Origin: Prolixibacteraceae bacterium
Lineage (GTDB): Bacteria; Bacteroidota; Bacteroidia; Bacteroidales; Prolixibacteraceae
Assembly: GCA_019163175.1 (NCBI GenBank)
Contig: JAFLKN010000007.1
Coordinates: forward strand, 62,001 to 126,000
Length of the DNA stretch: 64,000 nucleotides
Direction: 5' to 3'
Part shown: piece after piece, positions 1-64,000 of the stretch
Layout of the letters: the number at the start of each line of letters is the position of its first letter
Position numbering within the stretch: position 1 is the stretch's first letter
Notes under the pieces: model-generated
What the model was told of the DNA's origin: nothing
The model's database searches: none
What the model saw: only the letters and a program-made list of their open reading frames with translations
Made by a program: the position numbers and the translations under genes

Positions 1-1550
1 CGGCCTTTATTCAATGGCTAATTGACGATGAACCTGAAAAACGAGATGATTTTACCAAACAATGGCTGAATGGTCGAAGAGTAAGTTCGGATGAGATCAG
101 TCGGATGAGTCAAATTCCGTTTATTGAAGAACAAAGCAACAAGTATCGGTTGAAAGCCATCCCGGCAATTGCACGAAATTACAGCAACTCGGTTTTCTAC
201 CAACTTGATTTGGCCAAAGTTGCAAATGATTATACCATCCAAAATCTGGTACTTCCCGACTCACTTCAGGGTAAAAATAACGACTGGTTACCTTTGCATT
301 TTCACATGTTCAGAGCTTCGGTTTTGCGCAAAAGAGAACTGGAATGGAATCTGGAAGAAAAGAAAGCATTCGACTTTCTGCGCGATTCAGTGCTTGAACA
401 TTTCTATCAGCATCCGGTTGAACCCGTAATTAAACTATTGCCCGACCAAATTGCATGGGGGCGAAGTCCTGTTCGGCTTGACCTTGCCGGCGGTTGGACC
501 GATACCCCACCCTATTGTTTTCTGCACGGAGGCAAAGTAGTTAATCTGGCTGCTGAATTAAATGGTCAGCCACCATTGCATTGCTACATAAAAGCCTCAG
601 AAAAACCTGAATTTGTAATTCGGTCGATTGATTTGGGAGCGCAGGAAATAATTACAACTTTTGATGAGCTGAGGGCCTTTCACAACATTGGATCGCCGTT
701 TGCCATTCCCAAAGCAGCATTGGCTTTGGCAGGTTTCATTCCTGAATTTTCATACCGGAAGTATCCGTCTCTCCAAAAACAACTTTCTGATGCTGGCGGT
801 GGACTTGAGGTTTCCATTCTTTCAGCAGTACCAAAAGGTTCAGGCCTGGGCACAAGCTCGATACTGGCAGCCACTGTACTCGGAACCATTTCGGAAGTAT
901 GCGGCTTAAATTGGGATAAAACAGAAACAGGCCGTCGCACTCTTGCATTGGAGCAACTATTGACTACAGGCGGTGGCTGGCAAGATCAGTTCGGGGGCAT
1001 TCTGGAAGGCATCAAACTATTGGAAACGACTCCAGGGAAGCTACAAAGTCCTCAGATAAAATGGTTGCCGGAATCGCTCTTTACCGATCCGGTTTATAAA
1101 AACAGGATGTTACTTTACTACACCGGAATAACCCGAATAGCAAAAAGTATTCTGGCCGAAATTGTACGGGGTATGTTTTTAAATTCGGCTCCTCATCTGG
1201 CTTTGCTTGAGGAATTAAAATATCATGCTGAAAATACCAGCGAAACTCTCTCCGCTAAAGATTTTGAAGGTCTCGGTAAAAACATACTTCGCAGCTGGCA
1301 TCTGAACCAGAAATTAGACGGTGGAACAAACACGCCTGAAATTCAGAGAATCATAGACCGAATTTCACCATGGATGGCCGGTCATAAATTGCTCGGAGCC
1401 GGTGGTGGTGGCTTTATGCTTATTTTTGCCCATGACGAAAAAGCAGCGGGAAAAATCAGGCACGAACTAAATACAAATCCGGTAAACGAAAGAGCAAGAC
1501 TGGTTGATTTCAGCCTTTCCAAAACCGGATTGCAGGTAACCAAAAGTTGA
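1..1550 (+). CDS. fkp: Bifunctional L-fucokinase/GDP-fucose pyrophosphorylase, C-terminal part (5' end outside window)
   Basis: This is the L-fucose salvage enzyme that phosphorylates L-fucose and, in its missing N-terminal half, makes GDP-fucose for surface glycans. The reading frame is open from base 3 with no stop, so the gene enters from the left; the ATG at 105 is internal. Only about 515 residues are visible. They hold a GHMP kinase domain: the substrate-binding GGWTDTPPY motif near base 490, the ATP-binding GSGLGTSS loop near 840, and the C-terminal GAGGGGF motif near 1400. Full-length FKP proteins are about 950 residues, which fits roughly half being missing. The gene converges on zwf over a shared terminator. 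Identity as a fucokinase-type GHMP kinase is secure. The pyrophosphorylase half is inferred from family architecture, because it is not in view. Confidence 0.9.
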   Translation, partial: AFIQWLIDDEPEKRDDFTKQWLNGRRVSSDEISRMSQIPFIEEQSNKYRLKAIPAIARNYSNSVFYQLDLAKVANDYTIQNLVLPDSLQGKNNDWLPLHFHMFRASVLRKRELEWNLEEKKAFDFLRDSVLEHFYQHPVEPVIKLLPDQIAWGRSPVRLDLAGGWTDTPPYCFLHGGKVVNLAAELNGQPPLHCYIKASEKPEFVIRSIDLGAQEIITTFDELRAFHNIGSPFAIPKAALALAGFIPEFSYRKYPSLQKQLSDAGGGLEVSILSAVPKGSGLGTSSILAATVLGTISEVCGLNWDKTETGRRTLALEQLLTTGGGWQDQFGGILEGIKLLETTPGKLQSPQIKWLPESLFTDPVYKNRMLLYYTGITRIAKSILAEIVRGMFLNSAPHLALLEELKYHAENTSETLSAKDFEGLGKNILRSWHLNQKLDGGTNTPEIQRIIDRISPWMAGHKLLGAGGGGFMLIFAHDEKAAGKIRHELNTNPVNERARLVDFSLSKTGLQVTKS

Positions 1551-1573
1551 TCTGTAGATAATAACTCAAATCA

Positions 1574-1610
1574 AAAAAACCTCCAAAGACTTGAACTTTG
1601 GAGGTTTTTT
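1574..1610. terminator. Bidirectional intrinsic terminator between fkp and zwf
   Basis: A perfect 9-bp GC-rich stem (CCTCCAAAG at 1580-1588 pairing with 1596-1604) closes a 7-base loop. It is flanked by six A on the left and six T on the right, so it can end transcripts from both converging genes. Confidence 0.9.
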
Positions 1611-1637
1611 GCTGTATATTAAACCGAATTTTTATTG

Positions 1638-3149
1638 TTACAATTCACAATATTCGCCGTCATGCGCCAGATTTTTGCACGGATACCGCCACTGGCCATC
1701 TTCCATCAGCTGATCGACCACTTCCGGGCCCCAGGTTCCGGCAGGATAACCATAAATAGGAATTTCAGGATTATTTTGCCATGCATCAAGAATAGGCTGA
1801 ACATACTCCCAGGCTTTCTCAACGGCATCGCCACGGGCATATAAAGTGGCATCTCCCTGAATGCAATCGAGCAGCAATCGGCCATAAGCCGAAGGAAGAT
1901 AAACATCTGACAGCTCATTGTAATGAAAATCGAGATTTACAGTCTGAACCCGGAAGCCTGCACCGGGAATTTTCATTCCGATTTTAAGCAGAATTCCTTC
2001 GTCGGGCTGAATGCGAAGAACCAATTGATTGTTTACAGGGCCCGAATCGGATTGATTACCGAACAAATGGTGAGGTGTATTTTTAAAATGAATCACTACT
2101 TCGGTAACTCTTGCAGGTAATTTTTTGCCTGTCCGGATATAAAAAGGAACTCCAGCCCACCTAAAATTATCGATATAAAATTTCATGGCCAGAAAAGTTT
2201 CTGTGCGCGATTGCGGATCGACACCCGATTCGTCGCGGTAGCCCTTAACAAGATCTTTCCCGATGCGCGATTGGGTATATTGCCCGCGGATAACCTGCTG
2301 CGATACCTGATCAGGATGAATTGGCCGCAAGGATTGAAAAACCTTCAGCACTTCATTTCGGATTGCATCCGCCTCAACAACAACAGGGGGTTCCATGGCA
2401 ACCAGACCCAACACCTGCATCAGGTGATTTTGAACCATATCGCGCATTGCACCTGAATGATCGTAATAGCCACCACGATCTTCAACGCCCAGCGTTTCTG
2501 CTGAAGTTATTTCAACATGGTGAATAAAATTATGGTTCCAGATGGGTTCAAAAATACCATTCGAAAAACGGGTAACCAACATATTCTGCACAGTCTCTTT
2601 CCCCAGATAATGATCGATACGGTACAACTGATCTTCATTAAAATAATTGAGCAAATTCTTATTGAGAGCCTTTGCACTGCTTAGATCAGTACCAAAAGGT
2701 TTTTCAATAATCAGCCGCTTAAACCCTTTTGATGAATCATTTAAACCCACTTCGGCCAAACTTTGTGGAATAACCTGATACAGATTAGGCGGAGTAGATA
2801 AATAGTAAATGTAATTTTCGGGAATCGACAACTCGCTGCAAAGACCTTCAAGCCTTGATTTTAGCAAAGGATACTCTGATGAGTCAGCTGTTGAAAGTGG
2901 CTGATAATACAAATGTTCCAAAAACGATTCAATATCCTTTTGATTGCGCGCTTCTATAGGAAGAAACTCTTTCATCTTCTCACGGAATCCGGAATCGGAA
3001 AGTTCAGTTCGGGATACGCCAAGAACTGCCAACTTTTCAGGAAGCAGTTGCTGCGTGTGCAATTCGTACAAGGCAGGAATGAGTTTTCTTTTGGTAAGGT
3101 CGCCTGAAGCTCCAAAAATGACCAATATGTGTGGATCGGATTGTTTCAT
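1638..3149 (-). CDS. zwf: Glucose-6-phosphate 1-dehydrogenase
   Basis: Oxidises glucose-6-phosphate to 6-phosphogluconolactone with reduction of NAD(P)+, the first step of the oxidative pentose-phosphate pathway, in the cytoplasm. The 503-residue length is normal. The N-terminus has the Rossmann dinucleotide motif GASGDLTKRK, and the active-site motif RIDHYLGKE lies near residue 180, containing the substrate-binding Lys/His pair. The C-terminal domain looks complete. It is a single gene here. The next enzyme, 6-phosphogluconolactonase, is 53 kb away at 56391-57119, and no 6-phosphogluconate dehydrogenase is seen in the window. The ATG at 3149 starts the protein directly before the Rossmann strand, which fits the family. 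Confidence 0.96.
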   Translation of the reverse strand: MKQSDPHILVIFGASGDLTKRKLIPALYELHTQQLLPEKLAVLGVSRTELSDSGFREKMKEFLPIEARNQKDIESFLEHLYYQPLSTADSSEYPLLKSRLEGLCSELSIPENYIYYLSTPPNLYQVIPQSLAEVGLNDSSKGFKRLIIEKPFGTDLSSAKALNKNLLNYFNEDQLYRIDHYLGKETVQNMLVTRFSNGIFEPIWNHNFIHHVEITSAETLGVEDRGGYYDHSGAMRDMVQNHLMQVLGLVAMEPPVVVEADAIRNEVLKVFQSLRPIHPDQVSQQVIRGQYTQSRIGKDLVKGYRDESGVDPQSRTETFLAMKFYIDNFRWAGVPFYIRTGKKLPARVTEVVIHFKNTPHHLFGNQSDSGPVNNQLVLRIQPDEGILLKIGMKIPGAGFRVQTVNLDFHYNELSDVYLPSAYGRLLLDCIQGDATLYARGDAVEKAWEYVQPILDAWQNNPEIPIYGYPAGTWGPEVVDQLMEDGQWRYPCKNLAHDGEYCEL

Positions 3150-3292
3150 GATAGCAATTGCTTTCTTTGAAAATGAAATTTATATCTAAACGAATAAAAG
3201 CCAAATTTGATTGATCGAAATTCTAAAATCGGATATAGACTTATGCTATAAGGTTTATAAAAAATGGAAATCCAGTACAAGGAATCAGCATC

Positions 3293-3919
3293 TTAGGCCT
3301 TTACCCAAACGATACAATGGTTTTCAAATATTTGATAGTAAAGCGTATAAACCTTCGGGATACTTCCAAAAGTAAAACATGCAGTAAAATGATTGTCCTT
3401 TTCAGGATTAAAAGGTAAGATTTGAATGTCCTCCCTGAATTCAATTCCTTCATCAGGCACCAACTTAAAAATAGCCTCTTTAGCGCACCAGTACAGACAT
3501 TGCAAAACAGGGTTTCCATTCGTATGAATGATTTCAGCATCCGACAAATATCTTCGTTCAATTGAATTATAATTCCGGCTAATACATTCCAGATCAATTC
3601 CAACTTCGCAATCGGAATGAATGTAAGCGGTTACAAACTCGCGCGAATGGCTAATTGACAGAAATTTATAGTTTGTATGGGTTAAGATGGGTTTCCCTGA
3701 TTCGGAATAAGTGATTTTGAATTCTGACCCAAGCACCTGTTTGAGTAAAACGCGTGTAGCCAGCCATTCAACTTTTCTTTTCTCATAGCTATATTTCAGG
3801 TAATCCGAATCTACTGGCTCTTCTAAAGAAAAATAATCCAGCAATTCCTCTGAGGATTCCGTCAGCTGCCAAATGCCAATCTGACCGCCGTCTGCAGGTA
3901 TGATTTTAAATAATGCCAT
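3293..3919 (-). CDS. 4'-phosphopantetheinyl transferase superfamily protein
   Basis: Probably transfers the phosphopantetheine arm of coenzyme A to a carrier protein. The 208-residue protein carries the two signature motifs of the Sfp/AcpT superfamily: GIDLE in the middle, which supplies the Mg2+-binding acidic residues, and WCAKEAIFK about 40 residues later. The length and the preceding SISHS motif fit the Sfp-like (double-domain) group more than the trimeric AcpS group. The start codon directly abuts the stop codon of gldD (TAAATG), so it is translated from the same transcript and is the last gene of the mutY-ssb-gldE-gldD run. The carrier-protein substrate cannot be told from the sequence. 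Confidence 0.88.
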   Translation of the reverse strand: MALFKIIPADGGQIGIWQLTESSEELLDYFSLEEPVDSDYLKYSYEKRKVEWLATRVLLKQVLGSEFKITYSESGKPILTHTNYKFLSISHSREFVTAYIHSDCEVGIDLECISRNYNSIERRYLSDAEIIHTNGNPVLQCLYWCAKEAIFKLVPDEGIEFREDIQILPFNPEKDNHFTACFTFGSIPKVYTLYYQIFENHCIVWVKA

Positions 3920-4498
3920 TTAATGGACCCACTCTGTGGTTTCAATCAAATGAATAACGTCGGGAGTTAAGAAATCGATCACCGGGCGAATGGAATCGAT
4001 ATTTGGCACTTCGCGAATGTACAATGCTCCGCGAAGAAAATTTTTGGTGCTGTCGGTCAGGTAAAATTGAAGTGGCGAGGCTGCATTACCATCAATGAGA
4101 TAAATCGTTCCATATACTTTCTTTTCAGGATTTACAAACACGCGCTCATTAATGGCATCAGCTTTTATGGAATGTTTGTAAGCCAGAGTACGCGAATCTT
4201 CAGTAAGTTTTGCCAGATTGTCATTCACCTTTTTATAGCTAATGTGCAGTTCAGCTTTGTGTGCCGGGATCTTCAGATTCACCCAAAAAGGTTCGGCACG
4301 TAGTTCATCATCGGGTACAATCTGGCTGTATTCAGGTATTTCGAACCGATATGGGAAAGTGGCAGAATAAAGTTGATGGTAGGCTTTCTTCTGAAACTCA
4401 ATACGGAAAAATCCACGAGGTTTTGGCACATATTCCTTTTTGCACGAAACATGAATCAGAAGAAAGAGCACAAAAAAAAGGTAAAAGTAATTTCTCAT
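3920..4498 (-). CDS. gldD: Gliding motility lipoprotein GldD
   Basis: A lipoprotein required for gliding and type IX secretion in Flavobacterium johnsoniae; its molecular activity is not known. The 192-residue product begins with a short signal peptide and a lipobox ending in Cys19 (HVSCKK), followed by the family-typical PKPRGFFRIEFQ segment. Its place just downstream of gldE matches the gldE-gldD arrangement known in the phylum. The spacing to gldE is 46 bp, and the PPTase gene follows with no gap. It is probably anchored in a cell-envelope membrane through the acylated Cys. The family call rests on the N-terminal signature together with the neighbour. Confidence 0.9.
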   Translation of the reverse strand: MRNYFYLFFVLFLLIHVSCKKEYVPKPRGFFRIEFQKKAYHQLYSATFPYRFEIPEYSQIVPDDELRAEPFWVNLKIPAHKAELHISYKKVNDNLAKLTEDSRTLAYKHSIKADAINERVFVNPEKKVYGTIYLIDGNAASPLQFYLTDSTKNFLRGALYIREVPNIDSIRPVIDFLTPDVIHLIETTEWVH

Positions 4499-4544
4499 TA
4501 TTTAGTAAGATCATTTCATTTATGGTAGCCGAGTCTTACGGCGC

Positions 4545-5876
4545 TCAATCTTCTATCGCCTTGATTTCAACTTTAATTTGTTTAATCCGCCGGTTGTCCA
4601 CTGCTTCAATGGTGAAAACGTAATTCTTGCAATTAATAGTATCATTTTTGAGCGGAATCTCACCTTTCAATTCCAAAATAAGTCCTGCAAGGGTGTCGGC
4701 TTCGCCTTTTACATCATCAAACACTGTATCTTCTGTTCCAATAACTTTATAAAAATCATTTAACATGGTTTTACCATCGAACAGGTATTTATTATCGGCT
4801 ATTCTGGTATAGAATTTTTCTTCTTCATCAAACTCGTCTGTAATTTCTCCTACGATTTCCTCCAATACATCTTCCAATGTTACAATACCCGAGGTTCCGC
4901 CATATTCGTCAACAACAATGGCCATATGTACTTTGTTTTTCTGAAATTCTTCCAGCAGATCATCAATCTTCTTTGTTTCGGGGACATAAAATGGCGGACG
5001 AATAATATTTTGCCAACGAAAGGTTGCCCCTTTGTGAGCATGTGGAAGCAAATCTTTAATGTACAGAATGCCTTTAATGTTGTCAAAAGAATCGGAATAG
5101 ACAGGTATTCTTGAAAAGCCGGTTTCTGTAATCAAATTCATGATTTTTGGAAAGCTTTCATTTATATCTGCAGAAATCACGTCAACGCGCGAACGCATAA
5201 CTTCAGCAACACTCTTGTTCCCAAATTTCACGATCCCTTTTAATATTTCTTTATCCTCCTTGAGTTCAGTTTGAGAAGTTAACTCTAAAGCCTGAGACAA
5301 TTCATCAACAGAAATATGCTGATTGTAAGCACGAATCCGGTTATTTACAAACGAGGTAGAATAAATTAAAATGGAATTTATCGGTCTGAAAATTTTTATC
5401 AGGTAATAAAGAGGAATGGCAATAAAACGAGCAAACTTAAAAGCATGGTGCGTTGTGTAAACTTTAGGTATTATCTCGCCAAAAAGCAAAATAATAAAAG
5501 AAATAACTACCACCTGAAAAACAAAACCCCAAATAGGTTCGTTTGAAAAATCGACCAGATTATTAAGTGTGAAGCTCGACAAAATAACAATACCCACATT
5601 AACAAAATTGTTGGCTACTAAAATAGTGGCCAACAATTGCTCCGGAGATTCCAGATTTTTATTGATATAAAAACTCTTTTTAGTTGATCTTCCGGAAATT
5701 TTATGCTTTTCAGAAGGACTTAACGAGAAGTACGCAACTTCAGAACCGGAAATTAAAGCAGAGCAAACTATTAATACAAATGTAACTATCAGGCTAATTG
5801 CAACACCTGTTGTAAATGGGTGAAATTGAATATTCCAGGAAATTGCGCTAAGCGTGGGTACAGGATCAGTTTCCAA
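4545..5876 (-). CDS. gldE: Gliding motility-associated protein GldE (CNNM/CBS/CorC transporter family)
   Basis: A 443-residue inner-membrane protein of the HlyC/CorC family. An N-terminal CNNM (DUF21) domain with about four hydrophobic segments covers residues 20-190. A CBS pair follows at about 205-335, including the typical VDEYGGTSGIVTLEDVLEEIVGE-like stretch. The C-terminal CorC/HlyC domain covers about 350-440. Homologues affect divalent-cation transport. In gliding bacteria GldE overproduction compensates for some gldD defects, so the pair is thought to work together. It lies 19 bp after ssb in the mutY-ssb-gldE-gldD transcript. The assignment to GldE rather than a generic CorC protein rests on the adjacent gldD and ssb. 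Confidence 0.9.
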   Translation of the reverse strand: METDPVPTLSAISWNIQFHPFTTGVAISLIVTFVLIVCSALISGSEVAYFSLSPSEKHKISGRSTKKSFYINKNLESPEQLLATILVANNFVNVGIVILSSFTLNNLVDFSNEPIWGFVFQVVVISFIILLFGEIIPKVYTTHHAFKFARFIAIPLYYLIKIFRPINSILIYSTSFVNNRIRAYNQHISVDELSQALELTSQTELKEDKEILKGIVKFGNKSVAEVMRSRVDVISADINESFPKIMNLITETGFSRIPVYSDSFDNIKGILYIKDLLPHAHKGATFRWQNIIRPPFYVPETKKIDDLLEEFQKNKVHMAIVVDEYGGTSGIVTLEDVLEEIVGEITDEFDEEEKFYTRIADNKYLFDGKTMLNDFYKVIGTEDTVFDDVKGEADTLAGLILELKGEIPLKNDTINCKNYVFTIEAVDNRRIKQIKVEIKAIED

Positions 5877-5895
5877 TTAAGTGTTGTTTAAGTTA

Positions 5896-6330
5896 TTAAA
5901 ATGGCAAATCGTCTTCTTCTGGCTGACTAAAGTCTGGTTCATTTACACTCTGAGGGAGTTCTGCATTCATCATTGGCTGGCCCGGAATCTCAGCCTGCCC
6001 ATCACGTTTACCCAACAATTGCATGGTGTCAGCATAAATTTCAGTGGTATAACGTTTGTTCCCATCTTTATCATCCCATGCACGGGTTCTAATCCGACCT
6101 TCAATGTAAAGCTGGCTACCTTTTTTTACATACTTTTCTGCTACTTCAGCCAGACCTCGCCAAGCCACAATATTGTGCCACTCTGTGGTGCTCACTTTTT
6201 CGCCAGTTTTTGCTGTATACGTTTCAGTTGTTGCCAATGAAAAATTTGCAACTGCAACACCCTTATCCAGATGTCTTGTTTCAGGATCACGTCCAACGTT
6301 TCCTACTAAAATAACTTTGTTTACTGACAT
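5896..6330 (-). CDS. ssb: Single-stranded DNA-binding protein
   Basis: Binds single-stranded DNA as a tetramer during replication, recombination and repair. The 144-residue protein starts with [17 protein letters not shown], the usual first OB-fold strand of bacterial SSB. It also has the [12 protein letters not shown] and [17 protein letters not shown] strands. The C-terminus is the acidic tip EEDDLPF, which docks partner proteins. It lies between mutY and gldE on the same strand, 115 bp after mutY and 19 bp before gldE. The 115-bp gap upstream may hold its own promoter, but I could not pick one out with confidence. Confidence 0.96.
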
Positions 6331-6445
6331 ACTTGTATGGTTTTAATGTTTGATAGAACTAAATTTACAATAATTTCTATCGTCATTTTTCATTTTACTG
6401 CAAAAATTTATGAATTAGCCAAAATTCATGTTCAACACATAATTT

Positions 6446-7516
6446 TTAACGCATGAATCTATCATTTTCACTCAGTTCAATTATGCATTCCTCTATTAAT
6501 CTAGGCACAGCAAAGTTAAGAATATCTTCCTTATTTACTTTAATCAACCCATCAGTCAATTTGATTTCTTCAGATAAATCAAACCAGATAAACCGATAAT
6601 GTATTCGTTGGTGACTCAAAATATGTATCTTCCAATTGCTAATGCGTTTAACCGATGTATTCCTGAGAGATGTCAGCTCACCCAATTCCGGATGATTTAG
6701 AACAAACCCGACCTCTGTTTCTTCTGAAGTTTCAATCACCGGAAACTCAAAAAGCCCAAGCCATATATCGTTTTTAATTCGTTGACGCAACCATGTGTTA
6801 TTGGCAAATTCAAAAACCAGATAATTAAAATACCGGTCACGTTGTTTTGTCTTATTTTGCTTTACCGGCAATTCACCCACTTTATTGTTAGCGAAAGCAA
6901 AGCAACTTTCATTTAGAGGGCACAGTGCACAATTTGGACTTTTCGGGACACATTGCAATGCACCAAACTCCATTAAAGCCTGATTATGCATTCCGGGATC
7001 GGCACCCTTTATCAGTTCTTTCGCCAACAAACCAAATGTCTTCTTTCCAGTATTCGAGTCAATTGGCTCTGAAATACCAAAAAATCGACTCAGTACCCGG
7101 TAAACATTTCCATCAACAGCCGGATATTCCAAATTAAACGAAATTGACGCAATAGCCGCAGCGGTGTAATCGCCAATTCCTTTTAATGATCGAATCGAAT
7201 TGTAATCTTCAGGAAATTTACCTTGATGATGTTCCTGAATAAATTTAGCGGTAAAAAGGAGGTTGCGGGCACGTGAATAATACCCCAAACCTTGCCAAAG
7301 TTTCAAAACCTGATCTTCGGAGGCATTTGCCAAGTCTAAAACAGTCGGAAACTCTTCCGTAAATCTCAGATAATAAGCCATGCCCTGATCAATTCTGGTT
7401 TGCTGAAGTATTATCTCGGAAAGCCATACGAAATATGGATTGTGGGAGTTTCGCCAAGGTAAATCGCGCTTATATTTAGAGTACCAACCATGTATTTGCA
7501 AGTTGAAAAATTCCAT
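6446..7516 (-). CDS. mutY: A/G-specific adenine DNA glycosylase
   Basis: Removes adenine mispaired with 8-oxoguanine. The 356-residue protein has the catalytic Glu in SEIILQQTR near residue 34, the helix-hairpin-helix LKGIGDYTAAAI, the catalytic Asp in VDGNVYRVLSR, and a complete [4Fe-4S] cluster pattern C-X6-C-X2-C-X5-C (CVPKSPNCALCPLNESC). The C-terminal third is the NUDIX-like domain that recognises 8-oxoG. It is the first gene of a minus-strand run with ssb, gldE, gldD and the PPTase, and it is transcribed divergently from the HU gene. All key residues are present. Confidence 0.96.
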   Translation of the reverse strand: MEFFNLQIHGWYSKYKRDLPWRNSHNPYFVWLSEIILQQTRIDQGMAYYLRFTEEFPTVLDLANASEDQVLKLWQGLGYYSRARNLLFTAKFIQEHHQGKFPEDYNSIRSLKGIGDYTAAAIASISFNLEYPAVDGNVYRVLSRFFGISEPIDSNTGKKTFGLLAKELIKGADPGMHNQALMEFGALQCVPKSPNCALCPLNESCFAFANNKVGELPVKQNKTKQRDRYFNYLVFEFANNTWLRQRIKNDIWLGLFEFPVIETSEETEVGFVLNHPELGELTSLRNTSVKRISNWKIHILSHQRIHYRFIWFDLSEEIKLTDGLIKVNKEDILNFAVPRLIEECIIELSENDRFMR

Positions 7517-7571
7517 ATTTTTCCTAACTACTTTAAAATCTTTTCAAATTGTAAAAATAATCGAATTTAAA

Positions 7572-7603
7572 TGTTCCTAATTTTTAAATAATTTTTATTT
7601 TTG
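7572..7603 (+). promoter_or_regulatory. Candidate Bacteroidota promoter for HU
   Basis: The -7 box TATTTTTG (form TAnnTTTG) lies at 7596-7603. A weak upstream element, TGTTC at 7572-7576, sits 19 bases before it. The start codon of the HU gene is 52 bases downstream. Confidence 0.5.
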
Positions 7604-7655
7604 CACACCAATTGTTTCAGTAATATAAATTGTTGATAATTAAATATTTTTAGAG

Positions 7656-7940
7656 ATGACAAAAGCAGATATTGTTAACGAAGTAAGTAAGAACACTGGT
7701 ATTGAGAAAGTGACAGTACAAAAAGCAGTAGAAGCTTTCATGGAAACAGTGAAAGATTCACTAACCGAAGGAAGAAATGTTTATCTTCGTGGATTCGGTA
7801 GTTTTATCGTAAAAAAGAGGGCAGAAAAAACTGCGCGTAATATTTCAAGAAATACTACAATCATTATTCCTGAGCATTTCATTCCTTCTTTCAAGCCAGC
7901 TAAAACTTTTGTAGCACAAGTTAAAGACCAAGTAAAATAA
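7656..7940 (+). CDS. HU/IHF-family DNA-binding protein
   Basis: A 94-residue histone-like nucleoid protein that bends DNA as a dimer. It opens with the HU signature MTKADIVNEVSKNTG. The beta-arm region carries GRNVYLRGFGSFIVKKR, which contains the family signature GFGSF, followed by the basic arm ARNISRNTTIIIPE and the terminal strand FKPAKTF. The arm Pro is in IIIPEHF rather than the RNP-type triplet of classic HU, so it may be of the IHF-like group common in the phylum. It is transcribed divergently from mutY, and the 30-codon ORF that starts 6 bases after its stop is probably on the same message. Confidence 0.95.
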   Translation: MTKADIVNEVSKNTGIEKVTVQKAVEAFMETVKDSLTEGRNVYLRGFGSFIVKKRAEKTARNISRNTTIIIPEHFIPSFKPAKTFVAQVKDQVK

Positions 7941-7946
7941 TTTATT

Positions 7947-8039
7947 ATGCCAAGCGGAAAAAAAAGAAAAAGACATAAGATGGCTACGCACAAGCGTAAG
8001 AAGAGACTAAGAAAAAACAGACATAAAAAGAAAAAATAG
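7947..8039 (+). CDS. 30-residue basic protein resembling the AURKAIP1/COX24 (bS22/mS38) ribosomal protein family
   Basis: A complete short ORF with ATG at 7947 and TAG at 8037-8039. It encodes 30 residues, of which 20 are Lys, Arg or His. The product begins MPSGKKRKRHKM and continues ATHKRKKRLRKNRHKKKK. The core pattern KRKRHKM..HK.KK.LRK.R resembles the DUF1713 domain of mitochondrial mS38 (AURKAIP1, Cox24) and the small bacterial bS22-type proteins that sit near the decoding centre of the small ribosomal subunit. It follows the HU gene by 6 bases and is closed by a strong terminator, so it is expressed with HU; RNase G is next. Family membership is inferred by eye from a very short low-complexity sequence. 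The ORF itself and its position are certain. Confidence 0.85.
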   Translation: MPSGKKRKRHKMATHKRKKRLRKNRHKKKK

Positions 8040-8080
8040 TCTTTCTTTATTAAGCATTAGCTTTTAAAGTACTTATTACG

Positions 8081-8125
8081 ATTAAACCTAAAGCACATTT
8101 TGCGCTTTAGGTTTAATCTGTTTTT
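8081..8125 (+). terminator. Strong intrinsic terminator after the HU/small basic protein unit
   Basis: A perfect 14-bp stem (8081-8094 with 8104-8117) around a 9-base loop is followed by CTGTTTTT. It separates the HU message from rng, although read-through into rng is possible. Confidence 0.88.
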
Positions 8126-8162
8126 AAGTCTGGTAGTTTTAATTTGAAAAACAAGAAACGTA

Positions 8163-9713
8163 GTGAGTAGCGATTTAATTGTAGACGTCTCTCCTTCGGA
8201 AGTGGTAATTGCTTTATTGGAAGATAAACGGTTAGTCGAACTTAACAGGGAAATGACTGGGGCTAAATTTGCAGTTGGAGATATTTATCTCGGACGAGTG
8301 AAAAAGATAATGCCCAGTCTTAACGCTGCTTTCATTGACGTAGGTTACGAAAAAGATGCTTTCTTGCATTACCTCGACATGGGGCCACAGTTTTCAACAC
8401 TCAACAAATTTTTGAAAATTGCCACGTCGAAAAACAACAGAATCACCTCCATTTCAAAGGTTCAGTCAGAACCTGATATTGACAAGGAGGGAAAAATCTC
8501 AGACATTCTTAAAGTAGGGCAAAACATTTTGGTACAGGTGGCTAAAGAGCCAATCTCCACCAAAGGTCCCCGCTTAACTTCAGAATTGTCGATCGCCGGC
8601 CGGAATATGGTGTTGATGCCATTCAGCGAAAAAGTTAGTATTTCTCAGAAGATTGAATCTGCTGAAGAAAAAAACAGACTTAAAAAGCTGATCCAGAGTA
8701 TCAGGCCCAAAAAGTATGGCGTTATCGTGCGAACCGCTGCTGAAGAAAAACGTGTTGCAGAACTTGATCAGGAATTGAAACGATTGGTTAGCAAGTTCGA
8801 AACAACATTTCAGAAATTAAGAAGAGTAAATGCACCTGCCCTAATCGTTGGCGAATTAGGCAGAACAACCGCTTTACTCAGGGATATTTATCATCCCGAC
8901 TTCAACAGTATCATTGTAAACGATGCTGTTGTTTGTGAAGAAATTACTGAATATTTGGGATCTATCGCCCCTGAAAAAAAGAAAATCGTGAAGCTTTACA
9001 ATGGCAATCAAACGATTTTTGAATACTATGGGATTGATAAACAATTAAAAGCATCTTTTGGTAAAACTGTATCCTTCAAGAATGGAGCATACCTGATAAT
9101 CGAACACACTGAAGCATTTCATGTTATTGATGTAAACAGTGGAAACCGTTCGAAAGCAGGAATTGACCAGGAGACTAACGCTCTTGAGGTTAATTTGGCT
9201 GCTGCCGAAGAAATTGCCCGCCAACTGAGGTTGAGAGATATGGGTGGCATTATTGTAGTCGATTTTATCGACATGCATCAAGCCGAAAACCGCCATAAAG
9301 TATTTGAGCGGATGAAAGAAGCAATGGCTGTTGACCGCACAAAGCACAACATTTTGCCATTGAGCAAATTCTGCTTATTGCAGATTACACGTCAGCGTGT
9401 TCGTCCTGAAGAACATGTTGAAACAGCTGAAGTTTGCCCGGTATGTAAAGGTACAGGCAAAGTAACACCAACCATTTTAGTGGTTGATGAATTGGAAAGT
9501 AAAGTCAATTACATCTTTAAAGAGCTAAATAAGGGTAAAGTAATTATTAAAGCTCACCCCTATCTGGCAGCCTACTTAAACAAAGGCCTTTATTCATTAA
9601 GGTGGAAGTGGATTTTCAAATTCCTTAAAAACATTAAAATTCAGGAAATGAGTTCCTATTCCTTAATAGAATATCATTTCTTTGACGAAAATCAAGAAGA
9701 GATTGTATTTTAA
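8163..9713 (+). CDS. rng: Ribonuclease G (RNase E/G family)
   Basis: An endoribonuclease that matures the 5' end of 16S rRNA and decays mRNA. The 516 residues match RNase G rather than the longer RNase E. The N-terminal S1 domain covers about 35-130. The catalytic DNase I-like domain carries the metal-binding Asp motif VIDVNSG near residue 325 and VVDFIDMH near 367. The zinc-link motif CPVCKGTG lies near residue 428. The start is GTG at 8163; the nearby bases offer no in-frame ATG before the conserved MSSDLIVDVSPSE N-terminus. It lies 37 bp beyond the HU terminator. Placement beside a ribosomal-type small protein fits its 16S role, though that link is only inference. Confidence 0.95.
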   Translation: MSSDLIVDVSPSEVVIALLEDKRLVELNREMTGAKFAVGDIYLGRVKKIMPSLNAAFIDVGYEKDAFLHYLDMGPQFSTLNKFLKIATSKNNRITSISKVQSEPDIDKEGKISDILKVGQNILVQVAKEPISTKGPRLTSELSIAGRNMVLMPFSEKVSISQKIESAEEKNRLKKLIQSIRPKKYGVIVRTAAEEKRVAELDQELKRLVSKFETTFQKLRRVNAPALIVGELGRTTALLRDIYHPDFNSIIVNDAVVCEEITEYLGSIAPEKKKIVKLYNGNQTIFEYYGIDKQLKASFGKTVSFKNGAYLIIEHTEAFHVIDVNSGNRSKAGIDQETNALEVNLAAAEEIARQLRLRDMGGIIVVDFIDMHQAENRHKVFERMKEAMAVDRTKHNILPLSKFCLLQITRQRVRPEEHVETAEVCPVCKGTGKVTPTILVVDELESKVNYIFKELNKGKVIIKAHPYLAAYLNKGLYSLRWKWIFKFLKNIKIQEMSSYSLIEYHFFDENQEEIVF

Positions 9714-9728
9714 TCTCTTGTAAAAGAT

Positions 9729-9756
9729 CCCGATATTTTGATGTCGGGATTTTTTA
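9729..9756 (+). terminator. Intrinsic terminator after rng
   Basis: An 8-bp stem with one G-U pair (9729-9736 with 9741-9748) and a TTTG loop is followed by a T-rich run. It lies 16 bases after the rng stop codon. Confidence 0.85.
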
Positions 9757-9837
9757 TTTTTATGAACTATACTTATTCTCGATCAACTGTTAGAGTTTTT
9801 CAATGACACATTTCATAAATTGATAAAATCCATTGTG

Positions 9838-9845
9838 TATTTTTG
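9838..9845 (+). promoter_or_regulatory. Candidate -7 promoter box for dsbD
   Basis: TATTTTTG matches the Bacteroidota TAnnTTTG box. It lies 25 bases before the ATG at 9871. No good -33 box is seen at the usual 19-21 base spacing. Its place argues for the downstream start of dsbD. Confidence 0.5.
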
Positions 9846-9870
9846 CTTTCCAATTCTTAAAATCTTATCG

Positions 9871-11868
9871 ATGAAACGGGCTACTCTATTGCTTAGCATT
9901 CTATTTTTTATCAGTTTTCAGTTGTTTGCACAGATTCTTGAACCTGTAAAATGGACGTTTGAATCAAAACAGGACGGCAACGAAGCCACCTTGATTTTTA
10001 AAGCTGTAATAGAAGAAGGCTGGCATTTGTATGATACCCAGTTGCCTGAAGGTGGCCCGATCAAAACATCCATTCATTTCGCTGATTCTACATTGTTCGA
10101 GCTTGCAGGTGAATTAACTAAAGATCCTCAGCCAACTGAAGTCTTTGATAAGACGTTTAATATGAAGCTGGGATATTTCAGCAAGCAGGCGGTGTTAACT
10201 CAAAAGATCAAATTAAAAAATACAGATAAAGTTGACATCAAAGGATTTGTAGAATTCATGTCGTGTAATGATGAAAGTTGCACGCCTCCAACTGAGTCTG
10301 AATTTTCTTTCAATCTAAATTCTTCTGATTCTAAAACTGAAGTTTCATCAACTTTAGCCCATGAAGATGGTGTTGACGCAACAAAAGGTTCTGGAAATTT
10401 GCTCCTTTTCCTTTTCTTTTCCTTTTTGGCAGGTCTTGCTGCGATTTTAACACCCTGCGTTTTCCCGATGATTCCGATGACTGTGTCATTTTTCATGAAC
10501 AGTGGCGAATCGAAACTTAAATCACGCCTTTATGCTGCTTTTTACGGTTTTTCGATTATTGGAATTTACACCATTGTAGGCACTTTGGTTGCCGTAATCT
10601 TTGGTCCGGGTGCTGCAAACTGGCTAAGTACACACTGGATTCCAAACTTGATTTTCTTTGCTGTATTTATGCTTTTTGCCTTCTCTTTCTTCGGAATGTT
10701 CGAGATTGTACTACCGAGTTGGTTGGTTAACAAATCTGACAAACAGGTTGATAAAGGTGGATTCATGGGTTCATTTTTTATGGCATTGACATTGGTGCTG
10801 GTTTCATTTTCGTGCACCGGTCCTATCGTTGGAGCCATTTTGGTCGAATCAGCTGGTGGGCAGATTTTGAAGCCAATTGTTGGAATGTTTGGTTTTTCAT
10901 TGGCATTTGCATTACCATTTACACTATTCGCACTATTTCCGGGATGGTTGAATAATCTGCCAAAATCAGGTGGTTGGTTAAATTCAGTGAAAGTGGTACT
11001 TGGATTTTTAGAATTGGCCTTAGGATTGAAATTCCTGAGTGTGGCTGATCAAACCTATCATTGGGGAATTTTAGATCGTGAAGTCTATCTGGCTTTATGG
11101 ATTGTGATTTTTACTTTACTTGGATTTTATCTGCTTGGGAAACTTAAATTCGCTCACGATAGCGATGTAAAACATGTATCAGTGCCCCGCTTACTTCTGG
11201 CAATAATTTCTTTCTCGTTTGTGGTTTATCTGGCTCCCGGCATGTTTGGCGCTCCGTTAAAAGCAATTTCCGGTTATCTTCCTCCACAAGCGACTCACGA
11301 TTTTGATTTGCATCAGATCATTCGGGACGAAATCAAACTTGGAACCCCACATCAAACAGCTTCGGGCCTTACAGTAAACAATGAAGAAATCTGTGATAAA
11401 CCTAAATTCAGTGAGTTCTTACATTTACCTCACGGACTGGAAGGTTATTTCGATTTTGAACAAGGAATGGCTTGTGCACGGAAACAGAACAAACCGGTTT
11501 TCATTGACTTTACAGGGCATGGCTGCGTAAATTGCCGCGAAATGGAAGCTAATGTTTGGTCTGATCCCCGCGTTTTGGATCGGTTACGAAATAACTTTGT
11601 AGTCGTTGCCTTGTATGTTGATGATAAATCGACATTGCCCGAAAGCGAATGGATAACTTCGACCTACGATGGAAAAGTTAAAAAGACTCTTGGGAAGAAG
11701 TATGCTGATTTTCAGATTTCGAGATATGGTGTAAATGCACAGCCCTACTATGTATTGCTTGATGGGAAAGAGCAAAAATTGGTTGAACCTCGTGCTTACG
11801 ATTTAAATGCTGACCGATTTGTCGAATTTTTAGATCAGGCATTGGCAGAATTTAACAAGCGGAAATAA
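9871..11868 (+). CDS. dsbD: Thiol:disulfide interchange protein DsbD family
   Basis: Carries electrons from cytoplasmic thioredoxin across the inner membrane to the periplasm to reduce disulfides. I chose the ATG at 9871 because it begins a clean signal peptide (MKRATLLLSILFF, cleavage after LFAQ) and lies downstream of a promoter box; an earlier in-frame ATG at 9820 adds an unlikely extension. The product is 665 residues. The N-terminal periplasmic domain has the Cys pair SCNDESC. A central eight-helix membrane domain contains TPCVFPMIP and, later, FSCTGPIVG, each with its conserved Cys. The C-terminal thioredoxin-like domain has GHGCVNC. All three redox pairs are intact. It converges on the next gene with a 17-base gap. 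Confidence 0.93.
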   Translation: MKRATLLLSILFFISFQLFAQILEPVKWTFESKQDGNEATLIFKAVIEEGWHLYDTQLPEGGPIKTSIHFADSTLFELAGELTKDPQPTEVFDKTFNMKLGYFSKQAVLTQKIKLKNTDKVDIKGFVEFMSCNDESCTPPTESEFSFNLNSSDSKTEVSSTLAHEDGVDATKGSGNLLLFLFFSFLAGLAAILTPCVFPMIPMTVSFFMNSGESKLKSRLYAAFYGFSIIGIYTIVGTLVAVIFGPGAANWLSTHWIPNLIFFAVFMLFAFSFFGMFEIVLPSWLVNKSDKQVDKGGFMGSFFMALTLVLVSFSCTGPIVGAILVESAGGQILKPIVGMFGFSLAFALPFTLFALFPGWLNNLPKSGGWLNSVKVVLGFLELALGLKFLSVADQTYHWGILDREVYLALWIVIFTLLGFYLLGKLKFAHDSDVKHVSVPRLLLAIISFSFVVYLAPGMFGAPLKAISGYLPPQATHDFDLHQIIRDEIKLGTPHQTASGLTVNNEEICDKPKFSEFLHLPHGLEGYFDFEQGMACARKQNKPVFIDFTGHGCVNCREMEANVWSDPRVLDRLRNNFVVVALYVDDKSTLPESEWITSTYDGKVKKTLGKKYADFQISRYGVNAQPYYVLLDGKEQKLVEPRAYDLNADRFVEFLDQALAEFNKRK

Positions 11869-11885
11869 GAAGCATTTTATAATTC

Positions 11886-14306
11886 TCAATACAACCTTGC
11901 CTGTTTTATATAGACTTTCTGTTGCCCATTAACAAGGTCAACCTTAAATTCTATATCCATAGTCTTACAAGTGCCGTTTAATTGGCAATAATGGTTGTGA
12001 ATTGTAGTACAATAGTCGTTTAGAGTTTTAAGTTCTTGAGGTGTAAGAACGGTTTTCCCTTCCATCCCAGGAACTGTAGTATGAGCTATATAGTTGTAAG
12101 ATTCAGGAAACTGATCTTCAAACGAATAATAAATAATCTGGTCGGGCAGGTAATTATTTTCGGGGATTACAATACTCATTTCGCCAACCTGAACATTAAT
12201 TGTAATTCCCGGATTATAAATATTGAATAGATTTTCGGTAATTACCACTCCATTGGCCTGTTCTGCCGGAAATGACCGATGAACCAAAACTGCCATTCCA
12301 ACATTTAACTGGTCAATTTTAAAATATTCACGCTCTTCAAATGCTTTCAAATTCCACAAACTCGCCCAAACTTTGCGGATTGCTGCTTCAATTGTTTTCT
12401 TAGTATCGCCTTTGATCGCGGTATACGAATTATACAAACCGGCGCCATTAAAACCTTCAATATCCTCGGCATTGGTTGATGACCTGAAACGGATATTCGT
12501 GAACCCGCTAATCGTTTCTACCTTGGCTGCAATCAAGTTCACCAAATTTGTATCTACCGCAGATCCTTTTATCAGATTCTGCAAATTGGTCAACATCGAA
12601 ATTCGGACTGCATTGTTAGTTTTAAACTCAGGATTGGCAAGCATTTCCTTCAGATAAACGTCAATCTTATTGCTTTTCAGGTGATTCCAATAGTAGCTGA
12701 TTGGTATGGCAAAAGCACCTTCAGGCAGCGGAATAGGCTGACTGGCAAAAGTAAGTTTCATTAACTCAGCAAAATTTGCGGCCTTACCGCCAATAGTAGA
12801 AACCGAATTGTGGTTAGCAGTCTTCAGATTCACAAGTCCGGCGGTTAACGTATCAATTTTAAGCTTTTGAAATTGTGTTGGTTCTTTTTGTGCCCAGAAT
12901 CTTTCAGCTTCGGCAATTGTGGCTTCACGAATGTAAAACGAATCGAGCGTAACTTTGAGATAAATAAGTTTGTCGAGAAACTGATTTAGTTTTGGATTTG
13001 TCCATCCATCTCGCAAAGCCATATTGGGCGTACCCCTATTGTGACTTAAAACATTTATGTGACTTAATGGCGTTTGAAAATCGGTAGTAATAATTCCGGC
13101 AACAACCGAAATGTCGTTGGGAATGCCATTTACCAGCACCATGGCATGGCGTCCAAGATAAGTTTCACCAATTTGATCGATTTCAATTTTCTTTAGGTAA
13201 CCAAAGTTTTCACCCGGATTCAGCGGTTGATAATTTTGACCTTTGTAAAGTTCTTCTGAAGTAATTTTGGGAATTTGGGTACAAATGTCCCATTTTGCAT
13301 TATTCGGATAGAAGCGTAATTTATTTCCGATGTAACTTGTTTCAGCAATTTTAGTGCAGAGTTCCTGCACCCCTTCGCAGGTAATTTCGTCGCCCGAAAA
13401 GAATTCGAGAGTATAAATATCTGATGACTTAAAATGATTTAGATAACCCAAATAATAGATCCTGTTCTTATTGACCTTATACTGCTCTATATTAAATAAA
13501 TAGTGTCCTTTCGAGTAACCAAGAATTTCAGCGGCAAAATCATAATGAATAAAGAATTCTGACGAATTCATATAATAAATCTGCTTGTCGGGAATCGAAT
13601 AGACTATTTTCACAGATTGCACTTCGCCGAAAGTAGGCGTGAATGGTATACTTTGAAGCACATTAAAAGCCTCAGGATAAGGCAGCTTATTCAAATATGA
13701 GATTGAATTGTAGTGAATTTTCAACAATTCATAATTTGGGTGCGCTGTTTGAATGCTGAATTTGTGCGAATAATAACCCTTGAATACAATTTCCAGACTG
13801 TCAAGAGCAGACTCAACAGGAGTGCCACTTTTTACCAAAGGTCTTTGTTCCGGAAAAATAAGTCCTTGAGCTGTTTTTACAAACTTTACACCCTCACGTT
13901 TTCCATTCACCGTATAATTCAACACATAAATGCCATTTGCCAGATTTTCAAGTTTAAGTTCTCCTCTACCTTCAACAACATTACTCTTAATATTTATTTT
14001 CTGTCCAAGAATACTGTAAATATCCAACGTTAAGGAATTTCTTGTCTGCCAGATTAAGGAATTTTCCAAGGCTCCAATATAGAAATAGTCATCAGAATCG
14101 GTGTCCCCGGAGGTAATTAAACTGAAATAGCCACTCTTTGAGCTTGTGGTTTTATATGGTGTACCCGGAATGTTTATACTCGCGCCAACAATAGGTTTTT
14201 GCGTATAAATGTCGACAACTTTACCGGTAATTACAGCAGCAAAGGTTACCTTATTCGGATGTATCCAGATAAAAATGAGAAATAAATACGCGAGGACGCT
14301 TTTCAT
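11886..14306 (-). CDS. Exported PEP-synthase/glucan-dikinase-like protein with N-terminal carboxypeptidase-regulatory-like domain
   Basis: An 806-residue protein with a signal peptide (about 1-23). A carboxypeptidase-regulatory-like beta-sandwich follows (about 24-75), and residues 85-145 read like a T9SS type A sorting fold (IYSILGQKI, LANGIYVLNY) placed internally. An unassigned region spans 200-380. A phosphohistidine-type motif, PLSHINVLSHNRGTP with His416, precedes an ATP-grasp domain of the PPDK N-terminal type (GGKAANFAEL at 507, RFRSSTNAED at 606). Phosphohistidine before nucleotide-binding domain is the order of glucan water dikinase, the reverse of PEP synthase. What an exported enzyme of this kind would phosphorylate, and with which nucleotide, is not known to me. 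It is a single gene converging on dsbD. The family call is good; the function is open. Confidence 0.8.
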   Translation of the reverse strand: MKSVLAYLFLIFIWIHPNKVTFAAVITGKVVDIYTQKPIVGASINIPGTPYKTTSSKSGYFSLITSGDTDSDDYFYIGALENSLIWQTRNSLTLDIYSILGQKINIKSNVVEGRGELKLENLANGIYVLNYTVNGKREGVKFVKTAQGLIFPEQRPLVKSGTPVESALDSLEIVFKGYYSHKFSIQTAHPNYELLKIHYNSISYLNKLPYPEAFNVLQSIPFTPTFGEVQSVKIVYSIPDKQIYYMNSSEFFIHYDFAAEILGYSKGHYLFNIEQYKVNKNRIYYLGYLNHFKSSDIYTLEFFSGDEITCEGVQELCTKIAETSYIGNKLRFYPNNAKWDICTQIPKITSEELYKGQNYQPLNPGENFGYLKKIEIDQIGETYLGRHAMVLVNGIPNDISVVAGIITTDFQTPLSHINVLSHNRGTPNMALRDGWTNPKLNQFLDKLIYLKVTLDSFYIREATIAEAERFWAQKEPTQFQKLKIDTLTAGLVNLKTANHNSVSTIGGKAANFAELMKLTFASQPIPLPEGAFAIPISYYWNHLKSNKIDVYLKEMLANPEFKTNNAVRISMLTNLQNLIKGSAVDTNLVNLIAAKVETISGFTNIRFRSSTNAEDIEGFNGAGLYNSYTAIKGDTKKTIEAAIRKVWASLWNLKAFEEREYFKIDQLNVGMAVLVHRSFPAEQANGVVITENLFNIYNPGITINVQVGEMSIVIPENNYLPDQIIYYSFEDQFPESYNYIAHTTVPGMEGKTVLTPQELKTLNDYCTTIHNHYCQLNGTCKTMDIEFKVDLVNGQQKVYIKQARLY

Positions 14307-14445
14307 TAGTTTGTAATGAATTATACCATATTTCTAAGACCTAAAAATAGATAAAAAGGTTGCGTGCCAATATTGCTTTCGAACTAAAACTGTTTTAACT
14401 ACTGAATTGCCAGAATTCCTAAAGAAGGAAATAGGATAGATTTTT

Positions 14446-14453
14446 TATATTTG
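14446..14453 (+). promoter_or_regulatory. Candidate -7 promoter box for tRNA-Ser
   Basis: TATATTTG matches TAnnTTTG and lies 10 bases before the first base of the tRNA, as expected for a short leader. No clear -33 box is visible. Confidence 0.55.
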
Positions 14454-14463
14454 TACGACAACA

Positions 14464-14550
14464 GGAGAGTTGCCGGAGTGGTCGATCGGGGCAGACTCGA
14501 AATCTGTTGTACCCTTCGGGGTACCGGGGGTTCGAATCCCTCACTCTCCG
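14464..14550 (+). tRNA. tRNA-Ser (anticodon CGA)
   Basis: An 87-base type II tRNA. The acceptor stem GGAGAGT pairs with ACTCTCC, with discriminator G at 14550. The anticodon loop CTCGAAA gives anticodon CGA for UCG codons. A long variable arm (GTACCCTTCGGGGTAC) and a T-arm with GGTTCGAATCC are clear. The CCA end is not encoded. It stands alone between two minus-strand genes. Confidence 0.97.
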
Positions 14551-14552
14551 CA

Positions 14553-14584
14553 CAAAAAAGGGAGGTCTTTTCATAACCTCCCTT
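14553..14584 (-). terminator. Terminator of the proline dehydrogenase gene
   Basis: A 7-bp GGGAGGT/ACCTCCC stem (14560-14566 with 14576-14582), extended by A-T pairs, is followed on the minus strand by six T. It may also end the tRNA transcript, though the plus-strand T-tract is weak. Confidence 0.8.
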
Positions 14585-14600
14585 GTAATAACCCCTAAAA

Positions 14601-15512
14601 TTAACCCCTAAAAAAAAGTGCCTTTATAATGTGCGAGGCCACTTGTGGATTTTCCTTTAACCTTCTGGTCGAATAACCAAACCAGTCTTTTCCAAATGGT
14701 ACATATACCCGCATTTTATGTCCTTGTTTTACAATACCGCTTCTGAGCTCTGGTGTTACACCGTAAAGCATCTGGAACTCATATTTAGTCCGATCAATAT
14801 TCTTTTCCTCAATCATTCGTGTAGCCTGATCAACCAAAAACTTATCGTGAGTGGCAATACCCACATACATACGTTGGTCAAACATGAAATTCAGATCGTC
14901 GAGGTAGTGCTCGCAAACCTCTTCATAAGTTTTAAAAGCAATTTGTTTGGGCTCTATGTATATTCCCTTGCAAAGTCTGAAGTTAAGAGGAGTACCGTTT
15001 ACATGAATATTGCTCAGGTCCATCAAATCGTTTTTGGTACGTCGAAGATATGCCTGAACAACCAAGCCAACATGTGCCGGATATTTTTGCTGAAGTTTAC
15101 GGTACATCTCCATTTCATTGTCAACACACTGCGAATCTTCCATATCAATCCGGACAAAGCTTTTCTTTTCTGCTGCTTTTCGAATCACGTCCTCAATATT
15201 GGCAAAGCAAATGTCTTTATCTATGAGTAACCCAAACATGGTAGGCTTCAAAGAGAAGTTTCCAACAATTCCAGCCTTGGTAAATCGTTCGATGATTTCG
15301 ATATACTTGATTCTATTCTCTTCTGCCTGTTCTATTGTCGTAATAAATTCGCCAAGCAAATCAACAGTAACCTCAACGCCTTGCTGGTTTAATTCCCGAC
15401 AAGCTTTTAGTCCATCTTCAATTGTTTCACCCGCAATATATCGCTTTGAAAATATCCAAATCAATTTCTTGGGCATGTATGGAAGTGCGTTTGCAATTAG
15501 TTTATTTAGCAT
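14601..15512 (-). CDS. Proline dehydrogenase (monofunctional, PRODH)
   Basis: Oxidises L-proline to pyrroline-5-carboxylate with FAD. The 303 residues match the short monofunctional PRODH type, a single TIM barrel. Visible family motifs include TVDLLGEF near residue 50, RIDMEDSQ near 127, AYLRRT near 163, LCKGIYIEP near 190 and ATHD near 228. The C-terminus has YVPFGKDWFGYSTRRLKENP, where the paired Arg residues bind the proline carboxylate. The partner enzyme pruA is 18 kb away at 33660. It is a single gene with its own terminator beside tRNA-Ser. The electron acceptor is probably the quinone pool, from family knowledge. Confidence 0.93.
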   Translation of the reverse strand: MLNKLIANALPYMPKKLIWIFSKRYIAGETIEDGLKACRELNQQGVEVTVDLLGEFITTIEQAEENRIKYIEIIERFTKAGIVGNFSLKPTMFGLLIDKDICFANIEDVIRKAAEKKSFVRIDMEDSQCVDNEMEMYRKLQQKYPAHVGLVVQAYLRRTKNDLMDLSNIHVNGTPLNFRLCKGIYIEPKQIAFKTYEEVCEHYLDDLNFMFDQRMYVGIATHDKFLVDQATRMIEEKNIDRTKYEFQMLYGVTPELRSGIVKQGHKMRVYVPFGKDWFGYSTRRLKENPQVASHIIKALFFRG

Positions 15513-15700
15513 TTCGTAATGTTTCAGTTCAGATTTTACAAAACAAAAATACTTCGAAAAAATGCTTGGATTCCATGATGTTTATCAAGGTGAACTTATG
15601 ATTTTACGCAGCTTTTATGCCATTTTTTCTACCTAAAACTGTTTCGGAGCCCGATCCGAAAAATAATCTGGTTTATGAATGGATAGTGACAATAAATTTT

Positions 15701-15708
15701 TATTTTTG
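15701..15708 (+). promoter_or_regulatory. Candidate -7 promoter box for the OmpH-like gene
   Basis: TATTTTTG lies 25 bases before the ATG at 15734. This supports that start over an earlier in-frame ATG at 15617, which would put the box inside the coding region. Confidence 0.5.
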
Positions 15709-15733
15709 GCAAAATTTAATTGAAAAGAGGCAT

Positions 15734-16333
15734 ATGAAAAATACATCATTAGTGGTTAGTGCTGTTTTGTTTGTTGCAGTTGCAGTTCTTTATGTACTGC
15801 ATTTCAGTGGAAGAAATTCAACTGGTTCCGGAATTGGTGGTGCTAAAGATGATGGTGCTTCTTCCGAATTAAAAATTGCTTATATAAAGGTTGACTCGCT
15901 GGTAGTTAACTACGATTTTGCACAGGAAATGCATGATGTATTTACCAAACAACAGGAATCATTTACCAAAGAATACGGAGAAAAACGCAATCGTTTTGAA
16001 TCTCAGGCAGCCGCATTTCAGGAAAAAGTGCAGCGTGGTGGTTTTTTAACTCAAGAACGTGCTATGCAGGAACGTGACCGTTTAGTTGGTGAAGAACAGC
16101 AAATTGGTAAACTCGATCAGGAATTATCGACTAAACTTGCTCAGATGCAGGCTGATAACAACAAACAACTGTTGGACAGTGTTATGAATTACCTGAAAAT
16201 ATACAACAAGGATAAAAAATACAGTTACATATTAAATGCTGCTGAGGTACTTATTGGAGATGAAACTCAAAATGTAACCAAGGAGGTTTTGGTTGGTCTG
16301 AACGCCAGATACACCAAGGCAAAATTGAAATAG
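15734..16333 (+). CDS. OmpH/Skp-family periplasmic protein
   Basis: A 199-residue protein with one N-terminal membrane segment (about residues 5-24) acting as signal anchor, then a low-complexity Gly/Ser stretch. The OmpH/Skp fold starts at LKIAYIKVDSLVVNYD. A long Gln/Glu/Lys-rich helical region (about 75-150) is predicted to form the coiled-coil tentacles. The C-terminal strand KYSYILNAAEVLIG closes the family fold. Skp-type proteins hold unfolded outer-membrane proteins in the periplasm. It is monocistronic, with a promoter box upstream and a clear terminator downstream. The ATG at 15734 is preferred because the earlier start adds 39 residues before the signal anchor. Confidence 0.85.
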   Translation: MKNTSLVVSAVLFVAVAVLYVLHFSGRNSTGSGIGGAKDDGASSELKIAYIKVDSLVVNYDFAQEMHDVFTKQQESFTKEYGEKRNRFESQAAAFQEKVQRGGFLTQERAMQERDRLVGEEQQIGKLDQELSTKLAQMQADNNKQLLDSVMNYLKIYNKDKKYSYILNAAEVLIGDETQNVTKEVLVGLNARYTKAKLK

Positions 16334-16355
16334 TTTAAAGCAACTTTATACTTTT

Positions 16356-16384
16356 AAAAATCCGAATTACTTCGGATTTTTTTG
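16356..16384. terminator. Intrinsic terminator after the OmpH-like gene
   Basis: TCCGAA/TTCGGA stem (16361-16366 with 16371-16376) with a TTAC loop, flanked by AAAAA on the left and seven T on the right. Confidence 0.88.
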
Positions 16385-16408
16385 TTTTATAAAATCTGAT
16401 ACTAACCC

Positions 16409-17608
16409 ATGGGATCATTTGCCGACAGGTATATTCAGAATAATGTAATTTATCCGACTTTCATTTCGGACGAAGTTGCACCATCACTTTCGATAATCGT
16501 GATGATACCCTGCCTTAATGAACCGGAAATAATACGCACTCTTGAATCTCTCTGGAGTTGCACCCCAATTGAATCGTTTTGCGAAGTAATCGTTGTTGTT
16601 AACGATTCGGAAACAAGTTCGCCTGAAATAAAAAGATTTAACCACGAAACTTACCAAACACTTCACATCTGGAAAAAAGAAAATGACAGGACAAACCTGA
16701 TTTTATATCCCATTTATGCTTCAGATGTGCTCGCTAAATTTGCAGGCGCCGGAATGGCTCGCAAAATTGGAATGGACGAAGCAATAAGGCGATTTAACGC
16801 GATAAACAAACCCAATGGAACAATTGTCTCTCTTGATTCGGACTGCCTGGTTTCGCCCAATTATTTGCAACAAATCGAATCGTGTTTTGCCGGAAATAAA
16901 TACTGTTTTGCGGCGACAATAAATTTTAAGCACCGGTTTGAAGAAATGAATGATCCGAAACAGAAACAGGGCATTCTGCTTTACGAAGATTATCTTCATT
17001 ATTATAAAAATGCTTTGGATTTTACCGGATTTCCAGATTCAATTTACACCATCGGTTCGGCATTTGCAGTAAGAGCTGAGGCCTATGTGAAGCAAGGCGG
17101 AATGAACCGAAGACAAGCCGGTGAAGATTTTTACTTTCTGAACAAGCTAACTAAGCTTGGACAAATTACAGAGCTTAAAGAAGCCTTTGTCTATCCTTCA
17201 GCCCGGGTTTCAGACCGCGTTCCATTTGGGACAGGTGCTGCCATGACCAAATGGATGAATGAAACCGAGGACTTAAACCTGACATACCATTTTTCAGCTT
17301 TTCTGGATTTAAAACGACTGTTCAATCAGGTTGATTATTTATTCAGGCTCAGTGAGGCAAATTATTCCGAGTTCAAATCCGCATTACCTGATTCCGTTCA
17401 GGAATACCTTCAAACGCTGGAATTTCCGACTAAGCTTGCAGAAATCAATCAAAACAGTTCGACTTTTATCTCATTCAGAAAACGCTTTTTTCAGTTTTTT
17501 GATGCTTTTATTATCCTTCGTTTCCTGAATCTGGCTCATCAAAAGTATTATCCGAGACAAAATTTGGAGGAAGCTATAACCCAGTTGAAAGAATATGCCG
17601 ATAACTAG
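16409..17608 (+). CDS. Glycosyltransferase family 2-like protein
   Basis: A 399-residue cytoplasmic GT-A fold protein. Near residue 30 it shows the first strand LSIIVMIPCLNEP. The nucleotide-sugar/metal motif SLDSDCL, a DxD-type site, lies near residue 145. The later motif QAGEDFYFLNKL (about 232) matches the acidic ED acceptor/catalytic motif of GT2 enzymes. No membrane segment is evident. The substrates are unknown. It stands alone between the OmpH-like gene and araA, so context gives no clue. The C-terminal 120 residues are helical and unassigned. The closing terminator is shared with araA. Confidence 0.82.
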   Translation: MGSFADRYIQNNVIYPTFISDEVAPSLSIIVMIPCLNEPEIIRTLESLWSCTPIESFCEVIVVVNDSETSSPEIKRFNHETYQTLHIWKKENDRTNLILYPIYASDVLAKFAGAGMARKIGMDEAIRRFNAINKPNGTIVSLDSDCLVSPNYLQQIESCFAGNKYCFAATINFKHRFEEMNDPKQKQGILLYEDYLHYYKNALDFTGFPDSIYTIGSAFAVRAEAYVKQGGMNRRQAGEDFYFLNKLTKLGQITELKEAFVYPSARVSDRVPFGTGAAMTKWMNETEDLNLTYHFSAFLDLKRLFNQVDYLFRLSEANYSEFKSALPDSVQEYLQTLEFPTKLAEINQNSSTFISFRKRFFQFFDAFIILRFLNLAHQKYYPRQNLEEAITQLKEYADN

Positions 17609-17611
17609 CAA

Positions 17612-17641
17612 TAAAAAAGCCGAAGAAAAAATTCTCCGGCT
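17612..17641 (-). terminator. Terminator of araA (possibly also serving the glycosyltransferase gene)
   Basis: A 10-bp stem with one A-C mismatch (17618-17627 with 17632-17641) and an AAAA loop. The minus strand continues with six T, so it mainly serves araA. Confidence 0.82.
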
Positions 17642-17667
17642 CTTTATCGGGGGATGCTGTATTTAAT

Positions 17668-19179
17668 TTATCTAACTCCGCTTGATAATAAGTAATATAG
17701 ATCATTCCATTTCAACTCTTTTTTGAAATCGGAAATACATGTATTTTTATTGATCTTAACCAGTTCAATGCCAGCCATGTCGCAGAAATCTTCAATATAC
17801 TCAGCAGTTACTGCCTGGCTAAATGCATTGTGATGGGCACCTCCGGCATAAATCCATGCAGCAGCACCCGTTTTCAGGTCTGGCATTGGAGTCCACAATG
17901 CACTGGCAACTGGTAGTTTCTCCAATTTAGCTTCTGGTTCAACACATTCAACATCGTGTACAACCATACGGAAACGGGTTCCCATATCGATAAGACTTGT
18001 GCATGTTGCGGGACCAGTTTGAGTGTTGAATACCAAACGAGCAGGAGCATCTTTACCACCAATTCCCAATGGGTGAACTTCTATTTTAGCTTTACCATTG
18101 GCAATAGAAGGACAAATTTCGAGCATATGTGAGCCCAAAGCTTTATATCCGGAAATTGGATTCAGATGATAAGTGTAATCTTCCATGAATGAGCAACCAC
18201 CCTCAAGGCCAATACCCATCACTTTTACAGCCCGAACCAATGCGGCATGCTTCCAATCACCTTCAGCACCGAAACCGTATCCTGCTGCCATTAAACGCTG
18301 TGAAGCCAAACCCGGAAGTTGTTTAAGTCCATGAAGATCTTCAAACGTGGTTGTGAAAGCTTTGAAATTACCAGCTTCCAGAAATGATTTGATTCCAGCT
18401 TCGATGCGCGCCTGATAGCGGACACTATCATGATATTTGCCGCCCACCAACGCTTCTTTGTCGAATTCGTAGGTGTCGTTATATTCCTCGATCAATTTGT
18501 CGATTTGAGCTTCGCTTACACCATTAATAATTTTAACAATGTCGCCAACGGGCCAGGTATTAACCGAAAGTCCAAGTTTAATCTGAGCTTCTACCTTGTC
18601 ACCTTCAGTAACTGCAACTTCGCGCATGTTGTCGCCAAAACGGGCCAGTTTAGCACCTTGCATATCGTACCATGCAGCAGCAGCACGGCTCCAAACGCCA
18701 ATACGTTCCTGTACGTCATCTTCTTTCCAATATCCAACAACAACTTTGCGACTTTTACGGAGACGGGTTAAAATAAAACCATGTTCGCGATCGCCATGTG
18801 CAGCCTGATTTAGATTCATGAAATCCATGTCGATTTCGGCCCAGGGAAGGTCTCGATTATATTGTGTATGCAGTTGAAGCATAGGCTTATTTAATAATTT
18901 CAGCCCATTAATCCACATTTTTGAAGGAGAGAAAGTGTGGCACCATGTAATTACTCCAATACATTGTTTGGCTGCATTAGCCTCAATACAGATATTGGTT
19001 ATCTCCTCCATACCTCTCATAACCGATTTGAATACTACACTAACCGGAATAGAAGAGGAATTATTGAAAAATGCTCCAATTTCCTTTGAGTTGGAAGCTA
19101 CCTGTTGTAGCACTTTAGGCCCATATAAATCCTGGCTACCTGTAATAAACCAAACTTCAAGTTCTTTTAAGTTTATCAT
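17668..19179 (-). CDS. araA: L-arabinose isomerase
   Basis: Converts L-arabinose to L-ribulose in the cytoplasm with a Mn2+ cofactor. The 503-residue length is standard. The N-terminus [12 protein letters not shown] is the family signature, followed by [15 protein letters not shown] near residue 78. The metal site contributes motifs around GEGDWK-type [14 protein letters not shown] and FMEDYTYHL, which hold conserved Glu residues, and the C-terminal GGAHHN holds the metal-binding His. No kinase (araB), epimerase (araD), transporter or regulator is adjacent, so the pathway must be finished elsewhere. A 132-bp AT-rich region precedes the ATG; I could not define a regulator site in it. Confidence 0.96.
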
Positions 19180-19311
19180 GATTTAAATTTTTAGATGAAT
19201 CTGTTTTGATGAGGTAAAAATAGAGAATTAATAATAAATGTAAATATAACACTTATGCAATTATTCACTATTTAGCTTGTTGTTGAACATGTTTTTGTAG
19301 TATTGACTAGT

Positions 19312-20757
19312 TTAATCCTTCTGAATTAATTCGTTGGCAGTTTGCTGAATCGTTTCCCAAGCCTTACGAACATGTTCTTCATTGGTATTTGTCTGGCCAA
19401 TACACATTCGAAGTACATAATTGCCACCGATGACAGTGTGAGTAAAATACATTTTCCCAGCCGAGTTTATTGTCTCGAGCAATTTCTTATTGAAATCGTT
19501 TCCATTGCGATGGGCAAAACAAACAAGATTTAAGGGAGCCGGAGCAACCACTTCAAATTCACTGGATGAACGAACCCATTCAGCAAATTGCTGTGCAATT
19601 CGAATGTGCTCCTGAATATAATATCGCAATCCGTTGACACCATAATTTCTGATCACAAACCATAGTTTCAGTGACCGAAACCTTCGTCCGAGTTGGATAT
19701 GCCAATCGCGATAATCAAACACTGCCCCACTTTCGGTGGCCTGATTTTTTAGGTACTCTGGAAGGATACTCAGTGTTTTAATCAGCACTGACCTATCAGC
19801 CACAAAAAAGCAGTTGCAGTCGAAATTAGTGAACATCCATTTGTGCGGATTAAAAGAGAAACTATCAGCCAGTTCAACACCATTCAGGATAAAGCGGTAT
19901 TCAGGGCAAATAGCAGCAGTGCCCGACATGGCAGCATCAATGTGCATCCAAAGCTGATATTTTTGGCAAATCTGTCCAATTTCGGGCAAAGGATCTATCG
20001 CATTGGTTGATGTTGAACCAACAGTTGCACAAACGAAAAACGGAATTAGCCCAGCCTGCAAATCCTCCTGAATAGTATTTTCGAGAAGATCGGTACGCAT
20101 CGCCAAATTTTCATCGACCTCAATCAAACGGAGGTTGTTCTTCCCTATACCGGCAATCTTAATTGCCTTTTCGAGGGACGAATGTGTTTGGCTTGAAACA
20201 TAGGCGACCAGATTTCCAAGGCTTCCGGAGTCGTTGGTCTGATAATTGGTTTTTCGCTCACGAGCCGCCAAAACAGAGCTTAGCGCAGCACTTGATGCTG
20301 TATCCTGAATAACTGCTCCACCTGCCGAAGTTGATTTAAATTTATCTGGAAGTTGAAGCATATTGACCAGCCAGTCCAAAACTCGGGTTTCCAATTCGGT
20401 ACATGATGGACTTGTTGCCCAAAGCATACCCTGAACACCCAATCCAGAAGAAAGTAAATCGCCCAAAACAGAAGGTCCGGAGGAATTGGATGGGAAGAAA
20501 GCAAAAAAGTTAGGCGACTGCCAGTGGGTAATTCCAGGCATCAAAATGGAATTAACATCCGACATAATTTGATCCATCGACTCGCTTTCGTCAGGCGCAG
20601 TCTCGGGCAACTGGTTTTTTATATCTCCAGGCTTAACCTGCGACAATACCGGATAGTTTTCCACATTTTCGTAGTAGTCTGCAATCCAATCTATCATTTG
20701 TTTCCCTTGCTTCCGAAACTCTTCGGAAGACATGTGAAAGTTCTTCATATTTTTCAT
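19312..20757 (-). CDS. PLP-dependent group II amino acid decarboxylase (aromatic-L-amino-acid decarboxylase-like)
   Basis: A 481-residue type I fold PLP enzyme. The PLP Lys lies in NPHKWMFTNFDC, and the cofactor His/Asp region is WMHIDAAMSG. The N-terminus WIADYYENVENYPVLSQVKPG and the PNFFAFFPSNSS substrate-loop motif are typical of the aromatic/tyrosine decarboxylase group. I chose the ATG at 20757 because the upstream in-frame ATG at 20862 lies inside the acylphosphatase gene and the family starts near MKNFHMSSEEFRKQG. It follows acylphosphatase by 8 bases, so the two are probably co-transcribed. The amine product (from Phe, Tyr, Trp or DOPA) cannot be read from the sequence. Confidence 0.87.
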   Translation of the reverse strand: MKNMKNFHMSSEEFRKQGKQMIDWIADYYENVENYPVLSQVKPGDIKNQLPETAPDESESMDQIMSDVNSILMPGITHWQSPNFFAFFPSNSSGPSVLGDLLSSGLGVQGMLWATSPSCTELETRVLDWLVNMLQLPDKFKSTSAGGAVIQDTASSAALSSVLAARERKTNYQTNDSGSLGNLVAYVSSQTHSSLEKAIKIAGIGKNNLRLIEVDENLAMRTDLLENTIQEDLQAGLIPFFVCATVGSTSTNAIDPLPEIGQICQKYQLWMHIDAAMSGTAAICPEYRFILNGVELADSFSFNPHKWMFTNFDCNCFFVADRSVLIKTLSILPEYLKNQATESGAVFDYRDWHIQLGRRFRSLKLWFVIRNYGVNGLRYYIQEHIRIAQQFAEWVRSSSEFEVVAPAPLNLVCFAHRNGNDFNKKLLETINSAGKMYFTHTVIGGNYVLRMCIGQTNTNEEHVRKAWETIQQTANELIQKD

Positions 20758-20765
20758 TGGTAAGT

Positions 20766-21035
20766 TTATCGAATCGTAAAATTGGTAAATAGTCTGGTTG
20801 GAAAAATATCGGATACGGTGAATGTCTTTATAACTGCCCTGGTTGGACCAATTTTCATCCAATCTATAAAAGTTTCCAGATTTTCAGTATCTCCACTTGC
20901 CTCAATCTCAACTTTCCCATCCGGCGTATTTCTGGACCATCCGAAGATTTGATATTCGTTGGCCTTGTATTGGGTAAAATATCTAAAACCGACACCCTGA
21001 ACACGGCCACTTATAAGCATATAAACAGATTTCAC
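20766..21035 (-). CDS. Acylphosphatase
   Basis: An 89-residue enzyme that hydrolyses acyl phosphates. The motif GRVQGVGFRYFTQ contains the phosphate-binding loop and Arg, and GWSRNTPDGKVEIEASG holds the catalytic Asn. I place the start at GTG 21035: it gives the normal family length and lies one base after the upstream stop. The longer ATG start at 21080 would overlap the upstream gene by 44 bases and add 15 residues with no family match. It sits between a small membrane protein and the decarboxylase on one strand, probably one transcript. A functional link to them is not evident. Confidence 0.88.
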   Translation of the reverse strand: MKSVYMLISGRVQGVGFRYFTQYKANEYQIFGWSRNTPDGKVEIEASGDTENLETFIDWMKIGPTRAVIKTFTVSDIFPTRLFTNFTIR

Positions 21036-21036
21036 T

Positions 21037-21417
21037 CTAGTTTGAAAAATTAGTTTCACCAGGTTTTCCGAAAGCAGCAATTGTTTCGGGTTGAATCAAT
21101 GCCCAAATGGAATAAATTCCGATCGCAGTACCGAATGGAAAACTAAAAATCTCTATAACTGAAAGAATCAAGGTAAGGATACGAGCCCATTCTTTTCTTT
21201 TGTAAAGTCCCATTCCGGCGAGAATACCGGGTACGGAAACAACAATAAATACGATGGCTAAAACATCAGCAACTATCGACAAAATTGTTGTTGCATTGAC
21301 ATCGTCAACAAATCCACCAACTAGTTTAAGGACAGTGAAAATCAGAAATGCAATCAATAAATTAAAAATACTAAGTCCAATTTGAAGCGCAGCAACCACA
21401 TTAATATGTTTTTCCAT
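21037..21417 (-). CDS. Small four-helix membrane protein, unassigned
   Basis: A 126-residue protein I do not recognise. It has about four hydrophobic segments: 9-33, 43-68 and two between 78 and 112. A short charged loop, YKRKEWAR, separates the second and third, which suggests cytoplasmic Arg/Lys by the positive-inside rule. The C-terminal tail is short and polar. It starts the run with acylphosphatase and the decarboxylase. No enzymatic motif is visible. Confidence 0.7.
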   Translation of the reverse strand: MEKHINVVAALQIGLSIFNLLIAFLIFTVLKLVGGFVDDVNATTILSIVADVLAIVFIVVSVPGILAGMGLYKRKEWARILTLILSVIEIFSFPFGTAIGIYSIWALIQPETIAAFGKPGETNFSN

Positions 21418-21590
21418 GATGGTAGGTTTTAGAATGGATTTTATGCTGATTTAAAAGTACATATTATCATCCATTTCTTCAATTTTATTTTCATTCCTCA
21501 AAATGCGTCATCCGATATAAAGTATTAAATCAAAAAACGCAAAGAATTGTTTTATTTAGCTTGTAATTAGTACTTTTATGTTTTAAGATA

Positions 21591-21598
21591 TACCTTTG
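21591..21598 (+). promoter_or_regulatory. Candidate -7 promoter box for the small membrane protein/histidine kinase pair
   Basis: TACCTTTG matches TAnnTTTG and lies 27 bases before the ATG at 21626. A weak TTAG at 21567-21570 is at the expected -33 distance. Confidence 0.55.
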
Positions 21599-21610
21599 CA
21601 TATCAGTAAT

Positions 21611-21617
21611 GAGGAGG
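21611..21617 (+). promoter_or_regulatory. Unusually strong Shine-Dalgarno sequence
   Basis: GAGGAGG lies 8 bases before the ATG at 21626. It is one of the few canonical ribosome binding sites in this window; most genes here have A-rich leaders. It settles the start at 21626 rather than an upstream ATG at 21596. Confidence 0.75.
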
Positions 21618-21625
21618 AAATAGTT

Positions 21626-21877
21626 ATGGAAGTTTTGAAAGTAGTTTTATTAGCCATTGGTATTATGTCTTTTGCTTTTGTTGGACTCGGTATACAAACT
21701 CTGTTAAAAAAGGGAGGGAAATTTCCGAACACACATATTGGAAGCAATAAATACATGAAAGACAATGGTGTTACCTGTGCGCAAACTTTTGATAAGATAG
21801 AACAGGCGAAGGCCAGAAAAGAGCTTCGCTTTAAGCAGATTTCTCTAGACGAATCTGAAAATAAAAGTTTTTGCTGA
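21626..21877 (+). CDS. Small single-span membrane protein, unassigned
   Basis: An 83-residue protein with one N-terminal membrane helix (about residues 3-24) followed by a cytoplasmic basic segment [13 protein letters not shown] motif [18 protein letters not shown] comes next, with one Cys in the middle and one at the very C-terminus (KSFC). I recall similar small proteins with a conserved GGKFP..H.G.NK...K..G..C pattern in this phylum but know no function. It ends 5 bases before the histidine kinase ATG, so the two are probably translated from one message. The strong ribosome binding site suggests high expression. Confidence 0.72.
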
Positions 21878-21882
21878 AACAA

Positions 21883-23154
21883 ATGGGGAAAAGCGACAAT
21901 TATCTGAATAAACTACAGGATTTGATCTTTGGCAAAACGGTCAATTCTTTCGAAGACAAGCTCTTACTGTCTTCCACTTTAACACTTTCGCTTATTCAAT
22001 TCATTAGTTTTGGATTAAATGTCCTCTTTGATTTGAAACCCTCCATCATTCTTACATCCATAGCAGGAGTTGTAATTTTTCTGATTCTCTATTTTATAAC
22101 ACGGTTCATCTCAAGAAGTAAGTTCATATTTTTCCTGGTAGCATTAATTATTCTGCTATTTATTGACTTGGTTTGGTTCGTTAATTTTGGATCACAGGGA
22201 CCCGTTATGCTTTTTTGCGTTGTTTATTACTCTTTCCTGATTCTGCTGTTCGACCGAAAATATTATTTATTAATAACCCTTGCTATAGTCATAAATATAA
22301 TTGGTCTATACCTTGCTGAATTAAACTTTCCTGAGCTTGTAGGGCAATATCAGGATCAACAGACCAGGTTGAATGATAATTATAGCGGACTGGTTTTTAG
22401 CATCCTGATAATTCTTTTATTCCTTGCAGCGATAAAGAAGAATTACCTTAAGGAATATGAACGCGCAAAAATGTCGGACCAACTTAAGTCGGCATTTGTT
22501 GCGAACATGTCACACGAAATCAGGACTCCGCTAAATGCTATTGTTGGATTTTCATCGCTTTTGACAGACCCGGAAAATTGTGAAGAAGACAAAAAAACTT
22601 TTGGGGAACAGGTTCAAACCAATAGCGATTACCTCCTAAATCTTATTGAAGATATCATTGATGTTTCGAAGATTGAAGCAAATCAGCTAACAGTAAAAAT
22701 TCAGGACTTCGACGTTATTCCACATATCAGACAAGTTATCCAGTCTTTCCAGCTAGCCATGCCCGACAACAAAAATGTAGTTGTTGCTGCCAATCTTGAC
22801 ATGTCGAGTCTTGTTATTAAAATTGACCCTATCCGGTTCGAACAGATTATACGCAATCTGCTTTCGAATGCAGTTAAATTTACTGAAAAGGGGCTTATTG
22901 AACTAGGTTGTAAGAAGGATAAGGGGTTTTATGTTTTTTCTGTAAAAGATACAGGAATTGGTATTCAGACAGAAAATCAGAGTGTGATTTTCGACCGTTT
23001 TCGAAAAATTGACAACGACAAGCAACATCTTTACCGTGGAACTGGCATTGGATTATTTCTATCCAAACAACTGGTAGAAATGTTTGGTGGTGAAATATGG
23101 GTAGAATCAGAAGTTGGAAAAGGTTCGTGTTTCTATTTCACTATTCCAGCTTAA
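21883..23154 (+). CDS. Membrane sensor histidine kinase without receiver domain
   Basis: A 423-residue sensor kinase. The N-terminal 190 residues form about six membrane helices with almost no extracytoplasmic domain. The HisKA dimerisation domain follows, with the phospho-acceptor in [17 protein letters not shown]. The HATPase domain has the N-box [15 protein letters not shown]1 box DTGIGI and G2 box [12 protein letters not shown]. No PAS, HAMP or receiver domain is present, and no response regulator gene is next to it, so its partner is elsewhere. I chose the ATG at 21883 over a TTG at 21871 that overlaps the upstream stop. The six-helix input domain could sense a membrane or small-molecule signal; which one is not visible. 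Confidence 0.9.
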
Positions 23155-23162
23155 TGTAAGTA

Positions 23163-23963
23163 TTAAACCGGCAATCCTTCCTTTACTGAATTACGTTTTA
23201 TAAAATGAATTGAAATCTCATTGAAAAGATTTGCCTGATCAAGATTGCAACAATGGCCGCTATTCTTGATGATTTCCAATTTTGCATTCACCTGTCTTTT
23301 GACCAGTTCGGCTACCATAGGAAGAAACATATGATCGCCATCACCCATCAAATACAAAACAGGCACCGAAGGTTCACGTTTCAAAAACTCATTCAGATTC
23401 GACTTAATTTCGCGTGTCATATTCATCCATTTGGCAAACTCCTTTTCGCCTAATTGAATAGCTTCCTGGATGAAAACGTTACGAGATTCCCGGTGCTTTC
23501 GGTATGGCATTAATATCAATGCGTTCAGCCTGTAGAGCCACATATATGGCAATACTGAGTTCAGGATTTTGGCCATACCAATTAATACCTTGAGCGTTTT
23601 ATTGAATTGGATAATTGCACCTCCCAGTATAATAGACTCAGCCCTTCCCGGTGCAAGCTTATCAATAGCCCTGATAACAATACAACCCAACGAAATTCCA
23701 ACCAGATGAGCCTTTTTAATTTCCAGGTGATCCATAATCCGGATCACGTCTAGTGCAACTTCATCAAACGAATATCCACAATCTTCATCGCTACTTGTTG
23801 GCTTCGATTTACCATGCCCTCTCAAATCAACCAAAAGAACATTAAAGTGTTTCTTGAATTCTTTTAGTTGACGAAACCAAACCACATTGCTTCCACCTGC
23901 CCCATGGACAAAAACGACCCATGTTTTTGATTTCGGATGAACAAATTTGCGGTGATAAATCAT
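23163..23963 (-). CDS. Alpha/beta hydrolase
   Basis: A 266-residue alpha/beta hydrolase fold protein. The oxyanion-hole motif is FVHGAGGSN (about 18-25). VDLRGHGKSKP lies at 45-55, the nucleophile elbow GISLG places Ser91, and the acid Asp is in MGDGDHMF (about 210). The catalytic His237 is in NSGHCCN. All three triad residues are present. It has no signal peptide and so is probably cytoplasmic. It is a single gene, converging on the histidine kinase with an 8-base gap. The substrate cannot be predicted. Confidence 0.85.
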   Translation of the reverse strand: MIYHRKFVHPKSKTWVVFVHGAGGSNVVWFRQLKEFKKHFNVLLVDLRGHGKSKPTSSDEDCGYSFDEVALDVIRIMDHLEIKKAHLVGISLGCIVIRAIDKLAPGRAESIILGGAIIQFNKTLKVLIGMAKILNSVLPYMWLYRLNALILMPYRKHRESRNVFIQEAIQLGEKEFAKWMNMTREIKSNLNEFLKREPSVPVLYLMGDGDHMFLPMVAELVKRQVNAKLEIIKNSGHCCNLDQANLFNEISIHFIKRNSVKEGLPV

Positions 23964-24001
23964 ACTTCAGATAAAATGATAAAAATGGTTTTTCAGATTC
24001 A

Positions 24002-24041
24002 CGAAAAAAGACGTAATGCTAAAGCATCACGTCTTTTTTCG
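24002..24041 (-). terminator. Terminator of the nqr operon
   Basis: A nearly perfect hairpin: 13 outer base pairs (24002-24014 with 24029-24041), one mismatch, 5 inner pairs and a 2-base loop, with T6 on either strand. It lies 17 bases after the nqrF stop. Confidence 0.93.
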
Positions 24042-24058
24042 AATTAAAAATTTATGTT

Positions 24059-25315
24059 TTAGCCTCCGAAATCGTCGAATAAGACGTTTTCATCAGGAAC
24101 ACCAAGATCATAAAGCATTTTATTGATTGCGCTGTTCATCATAGGTGGTCCGCAGAGATAGTAATCAATTTCTTCGGGCTCATCATGCTTACTCAGGTAC
24201 TGATCGTATATTACCTGATGAATAAATCCTTTAGCACCTGTCCAGTTATCTTCAGGCTGAGGGTCAGACAGAGCCAAATGGAAAGTGAAATTCGGGAATC
24301 TATTCTGAATATCCATAAACTGATCGTAGTAGAAAACTTCTCTCCAGGAACGGGCACCATACCAGAAAGTAACCTTTTTCTTTGTTTCTTTTACTGTATG
24401 GAAAAGATGGAAAAGATGTGAACGCATAGGTGCCATACCAGCACCACCGCCAATAAACATCATTTCATTGTCATTGTTCTTTAGGAAGAATTCACCGTAA
24501 GGACCTGAAATAGTGACTTTGTCACCAGGTTTGCGAGAGAAAATGAATGAAGAACAAATTCCAGGATTGATTTTCTGGAAACCACCATTTACACGATCGA
24601 AAGGCGGAGTAGCGATACGAATATTCAGCATCACGATATTTCCTTCAGCAGGGTGATTAGCCATTGAATAAGCACGGAAGGTAGGTTCCGGATTCTTCAT
24701 CTGGAGACTAAACATTCCGTAGCGTTCCCATTCCGGACGATATTCATCACCAATAACCATGTCTTTAAAATCCACATCAATTTGCGGAACATCAATCTGT
24801 ATATAACCACCTGATTTGAAATCAAGAGTTTCACCTTCAGGAAGACGAACCACAAATTCTTTGATATAGGTGGCTACGTTGTTGTTTGAAACAACTTCAC
24901 ATTCCCACTTCTTAACTCCAAGTACATGTTCAGGAACCTGAATTTTCATGTCCTCGCGAACTTTTACCTGACAGCCAAGCCTCCAGTGTTCCTGTTGTTC
25001 TTTACGGGTAAAGTGGTCGGTTTCGGTTGCAAGAATTGAACCGCCACCTTCGACAACCTGACATCGGCATTGTGCACAGGTACCACCACCACCGCAGGCC
25101 GAAGGAAGAAAAATTCCACTCTCGGATAAGGTGGAAAGAAGTGAACTTCCTGGATTAACAGTTACTTCTTTTTCGTCGTTAATGTTAATTTTTACCTGAC
25201 CAACAGCAGTAAGTTTGGCACGGGCATATAACAAGGCTGAAACTAATACCAGAACAATAACCAAAAAAGCTACTATACTGGAAATTACTACAAAAATGAC
25301 TGAACCTAATATCAT
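24059..25315 (-). CDS. nqrF: Na+-translocating NADH:quinone reductase subunit F
   Basis: The NADH-oxidising subunit. Its 418 residues begin with one membrane helix (about 5-30). A plant-type ferredoxin domain has the [2Fe-2S] Cys at 74, 80, 83 and 115 (SACGGGGTCAQC... GCQV). The FAD-binding domain holds RAYSMANHP, and the NAD-binding domain GGGAGMAPMRSHLFH ends with FDDFGG. All cofactor motifs are complete. It is the last gene of nqrABCDEF on the minus strand, 21 bp after nqrE, and is followed by a strong terminator. Confidence 0.97.
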   Translation of the reverse strand: MILGSVIFVVISSIVAFLVIVLVLVSALLYARAKLTAVGQVKININDEKEVTVNPGSSLLSTLSESGIFLPSACGGGGTCAQCRCQVVEGGGSILATETDHFTRKEQQEHWRLGCQVKVREDMKIQVPEHVLGVKKWECEVVSNNNVATYIKEFVVRLPEGETLDFKSGGYIQIDVPQIDVDFKDMVIGDEYRPEWERYGMFSLQMKNPEPTFRAYSMANHPAEGNIVMLNIRIATPPFDRVNGGFQKINPGICSSFIFSRKPGDKVTISGPYGEFFLKNNDNEMMFIGGGAGMAPMRSHLFHLFHTVKETKKKVTFWYGARSWREVFYYDQFMDIQNRFPNFTFHLALSDPQPEDNWTGAKGFIHQVIYDQYLSKHDEPEEIDYYLCGPPMMNSAINKMLYDLGVPDENVLFDDFGG

Positions 25316-25336
25316 TGGATTTGAATTTTGTTCGTA

Positions 25337-25954
25337 TTAAACTTTGATTCCGAGAAAGCTCATGAAGGCAATTCCCATTAAGCCGGTAATGATAAACGTA
25401 ATACCAATTCCCCTTAATGGTGCAGGAATTTTATTGTATTTCAATTTCTCACGAACTGCTGCAAGCGATACAATTGCAAGCATCCACCCCACACCAGAAC
25501 CTAAGCCCCATGAAAGAACCTCACCAATATTCTTGTATTCACGTTGTTCCATAAATAACGATCCGGCTAGGATAGCACAGTTTACGGCAATTAATGGGAG
25601 GAATATCCCTAATGAGTTGTATAATGCAGGTGAAAATTTCTCAATAATCATTTCAACCAACTGGGTCATCGCCGCTATAGTTGCAATGTAAACCATAAAA
25701 CTCAGAAACGTAAGGTCAACTTCTTTAAAGCTATCGCCTAACCATGAAAGTGCTCCTGGTTTCATAACATGTTCCAGCAAAAAATAATTGATCGGAACAG
25801 TTATAATTTGTACGAAGATTACGGCAACTCCTAAGCCAATAGAGGTTTTTACCGTTTTCGAGACAGCCAGATAAGAACACATCCCGATAAAAAGAGCAAA
25901 GATCATATTGTCGATAAAGACCGACTTAATGAATATATTTATAATTTCTTGCAT
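25337..25954 (-). CDS. nqrE: Na+-translocating NADH:quinone reductase subunit E
   Basis: A 205-residue integral membrane subunit with six predicted helices. It belongs to the NqrE/RnfA family, which with NqrD holds an intramembrane [2Fe-2S] centre near the NqrF contact. The conserved Cys lies in MCSYLAVS (Cys26) and in AVNCAILAG (about residue 123). The MQEIINIFIKSVFIDNMIFA start fits family members. It lies between nqrD (20 bp) and nqrF (21 bp). Confidence 0.96.
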   Translation of the reverse strand: MQEIINIFIKSVFIDNMIFALFIGMCSYLAVSKTVKTSIGLGVAVIFVQIITVPINYFLLEHVMKPGALSWLGDSFKEVDLTFLSFMVYIATIAAMTQLVEMIIEKFSPALYNSLGIFLPLIAVNCAILAGSLFMEQREYKNIGEVLSWGLGSGVGWMLAIVSLAAVREKLKYNKIPAPLRGIGITFIITGLMGIAFMSFLGIKV

Positions 25955-25974
25955 AATCAGTTTATTTTAAGGGA

Positions 25975-26607
25975 TTAGTCTTTTTCGATCAGTTCTTTAT
26001 TAAAGCTACGTTGTATCCAGATAATAACACCGACAAGAACCAAAGCCATGGTTGGCATGATCATCATCCCGTTGTTAACGTATCCGCCATCATAAAAAGA
26101 TTGAGGAACAACTTGATAACCCAAAACAGCACCAGATCCAAAAAGCTCGCGGATGAAGGCCACTACGATAAGAATAACTGAATATCCTATACCGTTTCCA
26201 ACTCCATCAATAAAAGAAGGCCATGGCTTGTTGCCCATTGCAAAGGCTTCCAAACGTCCCATGATGATACAATTGGTAATGATCAATCCGACATAAACTG
26301 ACAACTGTTTGCTTACGTCATAAACAAAGGCTCTTAACAACTGATCAACCAGAATAACCATTGACGCTACCACAACCAATTGTACAATAATTCGAATTCG
26401 CGGTGGAATATAATTACGCATAGCCGAAATAACAAGATTTGAAAATGCTGTAACTACCAACACCGAAAGTCCCATTACAATAGCTGGCTTTAACTTGGTA
26501 GTAACTGCAAGAGCCGAACAAATTCCCAAAATTTGAACCGTTACCGGGTTCTCCATATTGAGAGGGTTCGACAGCAGTTTGAAGTTTTTTGAAGATAATA
26601 TGCTCAT
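25975..26607 (-). CDS. nqrD: Na+-translocating NADH:quinone reductase subunit D
   Basis: A 210-residue membrane subunit of the NqrD/RnfE family with about six helices. The conserved Cys is in LGICSALAVTTKL near residue 29 and in ITNCIIMGRLEAFAM near 111; these pair with the NqrE Cys residues to coordinate the intramembrane iron-sulphur centre. The C-terminal tail is short and basic/acidic. It lies 12 bp after nqrC. Confidence 0.96.
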   Translation of the reverse strand: MSILSSKNFKLLSNPLNMENPVTVQILGICSALAVTTKLKPAIVMGLSVLVVTAFSNLVISAMRNYIPPRIRIIVQLVVVASMVILVDQLLRAFVYDVSKQLSVYVGLIITNCIIMGRLEAFAMGNKPWPSFIDGVGNGIGYSVILIVVAFIRELFGSGAVLGYQVVPQSFYDGGYVNNGMMIMPTMALVLVGVIIWIQRSFNKELIEKD

Positions 26608-26619
26608 TGCTATAGGGTT

Positions 26620-27327
26620 TTATTTGTGACGATTTTGAATAAAATAGGGTTTATAAGTAACAAGGCATGAATCCAACATTGCTTCAAGTGCTTTAGAAGT
26701 AATTGTTCCACCTGAAATAGCATCAACAGCATGTGGATCATCATCTTTTGCCCCACCTTTCAAGACTTTCACTGAAATAAATTCTGTCGAGTCTTTAAAA
26801 ATTGTTTTACCCTGGAAAGGTTTTTGAAACCATTCGGTAGAAATTTCAGCTCCAAGTCCGGGAGTTTCGCCCTGATGATCGAAAACCGTTCCATAAACCG
26901 TATTCATATCTGGTTGCAGCGAAATATATCCCCAGATGGGTCCCCAAAGTCCTTTACCTCTAAGGGGCATTACATAGGCTTTAGTTTGATCGTCGAGTGT
27001 TCCGACAAAAACCGGAAGCATTCTTTCGGTGACAGGTTTACCAAGTTCTGCTTTTAGATCAACAGAAAAAGCATCAGCACCCTCTTGTTTTTCGCCTTTG
27101 CTATTAATTACATAGCTTTCGGTAACGTACTTTGAATATAACTCAACGGCATCTTTAACAGTAGATTTAATTCGGATTGAAGCGAGAATATTTTGTTTTT
27201 TCTCTACTTCAATATTCTTGTCCTGAAATGGTTTTAATTGCATGGCCGCCAAGGATAAAAGCAAAGCCACGATAACAACCATAACAAAGGAAAAGGTAAA
27301 AATATAAGTATTACTAAAGTTCTTCAT
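26620..27327 (-). CDS. nqrC: Na+-translocating NADH:quinone reductase subunit C
   Basis: A 235-residue subunit with one N-terminal membrane helix and a periplasmic domain that carries FMN covalently bound to Thr. The attachment motif is seen as DAISGGTITSKALEAML near the C-terminus (about residue 205), where the final Thr of SGGTIT-type motifs is the flavinylated residue. Nqr-type flavinylation needs the ApbE transferase, which is not in this window. The gene is third in the operon, 11 bp after nqrB. Confidence 0.95.
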   Translation of the reverse strand: MKNFSNTYIFTFSFVMVVIVALLLSLAAMQLKPFQDKNIEVEKKQNILASIRIKSTVKDAVELYSKYVTESYVINSKGEKQEGADAFSVDLKAELGKPVTERMLPVFVGTLDDQTKAYVMPLRGKGLWGPIWGYISLQPDMNTVYGTVFDHQGETPGLGAEISTEWFQKPFQGKTIFKDSTEFISVKVLKGGAKDDDPHAVDAISGGTITSKALEAMLDSCLVTYKPYFIQNRHK

Positions 27328-27338
27328 GGTTTTCCGTT

Positions 27339-28502
27339 TTAAGCGTTACCTTTTAAGTTAGCTCTCTTTAATCTTCGTTTGATGTGTCCTTCAATTACAA
27401 AATAATCGATAAGCGGAGACCAAACATTCATAAGCAAAATCGCCAACATCATTCCTTCCGGATAAGCAGGATTAAATACACGGATCAAAACAGCTAATGC
27501 ACCGATCATAAATCCATAAATCCATTTCCCTTTCTCGGTATGCGAAGCTGTTACAGGATCTGTTGCCATAAAAACGGCTCCAAAAGCAAAGCCACCCATC
27601 ACCAAATGATAATAAGGAGGAAGTGACATATAATCATTCACTGACAAAACATTACAAAGCAATCCGATTGCAAGTGCTCCCAATACAGTCGACAGCATAA
27701 TCTTCCAACTTCCAATGCCCGTGAAAATCAGGATTGCGGCTCCAATTAGAATAGCAATAGTAGAAGTTTCGCCCATCGAACCAGGAATAAATCCCATGAA
27801 CATATCGCCAAAGGATGCCATATTAGTTGATGCACCCTGAGCTAACTGAGCCAATGGAGTTGCACCTGAAAAACCATCAATAGGAGTGTTTCCTGGTAAT
27901 TCATAAACCCAAACGGCATCACCCGACATTTCAGAGGGGTAGGCAAAGAATAAGAATGCTCGTGCAATTAATGCCACATTCATAATGTTGTACCCAGTTC
28001 CTCCAAAAATTTCTTTACCAAAAATTACGGCAAAAGTCACAGCAAGCGCAACCATCCAAAGTGGGATATTAACTGGCAGAATTAACGGAATTAAAATACC
28101 GGTAACCAAAAATCCTTCATTGACTTCATGTCCACGGATTTGGGCAGATATAAATTCAATACCTAAACCAACACCATAGGAAACTACAATAACCGGAAGT
28201 ATCTTTAAAAATCCAAAAAGGAAATTTTCGACCAGACTTCTTTCGATTCCAAATGCAAGGCCATGCTGATAACCAATATTCCAGCTTCCAAATAACAATG
28301 CAGGAACTAAAGCTAAAACAACAACAATCATTGTACGCTTTAAATCGATGGCATCGTGAATATGAACTCCTGATTTGGAGGTATGATTGGGAGTAAACAG
28401 GAATGTTTCGAATGCTCCAAACGTCGATCCGAATTTGGCAAACTTACCGCCTTTTTGAAATAGCGGCTTTTTTTTGTCTAAAAACTTTCTGAGTGATTTC
28501 AT
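27339..28502 (-). CDS. nqrB: Na+-translocating NADH:quinone reductase subunit B
   Basis: A 387-residue membrane subunit with about ten helices. It also carries FMN on Thr through the motif DGFSGATPLAQLAQ near residue 215. The long cytoplasmic N-terminus ends in the first helix RTMIVVVLALVPALLFG, and the TDPVTASHTEKGKW loop near residue 315 is family typical. It forms the Na+ channel together with NqrD and NqrE. It is second in the operon, 26 bp after nqrA. Confidence 0.96.
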   Translation of the reverse strand: MKSLRKFLDKKKPLFQKGGKFAKFGSTFGAFETFLFTPNHTSKSGVHIHDAIDLKRTMIVVVLALVPALLFGSWNIGYQHGLAFGIERSLVENFLFGFLKILPVIVVSYGVGLGIEFISAQIRGHEVNEGFLVTGILIPLILPVNIPLWMVALAVTFAVIFGKEIFGGTGYNIMNVALIARAFLFFAYPSEMSGDAVWVYELPGNTPIDGFSGATPLAQLAQGASTNMASFGDMFMGFIPGSMGETSTIAILIGAAILIFTGIGSWKIMLSTVLGALAIGLLCNVLSVNDYMSLPPYYHLVMGGFAFGAVFMATDPVTASHTEKGKWIYGFMIGALAVLIRVFNPAYPEGMMLAILLMNVWSPLIDYFVIEGHIKRRLKRANLKGNA

Positions 28503-28528
28503 TTATATCGAATGACTTAAATTTCGTG

Positions 28529-29884
28529 TTAATTACCCAGTTCCTTAATCATCAAATTGATACCATCGCGCAAAATGCTCTGAACTTCAGTCTTGGAAGT
28601 ACAAACGTATTCGCACAATGCAAGGTCTTCTTCAATGACTTCATAAATGCCTAACTGCTCCATCTTATCAATGTCTTCAGCAATAACTGCTTTCATCAAA
28701 AATACTGGAAGAATATCCATCGAAAGAACTTTCTCGTATTGTCCTGTCATTACATAGGCACGTTCTTCACCATTTAAATTGGCATCGGCTCGGTATGATT
28801 TCTTTGGATTTAACCATGAGAAATAAGATCTAGATATACTGAACTTATTAAAGCGTGGCATTGCCCAGCCTAAAAATTCGAAATAATCTCCTTCAGGAAT
28901 AACCGTTAACTGCTGATCGTAAAATCCAAGATAATCATCGGCATCAACCTGTTTCCCAGTCAGAACATTTCCTGAAATATAACGCTCCTTAATTTCTTGT
29001 TTTGTTGACTTCTTAAGCAATCCGGAAAGAGATGTACCATGAATAACTCTGAAATATTTAGGTGCGCTGACTTCTGATCCGGCAAGAGCGATAACTTTTG
29101 AAAAATTGATCTTCCCGGTTTCAAACAACCGCCCGATGTAGATCACTTCCTGAGGACTGATTGTCCAGACAATATCGCCTTTATTAATAGGACTTACGTG
29201 ATGAATTTGGATACCAACATTTCCGGCAGGATGCGGGCCAGAGAACTGAGTGATTTCAATATTTTTAATGGCAGAGAAGAAACCTCCAGCCTGAACAGGA
29301 CTAATTCCAACATGGATTTTACCATCTGTTAATTTAGATAGAGCATTAATCCCTGTCTGAAAAGTGCCAGCCTGATCTTTCAGAATAAATTCATAATCCG
29401 GTGCTAGCGGCGAAGAATCAAAACCTGAAATAAAAATATGGAGTGGAGAACTGCCAGGTTTAGCAACAGTTCCGTAAGGACGCTGTTTTAGAAACGGCCA
29501 CAGTCCGCTATTTTTCAACTGTTCTTTGATTTCCTCACGGGAAAGCTTTTGTGGATCAGCTTTTATAAAATCAAGAGACTCGTTCTTTCCATCAGCTTTG
29601 ATAACAATTTCAAGCACCTTTCTGCGTTCGCCTCTGTTGATTGCCAACACTTCACCACTGGTAGGAGCGGTAAATAAAATTTCGGGATTGTTTTTATCGA
29701 AGAATATAGGCTCACCGGCTTTTACTTCCTGTCCGGCTTTTACCAGAATTTTTGGTGAAAGTCCGGGGAAATCTGTCGGTTTAAGGGCGACCTTGTCTGC
29801 TTCGATCGAAGTTCCAAAAATTTTCTCGGCATCCCCTTTTAAACGGATATTTAATCCACGTTTTAAATTGATAACCTTTGACAT
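28529..29884 (-). CDS. nqrA: Na+-translocating NADH:quinone reductase subunit A
   Basis: A 451-residue peripheral subunit that helps form the quinone-binding side of the Na+-NQR pump. Its N-terminus MSKVINLKRGLNIRLKGDAE and the central GSPLHIFISGFDSSPLAPDY region are family signatures. There are no membrane segments. It is the first gene of the six-gene operon, with a leader of about 33 bases, a GAGGGA-type ribosome binding sequence and a well-formed promoter upstream. Confidence 0.96.
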   Translation of the reverse strand: MSKVINLKRGLNIRLKGDAEKIFGTSIEADKVALKPTDFPGLSPKILVKAGQEVKAGEPIFFDKNNPEILFTAPTSGEVLAINRGERRKVLEIVIKADGKNESLDFIKADPQKLSREEIKEQLKNSGLWPFLKQRPYGTVAKPGSSPLHIFISGFDSSPLAPDYEFILKDQAGTFQTGINALSKLTDGKIHVGISPVQAGGFFSAIKNIEITQFSGPHPAGNVGIQIHHVSPINKGDIVWTISPQEVIYIGRLFETGKINFSKVIALAGSEVSAPKYFRVIHGTSLSGLLKKSTKQEIKERYISGNVLTGKQVDADDYLGFYDQQLTVIPEGDYFEFLGWAMPRFNKFSISRSYFSWLNPKKSYRADANLNGEERAYVMTGQYEKVLSMDILPVFLMKAVIAEDIDKMEQLGIYEVIEEDLALCEYVCTSKTEVQSILRDGINLMIKELGN

Positions 29885-29916
29885 TGTATTCCCTCGTATG
29901 GTTAATAATAGGTTGG

Positions 29917-29947
29917 CAAAAGTAAAGAATTTAAAATCTTTTCACAA
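29917..29947 (-). promoter_or_regulatory. Promoter of the nqr operon
   Basis: On the minus strand, TTG (29947-29945), a 20-base spacer and TACTTTTG (29924-29917) match the Bacteroidota -33/-7 consensus with correct spacing. The ATG of nqrA lies 33 bases downstream. This is the best promoter in the window. Confidence 0.72.
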
Positions 29948-30076
29948 TCTTTGTTTTACAAACTTATATGAATTGAAATATTTAAATATCTGTAAACGTT
30001 ATCTAAAAAGACACTGATTTTATATTTCAAGGTAAACACCTCAAATCTGCTTGTTTTTACTCAAATTCCTGTACAA

Positions 30077-31369
30077 ATGAACCGTCTTGGAGCACTCCTT
30101 TTTAGCTTTCTGAATGTTATTTTAACGTTAAATTCATGGGCCGATAGTAAGCCCGACAAGTTCTATTATCAGAATGCAGTATACCGTGAAGAGATTAAAT
30201 CCGTAAAACTATTCAGGGATGGCAACGAACTTTCAAATCCGGTATTTGAATTAGGTAGCGATGTGCAACTAGTTCTAAAATTTGACGATCTGGCCGAGGA
30301 TGCAAAAAATTTCTCATACACCATTATTCATTGTGATGCCAACTGGAACGAATCATTCATTCAGCAAAGCGAATACCTTTCAGGCTTTCCTGATAATCCG
30401 GTATCTGATTATGCCATGAGTTTTAATACAACAGTGAAATTTGTGAATTATCAGATCAGGATACCCAGTGAGGAATGTTCACCCAAATTTTCCGGGAATT
30501 ATGCACTTGTTGTTTTTGAGGATAATAACCGCGAAAATCTGGTTTTGATTCAAAGGTTTTATGTGGTTGAGTCATTAGTCCGTATTGAAGGACTGGTTAA
30601 GAAAGCCACATTCGATGCGTTTAACGGAGAAAATCAGGAGGTTGATTTTAAAATATTTAACGAAAAACTTAGGCTGTTAAACCCCCGTGATGACATTAAA
30701 GTTGTGCTTATGCAAAACCGCAGATGGGATAATGCCATCCGAACACTAAAACCTAGCTTTATTCGGGATAATGTATTGGAATATGATTACAGCAAAGAAA
30801 ATGTGTTTCCTGGAGGCAATGAATTCAGGTATTTTGATATTCGGACCAAACGATACAATGGCGAAAACGTTAGTGAAATTAAATTCATTAGGCCCTATTA
30901 TCATGTGACGCTATTATCCGATTTAATACGGACAAATAAAAAATTCAGTACTTACAAAGAAATGAACGGAAATTTTGTCGTTGAAAGTCAGGACAGGGTG
31001 ACCGATTACGATACAGAATGCGACTATATGTTTGTGCACTTTCTTTTGCCTATGCCTAGCCAGCTTATTGGTGGATCGGTAAATATTTTTGGTGCAGTTA
31101 CAGGCTGGAATGCAAACCAATCTAACCAAATGAAATGGAATTTTGAATTGGCAGGTTATGAACTAACCATGTTACTTAAGCAGGGGTATTACAATTATCA
31201 ATACGCCTATATTCCTGATGGAGCCCAAAAAGCTGATTTGGTGAATTTAGAAGGAACGCATTTCCTTACAGAAAATGATTACCAGATTTTTGCATATTAT
31301 CGTGATCAGGGTGGCCGGTATGACCGTTTGGTTGGGTTCACAAACCTTAATTCGGCAATAAAAAATTAA
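30077..31369 (+). CDS. Type IX secretion system plug protein (DUF5103 family)
   Basis: A 430-residue protein with an N-terminal signal peptide (about 1-21, cleaved near SWADSKP). Its N-terminal beta domain carries the DUF5103 signatures SYTIIHCDANWNESF and SEYLSGF near residues 90-110 and SFNTTVKFVNYQIRIP near 120. In Flavobacterium johnsoniae the homologous plug protein closes the periplasmic side of the SprA channel of the T9SS when PorV is absent. The C-terminal region includes an FGAVTGW motif and a YYNYQYAY strand. It is monocistronic and divergent from nqrA. No other T9SS core gene is next to it. Confidence 0.87.
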   Translation: MNRLGALLFSFLNVILTLNSWADSKPDKFYYQNAVYREEIKSVKLFRDGNELSNPVFELGSDVQLVLKFDDLAEDAKNFSYTIIHCDANWNESFIQQSEYLSGFPDNPVSDYAMSFNTTVKFVNYQIRIPSEECSPKFSGNYALVVFEDNNRENLVLIQRFYVVESLVRIEGLVKKATFDAFNGENQEVDFKIFNEKLRLLNPRDDIKVVLMQNRRWDNAIRTLKPSFIRDNVLEYDYSKENVFPGGNEFRYFDIRTKRYNGENVSEIKFIRPYYHVTLLSDLIRTNKKFSTYKEMNGNFVVESQDRVTDYDTECDYMFVHFLLPMPSQLIGGSVNIFGAVTGWNANQSNQMKWNFELAGYELTMLLKQGYYNYQYAYIPDGAQKADLVNLEGTHFLTENDYQIFAYYRDQGGRYDRLVGFTNLNSAIKN

Positions 31370-31396
31370 GATTTCAAGTTAGAAATAACATTTCAA

Positions 31397-33481
31397 CTAG
31401 CGAACAATCTTCAGCGGACTGTCTTCTTTAATGTTGGGGATTGTAAAAGTGAATGTTGATCCTTTGCCAAGCTTTGAGTTCACATTCAAACTTCCGCCAA
31501 TTAATCTAACGTAATGCTGTGCAATAGATAAGCCCAGACCAGTGCCTTCGTAGGCACGAATGGTCCTGTTATCGAGCTGATGGAAACGTTCAAAAATCCT
31601 TTCCTGATCTCTTTCGGCAATACCAATACCCGTGTCACGAACAAAAAATTCAAGTTTATTCGGAAGAACCCTATAGCCAAACTCAACTTCGCCTTCTTCG
31701 GTAAACTTAATTCCATTATCGATGAGTTTTTGCAATACTGACTGAAGCAAAACAGGATCAGTTGTCACGGCAAATTTCGGATTCGAATTGTCACAATTTA
31801 CCTTCAATGCAATGTTTTTATGATCTTCCAGATCGTAGCCAAATTCTTTATAGAGGGAAACCATTAAGTCGTTAATTCTACATGGCGCTGTTTTAACTAC
31901 AAGCGTATTGCTTTCAATCTTCGAAAGACTAATCATGTCGTTAATTAGTGTAAGTAGCACCTTCCCGTTTGTGATAATAATCTCAACAAATTTACTTTTC
32001 TCTTCATCATCAAATTCCGCAGAACCAATCATCTTAGAGAATCCGATAATAGCATTCATCGGAGTTCTGATTTCGTGAGATATATTGGCAAGGAATGCAG
32101 TCTTTAAACGATCAGCTTCTTCGGCCTTATTTTTAGCTTCTTCAAGCCTGATTTCAGCAAGTTTGCGCTTGGAAATATCACGTGCCAATGAAATTACAGT
32201 ATGGTCACTAAGCCGTACAATACGCATTTCAAACATTGCAGATGAACCTTCAAGCTCCAAAGCATATTCAATAGTTTCGATGGTATCATTGTCGATACAA
32301 CTTTGAATACACTGCAATATTTTGGCTGACATTTTTTCTGAAAATCCAACTTCAAAAATTGAATTGCCAATGATATCGTCCGGTTTAATTTTTAGCGCAT
32401 CAGAGGCTTTAAATACAAAATCTACATAAACGCCATCTCTGTCGATAATAAAGAACAAATCAGGAATGGCTTCCAAAAGCACCTGATAACGCAGTTTGTT
32501 TTCTTGCAATTCAATTATTGCATTTTGCTTAACTGTCACATCGGAGAACAAACTTACAATCTGATTATCAGTCAGATTAAAACTATCAGCCTCGTAGTGT
32601 TTATCCATTCTATCAAGATAAAACGAGAAATGACGTTTTTTTGAGCTCAGGTACTGTTTATTCCAATCAAAAGAATTTCTGAATATCTTAGGAAATACAT
32701 CATCGGCTTTTTGGTCCTTAATCTCGCGCGATGTTATTTTAAAGAGGCGCTCAAAAGCAAGATTGGTTTTACGAATGACCAAATGAGACGGAGTTCCAAA
32801 TTCGTCTGGCACCAACTCAAGAACCAACATCCCCTGAGGTAGATTACGTATCGTCTGATTAATAATTCGATCTGTATTCTCCTTTTCTTCGATTAATTTG
32901 TTGATCCTGTTTTGAAAATTCAATGCAATTAAAAGTGAAACAAGGAAAAAAGAACTTAGTGTCAAAAAGGGATTTATATACACAGATTCAACTTCCCATT
33001 TAAAACTGAATAATAGATCGGTTAGCCCAACAAGATAAACGTGCAAGCCAAGAGTCAAAAATGCCAAAGCGAAAAAAATAATTAAATCCCTTTTATTCTC
33101 ACTAAAAAGCAGAAAAAAGAGCAAAAATGGAACCAGTGTCCAAAGCGTATTTGGAACAGAAAGGTGATTTGGTAAAATTGAAGTGGTATGCGATATGAAG
33201 AAAAAGTAAGGTATAAACGGCACAAGAAAAAAAAGTTGAACAGCCCAACTAATACGAACGTATCTCAATACGTACAATGCAATCCCAAAAATAACTAAAA
33301 TTGAAATGTCGCCAGGTAAACATATGTCTGTTGAAATGCCTGCCAAATCACGTATAAACATGATAAGGCCGGTAAATATGCCTAGTAGTATAAAAACATG
33401 AAGTCCAATAATTTTCAGGATATCATTCTGGGCTTCGATATGGTAACGATTTACAATCGTTGTAGTAATTGCTTTTAGCAT
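31397..33481 (-). CDS. Membrane PAS sensor histidine kinase without receiver domain
   Basis: A 694-residue kinase. Residues 1-205 hold about six membrane helices. Two PAS domains follow, at about 210-325 and 325-445; the second begins LEAIPDLFFIIDRDG. The HisKA phospho-acceptor is in NISHEIRTPMNAIIGFSKM. The HATPase domain has the DTGIGI and GTGLGLSIAQHYV boxes and ends in the TFTFTIP strand. No receiver is fused and no response regulator is adjacent. It converges on the plug gene with a 27-base gap and is divergent from pruA; a link to either is not shown. Confidence 0.9.
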   Translation of the reverse strand: MLKAITTTIVNRYHIEAQNDILKIIGLHVFILLGIFTGLIMFIRDLAGISTDICLPGDISILVIFGIALYVLRYVRISWAVQLFFLVPFIPYFFFISHTTSILPNHLSVPNTLWTLVPFLLFFLLFSENKRDLIIFFALAFLTLGLHVYLVGLTDLLFSFKWEVESVYINPFLTLSSFFLVSLLIALNFQNRINKLIEEKENTDRIINQTIRNLPQGMLVLELVPDEFGTPSHLVIRKTNLAFERLFKITSREIKDQKADDVFPKIFRNSFDWNKQYLSSKKRHFSFYLDRMDKHYEADSFNLTDNQIVSLFSDVTVKQNAIIELQENKLRYQVLLEAIPDLFFIIDRDGVYVDFVFKASDALKIKPDDIIGNSIFEVGFSEKMSAKILQCIQSCIDNDTIETIEYALELEGSSAMFEMRIVRLSDHTVISLARDISKRKLAEIRLEEAKNKAEEADRLKTAFLANISHEIRTPMNAIIGFSKMIGSAEFDDEEKSKFVEIIITNGKVLLTLINDMISLSKIESNTLVVKTAPCRINDLMVSLYKEFGYDLEDHKNIALKVNCDNSNPKFAVTTDPVLLQSVLQKLIDNGIKFTEEGEVEFGYRVLPNKLEFFVRDTGIGIAERDQERIFERFHQLDNRTIRAYEGTGLGLSIAQHYVRLIGGSLNVNSKLGKGSTFTFTIPNIKEDSPLKIVR

Positions 33482-33611
33482 GAAGTTGCGTGCACATTCA
33501 GTTTTACGAGGGAATAAATATAGTAAAATTTAGAATCCAAACATGTTTAAGCCAATTTAGTTGGAAAATTGAAAGGTGATTTTTATTAGGAATTAAACTA
33601 GGAGGAAAACA

Positions 33612-33619
33612 TAGTTTTG
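33612..33619 (+). promoter_or_regulatory. Candidate -7 promoter box for pruA
   Basis: TAGTTTTG matches TAnnTTTG and lies 40 bases before the ATG at 33660. A weak TTAG lies about 22 bases upstream. Confidence 0.42.
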
Positions 33620-33659
33620 TAGCGTAAATTTTAAATCAATCTCAAAAACACATAAAGTT

Positions 33660-35297
33660 ATGTCGAAAGGATTTTTTAATATCCCAGATGCTAAAAATGA
33701 ACCCATAAAAAGCTATGCTCCAGGTTCACCGGAACGAATTGAGCTAAAAAAAATGCTCCAAAAATTGAGATCGGAAGAACTCGAACTGCCTATGATTATT
33801 GGCGGTAAAGAAGTTACTACTGATAGGCGGGTAAGAATTTGCCCTCCACACGAGATCAAACATACTCTAGGATATTATTATCAGGGAGACACTTCGCATG
33901 TACAAATGGCCATCGATGCTGCCATGATGGCCCGCGAAAAATGGAATACAATGGCATGGCATCATCGTGCAGCAATTTTTCTAAAAGCTGCTGATTTATT
34001 TGCAGGACCTTACCGCGACAAAATAAATGCTGCAACTATGCTGGGCCAATCAAAAAATGCCTATCAGGCAGAGATTGATGCCGCCTGCGAAATGGCTGAC
34101 TTCTTCCGATTTGGTGTTCGGTGCATGACCGACATCTATAAAATGCAACCTGAATCAGCTCCAGGAATCTGGAATTACAATGAATTCAGGTCGCTGGAAG
34201 GATTCATCTTTGCTTTAACACCTTTCAATTTTACTTCTATTGCCGGAAATTTACCTGCAGCACCGGCGATGATGGGAAATGTGGTCGTATGGAAACCTTC
34301 AAAAACTGCAGTTTATTCGGCTGCTGTAATTATGGAGGTACTTCAGGAAGCAGGATTGCCTGACGGAGTTATTAATCTGGTGTATGTTGGAGGCCCGGCG
34401 GCGGCGGATGTCGTGCTTGAGTCACCCGATTTTGGAGGAATCCATTTCACCGGATCAACCGGAGTATTTCAGAGTATCTGGAAAACGATCGGCGAAAACA
34501 TTTACAAATACAAATCATATCCCCGCATTGTTGGAGAAACTGGTGGTAAGGACTTTATTTTTGCCGATCCAACCGCTGACCCACAAGCGCTTGCTATAGC
34601 CATGCTGCGCGGATCATTTGAATATCAGGGTCAAAAATGCTCGGCTGCTTCAAGAGCTTATATACCACAAAGTATTTGGGATGAAGTAAGTACACGTTTA
34701 GGCAATGAACTGGCTACAGTAAAGATGGGTCCACCTGAAGATTTCACCAATTTCATTAATGCTGTTATTGATGAATCATCATTCGATAAACTTGCTGGTT
34801 TTATTGAACAAGCCAGAAAAGATGAGGATGCAGAAGTTTTGTTTGGTGGAGTATGCGATAAATCAGTTGGGTATTTCATTCAGCCAACCGTAATTCTGGC
34901 CAAGAAACCAGATTATGTAACCATGGTTGAAGAATTATTCGGACCGATACTAACTGTTTATGTATATCCTGACGAAGAAATGGATAAAACGCTTGACATC
35001 TTGGATAAAACTTCAATCTATGCCTTAACTGGCGCCATATTCTCGCAGGATCGTTATAGCATTGAACGAATTTCAAAAAAGCTGGGAAATGCAGCAGGAA
35101 ATTTCTACATCAACGACAAACCAACCGGAGCTGTTGTTGGCCAGCAGCCCTTTGGTGGAGCGCGTGGTTCCGGAACAAACGACAAAGCTGGATCTATCTT
35201 CAATTTTTTACGCTGGACATCCATTCGGACCATTAAAGAAAACTTTGTTTCACCAAAGAGTTATACCTATCCTAACTTTTTACCTGACCAGGAATAA
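33660..35297 (+). CDS. pruA: L-glutamate gamma-semialdehyde dehydrogenase (P5C dehydrogenase)
   Basis: Oxidises glutamate semialdehyde, in equilibrium with pyrroline-5-carboxylate, to glutamate with NAD+. The 545-residue length matches the monofunctional P5CDH group also found in eukaryotes. The catalytic Cys327 is in EYQGQKCSAASRAY, the general base Glu293 in VGETGGKDF, and the NAD loop in FTGSTGVF. The C-terminal motif QQPFGGARGSGTNDKAG is typical. With the proline dehydrogenase at 14601 it completes proline catabolism, but the two are separate loci. It is followed by a strong terminator. Confidence 0.96.
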   Translation: MSKGFFNIPDAKNEPIKSYAPGSPERIELKKMLQKLRSEELELPMIIGGKEVTTDRRVRICPPHEIKHTLGYYYQGDTSHVQMAIDAAMMAREKWNTMAWHHRAAIFLKAADLFAGPYRDKINAATMLGQSKNAYQAEIDAACEMADFFRFGVRCMTDIYKMQPESAPGIWNYNEFRSLEGFIFALTPFNFTSIAGNLPAAPAMMGNVVVWKPSKTAVYSAAVIMEVLQEAGLPDGVINLVYVGGPAAADVVLESPDFGGIHFTGSTGVFQSIWKTIGENIYKYKSYPRIVGETGGKDFIFADPTADPQALAIAMLRGSFEYQGQKCSAASRAYIPQSIWDEVSTRLGNELATVKMGPPEDFTNFINAVIDESSFDKLAGFIEQARKDEDAEVLFGGVCDKSVGYFIQPTVILAKKPDYVTMVEELFGPILTVYVYPDEEMDKTLDILDKTSIYALTGAIFSQDRYSIERISKKLGNAAGNFYINDKPTGAVVGQQPFGGARGSGTNDKAGSIFNFLRWTSIRTIKENFVSPKSYTYPNFLPDQE

Positions 35298-35310
35298 GAT
35301 TTTTTAAAGG

Positions 35311-35344
35311 AAAGGAGATGATTTTTTTCATCTCCTTTTTTTTT
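35311..35344 (+). terminator. Terminator of pruA
   Basis: An 11-bp stem AAAGGAGATGA/TCATCTCCTTT (35311-35321 with 35328-35338) closes a T-rich loop and is followed by a run of T, 13 bases after the pruA stop. Confidence 0.92.
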
Positions 35345-35358
35345 ATCCTTAAAAACTC

Positions 35359-35366
35359 TATTTTTG
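35359..35366 (+). promoter_or_regulatory. Candidate -7 promoter box for the DivIC/FtsB-like gene
   Basis: TATTTTTG lies 15 bases before the ATG at 35382. No -33 box is seen because the upstream bases belong to the pruA terminator. Confidence 0.4.
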
Positions 35367-35381
35367 TTTAAAATCATTACC

Positions 35382-35690
35382 ATGGAAGCCAAAGAATTAG
35401 GGACTAAAATCGTGAAACCAATCTTCAACAAATACCTCCTTGCTTTGGTAGGTTTTGTTGTATGGATCATGTTTTTTGATGAGAATAATCTGCGGCAACA
35501 TCAGAAGAACCGTCAGGAACTGGCACTTCTTGAAGAACAAGTAAGGAACTACAAACAGAAAATTGAAGCAGACAAGCAGAAATTGTATGAATTGCAAACC
35601 AACGATGCTAACCTTGAAAAGTTTGCCCGTGAACAATTTTTAATGAAAAAAGCCGACGAAGAAATCTACGTCATCGTTGAAGAAAATTAA
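35382..35690 (+). CDS. DivIC/FtsB-like septum formation initiator protein
   Basis: A 102-residue protein with a short cytoplasmic N-terminus and one membrane helix (about 17-33, LLALVGFVVWIMFF). A coiled coil follows (about 40-75, ELALLEEQVRNYKQKIE). The end matches the FtsB/DivIC tail FAREQFLMKKADEEIYVI. Such proteins bridge the division machinery with FtsL and FtsQ. The chosen ATG at 35382 is nearest the helix; an earlier start at 35364 overlaps the promoter-like sequence. It is probably its own transcript. Confidence 0.88.
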   Translation: MEAKELGTKIVKPIFNKYLLALVGFVVWIMFFDENNLRQHQKNRQELALLEEQVRNYKQKIEADKQKLYELQTNDANLEKFAREQFLMKKADEEIYVIVEEN

Positions 35691-35881
35691 AAATTTAAGA
35701 CAATTTAGTCTTTTATTCTCCCGTCTCACCATATTTCCAAGAGTTGCTTTACTCTCGAATTTTCATTTTCGGAACAACTAACTTACTCGAATTTAGACAT
35801 TTGATATTTTTTAGTTGAACCTGTTTTTTTTCTTTGAAAAGAGAATGAGAATTACTATATTTCTTCAATAAAGTTTGGCTG

Positions 35882-36472
35882 ATGAAGATTAATACTAATA
35901 TATTTCGGATCGAAACCAATCATGTAGCCCCAAGACAGGGACATATTCTGATTGCAGAACCTTTTTTGTCCGGAAGTTATTTTAATCGGTCAATTATTCT
36001 GCTTGCTTCGTATGGAGAAAATGGTGCAGTTGGTTTTATCCTGAATAAAAAAGTTGATTATCCGGTTGAGGATCTTTTTGCAAATTTTCCTGATTTTGAT
36101 TCTGAAATTCACATTGGCGGCCCTGTCGGAACTGATTCCATTTATTTCATTCACACGCTTGGTGATTTAATTCCGGGAAGCATAAATATTAAAGAAAACA
36201 TTTATTGGGGTGGCGACTTTGAAACACTTAAACTCCAGATTAAATTAGGCTTGGTAAACCCCGAGCAAGTGCGTTTCTTTCTGGGTTATTCGGGCTGGGA
36301 AGCAGGCCAACTGGAAGAAGAGATTAATCAAAATTCGTGGTTGGTTGCTGACATTTCGGAGGCCGATTTAATGACCATCGATGAAAATTTGATGTGGGTT
36401 GAATCTGTTCGGGCAATGGGCGGCAAATACAGCATGTGGGAAAACTTTCCTGAAAATCCTTCACTTAACTAA
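35882..36472 (+). CDS. YqgE/AlgH family protein (UPF0301)
   Basis: A 196-residue cytoplasmic protein of the DUF179/UPF0301 family. It begins with the family segment RQGHILIAEPFLSGSYFNRSIILL (about residues 18-41) and contains GAVGFILNK, HIGGPVGTDSIYFIHT and FFLGYSGWEAGQLEEEI in the standard order. The biochemical role is unknown; some homologues affect alginate or stress phenotypes. It overlaps the convergent aminotransferase-like gene by 8 bases at their 3' ends. Confidence 0.93.
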   Translation: MKINTNIFRIETNHVAPRQGHILIAEPFLSGSYFNRSIILLASYGENGAVGFILNKKVDYPVEDLFANFPDFDSEIHIGGPVGTDSIYFIHTLGDLIPGSINIKENIYWGGDFETLKLQIKLGLVNPEQVRFFLGYSGWEAGQLEEEINQNSWLVADISEADLMTIDENLMWVESVRAMGGKYSMWENFPENPSLN

Positions 36473-37292
36473 GCAAGCTCTTTCCAAAAATGTCGCTAAT
36501 CTTCCTAATTGTATTGTTAAAGAACCGTTTACCTTCAAATCCAACAATCCATCTTATTCCTTCAATAGCATTCACAGTCATAATTTCCTCAGCAGAGCGA
36601 ATATCCTGAAGAGTTATTTTGTCACGTTCCGAATACCTAAGATTTAATTTACTAACTATATCGAGTAAAAGAGGCTGACTGATATCTAAATATGCACCAT
36701 GCTCGCAACTCGCGCCGAAAATCTCATCGCCATTTATCAAGTAAACATTCGCTTCAATCGCCTCTACAATATTGTCCTCTTGATTTACCAATAGAAATTG
36801 ATCGGCCTGCGAACCTTTTAAATGATTTCGGGCAATGTTCCAATACACTTCGGAACCCAGCGACAAATTGGAAAGCGAAGATGATGGCTTCTGAATTTTA
36901 TCAAATACATCTACGAACAACCCCTTTTCATTCAGTTCGAAATCCGTATGTTCAAATTTTTCGGCTTGAATCGTGTAATGTAACTTATCATTAAAACATC
37001 TGAAAGTGATGGTAAATACTGCTCCTAAAAAAAGTTTGTTTTTAGTCAGTGTACGTTCCAATTGACGCTTAAATCCAGAACCATCGCGGTCGGTAAATTC
37101 AGGAAATGACTGGTTGAAAATGAGTAATTTGAGTATGAGTATTTCCAGCGTTTCAGTAAAAAAAGGGAAGTTTGTCCGCACTGCTCTAATCTTTTCAGCA
37201 AATAAAAATGCACCAGATTCCTGAAGTGAAATCCGGTATTCATCGGTTGGAATGAATGTGCCGTTAACCAATATGTATTTGCCGGTATTCAT
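36465..37292 (-). CDS. Class IV aminotransferase homologue (PabC/IlvE-like) lacking the catalytic lysine
   Basis: A 275-residue fold type IV PLP enzyme homologue. The N-terminus MNTGKYILVNGTFIPTDEYRI-like entry fits the family, and NIVEAIEANVYLI near residue 175 matches the conserved E....N motif. Aligning it without gaps to the E. coli PabC stretch ending in the same E-5-N motif puts Ser144 (in SNLSLG) where PabC has the PLP-binding Lys. No Lys lies within eight residues on either side. It may therefore be non-catalytic, or the alignment may be shifted. The genes beside it (rhomboid, holA, yqgE) give no clue. The product, if active, would be branched-chain amino acids or p-aminobenzoate. Confidence 0.78.
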   Translation of the reverse strand: MNTGKYILVNGTFIPTDEYRISLQESGAFLFAEKIRAVRTNFPFFTETLEILILKLLIFNQSFPEFTDRDGSGFKRQLERTLTKNKLFLGAVFTITFRCFNDKLHYTIQAEKFEHTDFELNEKGLFVDVFDKIQKPSSSLSNLSLGSEVYWNIARNHLKGSQADQFLLVNQEDNIVEAIEANVYLINGDEIFGASCEHGAYLDISQPLLLDIVSKLNLRYSERDKITLQDIRSAEEIMTVNAIEGIRWIVGFEGKRFFNNTIRKISDIFGKSLLS

Positions 37293-37374
37293 TGGTTCAG
37301 AAATGTAGTAAATATTTGTCCATCAAAATTCAGTTACACCTTTTCCGTGATTTGGCAGTGATAACTTTTATCTA

Positions 37375-37983
37375 TCAGATTAATCCGAAGAGTTTGTCTA
37401 AAAAAGTTTGAAATAGTCGGGGATTAAGTATAATCGGAAATATAAAGCCATAGAGTGCACCAAGGAAATGGGCATCGTGAGCCACGTTATCTTTTTGTTT
37501 GTGACTCATTTGATACGAATAAACCAAATACAAGCCAGCAAAGACAATTCCGGGGATTGGCAAGATGCCGAAAAAATAAATGTTATTCCAGGGATCGAAA
37601 AAGATAGAAGCAAAAAGCACCGAAGCAACAGCGCCTGAAGCGCCAACAGCATTGTAAAAATAGTTTTTGTGATGCTTGATAAGCGCATAAATATTCGAAG
37701 TAAGAATACCTCCAAAATACAAAAGGAAGAAATAAAGTATGTGATTACTCCCAAAATTATATTTGAAGTAGGCCTCAATAGCTCTGCCAAAAGAAAACAG
37801 AACGATCATATTCACAAACAAATGTTCCCAGTTTGCATGAACAAAAGCATGTGTAATCAGCCGGTGGTATTCTTTTTTGTACCAAATTTTACTGGCATTA
37901 AACTGCAGCTTGTCCATAAGTTTAGCTGAATTGAAGGCAGCATAAGAAACAACTACAGTAATCGCAATCAAAATAATAGTCAT
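37375..37983 (-). CDS. Rhomboid family intramembrane serine protease
   Basis: A 202-residue membrane protein with about six helices. The catalytic Ser116 is in NAVGASGAVAS (GxSG), and the catalytic His172 is in AHDAHFLGALYG. The HANWEHLFVNMIVLFSFG motif near residue 50 contains the conserved WEHLxxN that stabilises the oxyanion site. Both catalytic residues are present, so it is likely active. Its substrates cannot be seen. It follows holA by 12 bases on the same strand and is probably part of an amn-holA-rhomboid run. Confidence 0.93.
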   Translation of the reverse strand: MTIILIAITVVVSYAAFNSAKLMDKLQFNASKIWYKKEYHRLITHAFVHANWEHLFVNMIVLFSFGRAIEAYFKYNFGSNHILYFFLLYFGGILTSNIYALIKHHKNYFYNAVGASGAVASVLFASIFFDPWNNIYFFGILPIPGIVFAGLYLVYSYQMSHKQKDNVAHDAHFLGALYGFIFPIILNPRLFQTFLDKLFGLI

Positions 37984-37995
37984 AAATAAAATGAT

Positions 37996-39000
37996 TTAAT
38001 GTAAAATCCGGTATACCATTTCGCGTTGCAGGTCAGCCGGCGACGCAGAAACATTTCCCCAACCTTTTGATTTCATATCGTATTCGCGCAAAATACTAAC
38101 AATCTCAACCAGCTTTTTGATGTTGTAATTTTTGGCAGCAGCCACATAATTTTTCACAAAAAATGGATGTACCTGCAATACCGAAGCAACATTGTTTTGA
38201 GATTTATCTTCCAAAAAATGGTAGTTCAGTAGTTTTGAGAAATAGCTAAAAAGCGATGAAACAACCACCGTAACCGGATTTGTAGATGGATTAGCTCCAA
38301 AATAATTGATGATCCGGTTGGCTCTCAATAGATCGCGGTCGCCCAATGCATTCTGAAGCTCGAATACATTAAACTCCTTGCTAATCCCGATATTTCGTTC
38401 GATGTGATCAGGAGTAATTTGAGTACCAACAGGTAATGAAATAATCAGTTTATCTAGCTCGTTTGCAACCTTACTCAAATCAGCTCCCAGATATTCTGCA
38501 ATCATGGCAGCTGCCTGAGGAGAAATGGTGTATTGTTGTGCTTTCAGATAGGTAGAAATCCATGCAGGAAGCTGGTTGTCGTATATTTTTTTCGATTCGA
38601 AAAGGATACCTTTCTGGTCGAGCAACTTGGTAAAAGTCTTTCTTTTATCGAGGGTTTTGTATTTGTAGTTAATAACCAAAATGGTTGAATTCAGCGGATT
38701 CTGAACGTACGGTTCCAAATCTTCTATTTTCTTGATATTCTGGGCTTCACGAACAACAATCACCTGATGGTTTGCCATCATTGGAAACCTGCGGGCATTA
38801 CCCATAATCAGGGCTGGTTCCAGATCTTTACCATATAGGATTGTCTGATTGAAGCCTTTTTCGGCATCAGTCAGTACATTGTCAGAAATGTAATCGCTTA
38901 TTTTATCAATGAAATAGGTTTCCTCACCCATTAAAAAGTAAATGGGATGATATATTTTTTTTTGTAGGTTCCCAATAATTTCCTCGTATGTAATTGCCAT
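37996..39000 (-). CDS. holA: DNA polymerase III subunit delta
   Basis: The clamp-loader subunit that opens the sliding clamp. The 334 residues begin with YEEIIGNLQKKIYHPIYFLMGEETYFIDKI, the N-terminal motif that contains the clamp-contacting region. The middle has AAMIAEYLGADLSKVANELDKLI, a typical delta segment. It lies 8 bases after amn and 12 bases before the rhomboid gene. Confidence 0.92.
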   Translation of the reverse strand: MAITYEEIIGNLQKKIYHPIYFLMGEETYFIDKISDYISDNVLTDAEKGFNQTILYGKDLEPALIMGNARRFPMMANHQVIVVREAQNIKKIEDLEPYVQNPLNSTILVINYKYKTLDKRKTFTKLLDQKGILFESKKIYDNQLPAWISTYLKAQQYTISPQAAAMIAEYLGADLSKVANELDKLIISLPVGTQITPDHIERNIGISKEFNVFELQNALGDRDLLRANRIINYFGANPSTNPVTVVVSSLFSYFSKLLNYHFLEDKSQNNVASVLQVHPFFVKNYVAAAKNYNIKKLVEIVSILREYDMKSKGWGNVSASPADLQREMVYRILH

Positions 39001-39008
39001 GTGAAATC

Positions 39009-39779
39009 TTAAAATTTCAGGTGTTTAACCGATTCTCCATTGTTCTTTATTTCAAGAAGCGCATCAATCCCGGTTTCCAAATGTTCTTTCACAAAGTTGT
39101 TCGAAACAATCTGATCACTTGCTTCAGTTTTAACCCCTGTAGAAATCATTGGTTGGTCTGACACAAGCAACAGTGCTCCTGAAGGGATTTGATTACAGAA
39201 CCCAACAGTAAAAATGGTGGCTGTTTCCATATCGATCGCCATCGCCCTTGATTTCTCCAGATACTTTTTAAAGCGTTCGTCGTATTCCCAAACGCGTTTA
39301 TTGGTGGTGTAAACTACCCCGGTCCAATAATCATGTTTTCGGTTACGAATGGCTGTCGACACCGCGCGTTGAAGATTAAATGCCGGAAGTGCCGGTATTT
39401 CAGGAGGTAAATAATCGTTTGATGTTCCTTCGCTTCGAATGGCCGCAATCGGTAAAATAAAATCACCAAGCTGGTTTTTCTGCTTTAAGCCTCCGCATTT
39501 ACCTAGAAAAAGAACCGCTTTAGGATGCACTGCGCTCAATAAATCCATCATGGTAGCAGCATTCGGACTTCCCATTCCAAAGTTAATAATGGTAATTCCT
39601 TCTGCGCTGGCATTAGGCATATTTTTATTTTCACCAACAACAGGCACACCAAATTTAGTGGCAAACATATCCACGTACATATGGAAGTTGGTCAGCAAAA
39701 TTAATTCGTCGAACTCTTCTAAGGGTCTTCCTGTGTATCTTGGAAGCCAATTGGATACAATTTCCTCTTTTGTCTTCAT
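39009..39779 (-). CDS. amn: AMP nucleosidase
   Basis: Probably hydrolyses AMP to adenine and ribose-5-phosphate. The 256 residues belong to the nucleoside phosphorylase/hydrolase fold: INFGMGSPNAATMMDLL is the phosphate-site region, FLGKCGGL the central motif, and AIDMETATIFTVG the purine/ribose site, followed by LLVSDQPM with the catalytic Asp. The short form, without the N-terminal domain of E. coli Amn, is common in this phylum. It starts the amn-holA-rhomboid run with a promoter box upstream. Confidence 0.9.
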   Translation of the reverse strand: MKTKEEIVSNWLPRYTGRPLEEFDELILLTNFHMYVDMFATKFGVPVVGENKNMPNASAEGITIINFGMGSPNAATMMDLLSAVHPKAVLFLGKCGGLKQKNQLGDFILPIAAIRSEGTSNDYLPPEIPALPAFNLQRAVSTAIRNRKHDYWTGVVYTTNKRVWEYDERFKKYLEKSRAMAIDMETATIFTVGFCNQIPSGALLLVSDQPMISTGVKTEASDQIVSNNFVKEHLETGIDALLEIKNNGESVKHLKF

Positions 39780-39812
39780 AGTTAATTGTTACATTTATCC
39801 TCTCAATAATGA

Positions 39813-39820
39813 CAAAAATA
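39813..39820 (-). promoter_or_regulatory. Candidate -7 promoter box for amn
   Basis: TATTTTTG on the minus strand, 33 bases before the amn ATG. The nearest TTG lies 23 bases further upstream, slightly longer than the usual spacing. The gap is only 61 bases and also serves the divergent gene at 39841. Confidence 0.45.
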
Positions 39821-39840
39821 CAAACTTTGTTGGCTTCATC

Positions 39841-40293
39841 ATGCAAAAATTGAATTTGCCCGAATATTCTTTCAAATTTAAAACCAGAGAGGATAAAGAC
39901 TATATTTTTGATTCACTTAGAAGAAAATATGTTCGGTTAACTCCGGAAGAATGGGTTCGTCAGAATTTTGTTCAGTTTTTGGTGACAGAAAAGAAATATT
40001 CCGTTTCATTAATAGCTGTTGAAGCCGGTGTAAAAGTAAACAACAATCCGCAAAGGGCCGATTTGGTAGTTTTCGACCGTGCAGGGAATCCAATTTTAGT
40101 CGCTGAATTTAAAGCTCCTGAAATAAAGATCAGCCAACAAACCTTCGATCAGATTGTACGCTACAATATGCAACTTAAGGTACCACTTCTGATTGTAAGC
40201 AACGGATTGCAGCATTATTGCTGCCGGATTAATTACAATGATAATTCGTATGCTTTCCTTCCTGAAATACCTGAATTTTCAGCAGTAATTTAG
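39841..40293 (+). CDS. Stand-alone type I restriction enzyme HsdR N-terminal domain protein
   Basis: A 150-residue protein that consists only of the HsdR N-terminal nuclease-like domain. It shows the PD-(D/E)xK core: Asp in NPQRADLVVFD followed by the E-x-K motif AEFKAPE about 18 residues later, with FDQIVRYNMQL after it. There is no helicase, methylase or specificity subunit near it. The ATG at 39841 lies just after the amn promoter region; a much longer upstream extension would run through amn on the other strand. It is divergent from amn. It could act as a nuclease in repair; that is inference only. Confidence 0.85.
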   Translation: MQKLNLPEYSFKFKTREDKDYIFDSLRRKYVRLTPEEWVRQNFVQFLVTEKKYSVSLIAVEAGVKVNNNPQRADLVVFDRAGNPILVAEFKAPEIKISQQTFDQIVRYNMQLKVPLLIVSNGLQHYCCRINYNDNSYAFLPEIPEFSAVI

Positions 40294-40296
40294 TTC

Positions 40297-41940
40297 TTAC
40301 TCTTGCTTTTTCAGGATCAATTCCATCCGGGCTAATGCCAAATCAAAGTTTGAAGTAATGTTAGCTGGCCCAATTAAAGCCGGAACCCCACCTTTATCAA
40401 GCTCTTCAAAAACTTCAGGCTGAACCCCTGACAGAATAATCTGTATTCTCCTTGATTTAAGATCTTTAAGCGTTTGTTTCAGATTTCGCAATCCGGTACC
40501 ATCTATAAACGGAACATGCCGCATACGGATAATTACCACTTTTGAAGTGTGACTTATTTCTTTCAGAGTTTCTTCATATCTACGAGCTGCAGCAAAAAAG
40601 AAAGGACCGCTGATCTCAAATATCTCGACTCCTTTTGGAATATCAGCATAATTTTCAAGCGAATCCGATTCTGTTTCAAGCGGGATAACTTTACTCAGAT
40701 TCGACATACGCTGCATAAACAACAATGACGAAAGCACCACGCCAACTTCAATGGCAACAGTTAAATCGACAAATACAGTCAAAATAAACGTGCTGAGTAA
40801 TATAAATATATCATATTTATGTCCTTTCAGAATCGAAAAGAACGATTTCATTTCACTCATGTTGTACGAAACAACAATCAGGATACCAGCCAAACATGGC
40901 ATTGGAATCAGAACTGCCCAACGGCCAAAAACCAGCATGATCAACAAAAGTGTCACAGCATGTATTATTCCTGCTATCGGGGTTCTTCCGTTATTTTTAA
41001 CATTCGTTGCTGTACGCGCAATTGCACCGGTTGCCGGTATTCCACCGAAAAAAGGTGTCACAATGTTGGCCAGTCCCTGGGCAATCAACTCGGTATTCGA
41101 ACGGTGATTACTACTGATCATACCGTCGGCAACAACGGCAGAAAGCAAGGACTCGATTGCACCTAACAGCGCAATGGTAAGTGCCGGCTGCATGTATTGT
41201 CCCAATTGGTCAAATTGAATATTGGGAAATGTGAGTTCAAATTTATTGGGAATAGCACCAAATACACTCTCTATGGTGCTTACCTGAAGACCAAACACGG
41301 CAACAATCGTAGTCATCACAACAATGGCAATGAATGACCCGGGAATTTTGGGAATCAAACGACCCGAGAATACAGTCATGATAATGGTTCCGACAGTAAT
41401 TAGCAAGGCTGAAAGATTAAAATTCTGCATCTGGTGAAAATAAATTTCCCATTTGTCAATGAATTCAGCAGGAAGTTTTTCGATAGGCAAACCAAATGCA
41501 TCTTTAATCTGGGTGGAGAAAATAACTAGTGCGATACCACTCGTGAACCCGACAATTAACGGATGTGGGAAAAATTTCAAGATGGATCCCAACCGAAGTA
41601 CACCAAAAGTGATAAGCATAACCCCAGCCATGATTGTTGAAATAATCAGTCCATCGAATCCATATTTTTGAAGGATGCCGTAAACAATAACGATAAAAGC
41701 ACCGGTTGGACCGCCAATCTGGACACGGCTTCCCCCAAGCAATGAAATAATAAAACCGGCAACGACAGCCGTAATTATTCCTTTTTCGGGCGATACACCT
41801 GAGGCAACTGCAAAAGCAATGGCCAATGGCAATGCTACAATTCCAACTATGATTCCGGCAAAAATGTCGTTTGATAAATTTTTAAACAACAAGCCCTTCT
41901 TGAAAAGACTCCATGTTTTAGGAAGAAAAATTGGTTCCAT
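40297..41940 (-). CDS. SulP family anion transporter with STAS domain
   Basis: A 547-residue SLC26/SulP transporter. It has about 12 membrane helices, with the signature GIVALPLAIAFAVASG near residue 35 and GGPTGAFIVIV near 78. A cytoplasmic STAS domain at the C-terminus contains MRHVPFIDGTGLRNL. I chose the ATG at 41940 because a promoter box lies at 41969-41962 and the earlier in-frame ATG at 41964 overlaps it. Candidate substrates are sulfate or bicarbonate; no neighbouring sulfate-assimilation or carbonic anhydrase gene is seen. It converges on the HsdR-domain gene with a 3-base gap. Confidence 0.93.
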   Translation of the reverse strand: MEPIFLPKTWSLFKKGLLFKNLSNDIFAGIIVGIVALPLAIAFAVASGVSPEKGIITAVVAGFIISLLGGSRVQIGGPTGAFIVIVYGILQKYGFDGLIISTIMAGVMLITFGVLRLGSILKFFPHPLIVGFTSGIALVIFSTQIKDAFGLPIEKLPAEFIDKWEIYFHQMQNFNLSALLITVGTIIMTVFSGRLIPKIPGSFIAIVVMTTIVAVFGLQVSTIESVFGAIPNKFELTFPNIQFDQLGQYMQPALTIALLGAIESLLSAVVADGMISSNHRSNTELIAQGLANIVTPFFGGIPATGAIARTATNVKNNGRTPIAGIIHAVTLLLIMLVFGRWAVLIPMPCLAGILIVVSYNMSEMKSFFSILKGHKYDIFILLSTFILTVFVDLTVAIEVGVVLSSLLFMQRMSNLSKVIPLETESDSLENYADIPKGVEIFEISGPFFFAAARRYEETLKEISHTSKVVIIRMRHVPFIDGTGLRNLKQTLKDLKSRRIQIILSGVQPEVFEELDKGGVPALIGPANITSNFDLALARMELILKKQE

Positions 41941-41961
41941 ACCGATCAGATTTTGAAGGTG

Positions 41962-41969
41962 CAAATGTA
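41962..41969 (-). promoter_or_regulatory. Candidate -7 promoter box for the SulP gene
   Basis: TACATTTG on the minus strand, 21 bases before the ATG at 41940. It supports the shorter start. No clear -33 box is seen. Confidence 0.5.
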
Positions 41970-42297
41970 AGGGCTATTGATGAAGGATATTCAGAAACCC
42001 TCTGAATTTTTCAGATTTAAGACGAACCCTTAACTTTTTATACTTTAACTTGCATGGATGTATCCCGATTTGTGTTGAAAGAAATAGTGGTTTAAAAGAC
42101 ATTGGCTTGATGCGGAAAATAATCAAATAGGGAGATGATCATATCTCTTTCATTTTTTTGATCTGTGGCTGAAGCCAATTGCATAGGATATTTGTTCAAT
42201 TGATGGGTTGTGTTAATAAGTGCAAACTGTCCGCTTACTTTAAACAAAAGCAATTATTTCATGTTGCATTATAAATTCATATTTAATCATTTAATTA
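41970..42297. other. 328-bp intergenic region with no gene found
   Basis: The divergent space between the SulP gene and the thioredoxin-like gene. It is AT-rich, and I see no ORF with family features, no RNA gene, no repeat and no good hairpin. It should hold the promoter of the thioredoxin-like gene, but I could not identify a convincing TAnnTTTG box. Confidence 0.5.
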
Positions 42298-42846
42298 ATG
42301 AGAAAACTAATATTTTTTGCTGCCTTGATCATTTCATCAGCATCATTTGGGCAAAATATATGGACGCCTTCCTTAGGCGAAAGTGCAAAAAATTTTTCGC
42401 TAAAAACGGTTGATGGTGAGAAACTAAGTTTAAACGAGTTGTTGAAATCGAAACCAGTAGTACTTGTGGTATTAAGAGGTTGGCCAGGTTACCAGTGTCC
42501 TATTTGCACGAAAGAGGTAGGTACTCTTATATCATCGGCTACTGAATTTGAAAAGCATCACGTTTCCATTTTCATGGTATATCCAGGTCCCTCCAAAGAA
42601 CTGACAGAACATGCAAAAGAGTTTAAACAAGATTTTCAATTCCCGGAGAATTACTATTTTACAGTTGATCCTGATTACTCAATGATAAATTTATATGGGT
42701 TGCGTTGGAATGCTGAAAAGGAAACTTCTTATCCTTCTACTTTTGTAATTAATCGGGATGGGAAAATTGTATATTCCAAAATTAGTCATTCACATGGAGA
42801 TCGGTCAAATACCGATGAAATTATTGATGCACTTAGCAAATTATAA
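42298..42846 (+). CDS. Exported AhpC/TSA-type thioredoxin-like protein
   Basis: A 182-residue protein with a signal peptide (about 1-18, cleaved after SASFGQ) and a thioredoxin-like AhpC/TSA domain. The active-site region is WPGYQCPIC, giving Cys67 and Cys70 as a CxxC pair rather than the single peroxidatic Cys of classic peroxiredoxins. Later TSYPSTFVINRDGKIVYS is the cis-Pro strand. It is probably periplasmic and acts in thiol redox chemistry. The closest family is bacterioferritin-comigratory/ResA-like. It converges on the GNAT gene with a 9-base gap. Confidence 0.82.
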   Translation: MRKLIFFAALIISSASFGQNIWTPSLGESAKNFSLKTVDGEKLSLNELLKSKPVVLVVLRGWPGYQCPICTKEVGTLISSATEFEKHHVSIFMVYPGPSKELTEHAKEFKQDFQFPENYYFTVDPDYSMINLYGLRWNAEKETSYPSTFVINRDGKIVYSKISHSHGDRSNTDEIIDALSKL

Positions 42847-42855
42847 GAGGATAAT

Positions 42856-43383
42856 TCACAAAATCTTCTGAAACATCAATTCAGCATTCCAGCCATTGAG
42901 CGTATTCCGCCAGTCTTTTTTAGTGCCGCAAAGTTCAAAGCCATTACTTGTAAAAAGTTGAATACTGGGCAGATTGTCTTCAGTGATATTGGCGTAAAGT
43001 TGGTGTAAGCGGAGGTAGTTGGTGGCATAGGTACAAAGCAATTGAAGGGCATCAGTTGCATATCCCAGTTTGCGGTCTTTCTCATCGTGAATCAAAATCC
43101 CTACTCCGGCGCGGAGATGAAATGGATCAAAATCGAATAAATCAATAGCGCCGACAGCAGTTCCTTCGAGTGTTTCAATGATCATTCGAACTTCTTTCGC
43201 TTCGTAGATATCGCGCTGCGACTCTTTGATATACTTAGCCAGAATGTATTTTGAAAACGGCTCAAACGTATTGCTAACTTCCCATATTTTGGCATCGTTT
43301 TCCCATTCGTACAACAAATCGATGTCGTCTGGCTCGAGTGCCCGAAATCGAATTTTTCCAAATTCAAGTTTTTTACTGCTCAT
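42856..43383 (-). CDS. GNAT family N-acetyltransferase
   Basis: A 175-residue GNAT of the RimJ/RimL/SpeG type. The entry IRFRALEPDDIDLLYEWEND is typical. The acetyl-CoA region has AGVGILIHDEKDRKLGYATDAL, where the loop KDRKLGYA replaces the usual RGxGxG/A, and HQLYANITEDNLPSIQLFTSNGF is the later helix. The acceptor (amine, protein N-terminus or sugar) is unknown. Its ATG overlaps the stop of the upstream glycosyltransferase gene by 4 bases (ATGA), so the two are translationally coupled. This suggests it may acetylate a glycan intermediate, but that is inference. Confidence 0.88.
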   Translation of the reverse strand: MSSKKLEFGKIRFRALEPDDIDLLYEWENDAKIWEVSNTFEPFSKYILAKYIKESQRDIYEAKEVRMIIETLEGTAVGAIDLFDFDPFHLRAGVGILIHDEKDRKLGYATDALQLLCTYATNYLRLHQLYANITEDNLPSIQLFTSNGFELCGTKKDWRNTLNGWNAELMFQKIL

Positions 43384-45326
43384 GATTTCCCTATATTTTT
43401 CAAGGCTTTTAGCACGATTTCCAGATCGTTCACGAATCTGTAATTTTTGGCGTACAAAATATTCAGTTCATCCCTTTTCTTATCATGGATGGCTTCCGAG
43501 AAAAGTGAAGCCGGAGAAAGTATGCCCTGTTTGATGTGCGGAAGATGACTTTGATTTCCCGAGCAGTAACCTACCCAACTTTTTCGTCCTGAAAAAACTG
43601 CAAAAATATTCCTGAGCAATCCAGTCTTTTCAGGAATAAACCACATTAAAACTGGTGAAATCAGAAGTAGGATGAGGCTAAAAACCAAATCGAAAGCACG
43701 CTTGTTTTGCCGATTATTATCTTTTGCAATGGAGTTAATATTTACCACATACAAATCGCCCGAGGTTGAAATTGAATTACTTCCAATAATAGAAAGGCTT
43801 TCGGGAGGAGCAATTTTGTAGTCAATATTCAGGTCATTCAAATCGAGCATAATCCGGATGATTTCCTGCGATGGAATATCCTCGGAAGAAAAAATGAGTT
43901 CATCAATTTTATTAATCCGGATGATTTCCGGAAGTTGATGAATGTTACCCAGATAAAACTGATGATGAACCGAATCATCAGGCGAAACATATCCAACGGT
44001 ATCGATTTTTAAACCAGAACTCACAATCAGTTCAGCAATTCTTTTCGATTCAGATTCGGCAGCAACCACTGCAACTCTTTTTTGCTTGCCCAGTTCAAGC
44101 TCCAAACCCATAACCCTAAATCTGGATAAAAAATAGCGATATGCCGGAAGTACAACAAAAGCCCAGGCCGAACCAAGCAAAAGAAGCGCTCGTGAATAGC
44201 GCAAACTCTCGTTAACCAAAGAGTAAAACACCAGAATGGATATAGTACCCCACAGCAAACCCTTAAAAATTCGGCTGAACCGGATATTTTTACGATAGCC
44301 ACCGCTGAGCCAGATACTTGCAATCCAAATGAGAATATAGATGGGAACTGCCATGTGCAGATATTCAGGCGGATAATAGCCGCGTTCAAATTTATAAGCT
44401 TCCCAGTTTGGCAACAGCAGCGCAAAACCCAGGTAAATCATTAAGGCATCGATAACTGGCAGAAATAATGCCTTAAAAAAGCTTCCGGCCAGAGTTAAAA
44501 AGGCTCTAAAATAAATAGCCAGATTTATGAGAATTGCATAACGACGCGCATTCCCTTTCGAAAAATGCTTTCCGGCAAAGATGATCATGGCATTGTAAAA
44601 CACTTTCACATAATTGATGCTGCCTTTTTTGGTGCTTTCTCCTTTATAATGAATAATGGTAGTTTCAGGAAAATAGTAGTTTTTATAGCCTCCAAGCATG
44701 ATCCGGTAAGAAAGATCGATGTCCTCGCCATACATGAAATAATCTTCGTCGAGCAGCCCGATCTTATTAAGCACCTTGGTTCGGAGTAACATAAATGCAC
44801 CTGCAAGCACTTCAACTTCATGAATTTCATCGTTGCTAAGATACCCCAAATGGTAGCGACCAAAATATCTAGAGTGTGGAAATAGTTTTGAAAAGCCGAA
44901 CATCTTCCAGAATGCGACTTCAGGGGTAGGTAAACCACGTTTCGACTCAGGTAAAAATCGACCTTTGCCATCAATCATTTTAACGCCCAAACCTCCGGCA
45001 TCAGGTGTTCGATCCATAAATCCCACAATCTTCAGGAAACTGTCTTCTTCAACAACTGTATCGGGATTAAGTAGCAGAATATATTCACCTTTGGAAATCC
45101 GGATAGCCTGATTATTGGCTTTCGAGAAGCCCAGATTTTCCCTGTTGCTGATTAGTTTTACTTCAGGAAATTTTTCCTCGACCATTTGGCAGGAACCATC
45201 AACAGAATCATTATCAACTACAATAATCTCCGAATCGACCATTTCGGCAGCTTTCAGGGCGGCGTGAAGGCACTGTTCCAGAAAATATTTGACATTGTAG
45301 TTAACAATTACGACTGACAGTTTCAT
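43380..45326 (-). CDS. Glycosyltransferase family 2 fused to a degenerate polyprenyl-phosphate sugar phosphotransferase
   Basis: A 648-residue inner-membrane protein. Residues 1-250 are a GT2 domain of the rhamnosyltransferase type: SVVIVNYNV, the nucleotide motif LLLNPDT at 85-90, and YGEDIDLSYRI near 200. Membrane helices follow at about 265-400. Residues 415-530 resemble the CoA-binding-type domain of WbaP/polyprenyl glycosylphosphotransferases. Residues 541-648 keep only the outline of the catalytic domain (KRAFDLVFS, SWVGY, IKQGILSP, NDLEIVLKAL) and lack the central catalytic segment. The second half is therefore probably inactive and may serve as a scaffold. It overlaps the GNAT gene by 4 bases. 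Confidence 0.85.
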   Translation of the reverse strand: MKLSVVIVNYNVKYFLEQCLHAALKAAEMVDSEIIVVDNDSVDGSCQMVEEKFPEVKLISNRENLGFSKANNQAIRISKGEYILLLNPDTVVEEDSFLKIVGFMDRTPDAGGLGVKMIDGKGRFLPESKRGLPTPEVAFWKMFGFSKLFPHSRYFGRYHLGYLSNDEIHEVEVLAGAFMLLRTKVLNKIGLLDEDYFMYGEDIDLSYRIMLGGYKNYYFPETTIIHYKGESTKKGSINYVKVFYNAMIIFAGKHFSKGNARRYAILINLAIYFRAFLTLAGSFFKALFLPVIDALMIYLGFALLLPNWEAYKFERGYYPPEYLHMAVPIYILIWIASIWLSGGYRKNIRFSRIFKGLLWGTISILVFYSLVNESLRYSRALLLLGSAWAFVVLPAYRYFLSRFRVMGLELELGKQKRVAVVAAESESKRIAELIVSSGLKIDTVGYVSPDDSVHHQFYLGNIHQLPEIIRINKIDELIFSSEDIPSQEIIRIMLDLNDLNIDYKIAPPESLSIIGSNSISTSGDLYVVNINSIAKDNNRQNKRAFDLVFSLILLLISPVLMWFIPEKTGLLRNIFAVFSGRKSWVGYCSGNQSHLPHIKQGILSPASLFSEAIHDKKRDELNILYAKNYRFVNDLEIVLKALKNIGKS

Positions 45327-45406
45327 TCCTGAATATTTTGCAAAAGATATTGGTTAAAAATAGATACCAAAAGAACTTCGAACGGACATTTTTATTGTTT
45401 TTAAAC

Positions 45407-46033
45407 CTAACGTATTATCGAGTCTTCAAAGTTCATCCGGTTTACAATCGACCTGCCCAAAGTAACTTCGTCGGTGTATTCAAGTTCGTCGCCAATTGAA
45501 ACACCACGCGCCAGTGTCGAAATCTTCACATTCGTATTTTTTAATTTCTTAAAGATAAAAAAGTTGGTTGTATCGCCTTCCATTGTGGTACTTAAAGCCA
45601 GAATCACCTCGTCAATGTCACCTGCTTCGGCTCGTTTAACCAACGATTCAATTTCCAGATCTGACGGCCCAATACCATCCATGGGTGAAATTATTCCACC
45701 CAGAACATGATACAATCCGTTAAATTGATGCGTATTCTCGACCGACATCACATCTTTAATATTTTCGACTACACAAATAAGCGATGGGTTGCGTGAGGGA
45801 TTGGAGCAAATGCCGCAAATGTCTGTATCCGAAATATTGTGACAAATTTTACAATGTTTGATTTCGGAGCGCAATTGAATCAAACTATTCCCAAATATTT
45901 CCACGTCCTGAACATCTTGTTTCAACAAATGTAAGACCAATCGCAAGGCCGATTTTCTGCCAATACCAGGTAATTTGGCAAATTCATTTACTGCATTTTC
46001 AAGTAATCGCGATGGAAACCGATCAATATGCAT
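45407..46033 (-). CDS. recR: Recombination mediator protein RecR
   Basis: Works with RecF/RecO to load RecA at gaps. The 208 residues show the helix-hairpin-helix [12 protein letters not shown] near residue 20. The Cys4 zinc motif is complete (CKICHN...CGICSN), and the Toprim domain includes [13 protein letters not shown]. It is a single gene between the glycosyltransferase and the hybrid kinase. A weak promoter box TAAATTTG (46063-46056) lies 22 bases before the ATG. Confidence 0.95.
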
Positions 46034-46110
46034 ATTCCATTTCTTTTGTGAGGCCCAAATTTAATCAGCGAAATTGAATAATCAGGAAAGGATCAGAATT
46101 TTAGACTATT

Positions 46111-48708
46111 TTATTTGAGCAAGTATTTAGCAACCGTATTTAGCACGTCGTCCATCCGGATAGGTTTAGTCAATACTTCGTTACACCCTACCTCTATGCA
46201 CTTTTGCTTGTCTTCGGCCATGGCGTATGCTGTTTGAGCAATAATTGGAAGCTCTTTATTCGTTAATCTGATTTGTGTTGTCGCCTCATACCCGCTAATT
46301 TCGGGCAACTGAATATCCATCAGTATAAGATCGATTTTCGAACTCTTATACAATTTAAGAACATCAATACCATCTTTAGCCCAAAGGATATTTGCTCCTG
46401 TCCGCTGTAAAATAAGATTTAAGTATTCGTAATTAAACTGGACATCTTCAGCAATCATGATGGTGAATTCACTAAAATTATATCGTGTTTGAACGGGTGC
46501 TTTAGCTGTAGCACGAGTCGTTGCTGGCACTTTAATTTTGTCGTAAGGCAGAGTCAAATAAAAAACACTTCCTTCTCCCTGCACCGATTTCACGTTAATA
46601 TCCCCTCCAAGCAAAATAGCCAAATCTTTACAAATGGAAAGACCAAGTCCAGTTCCAGGCGATTCACTTACTGCTGTCTCGTCGCTGTAATTAAACCGTT
46701 TGAAGATATTTTTCAGCCGGGTGGGTGGAATTCCAGATCCCGTATCCGACACAAAAAAGCGAAGCTTACTTTCGTTTAAAATTGTATAGCCAATCTCGAT
46801 ATGGCCAACTTCAGAGTACTTTAAAGCATTGATAAACAAATTATTCAAAATCTGTTTTAATCTATAGGCATCTGTAAAAATGGTATCGTGATGATCCTCT
46901 TCCGGAATATGGAAAACGATTTCGAGATTCGGCTTTTGCTTTCTTCGGAGGAAGTTGTTGTATGTTAATTCCAGTTCCGAAAGTACATCGCGCAACGAAC
47001 AAGCTTCCTTTCTTATTTTTAATTCATTCGCTTCTATTTTTGCCACATCAATAATATCATCGATGAGCCGAAGTAAAGCCTGGCTGTTTTCTTCTATGAT
47101 TTCGGAGTATTTATTTCGCTTTTGAAACGAAAGGCTCTCGTTCTTCATCAGTTCGCTAAATCCTATAATTGAATTTATAGGTGTTCTGATCTCGTGACTC
47201 ATGTTCGACAGAAAATGATTTTTGTACTTGTTGGCCACTTCGGCATCCTGCTTGGCCTTTTTCAAGTCTTTCTCAATCTTTTTCAGATAAGTTATATTCT
47301 CGGCAATCTTAACGTAATGGGTTATCGTTCCAAAACTATTCCTGATTGGCGAAATACTGGCCAGTTCCCAGTAAAAATCGCCATTTTTCTTTTTGTTCTT
47401 AAACTCGCCTTGCCATTCATTTCCTGAACTGATTGTTTTCCAAAGCTTCTCATAGAAATTGGCTGGCTGAAACCCAGATTTAAGAATATTTGGTTTTTTA
47501 CCGAGCAATTCATGATCACTCCATCCGGTTACCTTACAGAATGCAGGATTAAAGAATTCGATAACGCCATCCTTATCGGTAATAATAACCGAAATAGGGC
47601 TTTGTAATATAGCCTGATGAAGCTTTTGGAATTCGCTGATTGATTTTTTTTCTTCTGTAATATCGCGGTGTGTACCCAATAACCTGATTGCTTTTCCATT
47701 TTCACCACGCAAAGCGGTTGCCCTGCTACGAATCCAGATATAGTGTCCATTTTTATGCCTCATACGAAACTCGGCTTCGTAAAGGCGCAAATCGCTTTCA
47801 ATAAAATTACTCATGTAAAGAATCATTCGATCCTTATCTTCCGGATGAAGCAGATTCTCCCAGACAGATAAACTATCTTCAATTTCATCTGGATAATAGC
47901 CCAGAATTGATTTCCATCGTCTGGAATAGAACGTTGTTCCTGTATCTACAATATAATCCCAGATTCCCAGATCGGCAGCTTCAGTAGCCATTTGATAGCG
48001 CTGTTCACTTTCAAATAATTTTTCCTCAATCAGTTTATACTTGTTTATATTCTTCAATATAATAAGAACCGATTGTTGCTCCGGCGAAACTTCATTTTCG
48101 GGGATAAAACTCATATTCCACCAGTGATGCTTGTCTTCGCTTTTTAAGAGAAGATCCTTCTCCCGATGCTTTTGCTGCTGAAACACACCCGAAATCATCT
48201 CAATAATTAAAGGCGTATTTTCATCAAACAGCATAACCTCTTCAACACTCTTCCCAATCAGATCAGCGGCTTTCTTTCCAAATTTTACATTGCTGTTTTT
48301 TGATGCATATAGAATCCTTAAATCAGTATCAATTCTATATACAACTTCATTTAGCTTTTCTGACAAGGCATCGCTATCTGGCTTATCTATACGAACTGTT
48401 TCTTCGAAACTGAGAAGTGTAAGTCCTGAGCCAAGAGGTGTTACAGCCACCGAAAGATTAGTATTCTTCCGCTCAAAGCTAAAATGCCTGACCTCATGTT
48501 GCGTAATCGCAGGCAAAATTTCATTTTCAAAAAAAAGTCGTAGATTCTTTTTTAATTCATCTGCAAGATGACTAAAGCTTGTATGTAATTCCAGATTTTC
48601 TATCCGAAGGATATGACATATCTGCCCTGAAAATTCTTCGATCAATTGACTTTCACTGAGCTTTATATATCCTGAATAAGAATCTGTATTTTGGGTCGGA
48701 AGAAACAT
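46111..48708 (-). CDS. Cytoplasmic hybrid sensor histidine kinase with three PAS domains
   Basis: An 865-residue protein with no membrane segment. An unassigned N-terminal 115 residues precede PAS domains at about 118-225, 235-350 (with PAC motif) and 360-475. The HisKA has its His in [19 protein letters not shown] near residue 507. The HATPase covers about 615-730 (DTGSGI, GTGLGLSI). The C-terminal receiver at about 745-865 has the phospho-acceptor Asp in LILMDIQLPEISGYE and Lys in LTKPIRMDD. All core residues are intact. With no output domain it probably passes phosphate to a separate histidine phosphotransfer protein or regulator, which is not nearby. Confidence 0.92.
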   Translation of the reverse strand: MFLPTQNTDSYSGYIKLSESQLIEEFSGQICHILRIENLELHTSFSHLADELKKNLRLFFENEILPAITQHEVRHFSFERKNTNLSVAVTPLGSGLTLLSFEETVRIDKPDSDALSEKLNEVVYRIDTDLRILYASKNSNVKFGKKAADLIGKSVEEVMLFDENTPLIIEMISGVFQQQKHREKDLLLKSEDKHHWWNMSFIPENEVSPEQQSVLIILKNINKYKLIEEKLFESEQRYQMATEAADLGIWDYIVDTGTTFYSRRWKSILGYYPDEIEDSLSVWENLLHPEDKDRMILYMSNFIESDLRLYEAEFRMRHKNGHYIWIRSRATALRGENGKAIRLLGTHRDITEEKKSISEFQKLHQAILQSPISVIITDKDGVIEFFNPAFCKVTGWSDHELLGKKPNILKSGFQPANFYEKLWKTISSGNEWQGEFKNKKKNGDFYWELASISPIRNSFGTITHYVKIAENITYLKKIEKDLKKAKQDAEVANKYKNHFLSNMSHEIRTPINSIIGFSELMKNESLSFQKRNKYSEIIEENSQALLRLIDDIIDVAKIEANELKIRKEACSLRDVLSELELTYNNFLRRKQKPNLEIVFHIPEEDHHDTIFTDAYRLKQILNNLFINALKYSEVGHIEIGYTILNESKLRFFVSDTGSGIPPTRLKNIFKRFNYSDETAVSESPGTGLGLSICKDLAILLGGDINVKSVQGEGSVFYLTLPYDKIKVPATTRATAKAPVQTRYNFSEFTIMIAEDVQFNYEYLNLILQRTGANILWAKDGIDVLKLYKSSKIDLILMDIQLPEISGYEATTQIRLTNKELPIIAQTAYAMAEDKQKCIEVGCNEVLTKPIRMDDVLNTVAKYLLK

Positions 48709-48868
48709 ATCAGCTACTGGTGTTTATATACCTTAAATTTAAATAATTAAAGTGTTACAAACATAATGGGTTTTGCTTTTTTTATCCTTTTTACAAAAAA
48801 ACCTGCATTAAGTTTGGTTTTCAGCCATTTGGGCTCTGTTAAAATAGCGGGAATAGGGTGATTCATGA

Positions 48869-50506
48869 TTAGACAGAATACATAAACCGCTTAATTTTTT
48901 GTGTTGGCGTTTTTTCGAATGGATTCTGCTGTAAAACGATCCGTTGAATCTGCGAAAACTTATTCGATTCCTCATTTACCTTTCGCTGAATTTCCTTTAG
49001 AATCTCTTCGGCCCTTTCGTTCATATAGGTCACTGCCTCAGTCTTCATATCCTGATATTTCTTTTCAAGCTCCTCCATATTAAGGTGGACCAGAGCGACT
49101 AACCGACCCTTCTGTTGAACGACCAGAGATTCAAGCACATATTCCATCCGATTAATAACTGACTCTATTTCTTCGGGATAAATGTTTTCTCCACTCGAAC
49201 CCACTATCATATTTTTGATCCGTCCTTTAATGTAAAGATTTCCATCTTTGTCGAAATACCCAAGGTCACCGGTCTTTAGCCAGCCATCGGAAGTAAATGT
49301 TTCTTTAGTAATTTCAGGTTCTTTATAGTAGCCCAACATCACATTTTCACCTTTGGCCTGAATTTCACCCTGTCCGGTTTTTGGGTCAGCATTGTCGATC
49401 CGAACCTGAACACCTACCACCGGAGCTCCTGTTGACAAAAAGCGAGTTTTCCCGACACCAGCTCCTGCAAGTAAGGGTGATGACTCCGTCATACCATACC
49501 CAATAGCCAACGGAAATCCACCTTCCATCAGGAATCGTTCCACGTTATCATCGAGTTTGGCGCCTCCAATTCCAAAGAATTTAAGACAACCTCCAAAAGT
49601 CTCATACAATTTTCTGCCAGCTACCTTATTCAACAACTTCCTGAATACTGGTATTTTATATAAAATCCGGGTTACTGTCTTTCTATTTATTTCTGGAAGT
49701 ATCTTTGTTTTATATATTTTCTCAACGATCAATGGTACTACAAGCATAACTGTAGGCCGAACCTGCTTTAGTGCTGCCAGCAAAACTGAGGCAACAGGTG
49801 GTTTCTGAAGATAGTTTACTGTAGCCCCGTATTTGACAGGCAGAATTAAACCCAACGTGTTTTCGAATGTATGAGAAAGCGGCAAAACTGAAAGGAACCG
49901 ATCACCGGGTACTATGTTCTGAATTAACCAACTTTGTTGCGCGGTCCAAACAATATTTTTGTGAGTCAGCATTACTCCTTTTGATTTTCCAGTCGTTCCT
50001 GAAGTATAAATAATCGAAAGCAAATCATTTTCATCAACTTTTTCATATTCAAAGAGCTTTTCATCAAAATCTCCCCACTTTAGCTGAGGAGTATCCGAGA
50101 TTACTTTAAAATCTTCGATCTGAATTATTTTTAAAGCTTCAATTGGATCAAGTTTTAACCGCAATGACTCTGAGATATAAACCACAGAGACCTCAGCATG
50201 TTGAAGAATATTATTAACCTCATTTGCATGAAAGTCGGGCAATACAGGAACAACAACAGCACCTAAAATTGCAGTAGCAAAAAAAGCAACTCCCCATTGC
50301 GGCATGTTCAAACTATAAATGGCAACCTTATCACCCTTTTTAACACCTATTGACTGAAGTTGCAATGCTGCTCTCTTAACTTCAATTTCGAGTTGCGCAT
50401 AGGTTCGGTCTTCTTCGCCAACAAAAATCAGCGACTGATTTTTTGCATAATCTCTAAAACTCGCCTGCAACATAGCAGGAATGGTCAATAACTCTAACCT
50501 ACCCAT
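48869..50506 (-). CDS. Long-chain acyl-CoA synthetase-like AMP-dependent ligase
   Basis: A 545-residue ANL-superfamily enzyme that activates a fatty acid with ATP and CoA. The P-loop IYTSGTTGKSKGVMLTH lies near residue 165. The adenylate motif GYGMTESSP and the hinge motif KTGDLGYFDKDGNLYIKGR are intact, and the C-terminal domain follows (GENIYPEEIES). The catalytic Lys is near the C-terminus (TPTQKIKR). The chain-length preference cannot be read. It is a single gene with 160 bp free downstream and 303 bp upstream. Confidence 0.92.
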   Translation of the reverse strand: MGRLELLTIPAMLQASFRDYAKNQSLIFVGEEDRTYAQLEIEVKRAALQLQSIGVKKGDKVAIYSLNMPQWGVAFFATAILGAVVVPVLPDFHANEVNNILQHAEVSVVYISESLRLKLDPIEALKIIQIEDFKVISDTPQLKWGDFDEKLFEYEKVDENDLLSIIYTSGTTGKSKGVMLTHKNIVWTAQQSWLIQNIVPGDRFLSVLPLSHTFENTLGLILPVKYGATVNYLQKPPVASVLLAALKQVRPTVMLVVPLIVEKIYKTKILPEINRKTVTRILYKIPVFRKLLNKVAGRKLYETFGGCLKFFGIGGAKLDDNVERFLMEGGFPLAIGYGMTESSPLLAGAGVGKTRFLSTGAPVVGVQVRIDNADPKTGQGEIQAKGENVMLGYYKEPEITKETFTSDGWLKTGDLGYFDKDGNLYIKGRIKNMIVGSSGENIYPEEIESVINRMEYVLESLVVQQKGRLVALVHLNMEELEKKYQDMKTEAVTYMNERAEEILKEIQRKVNEESNKFSQIQRIVLQQNPFEKTPTQKIKRFMYSV

Positions 50507-50809
50507 AAATCAACTTTTATAGTAAATTTAAATGTATCGAAATGATCAGTTCCTTTTCAGGAATTCAAATGGAATTGGCACTTCGGGCACAAATTAATTC
50601 TGGAAAAGTATTTCTATCGAATTCTGGAATATTTTCGTCACAGTTTTGTTAATCCGAAAAACAGACAGTTAACAAATTACTTTCCCAAATAAATAAACGC
50701 ACTCAGCTTGAATTGGTTGCATGAACCATCCAATTTTAAACGATAAAACTAAAATAAATCGATGTAATTATTCAGATTAAGCGCATAAATAATTTAAATT
50801 TGAAAGGAA
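50507..50809. other. 303-bp intergenic region with no gene found
   Basis: Divergent spacer between the acyl-CoA ligase and the HD-domain gene. It is AT-rich with no coding pattern, tRNA-like fold or repeat that I can see. TAAATTTG at 50795-50802 fits the -7 form but lies only 8 bases before the HD gene ATG, so I do not trust it. Confidence 0.5.
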
Positions 50810-51460
50810 ATGAATCATAAAGAAATCATACAAAGCACTGAGAAATATGTTGCCGAAGAATTTAGTTCTGAAGGTAGCGGACATGATTGGTTTCATATTG
50901 ATCGCGTGCGAAAGATGTCGTTGCGAATTGGGATTCAAGAGAATTGCGATCTGTTTATAACAGAAATGGCAGCTCTTCTGCACGATCTTGACGACTGGAA
51001 ACTCACAAATTCTGAATCAGCAGGGCTTTCAAAAACTGAAGGCTGGTTAAATAAAATGGATATTGAGACCGCAACCGCATTAAGGATTCTCAGGATTATT
51101 GATGAGGTATCATTTAAAGGTGCTAAAACAAATACTCCGGTAAGTTCGGTCGAGGCTGCTGCAGTTCAGGATGCAGATCGGCTTGATGCAATCGGAGCTG
51201 TTGGAATAGCCCGAACGTTTGCTTATGGTGGTCATCACGGTCGTCTAATTTATAATCCTGAAGTTCGGATAGATATGCATGAAGATTTTGATTCATATAA
51301 AAAAAGCTCAGCACCAACTATAAATCATTTTTACGAAAAACTATTGTTGCTTAAAGACCGGATGAATACACAGGCTGCCCGAACAATTGCAGAAGGACGT
51401 CATCAATTTATGCTTAAGTATTTAGACCAGTTTTTTGATGAATGGGAAGCAAAAAAATAA
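50810..51460 (+). CDS. HD domain phosphohydrolase
   Basis: A 216-residue HD-superfamily protein. The first metal-binding His is in GHDWFHIDRV (about residue 25), the HD pair is in AALLHDLDDWK (about 57), and VQDADRLDAIG (about 125) contributes the last Asp. The order matches the YedJ/YpgQ-type nucleotide or phosphate ester hydrolases. The substrate is unknown. It is followed after 28 bases by the VOC gene on the same strand, and the two are probably one message. Confidence 0.88.
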   Translation: MNHKEIIQSTEKYVAEEFSSEGSGHDWFHIDRVRKMSLRIGIQENCDLFITEMAALLHDLDDWKLTNSESAGLSKTEGWLNKMDIETATALRILRIIDEVSFKGAKTNTPVSSVEAAAVQDADRLDAIGAVGIARTFAYGGHHGRLIYNPEVRIDMHEDFDSYKKSSAPTINHFYEKLLLLKDRMNTQAARTIAEGRHQFMLKYLDQFFDEWEAKK

Positions 51461-51488
51461 ACGAATACAAATTACAAATACTGTGATT

Positions 51489-51878
51489 ATGAGAATAGAA
51501 CACATTGCCATTTGGACCCATGACCTGGAAGGAATGCGAAACTTCTATACCCATTATTTCGATGCAGTTTCAGGATCATGCTACTTCAATCACTCGAAGG
51601 AGTTCAGATCATACTTTCTTTCTTTTGGAGGTGAATGCAGACTGGAGCTTATGGAAATGCCAACAGTGGCCAGTTCCAGAAACGATTATAAAAAACATCA
51701 TACAGGAATAGCTCATTTCGCATTTCGTGTTGGTTCGCGCGAAAGAGTTGATCAAATCACCGATATGCTCAAAGCCGATGGTTTCGAGATTATAAGTCCG
51801 GGCAGAATGACTGGTGACGGATATTATGAGAGCGCTGTTTATGATCCGGAAAAAAACAGAATCGAAATTCTGACTTAA
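51489..51878 (+). CDS. VOC (glyoxalase/bleomycin resistance) family protein
   Basis: A 129-residue protein with the paired beta-alpha-beta modules of the VOC superfamily. It starts MRIEHIAIWTHDLEGMRNFY, where the first metal-ligand His is HIAIW. The second module begins GIAHFAFRVGSRERVDQI, and the end EKNRIEILT supplies the last acidic ligand. The ATG at 51489 removes an 18-residue extension that overlaps the upstream gene. Its reaction (isomerase, thiol transferase or dioxygenase) is unknown. Confidence 0.87.
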   Translation: MRIEHIAIWTHDLEGMRNFYTHYFDAVSGSCYFNHSKEFRSYFLSFGGECRLELMEMPTVASSRNDYKKHHTGIAHFAFRVGSRERVDQITDMLKADGFEIISPGRMTGDGYYESAVYDPEKNRIEILT

Positions 51879-51887
51879 CGAAAAGGT

Positions 51888-52460
51888 TTATTTCAGTTTA
51901 GGAAGATTCTCAGCAGCATAGGTAAGCTGTTCGTACCATTCTTCGCCGTATTTACGAATCAATGGTTCTTTCAAAAAAACATATACGGGGAGTTTTTCGC
52001 TTTTTCCACAGTCACGACCCGGCTGGCAGATATCAATCTGTTCGTAATTTACTGCATCAAACCGCTTGTATTCTGTAATTCGGACAGGAAATAAATGACA
52101 TGAAACCGGTTTCCTGAAAGTGATTTTACCGTCTAAAAAGGCCTTTTCAATTCCACATTTAATAATGCCTCTCTCTTCAAAAGAGTATGCACATTGCAGA
52201 TTATCAACCAATGGAGTGACCAAATCACCTTCAATATCAATTACAGCAAAGCCTTGCTCCTTTATAGCTCTTCTATGATTTTCAGAGATATAGGATTCAA
52301 CTTCAGAATAAGATTCCTCAATAATTCTCACTTCATCAGGTGTAACGGGGGCTCCTGAATCGCCTTCAACACAACACGCACCCTTACACTTCAGCAAGTC
52401 ACACAAAAACTTCTTTTCCAGAATATCTAAACTAACAATGGTCCTTCCAATTTCCAACAT
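51888..52460 (-). CDS. DUF3109 family protein
   Basis: A 190-residue protein of the DUF3109 family, with function unknown. The start CDLLKCKGACCVEGDSGAPV (about residues 20-40) carries a Cys-rich CxGxCC motif, and later single Cys residues occur in LQCAYSF, IKCGIEKA, VSCHLFPVR, DICQPG and DCGKSE. Together they resemble the YkgJ-type Fe-S or zinc cluster proteins. I chose the ATG at 52460; the earlier one at 52496 lies within the gpmI terminator hairpin. It is downstream of gpmI on the same strand, separated by that hairpin. Confidence 0.83.
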   Translation of the reverse strand: MLEIGRTIVSLDILEKKFLCDLLKCKGACCVEGDSGAPVTPDEVRIIEESYSEVESYISENHRRAIKEQGFAVIDIEGDLVTPLVDNLQCAYSFEERGIIKCGIEKAFLDGKITFRKPVSCHLFPVRITEYKRFDAVNYEQIDICQPGRDCGKSEKLPVYVFLKEPLIRKYGEEWYEQLTYAAENLPKLK

Positions 52461-52471
52461 AGCAGATAAAA

Positions 52472-52509
52472 TTAATCCTGACAGGCAATAAAACACCTGT
52501 CAGGATTAA
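52472..52509 (-). terminator. Perfect 14-bp hairpin between gpmI and the DUF3109 gene
   Basis: A perfect inverted repeat (52472-52485 with 52496-52509) with a 10-base loop, followed on the minus strand by TTTTAT. It lies 15 bases after the gpmI stop and 11 bases before the DUF3109 ATG, so it may end gpmI transcripts or attenuate the next gene. Confidence 0.8.
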
Positions 52510-52524
52510 ATATAGCAAATAAAA

Positions 52525-54057
52525 TTATTTTTCGATTAAAACATTTCCAGTCATTTCTGAAGGAATATCCAAACCCATAATATTAAGTAATGTCGGAGCT
52601 ACGTCAGCAAGGATACCATCCTTAATTTTAACACTCTTATTCTCGGAGATATAAATACAAGGCACCGGATTAAGTGAATGTGCAGTATTGGCCGATCCAT
52701 CTTCATTTACGGCATTATCCGCATTTCCATGATCAGCAATAATGATGATTTCGTAACCACCCTTTTGTGCGGCTTCGACAACTGATTTCACACAGCTATC
52801 AACAGCAGTTACTGCTTTAGAGATAGCTTCGTAAACACCCGTATGCCCAACCATATCGCCGTTTGCAAAGTTAAGACAAACAAAATCAGCAGTCTGATTC
52901 AGTAATTCAGGAACAATAAGATCGCGGACCATAGGGGCCGACATTTCAGGCTGAAAATCGTAGGTTGGCACCTTGGGTGATGGAGCCATTAAGCGTTTCT
53001 CTCCTGGAAATTCTTCTTCGCGGCCACCGCTGAAAAAGAAAGTTACGTGGGCATATTTCTCAGTTTCGGCAATACGGATTTGTTTCATTCCAGCCTTTGA
53101 AATGATTTCGCCCATTGTATTATCCAGGTTTGGCTTGTCGAAAATTACATTGATATTCTTGAAATCAGCCTTATAATTGGTCATAGTATACCATTGCAAA
53201 GGCATGGTTTTCATTCCAAAATCTGGTAAATCCTGTTGAGTAAACGCAATGGTTGTCTGGCGTAAACGGTCGGTCCGGAAGTTGAAACAAATCACCACAT
53301 CATTTTCCTGAATGGTCGCAAGCGGTTTCCCATTTTCGTCAACCATAACAATTGGTTTCAGAAACTCATCAGTTACTCCCGAATCGTAAGATTCTTTCAC
53401 TGTTTTAAGTAAATCAGTTGATGGAGTTCCTTTACCTTCGGTATATAAATCGTAGGCTAACTTCAACCTATCGTAATTTTTATCGCGATCCATTCCAAAG
53501 TACCGACCAATAAGCGAAGCAAATTTACCATTGGTTCCTTCCAGATTTTTAAGGTCATCTTCCAAAAATCCGAGACCTGAACGCGGATCAGTATCACGCC
53601 CATCGGTCAATCCATGAATAAAGGTGTTTTTCAATCCAAAATCAGTTCCAATCTGGCAAAGAGCAATCATATGAGCGCTCAGGGCATGAACTCCACCAGG
53701 ACCAATCAACCCAATGAGGTGAACATTTTTGTTGTTCTCTTTTGCGTAAGTAAAAGCCTTAACTATTTGAGATTCTTTCCATAGCGATTTATCACGAATA
53801 GACTTGGTAATCTTAACCATGTCCTGATAAATTACACGACCAGCACCAATATTGAGATGCCCCACTTCAGAGTTTCCCATTTGGCCGTCAGGCAAACCAA
53901 CATATTCGCCGCAGGTAAGTAATTGTGAATGCGGATAAGTCGCATTAAGGTAATCCATAAAGGGCGTTGGAGCTGTGGCTATAATATCTCTTTCGGTGCC
54001 ATCACCAATACCCCAGCCGTCGAGGATCATTAAAAGTGCTTTTTTATGTGTTGCCAT
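52525..54057 (-). CDS. gpmI: 2,3-bisphosphoglycerate-independent phosphoglycerate mutase
   Basis: Interconverts 3- and 2-phosphoglycerate in glycolysis. The 510 residues show the N-terminal metal motif LMILDGWGIG and the phosphorylated Ser in LPDGQMGNSEVGHLNIG (near 63). GLTDGRDTDP and the C-terminal IIADHGNADNA, which hold the second set of Mn2+ ligands, are also clear. All catalytic residues are present. It has a promoter box upstream and a hairpin downstream. Confidence 0.97.
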   Translation of the reverse strand: MATHKKALLMILDGWGIGDGTERDIIATAPTPFMDYLNATYPHSQLLTCGEYVGLPDGQMGNSEVGHLNIGAGRVIYQDMVKITKSIRDKSLWKESQIVKAFTYAKENNKNVHLIGLIGPGGVHALSAHMIALCQIGTDFGLKNTFIHGLTDGRDTDPRSGLGFLEDDLKNLEGTNGKFASLIGRYFGMDRDKNYDRLKLAYDLYTEGKGTPSTDLLKTVKESYDSGVTDEFLKPIVMVDENGKPLATIQENDVVICFNFRTDRLRQTTIAFTQQDLPDFGMKTMPLQWYTMTNYKADFKNINVIFDKPNLDNTMGEIISKAGMKQIRIAETEKYAHVTFFFSGGREEEFPGEKRLMAPSPKVPTYDFQPEMSAPMVRDLIVPELLNQTADFVCLNFANGDMVGHTGVYEAISKAVTAVDSCVKSVVEAAQKGGYEIIIIADHGNADNAVNEDGSANTAHSLNPVPCIYISENKSVKIKDGILADVAPTLLNIMGLDIPSEMTGNVLIEK

Positions 54058-54096
54058 AATTTATAATCGTTTTAAATAAATAACTGTTTCGGAGCA

Positions 54097-54104
54097 CAAA
54101 AGTA
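54097..54104 (-). promoter_or_regulatory. Candidate -7 promoter box for gpmI
   Basis: TACTTTTG on the minus strand, 39 bases before the ATG at 54057. No good -33 box is seen. Confidence 0.48.
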
Positions 54105-54385
54105 TCGTTTTTTCAATTGGTTTAGAAAATATTAATCAGACCATTAAACTGAATTAACAATTTACTTTCATTCAAGTTTTTCAAATACTCCAAGTTTAAT
54201 AAACGCTTAACACGCTAACAAAGAATAAGTCCTTGGAAATAGTTCAAGAGAAAAACGGACCAATTAAAAACATTACTGCAACTAAACCATGCAAATAAGT
54301 GTTTTACAAAAAGTACATTTTAAACTTTCAGTTTTTGTTAACTGATTTGTTCTACCTTTATAATATAGAACTTATAATATCACCT
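54105..54385. other. 281-bp divergent intergenic region, no gene found
   Basis: AT-rich spacer between the gpmI promoter and the Wzi-like gene. An imperfect TACCTTTA at 54353-54360, preceded by TTTTG runs, may promote the Wzi-like gene, but the spacing does not fit well. No other structure is seen. Confidence 0.4.
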
Positions 54386-56371
54386 ATGAAAATACAATCA
54401 GTTGTTTTAGCGATATACATTTGTTTTTCAATTAGCGCCATACAAGTTCATGGCCAGACAATTACAACAAATGAATCGACTGGACAAAATCAGGAAGCAA
54501 CAGTCGCACCAGCTTCATCCGTTTCAATAATGGCTTTGACAAAGCCATCTTCGACAAAAGAAATTACGGATTCCGGAAACCAAAAGAGAAGATCGAAAGT
54601 AGAACCAACTGATCCCAAGATCCTAAGGATAAAGAATAAAATTATACCTCTGACCAATCCGGTTTATAAAATTATCGACTTTTTTGAAACAAGAGGTGAT
54701 TTGCTGTTTTTGCCTCAGGCAAAGCCATATACCAAAGGATACATTGCTGAATTACTTACCAAACTTCTTGAGAAAAAGAACGTGAGTGAGGGTGAAAAGA
54801 AAATGATAAGTAAATATCTGGCAGATATTACTGAGGATTCAAATGGACTTACCGCCTACAAACAAGCAGGCAAAAGTATATTTGCGCTTGCCGGATTTAG
54901 CGCCGAAACTTCGGCTCGTGCCGGTGCTGGAGACAATGGAACGTGGTCAACCAGCCTGGTTGGAGAACCTTACCTTTCAGGAGATTTGGGTGAGCACTGG
55001 AGCTTTACTGCGGGAATGGGACTTGCAGTTGAACGTCTTACACCGGATATGTTTTACCAATCGTACACCCGCGATAAAAAAGTTGTTTTTCCAAACGAAT
55101 CGCTGGGATATTCCTATTTGCCCTATCAGTTTAACTTTGAAACGATGTGGGCACATGTTTTGGCTGAAGGCACTTCAGGAGAGGGAAAGCCTGTTCAGGA
55201 TAAACTTACTGCAGGGATGATTTATCACACAGAATTATCCGGCTCATGGTTTGATGGCGCGGTACAATTCAGTATCAATAACCAAAGAAGAGCCTGGGGT
55301 CATGATCAAAATAATCTGGTACTTTCATCAACGGCCAGAAGATTTCCGGGGGTCGAGTTAAAGATTCAACCGGCAAGCTGGATTCGTTATTCATACCTGA
55401 CAGGTTCATTGTTCTCATACGCAAATCAAAGCAGCAATTACAGGAAGCAAATTTACGGATACGATTTGGGGCAGGTTCAAAAAATGTTTACCTACCATTT
55501 GCTTGAATTTACACCGAAGAAATGGCTACAAATTTCGGCAGCCGGTGGCAATATCTGGTCGAAAAGGCTTGAACTGGCTTACCTGATGCCTTTTGTGCTG
55601 CCACATTTTACCCAGATTGATGTAGGCGATCATGATAATCTTTCACTCTATTTTGATGTTGCCGTTCAATTTCCAAGTATTGGAAAAGCATGGGCCGGCC
55701 TCTTTGTTGATGAATTCAGCTTTGATACCCCAGGAAAGCTAATGAAAATGCCACGAAATCGTTACGCCTGGCAGCTTGGTTGGAAAACTACCTACTTGTC
55801 AAAAATTATTCCGGGCACAACCTCTACCTTAAAATACACCCGACTTACACCTTTTGTTTATACCCATTATCCCGAAACCGATTTTAACACCTTTGGGAGT
55901 ACTCGTCCTTTGGATATGACTTATACGCACGATGAAGCTAATCTGGGTTTCTATTTGCCTCCTAATTCGGGAGAGTTAAACTGGAAACTGGAAAATATTT
56001 CGGTTGATGATTTGGTTTTAACACTTGACAATCGCCTGATTATTCACGGAACAAATGATTTAGCAAGTACAAATATCTATCAGATTTATGGTGATGTGTA
56101 CCGCCATCAGCTGGAAGGATCGACAAATGCAGTTGACATTTATAAGTACCCTTTACTAAATTTTACTAAAGATGGGATTTATGACTGGACTATGCAGTCA
56201 GAATTTAAGTTCGACTGGAAAATCAGAAACAGCAGATTATTAAATTATTACCGGGTGGTGGGCTCGCTGGGTTATTCAAAGACCTGGTGGAAAAGCAATG
56301 CAAGTGGGGTTACTGCTCCGGAAAACAAGTCACTGTTTACGGGCAGTATTGGTCTGATAGTAGAAATGTAG
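54386..56371 (+). CDS. Capsule assembly Wzi-like outer membrane protein
   Basis: A 661-residue exported protein that resembles the Wzi family, outer-membrane beta barrels that anchor capsule. The signal peptide is about residues 1-22 (cleaved near VHGQ). A Ser/Thr-rich linker follows, then a helical segment, then many amphipathic beta strands such as SGSWFDGAVQFSIN and GEHWSFTAGMGLAVE. The last strand ends TGSIGLIVEM with a terminal aromatic/hydrophobic pattern. I placed the start at 54386, since the upstream in-frame ATG at 54299 would add 29 residues before the signal peptide. It lies 19 bases before pgl. A general Bacteroidota barrel is the alternative. Confidence 0.75.
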   Translation: MKIQSVVLAIYICFSISAIQVHGQTITTNESTGQNQEATVAPASSVSIMALTKPSSTKEITDSGNQKRRSKVEPTDPKILRIKNKIIPLTNPVYKIIDFFETRGDLLFLPQAKPYTKGYIAELLTKLLEKKNVSEGEKKMISKYLADITEDSNGLTAYKQAGKSIFALAGFSAETSARAGAGDNGTWSTSLVGEPYLSGDLGEHWSFTAGMGLAVERLTPDMFYQSYTRDKKVVFPNESLGYSYLPYQFNFETMWAHVLAEGTSGEGKPVQDKLTAGMIYHTELSGSWFDGAVQFSINNQRRAWGHDQNNLVLSSTARRFPGVELKIQPASWIRYSYLTGSLFSYANQSSNYRKQIYGYDLGQVQKMFTYHLLEFTPKKWLQISAAGGNIWSKRLELAYLMPFVLPHFTQIDVGDHDNLSLYFDVAVQFPSIGKAWAGLFVDEFSFDTPGKLMKMPRNRYAWQLGWKTTYLSKIIPGTTSTLKYTRLTPFVYTHYPETDFNTFGSTRPLDMTYTHDEANLGFYLPPNSGELNWKLENISVDDLVLTLDNRLIIHGTNDLASTNIYQIYGDVYRHQLEGSTNAVDIYKYPLLNFTKDGIYDWTMQSEFKFDWKIRNSRLLNYYRVVGSLGYSKTWWKSNASGVTAPENKSLFTGSIGLIVEM

Positions 56372-56390
56372 AATAGTTAGAAAACTAAAA

Positions 56391-57119
56391 ATGACACAAA
56401 ATCTACATATATTTAAAAATCAGGAAGATTTAGCAGACCAGTTTGCCGACCAAATTATGGATTGGGTGCAAAACCACACGGGTAAAACATTTAACATGGC
56501 CATCTCCGGAGGAAAGACCCCTGACCTACTCTTCTCTGTCTTAGCACAAAAATTTGCAGCTTCTGCATTGTGGCAAAAAGTTCACTTTTGGTGGGTTGAC
56601 GAACGCATGGTTTCGCCGGAAAATGCAGAAAGTAATTTCGGCGTAGCAGATAAGCTATTCTTTTCAAAAATATCTATTCCGGAAGAAAATATCCAACGTA
56701 TTAAAGGTGAAAATGAACCCGATTCTGAAGCCTTAGCTTACTCTCAGCAGATTCAGAATAATCTGAAACAACAAAATGGATGGCCGGTTTTCGATTTGAT
56801 TTTACTTGGCATGGGAGACGATGGACACACGGCTTCAATCTTCCCCGATCAAATGGAATTGCTTGAATCGGATAAGATTTGTGCCGTTGCGAAACATCCG
56901 TCAACCGGACAAAAACGGATTACGCTAACCGGGAAAGTGATTAATAATGCCGACAAAGTTTGTTTTTTGATAACAGGAGAAAACAAGGCAGAACGAATAT
57001 CTGAGATTTTTAGTGGAAATGAAACAGCGCATCAGCTTCCTGCTGTGCACATCAAGCCTTTGAAGAATAATGCATTCTGGTACGTTGATGAATTTGCAGC
57101 CGAAAAAATAGGTAAATGA
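56391..57119 (+). CDS. pgl: 6-phosphogluconolactonase
   Basis: Hydrolyses 6-phosphogluconolactone, the product of Zwf. The 242 residues match the NagB-like Pgl/DevB family: ISGGKTPDLLF near residue 38, WVDERMVSPENAESNFG with the active-site region near 65, GMGDDGHTASIFP near 143 and KRITLTGK near 178. It is separated from zwf by 53 kb. It lies 19 bp after the Wzi-like gene and overlaps the DUF1801 gene by 4 bases, so it is expressed with both. Confidence 0.94.
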   Translation: MTQNLHIFKNQEDLADQFADQIMDWVQNHTGKTFNMAISGGKTPDLLFSVLAQKFAASALWQKVHFWWVDERMVSPENAESNFGVADKLFFSKISIPEENIQRIKGENEPDSEALAYSQQIQNNLKQQNGWPVFDLILLGMGDDGHTASIFPDQMELLESDKICAVAKHPSTGQKRITLTGKVINNADKVCFLITGENKAERISEIFSGNETAHQLPAVHIKPLKNNAFWYVDEFAAEKIGK

Positions 57120-57490
57120 ATCAGGTCGATTTATATATCTTTGAAAAAGAGCCGCGAATTAAAGCAATGTTGCTGAAATTACATTCGATCATCTCGTCAT
57201 GTGCACCACAGATAGAAGCAAAACTTACCTACAAAATACCATTTTACTATTACTTCGGACGTTTTTGTTACCTGAATCCCAAATCAGATAGTGTTGACCT
57301 GGGATTTTGCAAAGGTGCGTTAATGGCAGAGCATCATCTTTTGGGACGAACAGAACTGAAGGAAGTGCGAATCATCAATTTTAAAAGCCTTCAGGAAATT
57401 CAGGAGGAAATTCTGAACCCACTGATTTTTGAGGCATTGATTCTAAATAAAATTAGAAACAAGAATTTACCCAGATTTTCCAGCAAATAA
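57116..57490 (+). CDS. DUF1801 family protein
   Basis: A 124-residue protein of the DUF1801/YdhG-like family, function unknown. The N-terminal helix ends in LKLHSIISSCAPQIEAKL, and the strand TYKIPFYYYFGRFCYLNP, followed by VDLGFCKGALM, matches the small alpha/beta fold of the family. It overlaps pgl by an ATGA, so the two are translationally coupled. It converges on the YiiX-like gene with an 11-base gap. Confidence 0.8.
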   Translation: MNQVDLYIFEKEPRIKAMLLKLHSIISSCAPQIEAKLTYKIPFYYYFGRFCYLNPKSDSVDLGFCKGALMAEHHLLGRTELKEVRIINFKSLQEIQEEILNPLIFEALILNKIRNKNLPRFSSK

Positions 57491-57501
57491 ATAACTATAA
57501 A

Positions 57502-58209
57502 TCAGAAACAGACTCGTCCCTCAGGCTGGTCAAAGTATTTACTGGTAATAATATCTGCAGGAAAAACAGGAAGCCCCTTATTCGAATCGACATCAATACC
57601 TACGCTTAGATAAAATGCCTCCCAAACCAAAGTTGCACAATTCCAGTTGGCATTTCTTAATTTGCGAGAAACTGATTTCTTATGATCTTTTACATTAAAC
57701 CTTTTCTTAAGAGATAATAAACTATAGCCCCGATCTAACTGACTTTGCATGAATTGAACTACCTCATCAGTCTGTTCATCTGTCAGATTCATACGCAACC
57801 GGTACCGAATGCCCTTAAAACGTTGGCCAAATGAAACTGCACCAGTTGTCTCGCGAATCTGATTTTCTCTTTTAAATTGTAATTTTCTTGTTGCCTGATC
57901 AAAAAAAAGAGCTTCAATTACCATGGCCTTTTCTAGTGCCTCCTCGGGTGTCTTTCCTGAAGCTTCGACCGTTACAATGGCAACATGACCAGATTTTTTA
58001 CCATTCTCAACCTTACTACTCCCAGGCATTCCAGCCCAATTTGGTCGTGCCAGAATATCTCCTTTCCGGAGAACAAACATCGCGGTATCAGACATTAACT
58101 CTGAATGAACATTTGACGCAGAAACAGTACAACTAAAATTAAAAGAAAAAGAACAAAAAATTTCAAGCAAGCCTACATAAAGGAATACCAAATAGATTTT
58201 CTTCTTCAT
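57502..58209 (-). CDS. YiiX/YebB-like NlpC/P60-superfamily cysteine hydrolase
   Basis: A 235-residue exported protein with an N-terminal hydrophobic signal (about 4-30). The permuted NlpC/P60 domain has the catalytic His75 in KSGHVAIVT, and Cys191 in NWNCATLVWEAF near the C-terminus. The order His before Cys is the circular permutation seen in YiiX/YebB and LRAT-like enzymes, the reverse of NlpC. It therefore could hydrolyse amide or ester bonds in lipids or peptidoglycan. No lipobox is clear. It is monocistronic with its own promoter box. Confidence 0.83.
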   Translation of the reverse strand: MKKKIYLVFLYVGLLEIFCSFSFNFSCTVSASNVHSELMSDTAMFVLRKGDILARPNWAGMPGSSKVENGKKSGHVAIVTVEASGKTPEEALEKAMVIEALFFDQATRKLQFKRENQIRETTGAVSFGQRFKGIRYRLRMNLTDEQTDEVVQFMQSQLDRGYSLLSLKKRFNVKDHKKSVSRKLRNANWNCATLVWEAFYLSVGIDVDSNKGLPVFPADIITSKYFDQPEGRVCF

Positions 58210-58249
58210 ATGTAAAATTTACAATATTATACTCAAGTGAATAATTACC

Positions 58250-58257
58250 CAAAAGTA
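58250..58257 (-). promoter_or_regulatory. Candidate -7 promoter box for the YiiX-like gene
   Basis: TACTTTTG on the minus strand, 40 bases before the ATG at 58209. No -33 box is clear. Confidence 0.45.
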
Positions 58258-58378
58258 AACCTATAAAAGCTAAAAAAGAAAAAAGTTTGCAAACAAAATA
58301 TTATTTGCAGCTCTATCCATTTCATACTTATCCAGTCAAGTAAAAATAAAAAATACGTTGTATTGCTATCGAAATCAA

Positions 58379-59308
58379 CTATTTTGATTTCACTAATACC
58401 TGAAAAACTTTATCGGAAATTTTAAACGCAGTCCCATGTCTTAGCCCTTTGGGAAAAGAAACCTGATCAGAAACATCTTCCCAGTCAACCATATTCTTTG
58501 AGCGGACAGCCCCGTATTTATGCTCTGTATATTTGTCGAAATACACATACACATATTTTCCTACCTGAAGCGCAGTTGGGCCTTCAGCCCAATACTTGCC
58601 GGTGATTGGTTCCGAAACCTTTACAGGATATGGACCAGAAGCTTTGTTAGCTATGGTTATTCGGATATTTTTCTGGGGCGCATTCGGATTTTCATTCTTA
58701 AGGAACATATAAAACTTGTTGCCTTTAGGGAAAATGGTGGCATCAATCGTGCTAAAATCAGGATTGAAAAACAGCTCTGTCGGGCTGAAAGTCTTAAAAT
58801 CTTTTGTCCGGGTGCAGTACATGCGGTGGTTTAATCCCTTTTCCCGTTCAGACGAAGCAACATCAGAATGTCGTCCGGGAATGGTGGTTGCCCAAAAGAT
58901 GATGTATTCTTTTTTCTCCGGATCGAAGGCTAATTCAGGAGCCCAGCTGTTTTTTGCTGTTGGCTCATGCTCCATCACCGGAATGGGCTCTTGCTCTGAC
59001 CAGTTGATCAAATCGGGCGACGACGCATAGCCAATAATCCGGTCCCACCAGCCGCTTGTCCACACCATGTGAAACAGCCCGTCTTTTCCCTGAAGGATGC
59101 AGGGATCGCGCATCAGTTTGTCTTTCCCGACTGTTGGTGTCAGGAAAGATTTCCCTTCATTCAAGGGAGTCCATTTCAAACCATCGGTACTGTAGGCAAA
59201 ATGCAGTCCATCCTGACCATTGTCAACGAAGTATGAAAAAAGATAAACGTTCTGCGCCACCGAAACAATCGAAAAAAGACAAAAAATAAAGACTAAAATG
59301 CGGGACAT
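58379..59308 (-). CDS. GH43-like five-bladed beta-propeller glycosidase
   Basis: A 309-residue exported protein with a signal peptide (about 1-17, SIVSVAQ). It reads as the GH43/GH32-type propeller: the first blade has FAYSTDGLKWTPL, then RDPCILQGKDGLFHMVWTSG with the likely catalytic base Asp and SWAPELAFDPEKKEYIIFWAT with the central acid region. The likely general acid Glu is in YWAEGPTAL. Family members cleave arabinosyl, xylosyl or galactosyl links. It is the last gene of the right-edge operon, 2 bases after the URO-D gene; I place its start at 59308 rather than an ATG inside that gene. The substrate is unknown. Confidence 0.78.
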   Translation of the reverse strand: MSRILVFIFCLFSIVSVAQNVYLFSYFVDNGQDGLHFAYSTDGLKWTPLNEGKSFLTPTVGKDKLMRDPCILQGKDGLFHMVWTSGWWDRIIGYASSPDLINWSEQEPIPVMEHEPTAKNSWAPELAFDPEKKEYIIFWATTIPGRHSDVASSEREKGLNHRMYCTRTKDFKTFSPTELFFNPDFSTIDATIFPKGNKFYMFLKNENPNAPQKNIRITIANKASGPYPVKVSEPITGKYWAEGPTALQVGKYVYVYFDKYTEHKYGAVRSKNMVDWEDVSDQVSFPKGLRHGTAFKISDKVFQVLVKSK

Positions 59309-59310
59309 AT

Positions 59311-60417
59311 CTATAAATTTAAATTTCCATGCTTTTTGCACAATTCGATGAACTGCAATACCCGTTCCGGCGAAACATCGTTTTGCAGAATGTGAGCCGG
59401 GGCAATCATGTATCCGCCATCTTTTCCCAGAATGCTGATTTTTTCGATAATATCGCGTTCCAGTTCTTCATCGGTTCCATTTGGCAGTAAATCCTGCTGA
59501 TCGATGGCGCCCCAAAATGAAAATTTATCTCCGAACCTGGATTTCATATCATGAGGTAAGTGACCCGGAACGCCCGGTTGAACCGGATTGAAAACTTCGA
59601 ATCCAATCTCACGAATATCATCAAGCAGGTCGGCTACAGCGCCATCGCAGTGCAAAATAGGAATAATATCAGGCTTGGCCAATTTGAAACGATCAATCAT
59701 CTTTTTGTAAATCGGCTTGAGTTGATCCCTGAAAGTTTCAGGCGGTATTATTAAGCTAACCTGAGTTCCAAAATCATCACCAAACCAGATGGCATCCACA
59801 CCTTTTTCAATCAGATGCAGGCCAATCTGTGTCTGATATTCGGCGCAGGCTTCGAAAAGTGGAACCACATATTCGGTCTCCATCATCATGTCAATCAACA
59901 GTTTTTCCATACCAACCAACTGGTGAGCCAGAGAAAATACGGTAACTTCAATATCGCCAAAAATCAGGTAATCATTTTTATATCTCTTCACCAAAGCTTC
60001 GGCATCGCGAAAACGCCCAGGCGCATTCGGGTCGGGAAACTGATAGGCGTCAACATCAGCCTTTGTTTCGGCATGAGCTAGCGGATAATCAACCACTTCC
60101 ACATAAATATCACCCTGCCTCATCCGCATTTGGTATTCATTGAGCCAGGTTCCGTCGGCAGCTTTCACAATTTGGTAATCGTCCGAAACCGAAGCGCCTG
60201 TGATGACCACATCGCTTCCCAAAGCCACGCGTAATTCGTTGGCGCTAATCCGGTAAGTAACATCTTCATACGGATTTTCTGTATAATTTACAGGAATACC
60301 AAGTTGTTTCCCAAAATGATCGGATAACTGCCGACATAAATCAAACTGAATCGGCACACGGTCGGGTAATCCGGGTAAGCGTTTAAAAGCTTTTAAAACA
60401 CGTTCGCGAGAGTTCAT
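59311..60417 (-). CDS. Uroporphyrinogen decarboxylase (URO-D) family protein in a glycan cluster
   Basis: A 368-residue TIM-barrel protein of the URO-D superfamily. It opens MNSRERVLKAFKRLPGLPDRVP, the typical first helix, and has FGDIEVTVFSLAHQLVG near residue 155, AIWFGDDFGTQVS near 210, PILHCDGAVADLL near 255 and SFWGAIDQQ near 300. The HCDG motif is typical of the corrinoid methyltransferase (MtaA/CmuA-like) branch, not heme HemE. Its role in a polysaccharide cluster is unknown; methyl transfer from methylated sugars is a guess. No corrinoid protein is near. It lies between the BNR and GH43-like genes. An ATG at 60447 is an alternative start. Confidence 0.78.
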   Translation of the reverse strand: MNSRERVLKAFKRLPGLPDRVPIQFDLCRQLSDHFGKQLGIPVNYTENPYEDVTYRISANELRVALGSDVVITGASVSDDYQIVKAADGTWLNEYQMRMRQGDIYVEVVDYPLAHAETKADVDAYQFPDPNAPGRFRDAEALVKRYKNDYLIFGDIEVTVFSLAHQLVGMEKLLIDMMMETEYVVPLFEACAEYQTQIGLHLIEKGVDAIWFGDDFGTQVSLIIPPETFRDQLKPIYKKMIDRFKLAKPDIIPILHCDGAVADLLDDIREIGFEVFNPVQPGVPGHLPHDMKSRFGDKFSFWGAIDQQDLLPNGTDEELERDIIEKISILGKDGGYMIAPAHILQNDVSPERVLQFIELCKKHGNLNL

Positions 60418-60450
60418 AAGTTGAAGTTTATTTGTTGTTTTATTCAAAAT

Positions 60451-61821
60451 TTAAATGCCCGTACTTTCAAGTACGTATACCGGTTGCGATAAAATAGGCG
60501 AAAGGCCTTCTCCATCAACCTGAACTGTATTCTGAAGGAAAAGATGCATGATTCCCCTGTTTAACCACAAATCTTTATCGCAGGAAGGTTCCCAGGAACC
60601 AACCATCATTTTATTCAAATCTGTAATCGTCCAAGATGGATCAGAAAGATCATTACAGACAGCAACCGAAGCTTTATCCGATCGTTCGGAATCTCTGAAA
60701 ACCATCAGCACCTGCTGTTTTCCGTTCTTTTCCCGGGTCAATACCACCGGACGGGAAATCGGGATCTGCTTGGTTCCTCCGCCACTCAGCGAAAAATCAC
60801 TAATACGTTTCGAAACCTGAGACTTTTTCCACGCTGTTCCGTCGAAATAAACCAAATGGTATTGAGGAACGCTTTTGCTTCCATCGCGCCAATAGGTTGC
60901 AATCATCGGGTAGCCATCATCGCTGGCACACATCCCTGTGGTATTGATCAACTCGCTGCTTTGAGGAATACGCATAACGTAATCGGCATTGGTTGCCGTA
61001 ATGGGCAGTTGATAGACATCCCCGGTCGATTTCTTCCAGGTAATTCCGCCATCGGTTGATTTGGCATAGCACAAATCGTGATTGGTAGCCACATCGCCTG
61101 TTTCGCGCCAAACCCACGACAAATGAATGGTTCCGATTTTATCGACACACAACTGCCAGTATGCATTGCGCAATCCCTGACCATCAATCAGTCCCTGATG
61201 CAATTGTTTCCATGTCTTGGTTTTCAGATCATACAAATTCATCACCAGATTGCCATTGCCTGACGATCCATCACGATAAACAAAAATAAGATTGCCATTG
61301 GACAACCGGTAAAACTCCGGATAGGTGACATTTCCTTCCTTTATGCCGGTCATGGGCACTTTTGCGGTCATCTGCAAACTTCCGGGCGAAACACTTTTAC
61401 AATACCTAAGGGCATTATTGTGATGATCCCATGACACATGCAAATAACCATCGCCATCAACTATGATGCTGATCGAATTGTGTGCATCAGTAGCAGTTCC
61501 TGCATAAGAAGTTGTAACAACCTCCCATGTTTTGCTTCCAATTGTTCGCTTACCCAACACCACTTTTTTATCCTGATCGTAGTAGCTTATAAACTGGTAT
61601 TCTGAATTGCTGGTGATCGAATTATGCCTGAAAATAACTGTATTCACCGAGTTCCTGGCCCATCCCATCCCGACATACGACAAGGTCGAATTATCGTTTT
61701 CTGTCGGGGTAACTGTCGAAACATCGCCTGATCCCTTCTTGCAACCCCCAAGTACAATGACAAAAATAATCCCCACGAAGAACAACTTCATGATTTTTTT
61801 TGAACCAATCATTTCCATCAT
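60451..61821 (-). CDS. BNR-4 repeat beta-propeller lipoprotein (GH145/PL24/PL25-like fold)
   Basis: A 456-residue lipoprotein with a signal and lipobox at Cys27 (IVLGGCKKG), so it is probably on the outer membrane. The rest is a seven-bladed BNR-type propeller. Motifs include DAHNSISIIVDGDGYLHVSWDHHNN-like blades (about 115-140), YPEFYRLSNGNLIFVYRDGSSG (about 165) and STDGGITWKK. The paired His (SWDHHNN) and Tyr/Arg residues recall the ulvan lyase PL24/PL25 and rhamnosidase GH145 folds, which act on rhamnose-glucuronate links. I cannot tell which. Its start overlaps the GH106-like stop by 4 bases. Confidence 0.77.
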   Translation of the reverse strand: MMEMIGSKKIMKLFFVGIIFVIVLGGCKKGSGDVSTVTPTENDNSTLSYVGMGWARNSVNTVIFRHNSITSNSEYQFISYYDQDKKVVLGKRTIGSKTWEVVTTSYAGTATDAHNSISIIVDGDGYLHVSWDHHNNALRYCKSVSPGSLQMTAKVPMTGIKEGNVTYPEFYRLSNGNLIFVYRDGSSGNGNLVMNLYDLKTKTWKQLHQGLIDGQGLRNAYWQLCVDKIGTIHLSWVWRETGDVATNHDLCYAKSTDGGITWKKSTGDVYQLPITATNADYVMRIPQSSELINTTGMCASDDGYPMIATYWRDGSKSVPQYHLVYFDGTAWKKSQVSKRISDFSLSGGGTKQIPISRPVVLTREKNGKQQVLMVFRDSERSDKASVAVCNDLSDPSWTITDLNKMMVGSWEPSCDKDLWLNRGIMHLFLQNTVQVDGEGLSPILSQPVYVLESTGI

Positions 61822-64000
61822 CTCAAATTGTGGGTACTAATTACACTGATCTTTACCGGCCCCATTAAACCTGAAACACGCAGATATTTATCGGCATCGG
61901 GGGCATCAAATTTATTAATGTTTGTTTTGGTTATCCTTTGGTCTTTCGGAAGTTTTCCATCGCCAATTAGCCGGTTGACCCACATGTTTACAACCTCAAT
62001 CTCAAGTTCGTTCGTTCCGGGTATCAGGTACGAAGTTAAATCGAAATGGAAAGGTGCGCACCAAATAACCTGCAATTTTTGCCCGTTGATTTTTATTGAA
62101 GCCATCTCTTTCACATTCCCCAAATCAATTATTAAACGGTTACCTGTCAAATCTTTCTTTGATAAATCGAAAGTCTTGTGATACTTAGCTTTCCCTGAAT
62201 AGTATTTAATTTCCGGCTCCGTAAACTCGGTCCACGACTTCAATTCTGAAGTTCTTACACCAGAAGGAAGATCGGAGAAAAAAGCGATACCCCAAGAACC
62301 TGAAAGTTCAATTTGCTCACCCGCATTATTGGTTTTCAGTTCTTCGCGATGGCCATCCGACCAAACCAAAGAGTAAGCTCCTGATTCATTGATTTCAGCG
62401 GTCACATTTTCTCCGTTTCTGTTGAAATCAATCTGTGGATAGTCACTTGTTTTTAAACTGAAGCCCGGGAAAATCGATTGATTATTTTTTCGGATTTCTG
62501 TGATATGTGGTTTTTGTTTTTCGTTCCTGAAAACAATGTATTTTGATCCTTCAGGCTCAAAAAGCAGCGGAATAATGGTTCGTCCGTTTTCTTCGCGATA
62601 GGCCACAATTTCTTTGATCTGGCCGGTAATCGGATCCCACAATTCAGGAACTTTACCGCTTACTCTGAAACTACATTCCACCTGTTCCCAGCGGTCGGGC
62701 AAAGTAGTAAGGTCGCGGTATTCAAAATCGTTGTATTTCATTTGCGAAAACCGGTTGCTCACCAAATAAATTTCCTGATCGCTGGTTGTGCGGTGTATGT
62801 AATCCAGTGCCGTTTTTTCATGTGTTCCTTTGAATTGCAAATCAGGTTGAATGCCCATATCAGCCAATACCTTATTGACATCCTTTCCCCAGATCACGCG
62901 GCCTTTCCCATACTGATTTTCAGTAATTGAACGGCCATCGGTTTTACCCCAAAGCTTATCGGTAATAGCTTTCAATTCCTGATCGCCTTTGGGGTAGCCG
63001 GTCAATCCGGTTGTTTCGGTCGGACGTGGGCCAATCAGCGTCATTCCTTCTTTGACCAATTGTTCCAGTTTTTGCAGCACATTCAGGTCGATTCCCTTTT
63101 CAGGAGCCAGCATCATCACCCGATAGCTCATTCCGTCGGGCAAAACAATCTTTCCATCTTTTACCGAAATGCGGTTTTGAATAATTTCTTTCGAGCATTT
63201 ATCCCAATCGTAGCCAAAATTCAATTCCGGAAAATCTTCTTTCAGGAATACAAAATTCGGTACATCGTCGCCGTAATAATACAGCACATCAGCAACAAAT
63301 AATCCCTGCTGAAGCATGTACATGTTTCGGTCGAGATAGCCGATAAAATCTTTGGATTGCTCCCACCATGTTACATTCGGATTGAGATGCGTTCCGGCAA
63401 AATATTCGTTTCCGGGCAAGCCAAACTCTTTGGGCGAGGAGGTAAACGTGTGCCACACGATACGATTTACTCCCGAACAAAATACGCGATCGATGTTGCC
63501 TTTCAGGTCCATGGGTGAACGCTCCCACTGCGGACCAATGCTGGTAGGGCCTTCGGCAGCTACAAAACGTTTGCCGTTGGTGTGCGCCACACAAGCGCTT
63601 TGTTTTACCGACAACCGCTCATCGTCTTTAATTCGGTGCGTGTTAGCCATTGCCCAGAATTCACCCTGCGGAAAATCGCTGATTCCCATTACCATCAACG
63701 CGTCAACCGGCGCCGAATGCGGACCACCTGATTCAGGATGAATACCCATTCCGTATTTGTGTGCCAATTCATAAAATAGGCGATAATGGTTTTCTGCCAC
63801 GCAATCGCCCACTGTTTTTCGGAAATCGTGCAAAAAGCGATTCGATTCGTTGCGGTTCTCCACGATCCGGCCTGCCAAAACGGGCATGTATTTTTGTATG
63901 TCGTAACCCCGGTATTTTTTAAATTCCGAAGGGAAACTTTTCGTCCAGCTTACCAAATCCATCTCCCAACTGTCGGTTTGCAAATATTTCACGCTGTTTC
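61818..64000 (-). CDS. GH106-like alpha-L-rhamnosidase, C-terminal part (5' end outside window)
   Basis: A glycoside hydrolase whose frame remains open to the window edge on the minus strand; about 727 residues are visible and the N-terminus is missing. The segments FYELAHKYGMGIHPESGGPHSAPVDAL (near 63770), FWAMANTHRIKDDERL and VAAEGPTSIG fit the GH106 catalytic barrel. KYLQTDSWEMDL near the edge holds a likely catalytic acidic pair. The C-terminal part has jelly-roll modules, ending with a galactose-binding-like domain that contains LTGNRLIIDLGNV and YLIPGTNELEIEVVN. GH106 enzymes are near 1,100 residues, so about one third is missing. Removes terminal alpha-L-rhamnose, if correctly assigned. 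Confidence 0.82.
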   Translation of the reverse strand, partial: NSVKYLQTDSWEMDLVSWTKSFPSEFKKYRGYDIQKYMPVLAGRIVENRNESNRFLHDFRKTVGDCVAENHYRLFYELAHKYGMGIHPESGGPHSAPVDALMVMGISDFPQGEFWAMANTHRIKDDERLSVKQSACVAHTNGKRFVAAEGPTSIGPQWERSPMDLKGNIDRVFCSGVNRIVWHTFTSSPKEFGLPGNEYFAGTHLNPNVTWWEQSKDFIGYLDRNMYMLQQGLFVADVLYYYGDDVPNFVFLKEDFPELNFGYDWDKCSKEIIQNRISVKDGKIVLPDGMSYRVMMLAPEKGIDLNVLQKLEQLVKEGMTLIGPRPTETTGLTGYPKGDQELKAITDKLWGKTDGRSITENQYGKGRVIWGKDVNKVLADMGIQPDLQFKGTHEKTALDYIHRTTSDQEIYLVSNRFSQMKYNDFEYRDLTTLPDRWEQVECSFRVSGKVPELWDPITGQIKEIVAYREENGRTIIPLLFEPEGSKYIVFRNEKQKPHITEIRKNNQSIFPGFSLKTSDYPQIDFNRNGENVTAEINESGAYSLVWSDGHREELKTNNAGEQIELSGSWGIAFFSDLPSGVRTSELKSWTEFTEPEIKYYSGKAKYHKTFDLSKKDLTGNRLIIDLGNVKEMASIKINGQKLQVIWCAPFHFDLTSYLIPGTNELEIEVVNMWVNRLIGDGKLPKDQRITKTNINKFDAPDADKYLRVSGLMGPVKISVISTHNLR

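Follow-up and report, generated by a model that had tools for sequence, protein, structure and literature searches.

Can an open reading frame of 30 codons, lodged between an HU gene and a ribonuclease gene in the 64,000-nt stretch of Prolixibacteraceae DNA analyzed here (the window), be a gene at all, and if so, what does it encode and how closely is it tied to its neighbors? The original prediction had taken it for a ribosomal protein of the bS22/mS38 type, too short for normal gene callers, and had suggested that its message couples nucleoid and ribosome supply. We find that it is a real bS22 gene, an identity that we hold almost certain from the homology, conservation, selection, gene order and hairpin described below. 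Its product is most likely a basic helix for a pocket of 16S rRNA, and the gene would stand second, after HU, on a message shared by the two. The features concerned are these:

7596..7603, + strand: promoter-like box TATTTTTG, which fits TAnnTTTG and lies 60 bases 5′ of the HU start
7656..7940, + strand: DNA-binding protein of the HU family, 94 aa (93.5 bits with Pfam PF00216, whose cut-off is 22.4)
7947..8039, + strand: bS22, a 30-aa small-subunit ribosomal protein (PDB chain matches, distribution, selection)
8080..8125, + strand: hairpin with a U-rich run, a probable intrinsic terminator (folding)
8163..9713, + strand: rng, an RNase E/G family ribonuclease with a GTG start (TIGR00757, 426.8 bits against 325.95; PF10150, 322.4 bits)

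The HU stop codon ends at 7940 and the ATG starts at 7947, leaving a gap of six bases as described originally, and translation gives MPSGKKRKRHKMATHKRKKRLRKNRHKKKK followed by the stop codon TAG. The peptide is strongly basic, with 21 of 30 residues being lysine, arginine or histidine (12 K, 6 R and 3 H) rather than the 20 counted earlier. Searching it with phmmer against PDB sequences (E ≤ 10) returned three distinct matches, all of them ribosomal or so named: 9i5v_10, identical at 28 of 30 positions; 7jil_5, identical at 27 of 30 (E 3.8e-10, residues 1-30); and 8fmw_V, the bS22 of Borrelia (E 1.1e-5, residues 1-28). A profile built from 24 diverse Bacteroidota copies recovered the same three chains with E-values of 3e-15 to 1e-11. 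The Flavobacterium johnsoniae bS22 (7jil, and the identical sequence in four later entries) has the same length as the window peptide and differs from it by M12V, L21A and K23A only, while the equally long 9i5v_10/9i5x chain, for which our literature search found no paper naming the entries, differs by S3N and R22K. The Borrelia burgdorferi protein (8fmw) is identical at 20 of 28 aligned residues by hand count, and unlike the window peptide it is two residues shorter and has different gene neighbors; according to the available part of PMC10618245, it is read from a GUG start. The peptide thus has a full-length, significant match to chains modelled as bS22, and it has the form of the family as well, being 30 aa long, very basic and the single match in its own genome. 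It is this near-identity to chains of solved ribosomes, together with a near-universal presence in the phylum, that identifies it as bS22.

Curated family models contributed little to the assignment. No NCBIfam family matched the window copy, and one of the 24 diverse copies matched a single, unrelated NCBIfam model (E 2). Pfam PF08213 (COX24_C) scored the window copy at 12.1 bits, below its gathering cut-off of 23, and matched 9 of the 24 copies at E ≤ 10 (best E 0.062); a genome-wide COX24_C search of G000 gave no match, leaving the peptide outside COX24_C and every other NCBIfam or Pfam model at their cut-offs. Sub-cut-off COX24_C matches in two other genomes (G205, 13.9 bits; G147, 12 bits; cut-off 23) were rejected as bS22. 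The 24-copy profile did not reach the actinobacterial bS22 chains or mitochondrial mS38 (AURKAIP1/COX24) at E ≤ 10. The proposed resemblance to mS38 rests on the published structures, as far as the available part of PMC10618245 goes; its sequence side is weak and sub-threshold. What did not survive is the statement that such a gene is too short for normal gene callers, since the 9i5v_10 chain carries the annotation name ‘AURKAIP1/COX24 domain-containing protein’, so that bS22-type genes do get annotated. The family is already known and has been seen in the ribosomes of relatives, and for the window the result is an ordinary annotation; it also confirms a very short ORF as a ribosomal protein gene by homology, distribution and selection.

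Across the phylum, 196 of 198 sampled genomes contain bS22, each with a single match, as do 19 of 21 genomes from the closest relatives, so that the reading frame is more than a product of chance. The four exceptions (G147 and G195 in the phylum sample, G199 and G205 among the relatives) also gave no match to the 24-row profile at E ≤ 10. G199 (76% complete) and G205 (97% complete, in 650 contigs) are relatives within the genus of the window, and their lack of a match perhaps reflects assembly gaps. For measures of constraint, we compared 111 copies (the window, 91 genus representatives and 19 loci of relatives), all of which begin with ATG, GTG or TTG and encode 29-35 residues. Summed over these 111 related and hence not independent copies, differences from the window copy amounted to 550 over 7856 non-synonymous site comparisons and 1493 over 1714 synonymous ones. 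All 11 same-genus copies (10 genomes) showed 0 non-synonymous and 1-8 synonymous differences, and 15 of 29 aligned columns were invariant among the 24 diverse copies, a pattern which indicates that the protein is under strong purifying selection. One relative (G207) had two near-identical HU-bS22 copies (G207:C45 and G207:C71; L127 and L141), each followed closely by the end of its contig, which is probably an assembly or mixing artefact.

These results bear directly on two other readings of the ORF. A short frame rich in lysine in an A-rich genome might be a chance or vestigial basic ORF without a product, but near-identical ribosome chains, presence in 196 of 198 genomes and purifying selection refute this, and we give it practically no credence. 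That the product is instead the large-subunit protein bL38 seems to us highly improbable. This reading takes its support from a double label: the PDB sequence shared by 7jil and other entries (u123360) is one 30-residue sequence with two molecule names, S22 and L38, and ‘50S ribosomal protein L38’ is among its entry names. In the available part of PMC10618245, however, F. johnsoniae bS22 is the protein of the 16S pocket and bL38 a different 50S protein with beta-strands, and the double name appears to be a conflict of labels. A phage copy was also considered, and tblastn of the peptide against a phage collection gave no match.

With bS22 as the preferred identity, its place in the ribosome can be taken from papers on relatives. 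According to the available part of PMC10618245, the bS22 proteins of F. johnsoniae, Borrelia and M. smegmatis occupy a pocket formed by the 16S helices h2, h27, h44 and h45, with contact to 23S H68; the B. burgdorferi protein is in this same pocket, and mS38 and eL41 are at the equivalent site. In the available part of PMC10085706, the bS22 proteins of Mycobacterium smegmatis and Cutibacterium acnes are basic helices in the same rRNA pocket; that of C. acnes, which is 37% identical to the F. johnsoniae protein, lies in the same region, contacts H67 and is called an extra inter-subunit bridge. Entry 7jil itself is identified as the F. johnsoniae ribosome in PMC9976891, a paper whose available text does not mention bS22. 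By extension, we infer the same site for the window organism: most likely, the peptide would sit as a bent basic helix in the 16S rRNA pocket of h2, h27, h44 and h45, and upon subunit joining it would touch 23S rRNA helix H68 (H67 in another paper), serving as a small electrostatic pin and an inter-subunit bridge.

Gene order around bS22 was counted at 91 loci, one per genus, drawn from 102 genera with a match; 10 genera whose place was unlisted or whose gene lay at a contig end were left out, and the genus of the window was counted apart. At 75 of the 91 loci, an HU gene precedes bS22 on the same strand at a distance of no more than 2.5 kb. The gap between the two genes is 13-121 bases in 20 of these 75 loci and 570-1188 bases in the other 55; in the wide-gap representatives that we inspected, a single gene, often zinc-ribbon or membrane-anchored by eye, fills most of it. 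HU was not found in the stretch at the remaining 16 loci, at one of which (L079) the upstream gene resembles rho by reading. Close relatives gave 19 loci, all 19 with HU upstream at a gap of 3-43 bases and 17 with rng downstream, the other 2 stopping at contig ends. The linkage of HU and bS22 is real and old, and the HU neighborhood can help the annotation of bS22. Adjacency to rng is of a different extent: rng follows bS22 at every one of the 30 loci from the window's class and at 0 of the 61 from other classes, so that in this sample the adjacency is confined to the class. The rng product itself scored 320.9 with the narrower ribonuclease G model NF008689, under the curated cut-off of 594.

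Several minor observations concern these neighborhoods. In many genera (L032, L053, L057, L060, L062, L068, L082 and L114), a single gene of approximately 230-340 codons intervenes between HU and bS22; judged by eye, it begins with a zinc ribbon or carries a membrane anchor, and it is absent from the order of the window. Upstream of HU in the window, on the minus strand at 4545-7516, are genes resembling by reading a CBS-domain membrane protein, SSB and MutY; at L044, HU is likewise preceded by MutY- and SSB-like genes.

TAnnTTTG is the Bacteroidota −7 consensus, and a box of this form is present 47-76 bases 5′ of the HU start at all 19 readable loci, the window included (L134 had too little upstream DNA to be counted), although the chance of such a box is 0.14 per shuffled sequence and the 19 loci are related. 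Given the box before HU at these loci and the 6-base gap, HU and bS22 are probably carried on a shared message, which would start at the TATTTTTG box and mostly end at the 8080-8125 hairpin. This hairpin has 17 predicted pairs and a free energy of −21.7 kcal/mol (z −7.1, with 0 of 200 shuffles as good), and with its U-rich tail it agrees with the strong terminator predicted just past the ORF; a consensus terminator scan reported none at 8080-8125, in our opinion because the loop is longer than the scanner allows. All 11 same-genus copies can be seen to have its AAACCTAAAG...CTTTAGGTTT repeat, which our terminator script missed in 3 of them. Among 49 loci from the order and the class, 27 have such a structure by the simple rule of that script (a hairpin with a T-rich tail, ≤ −8 kcal/mol), and a terminator after bS22 is common there, if not shown for every locus.

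Do HU, bS22 and rng then work together as a unit of regulation, coupling nucleoid protein, ribosomal protein and 16S maturation? The order of the three genes recurs at the 30 class loci, some with one gene between HU and bS22 and one (L037) without HU in the stretch, and the relatives agree with it apart from contig ends. In addition, we found no consistent promoter box for rng behind the hairpin across loci, which fits partial read-through and makes read-through into rng possible. Against such a unit, bS22 and rng are divided by a strong hairpin, which leaves the coupling unproven, rng is downstream at none of the 61 loci outside the class (2.5 kb stretch), and regulation does not follow from a conserved order by itself. 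Nor would the HU-bS22 message be the sole source of HU, as the genome has three PF00216 genes and both others outscore the copy at 7656-7940. We therefore think this coupling unlikely and read rng, on the sequence signals, as mostly separate from the message of HU and bS22. The HU linkage of the original prediction stands, and its coupling through rng is unproven.

Beyond the HU linkage, interest in this gene rests on a clade without it, which is the most interesting side result. For the survey of bS22 loss, we took G147, G195 and the other genomes of their family (f35), together with loci L152, L153 and L164-L174. Of 80 genomes in the order of G147, 67 have bS22; the 13 without it are 12 genomes of f35 and G234 (89% complete), so that the gene is missing from 12 of 13 f35 genomes versus 1 of 67 elsewhere in the order. 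This family is most likely Salinibacteraceae. In other families of the order, bS22 lies between a divergent alpha/beta hydrolase gene and YtxH-like and YaaA-like genes (named by reading). Of five loci checked, the four from L158 to L161 have this arrangement, and L162 shows YaaA only. Searching named genomes with the f35 hydrolase gave 45 loci, of which the closest 11 (65-91% identity) belong to Salinibacter, Salinivenus, a Salinibacteraceae MAG and Bacteroidetes MAGs. At 10 of these 11 and at both f35 loci, the hydrolase, YtxH and YaaA genes are kept and bS22 is gone, with at most 12 K/R/H in any 25-codon stretch of the interval; the interval of L174, the most distant of the 11, does contain bS22 (20 of 25 K/R/H). 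The simplest reading is a single loss inside Salinibacteraceae. A further 34 hydrolase loci (L175-L208, from Chitinophagaceae, other Bacteroidota and uncultured organisms) showed no bS22 in the stretch and were not counted for or against a loss, because their hydrolases are 38-47% identical and do not establish the same neighborhood. A search for 16S rRNA in G147 and G195 with RF00177 found none, and among the papers listed by a literature search none bears, by its title, on bS22 loss in Salinibacter, from which we make no claim that the loss is unpublished.

As one family of the phylum does without it, bS22 is not indispensable everywhere. Salinibacteraceae bacteria keep a salty cytoplasm, and it is our guess that this led to the loss. 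In a wider form, which we offer as speculation that is more probably wrong than right, the HU-bS22 linkage would tie together the supplies of a bridge pin and a nucleoid protein, and a high-salt cytoplasm would have made the basic rRNA clamp useless or replaceable in Salinibacteraceae. If this is true, the Salinibacter ribosome would be a natural bS22 knockout; a clade that lacks bS22 with its neighbors kept offers a natural comparison for the role of the protein in the cell. One of the surveyed loci (L152) has an SSB-like gene close to the hydrolase.
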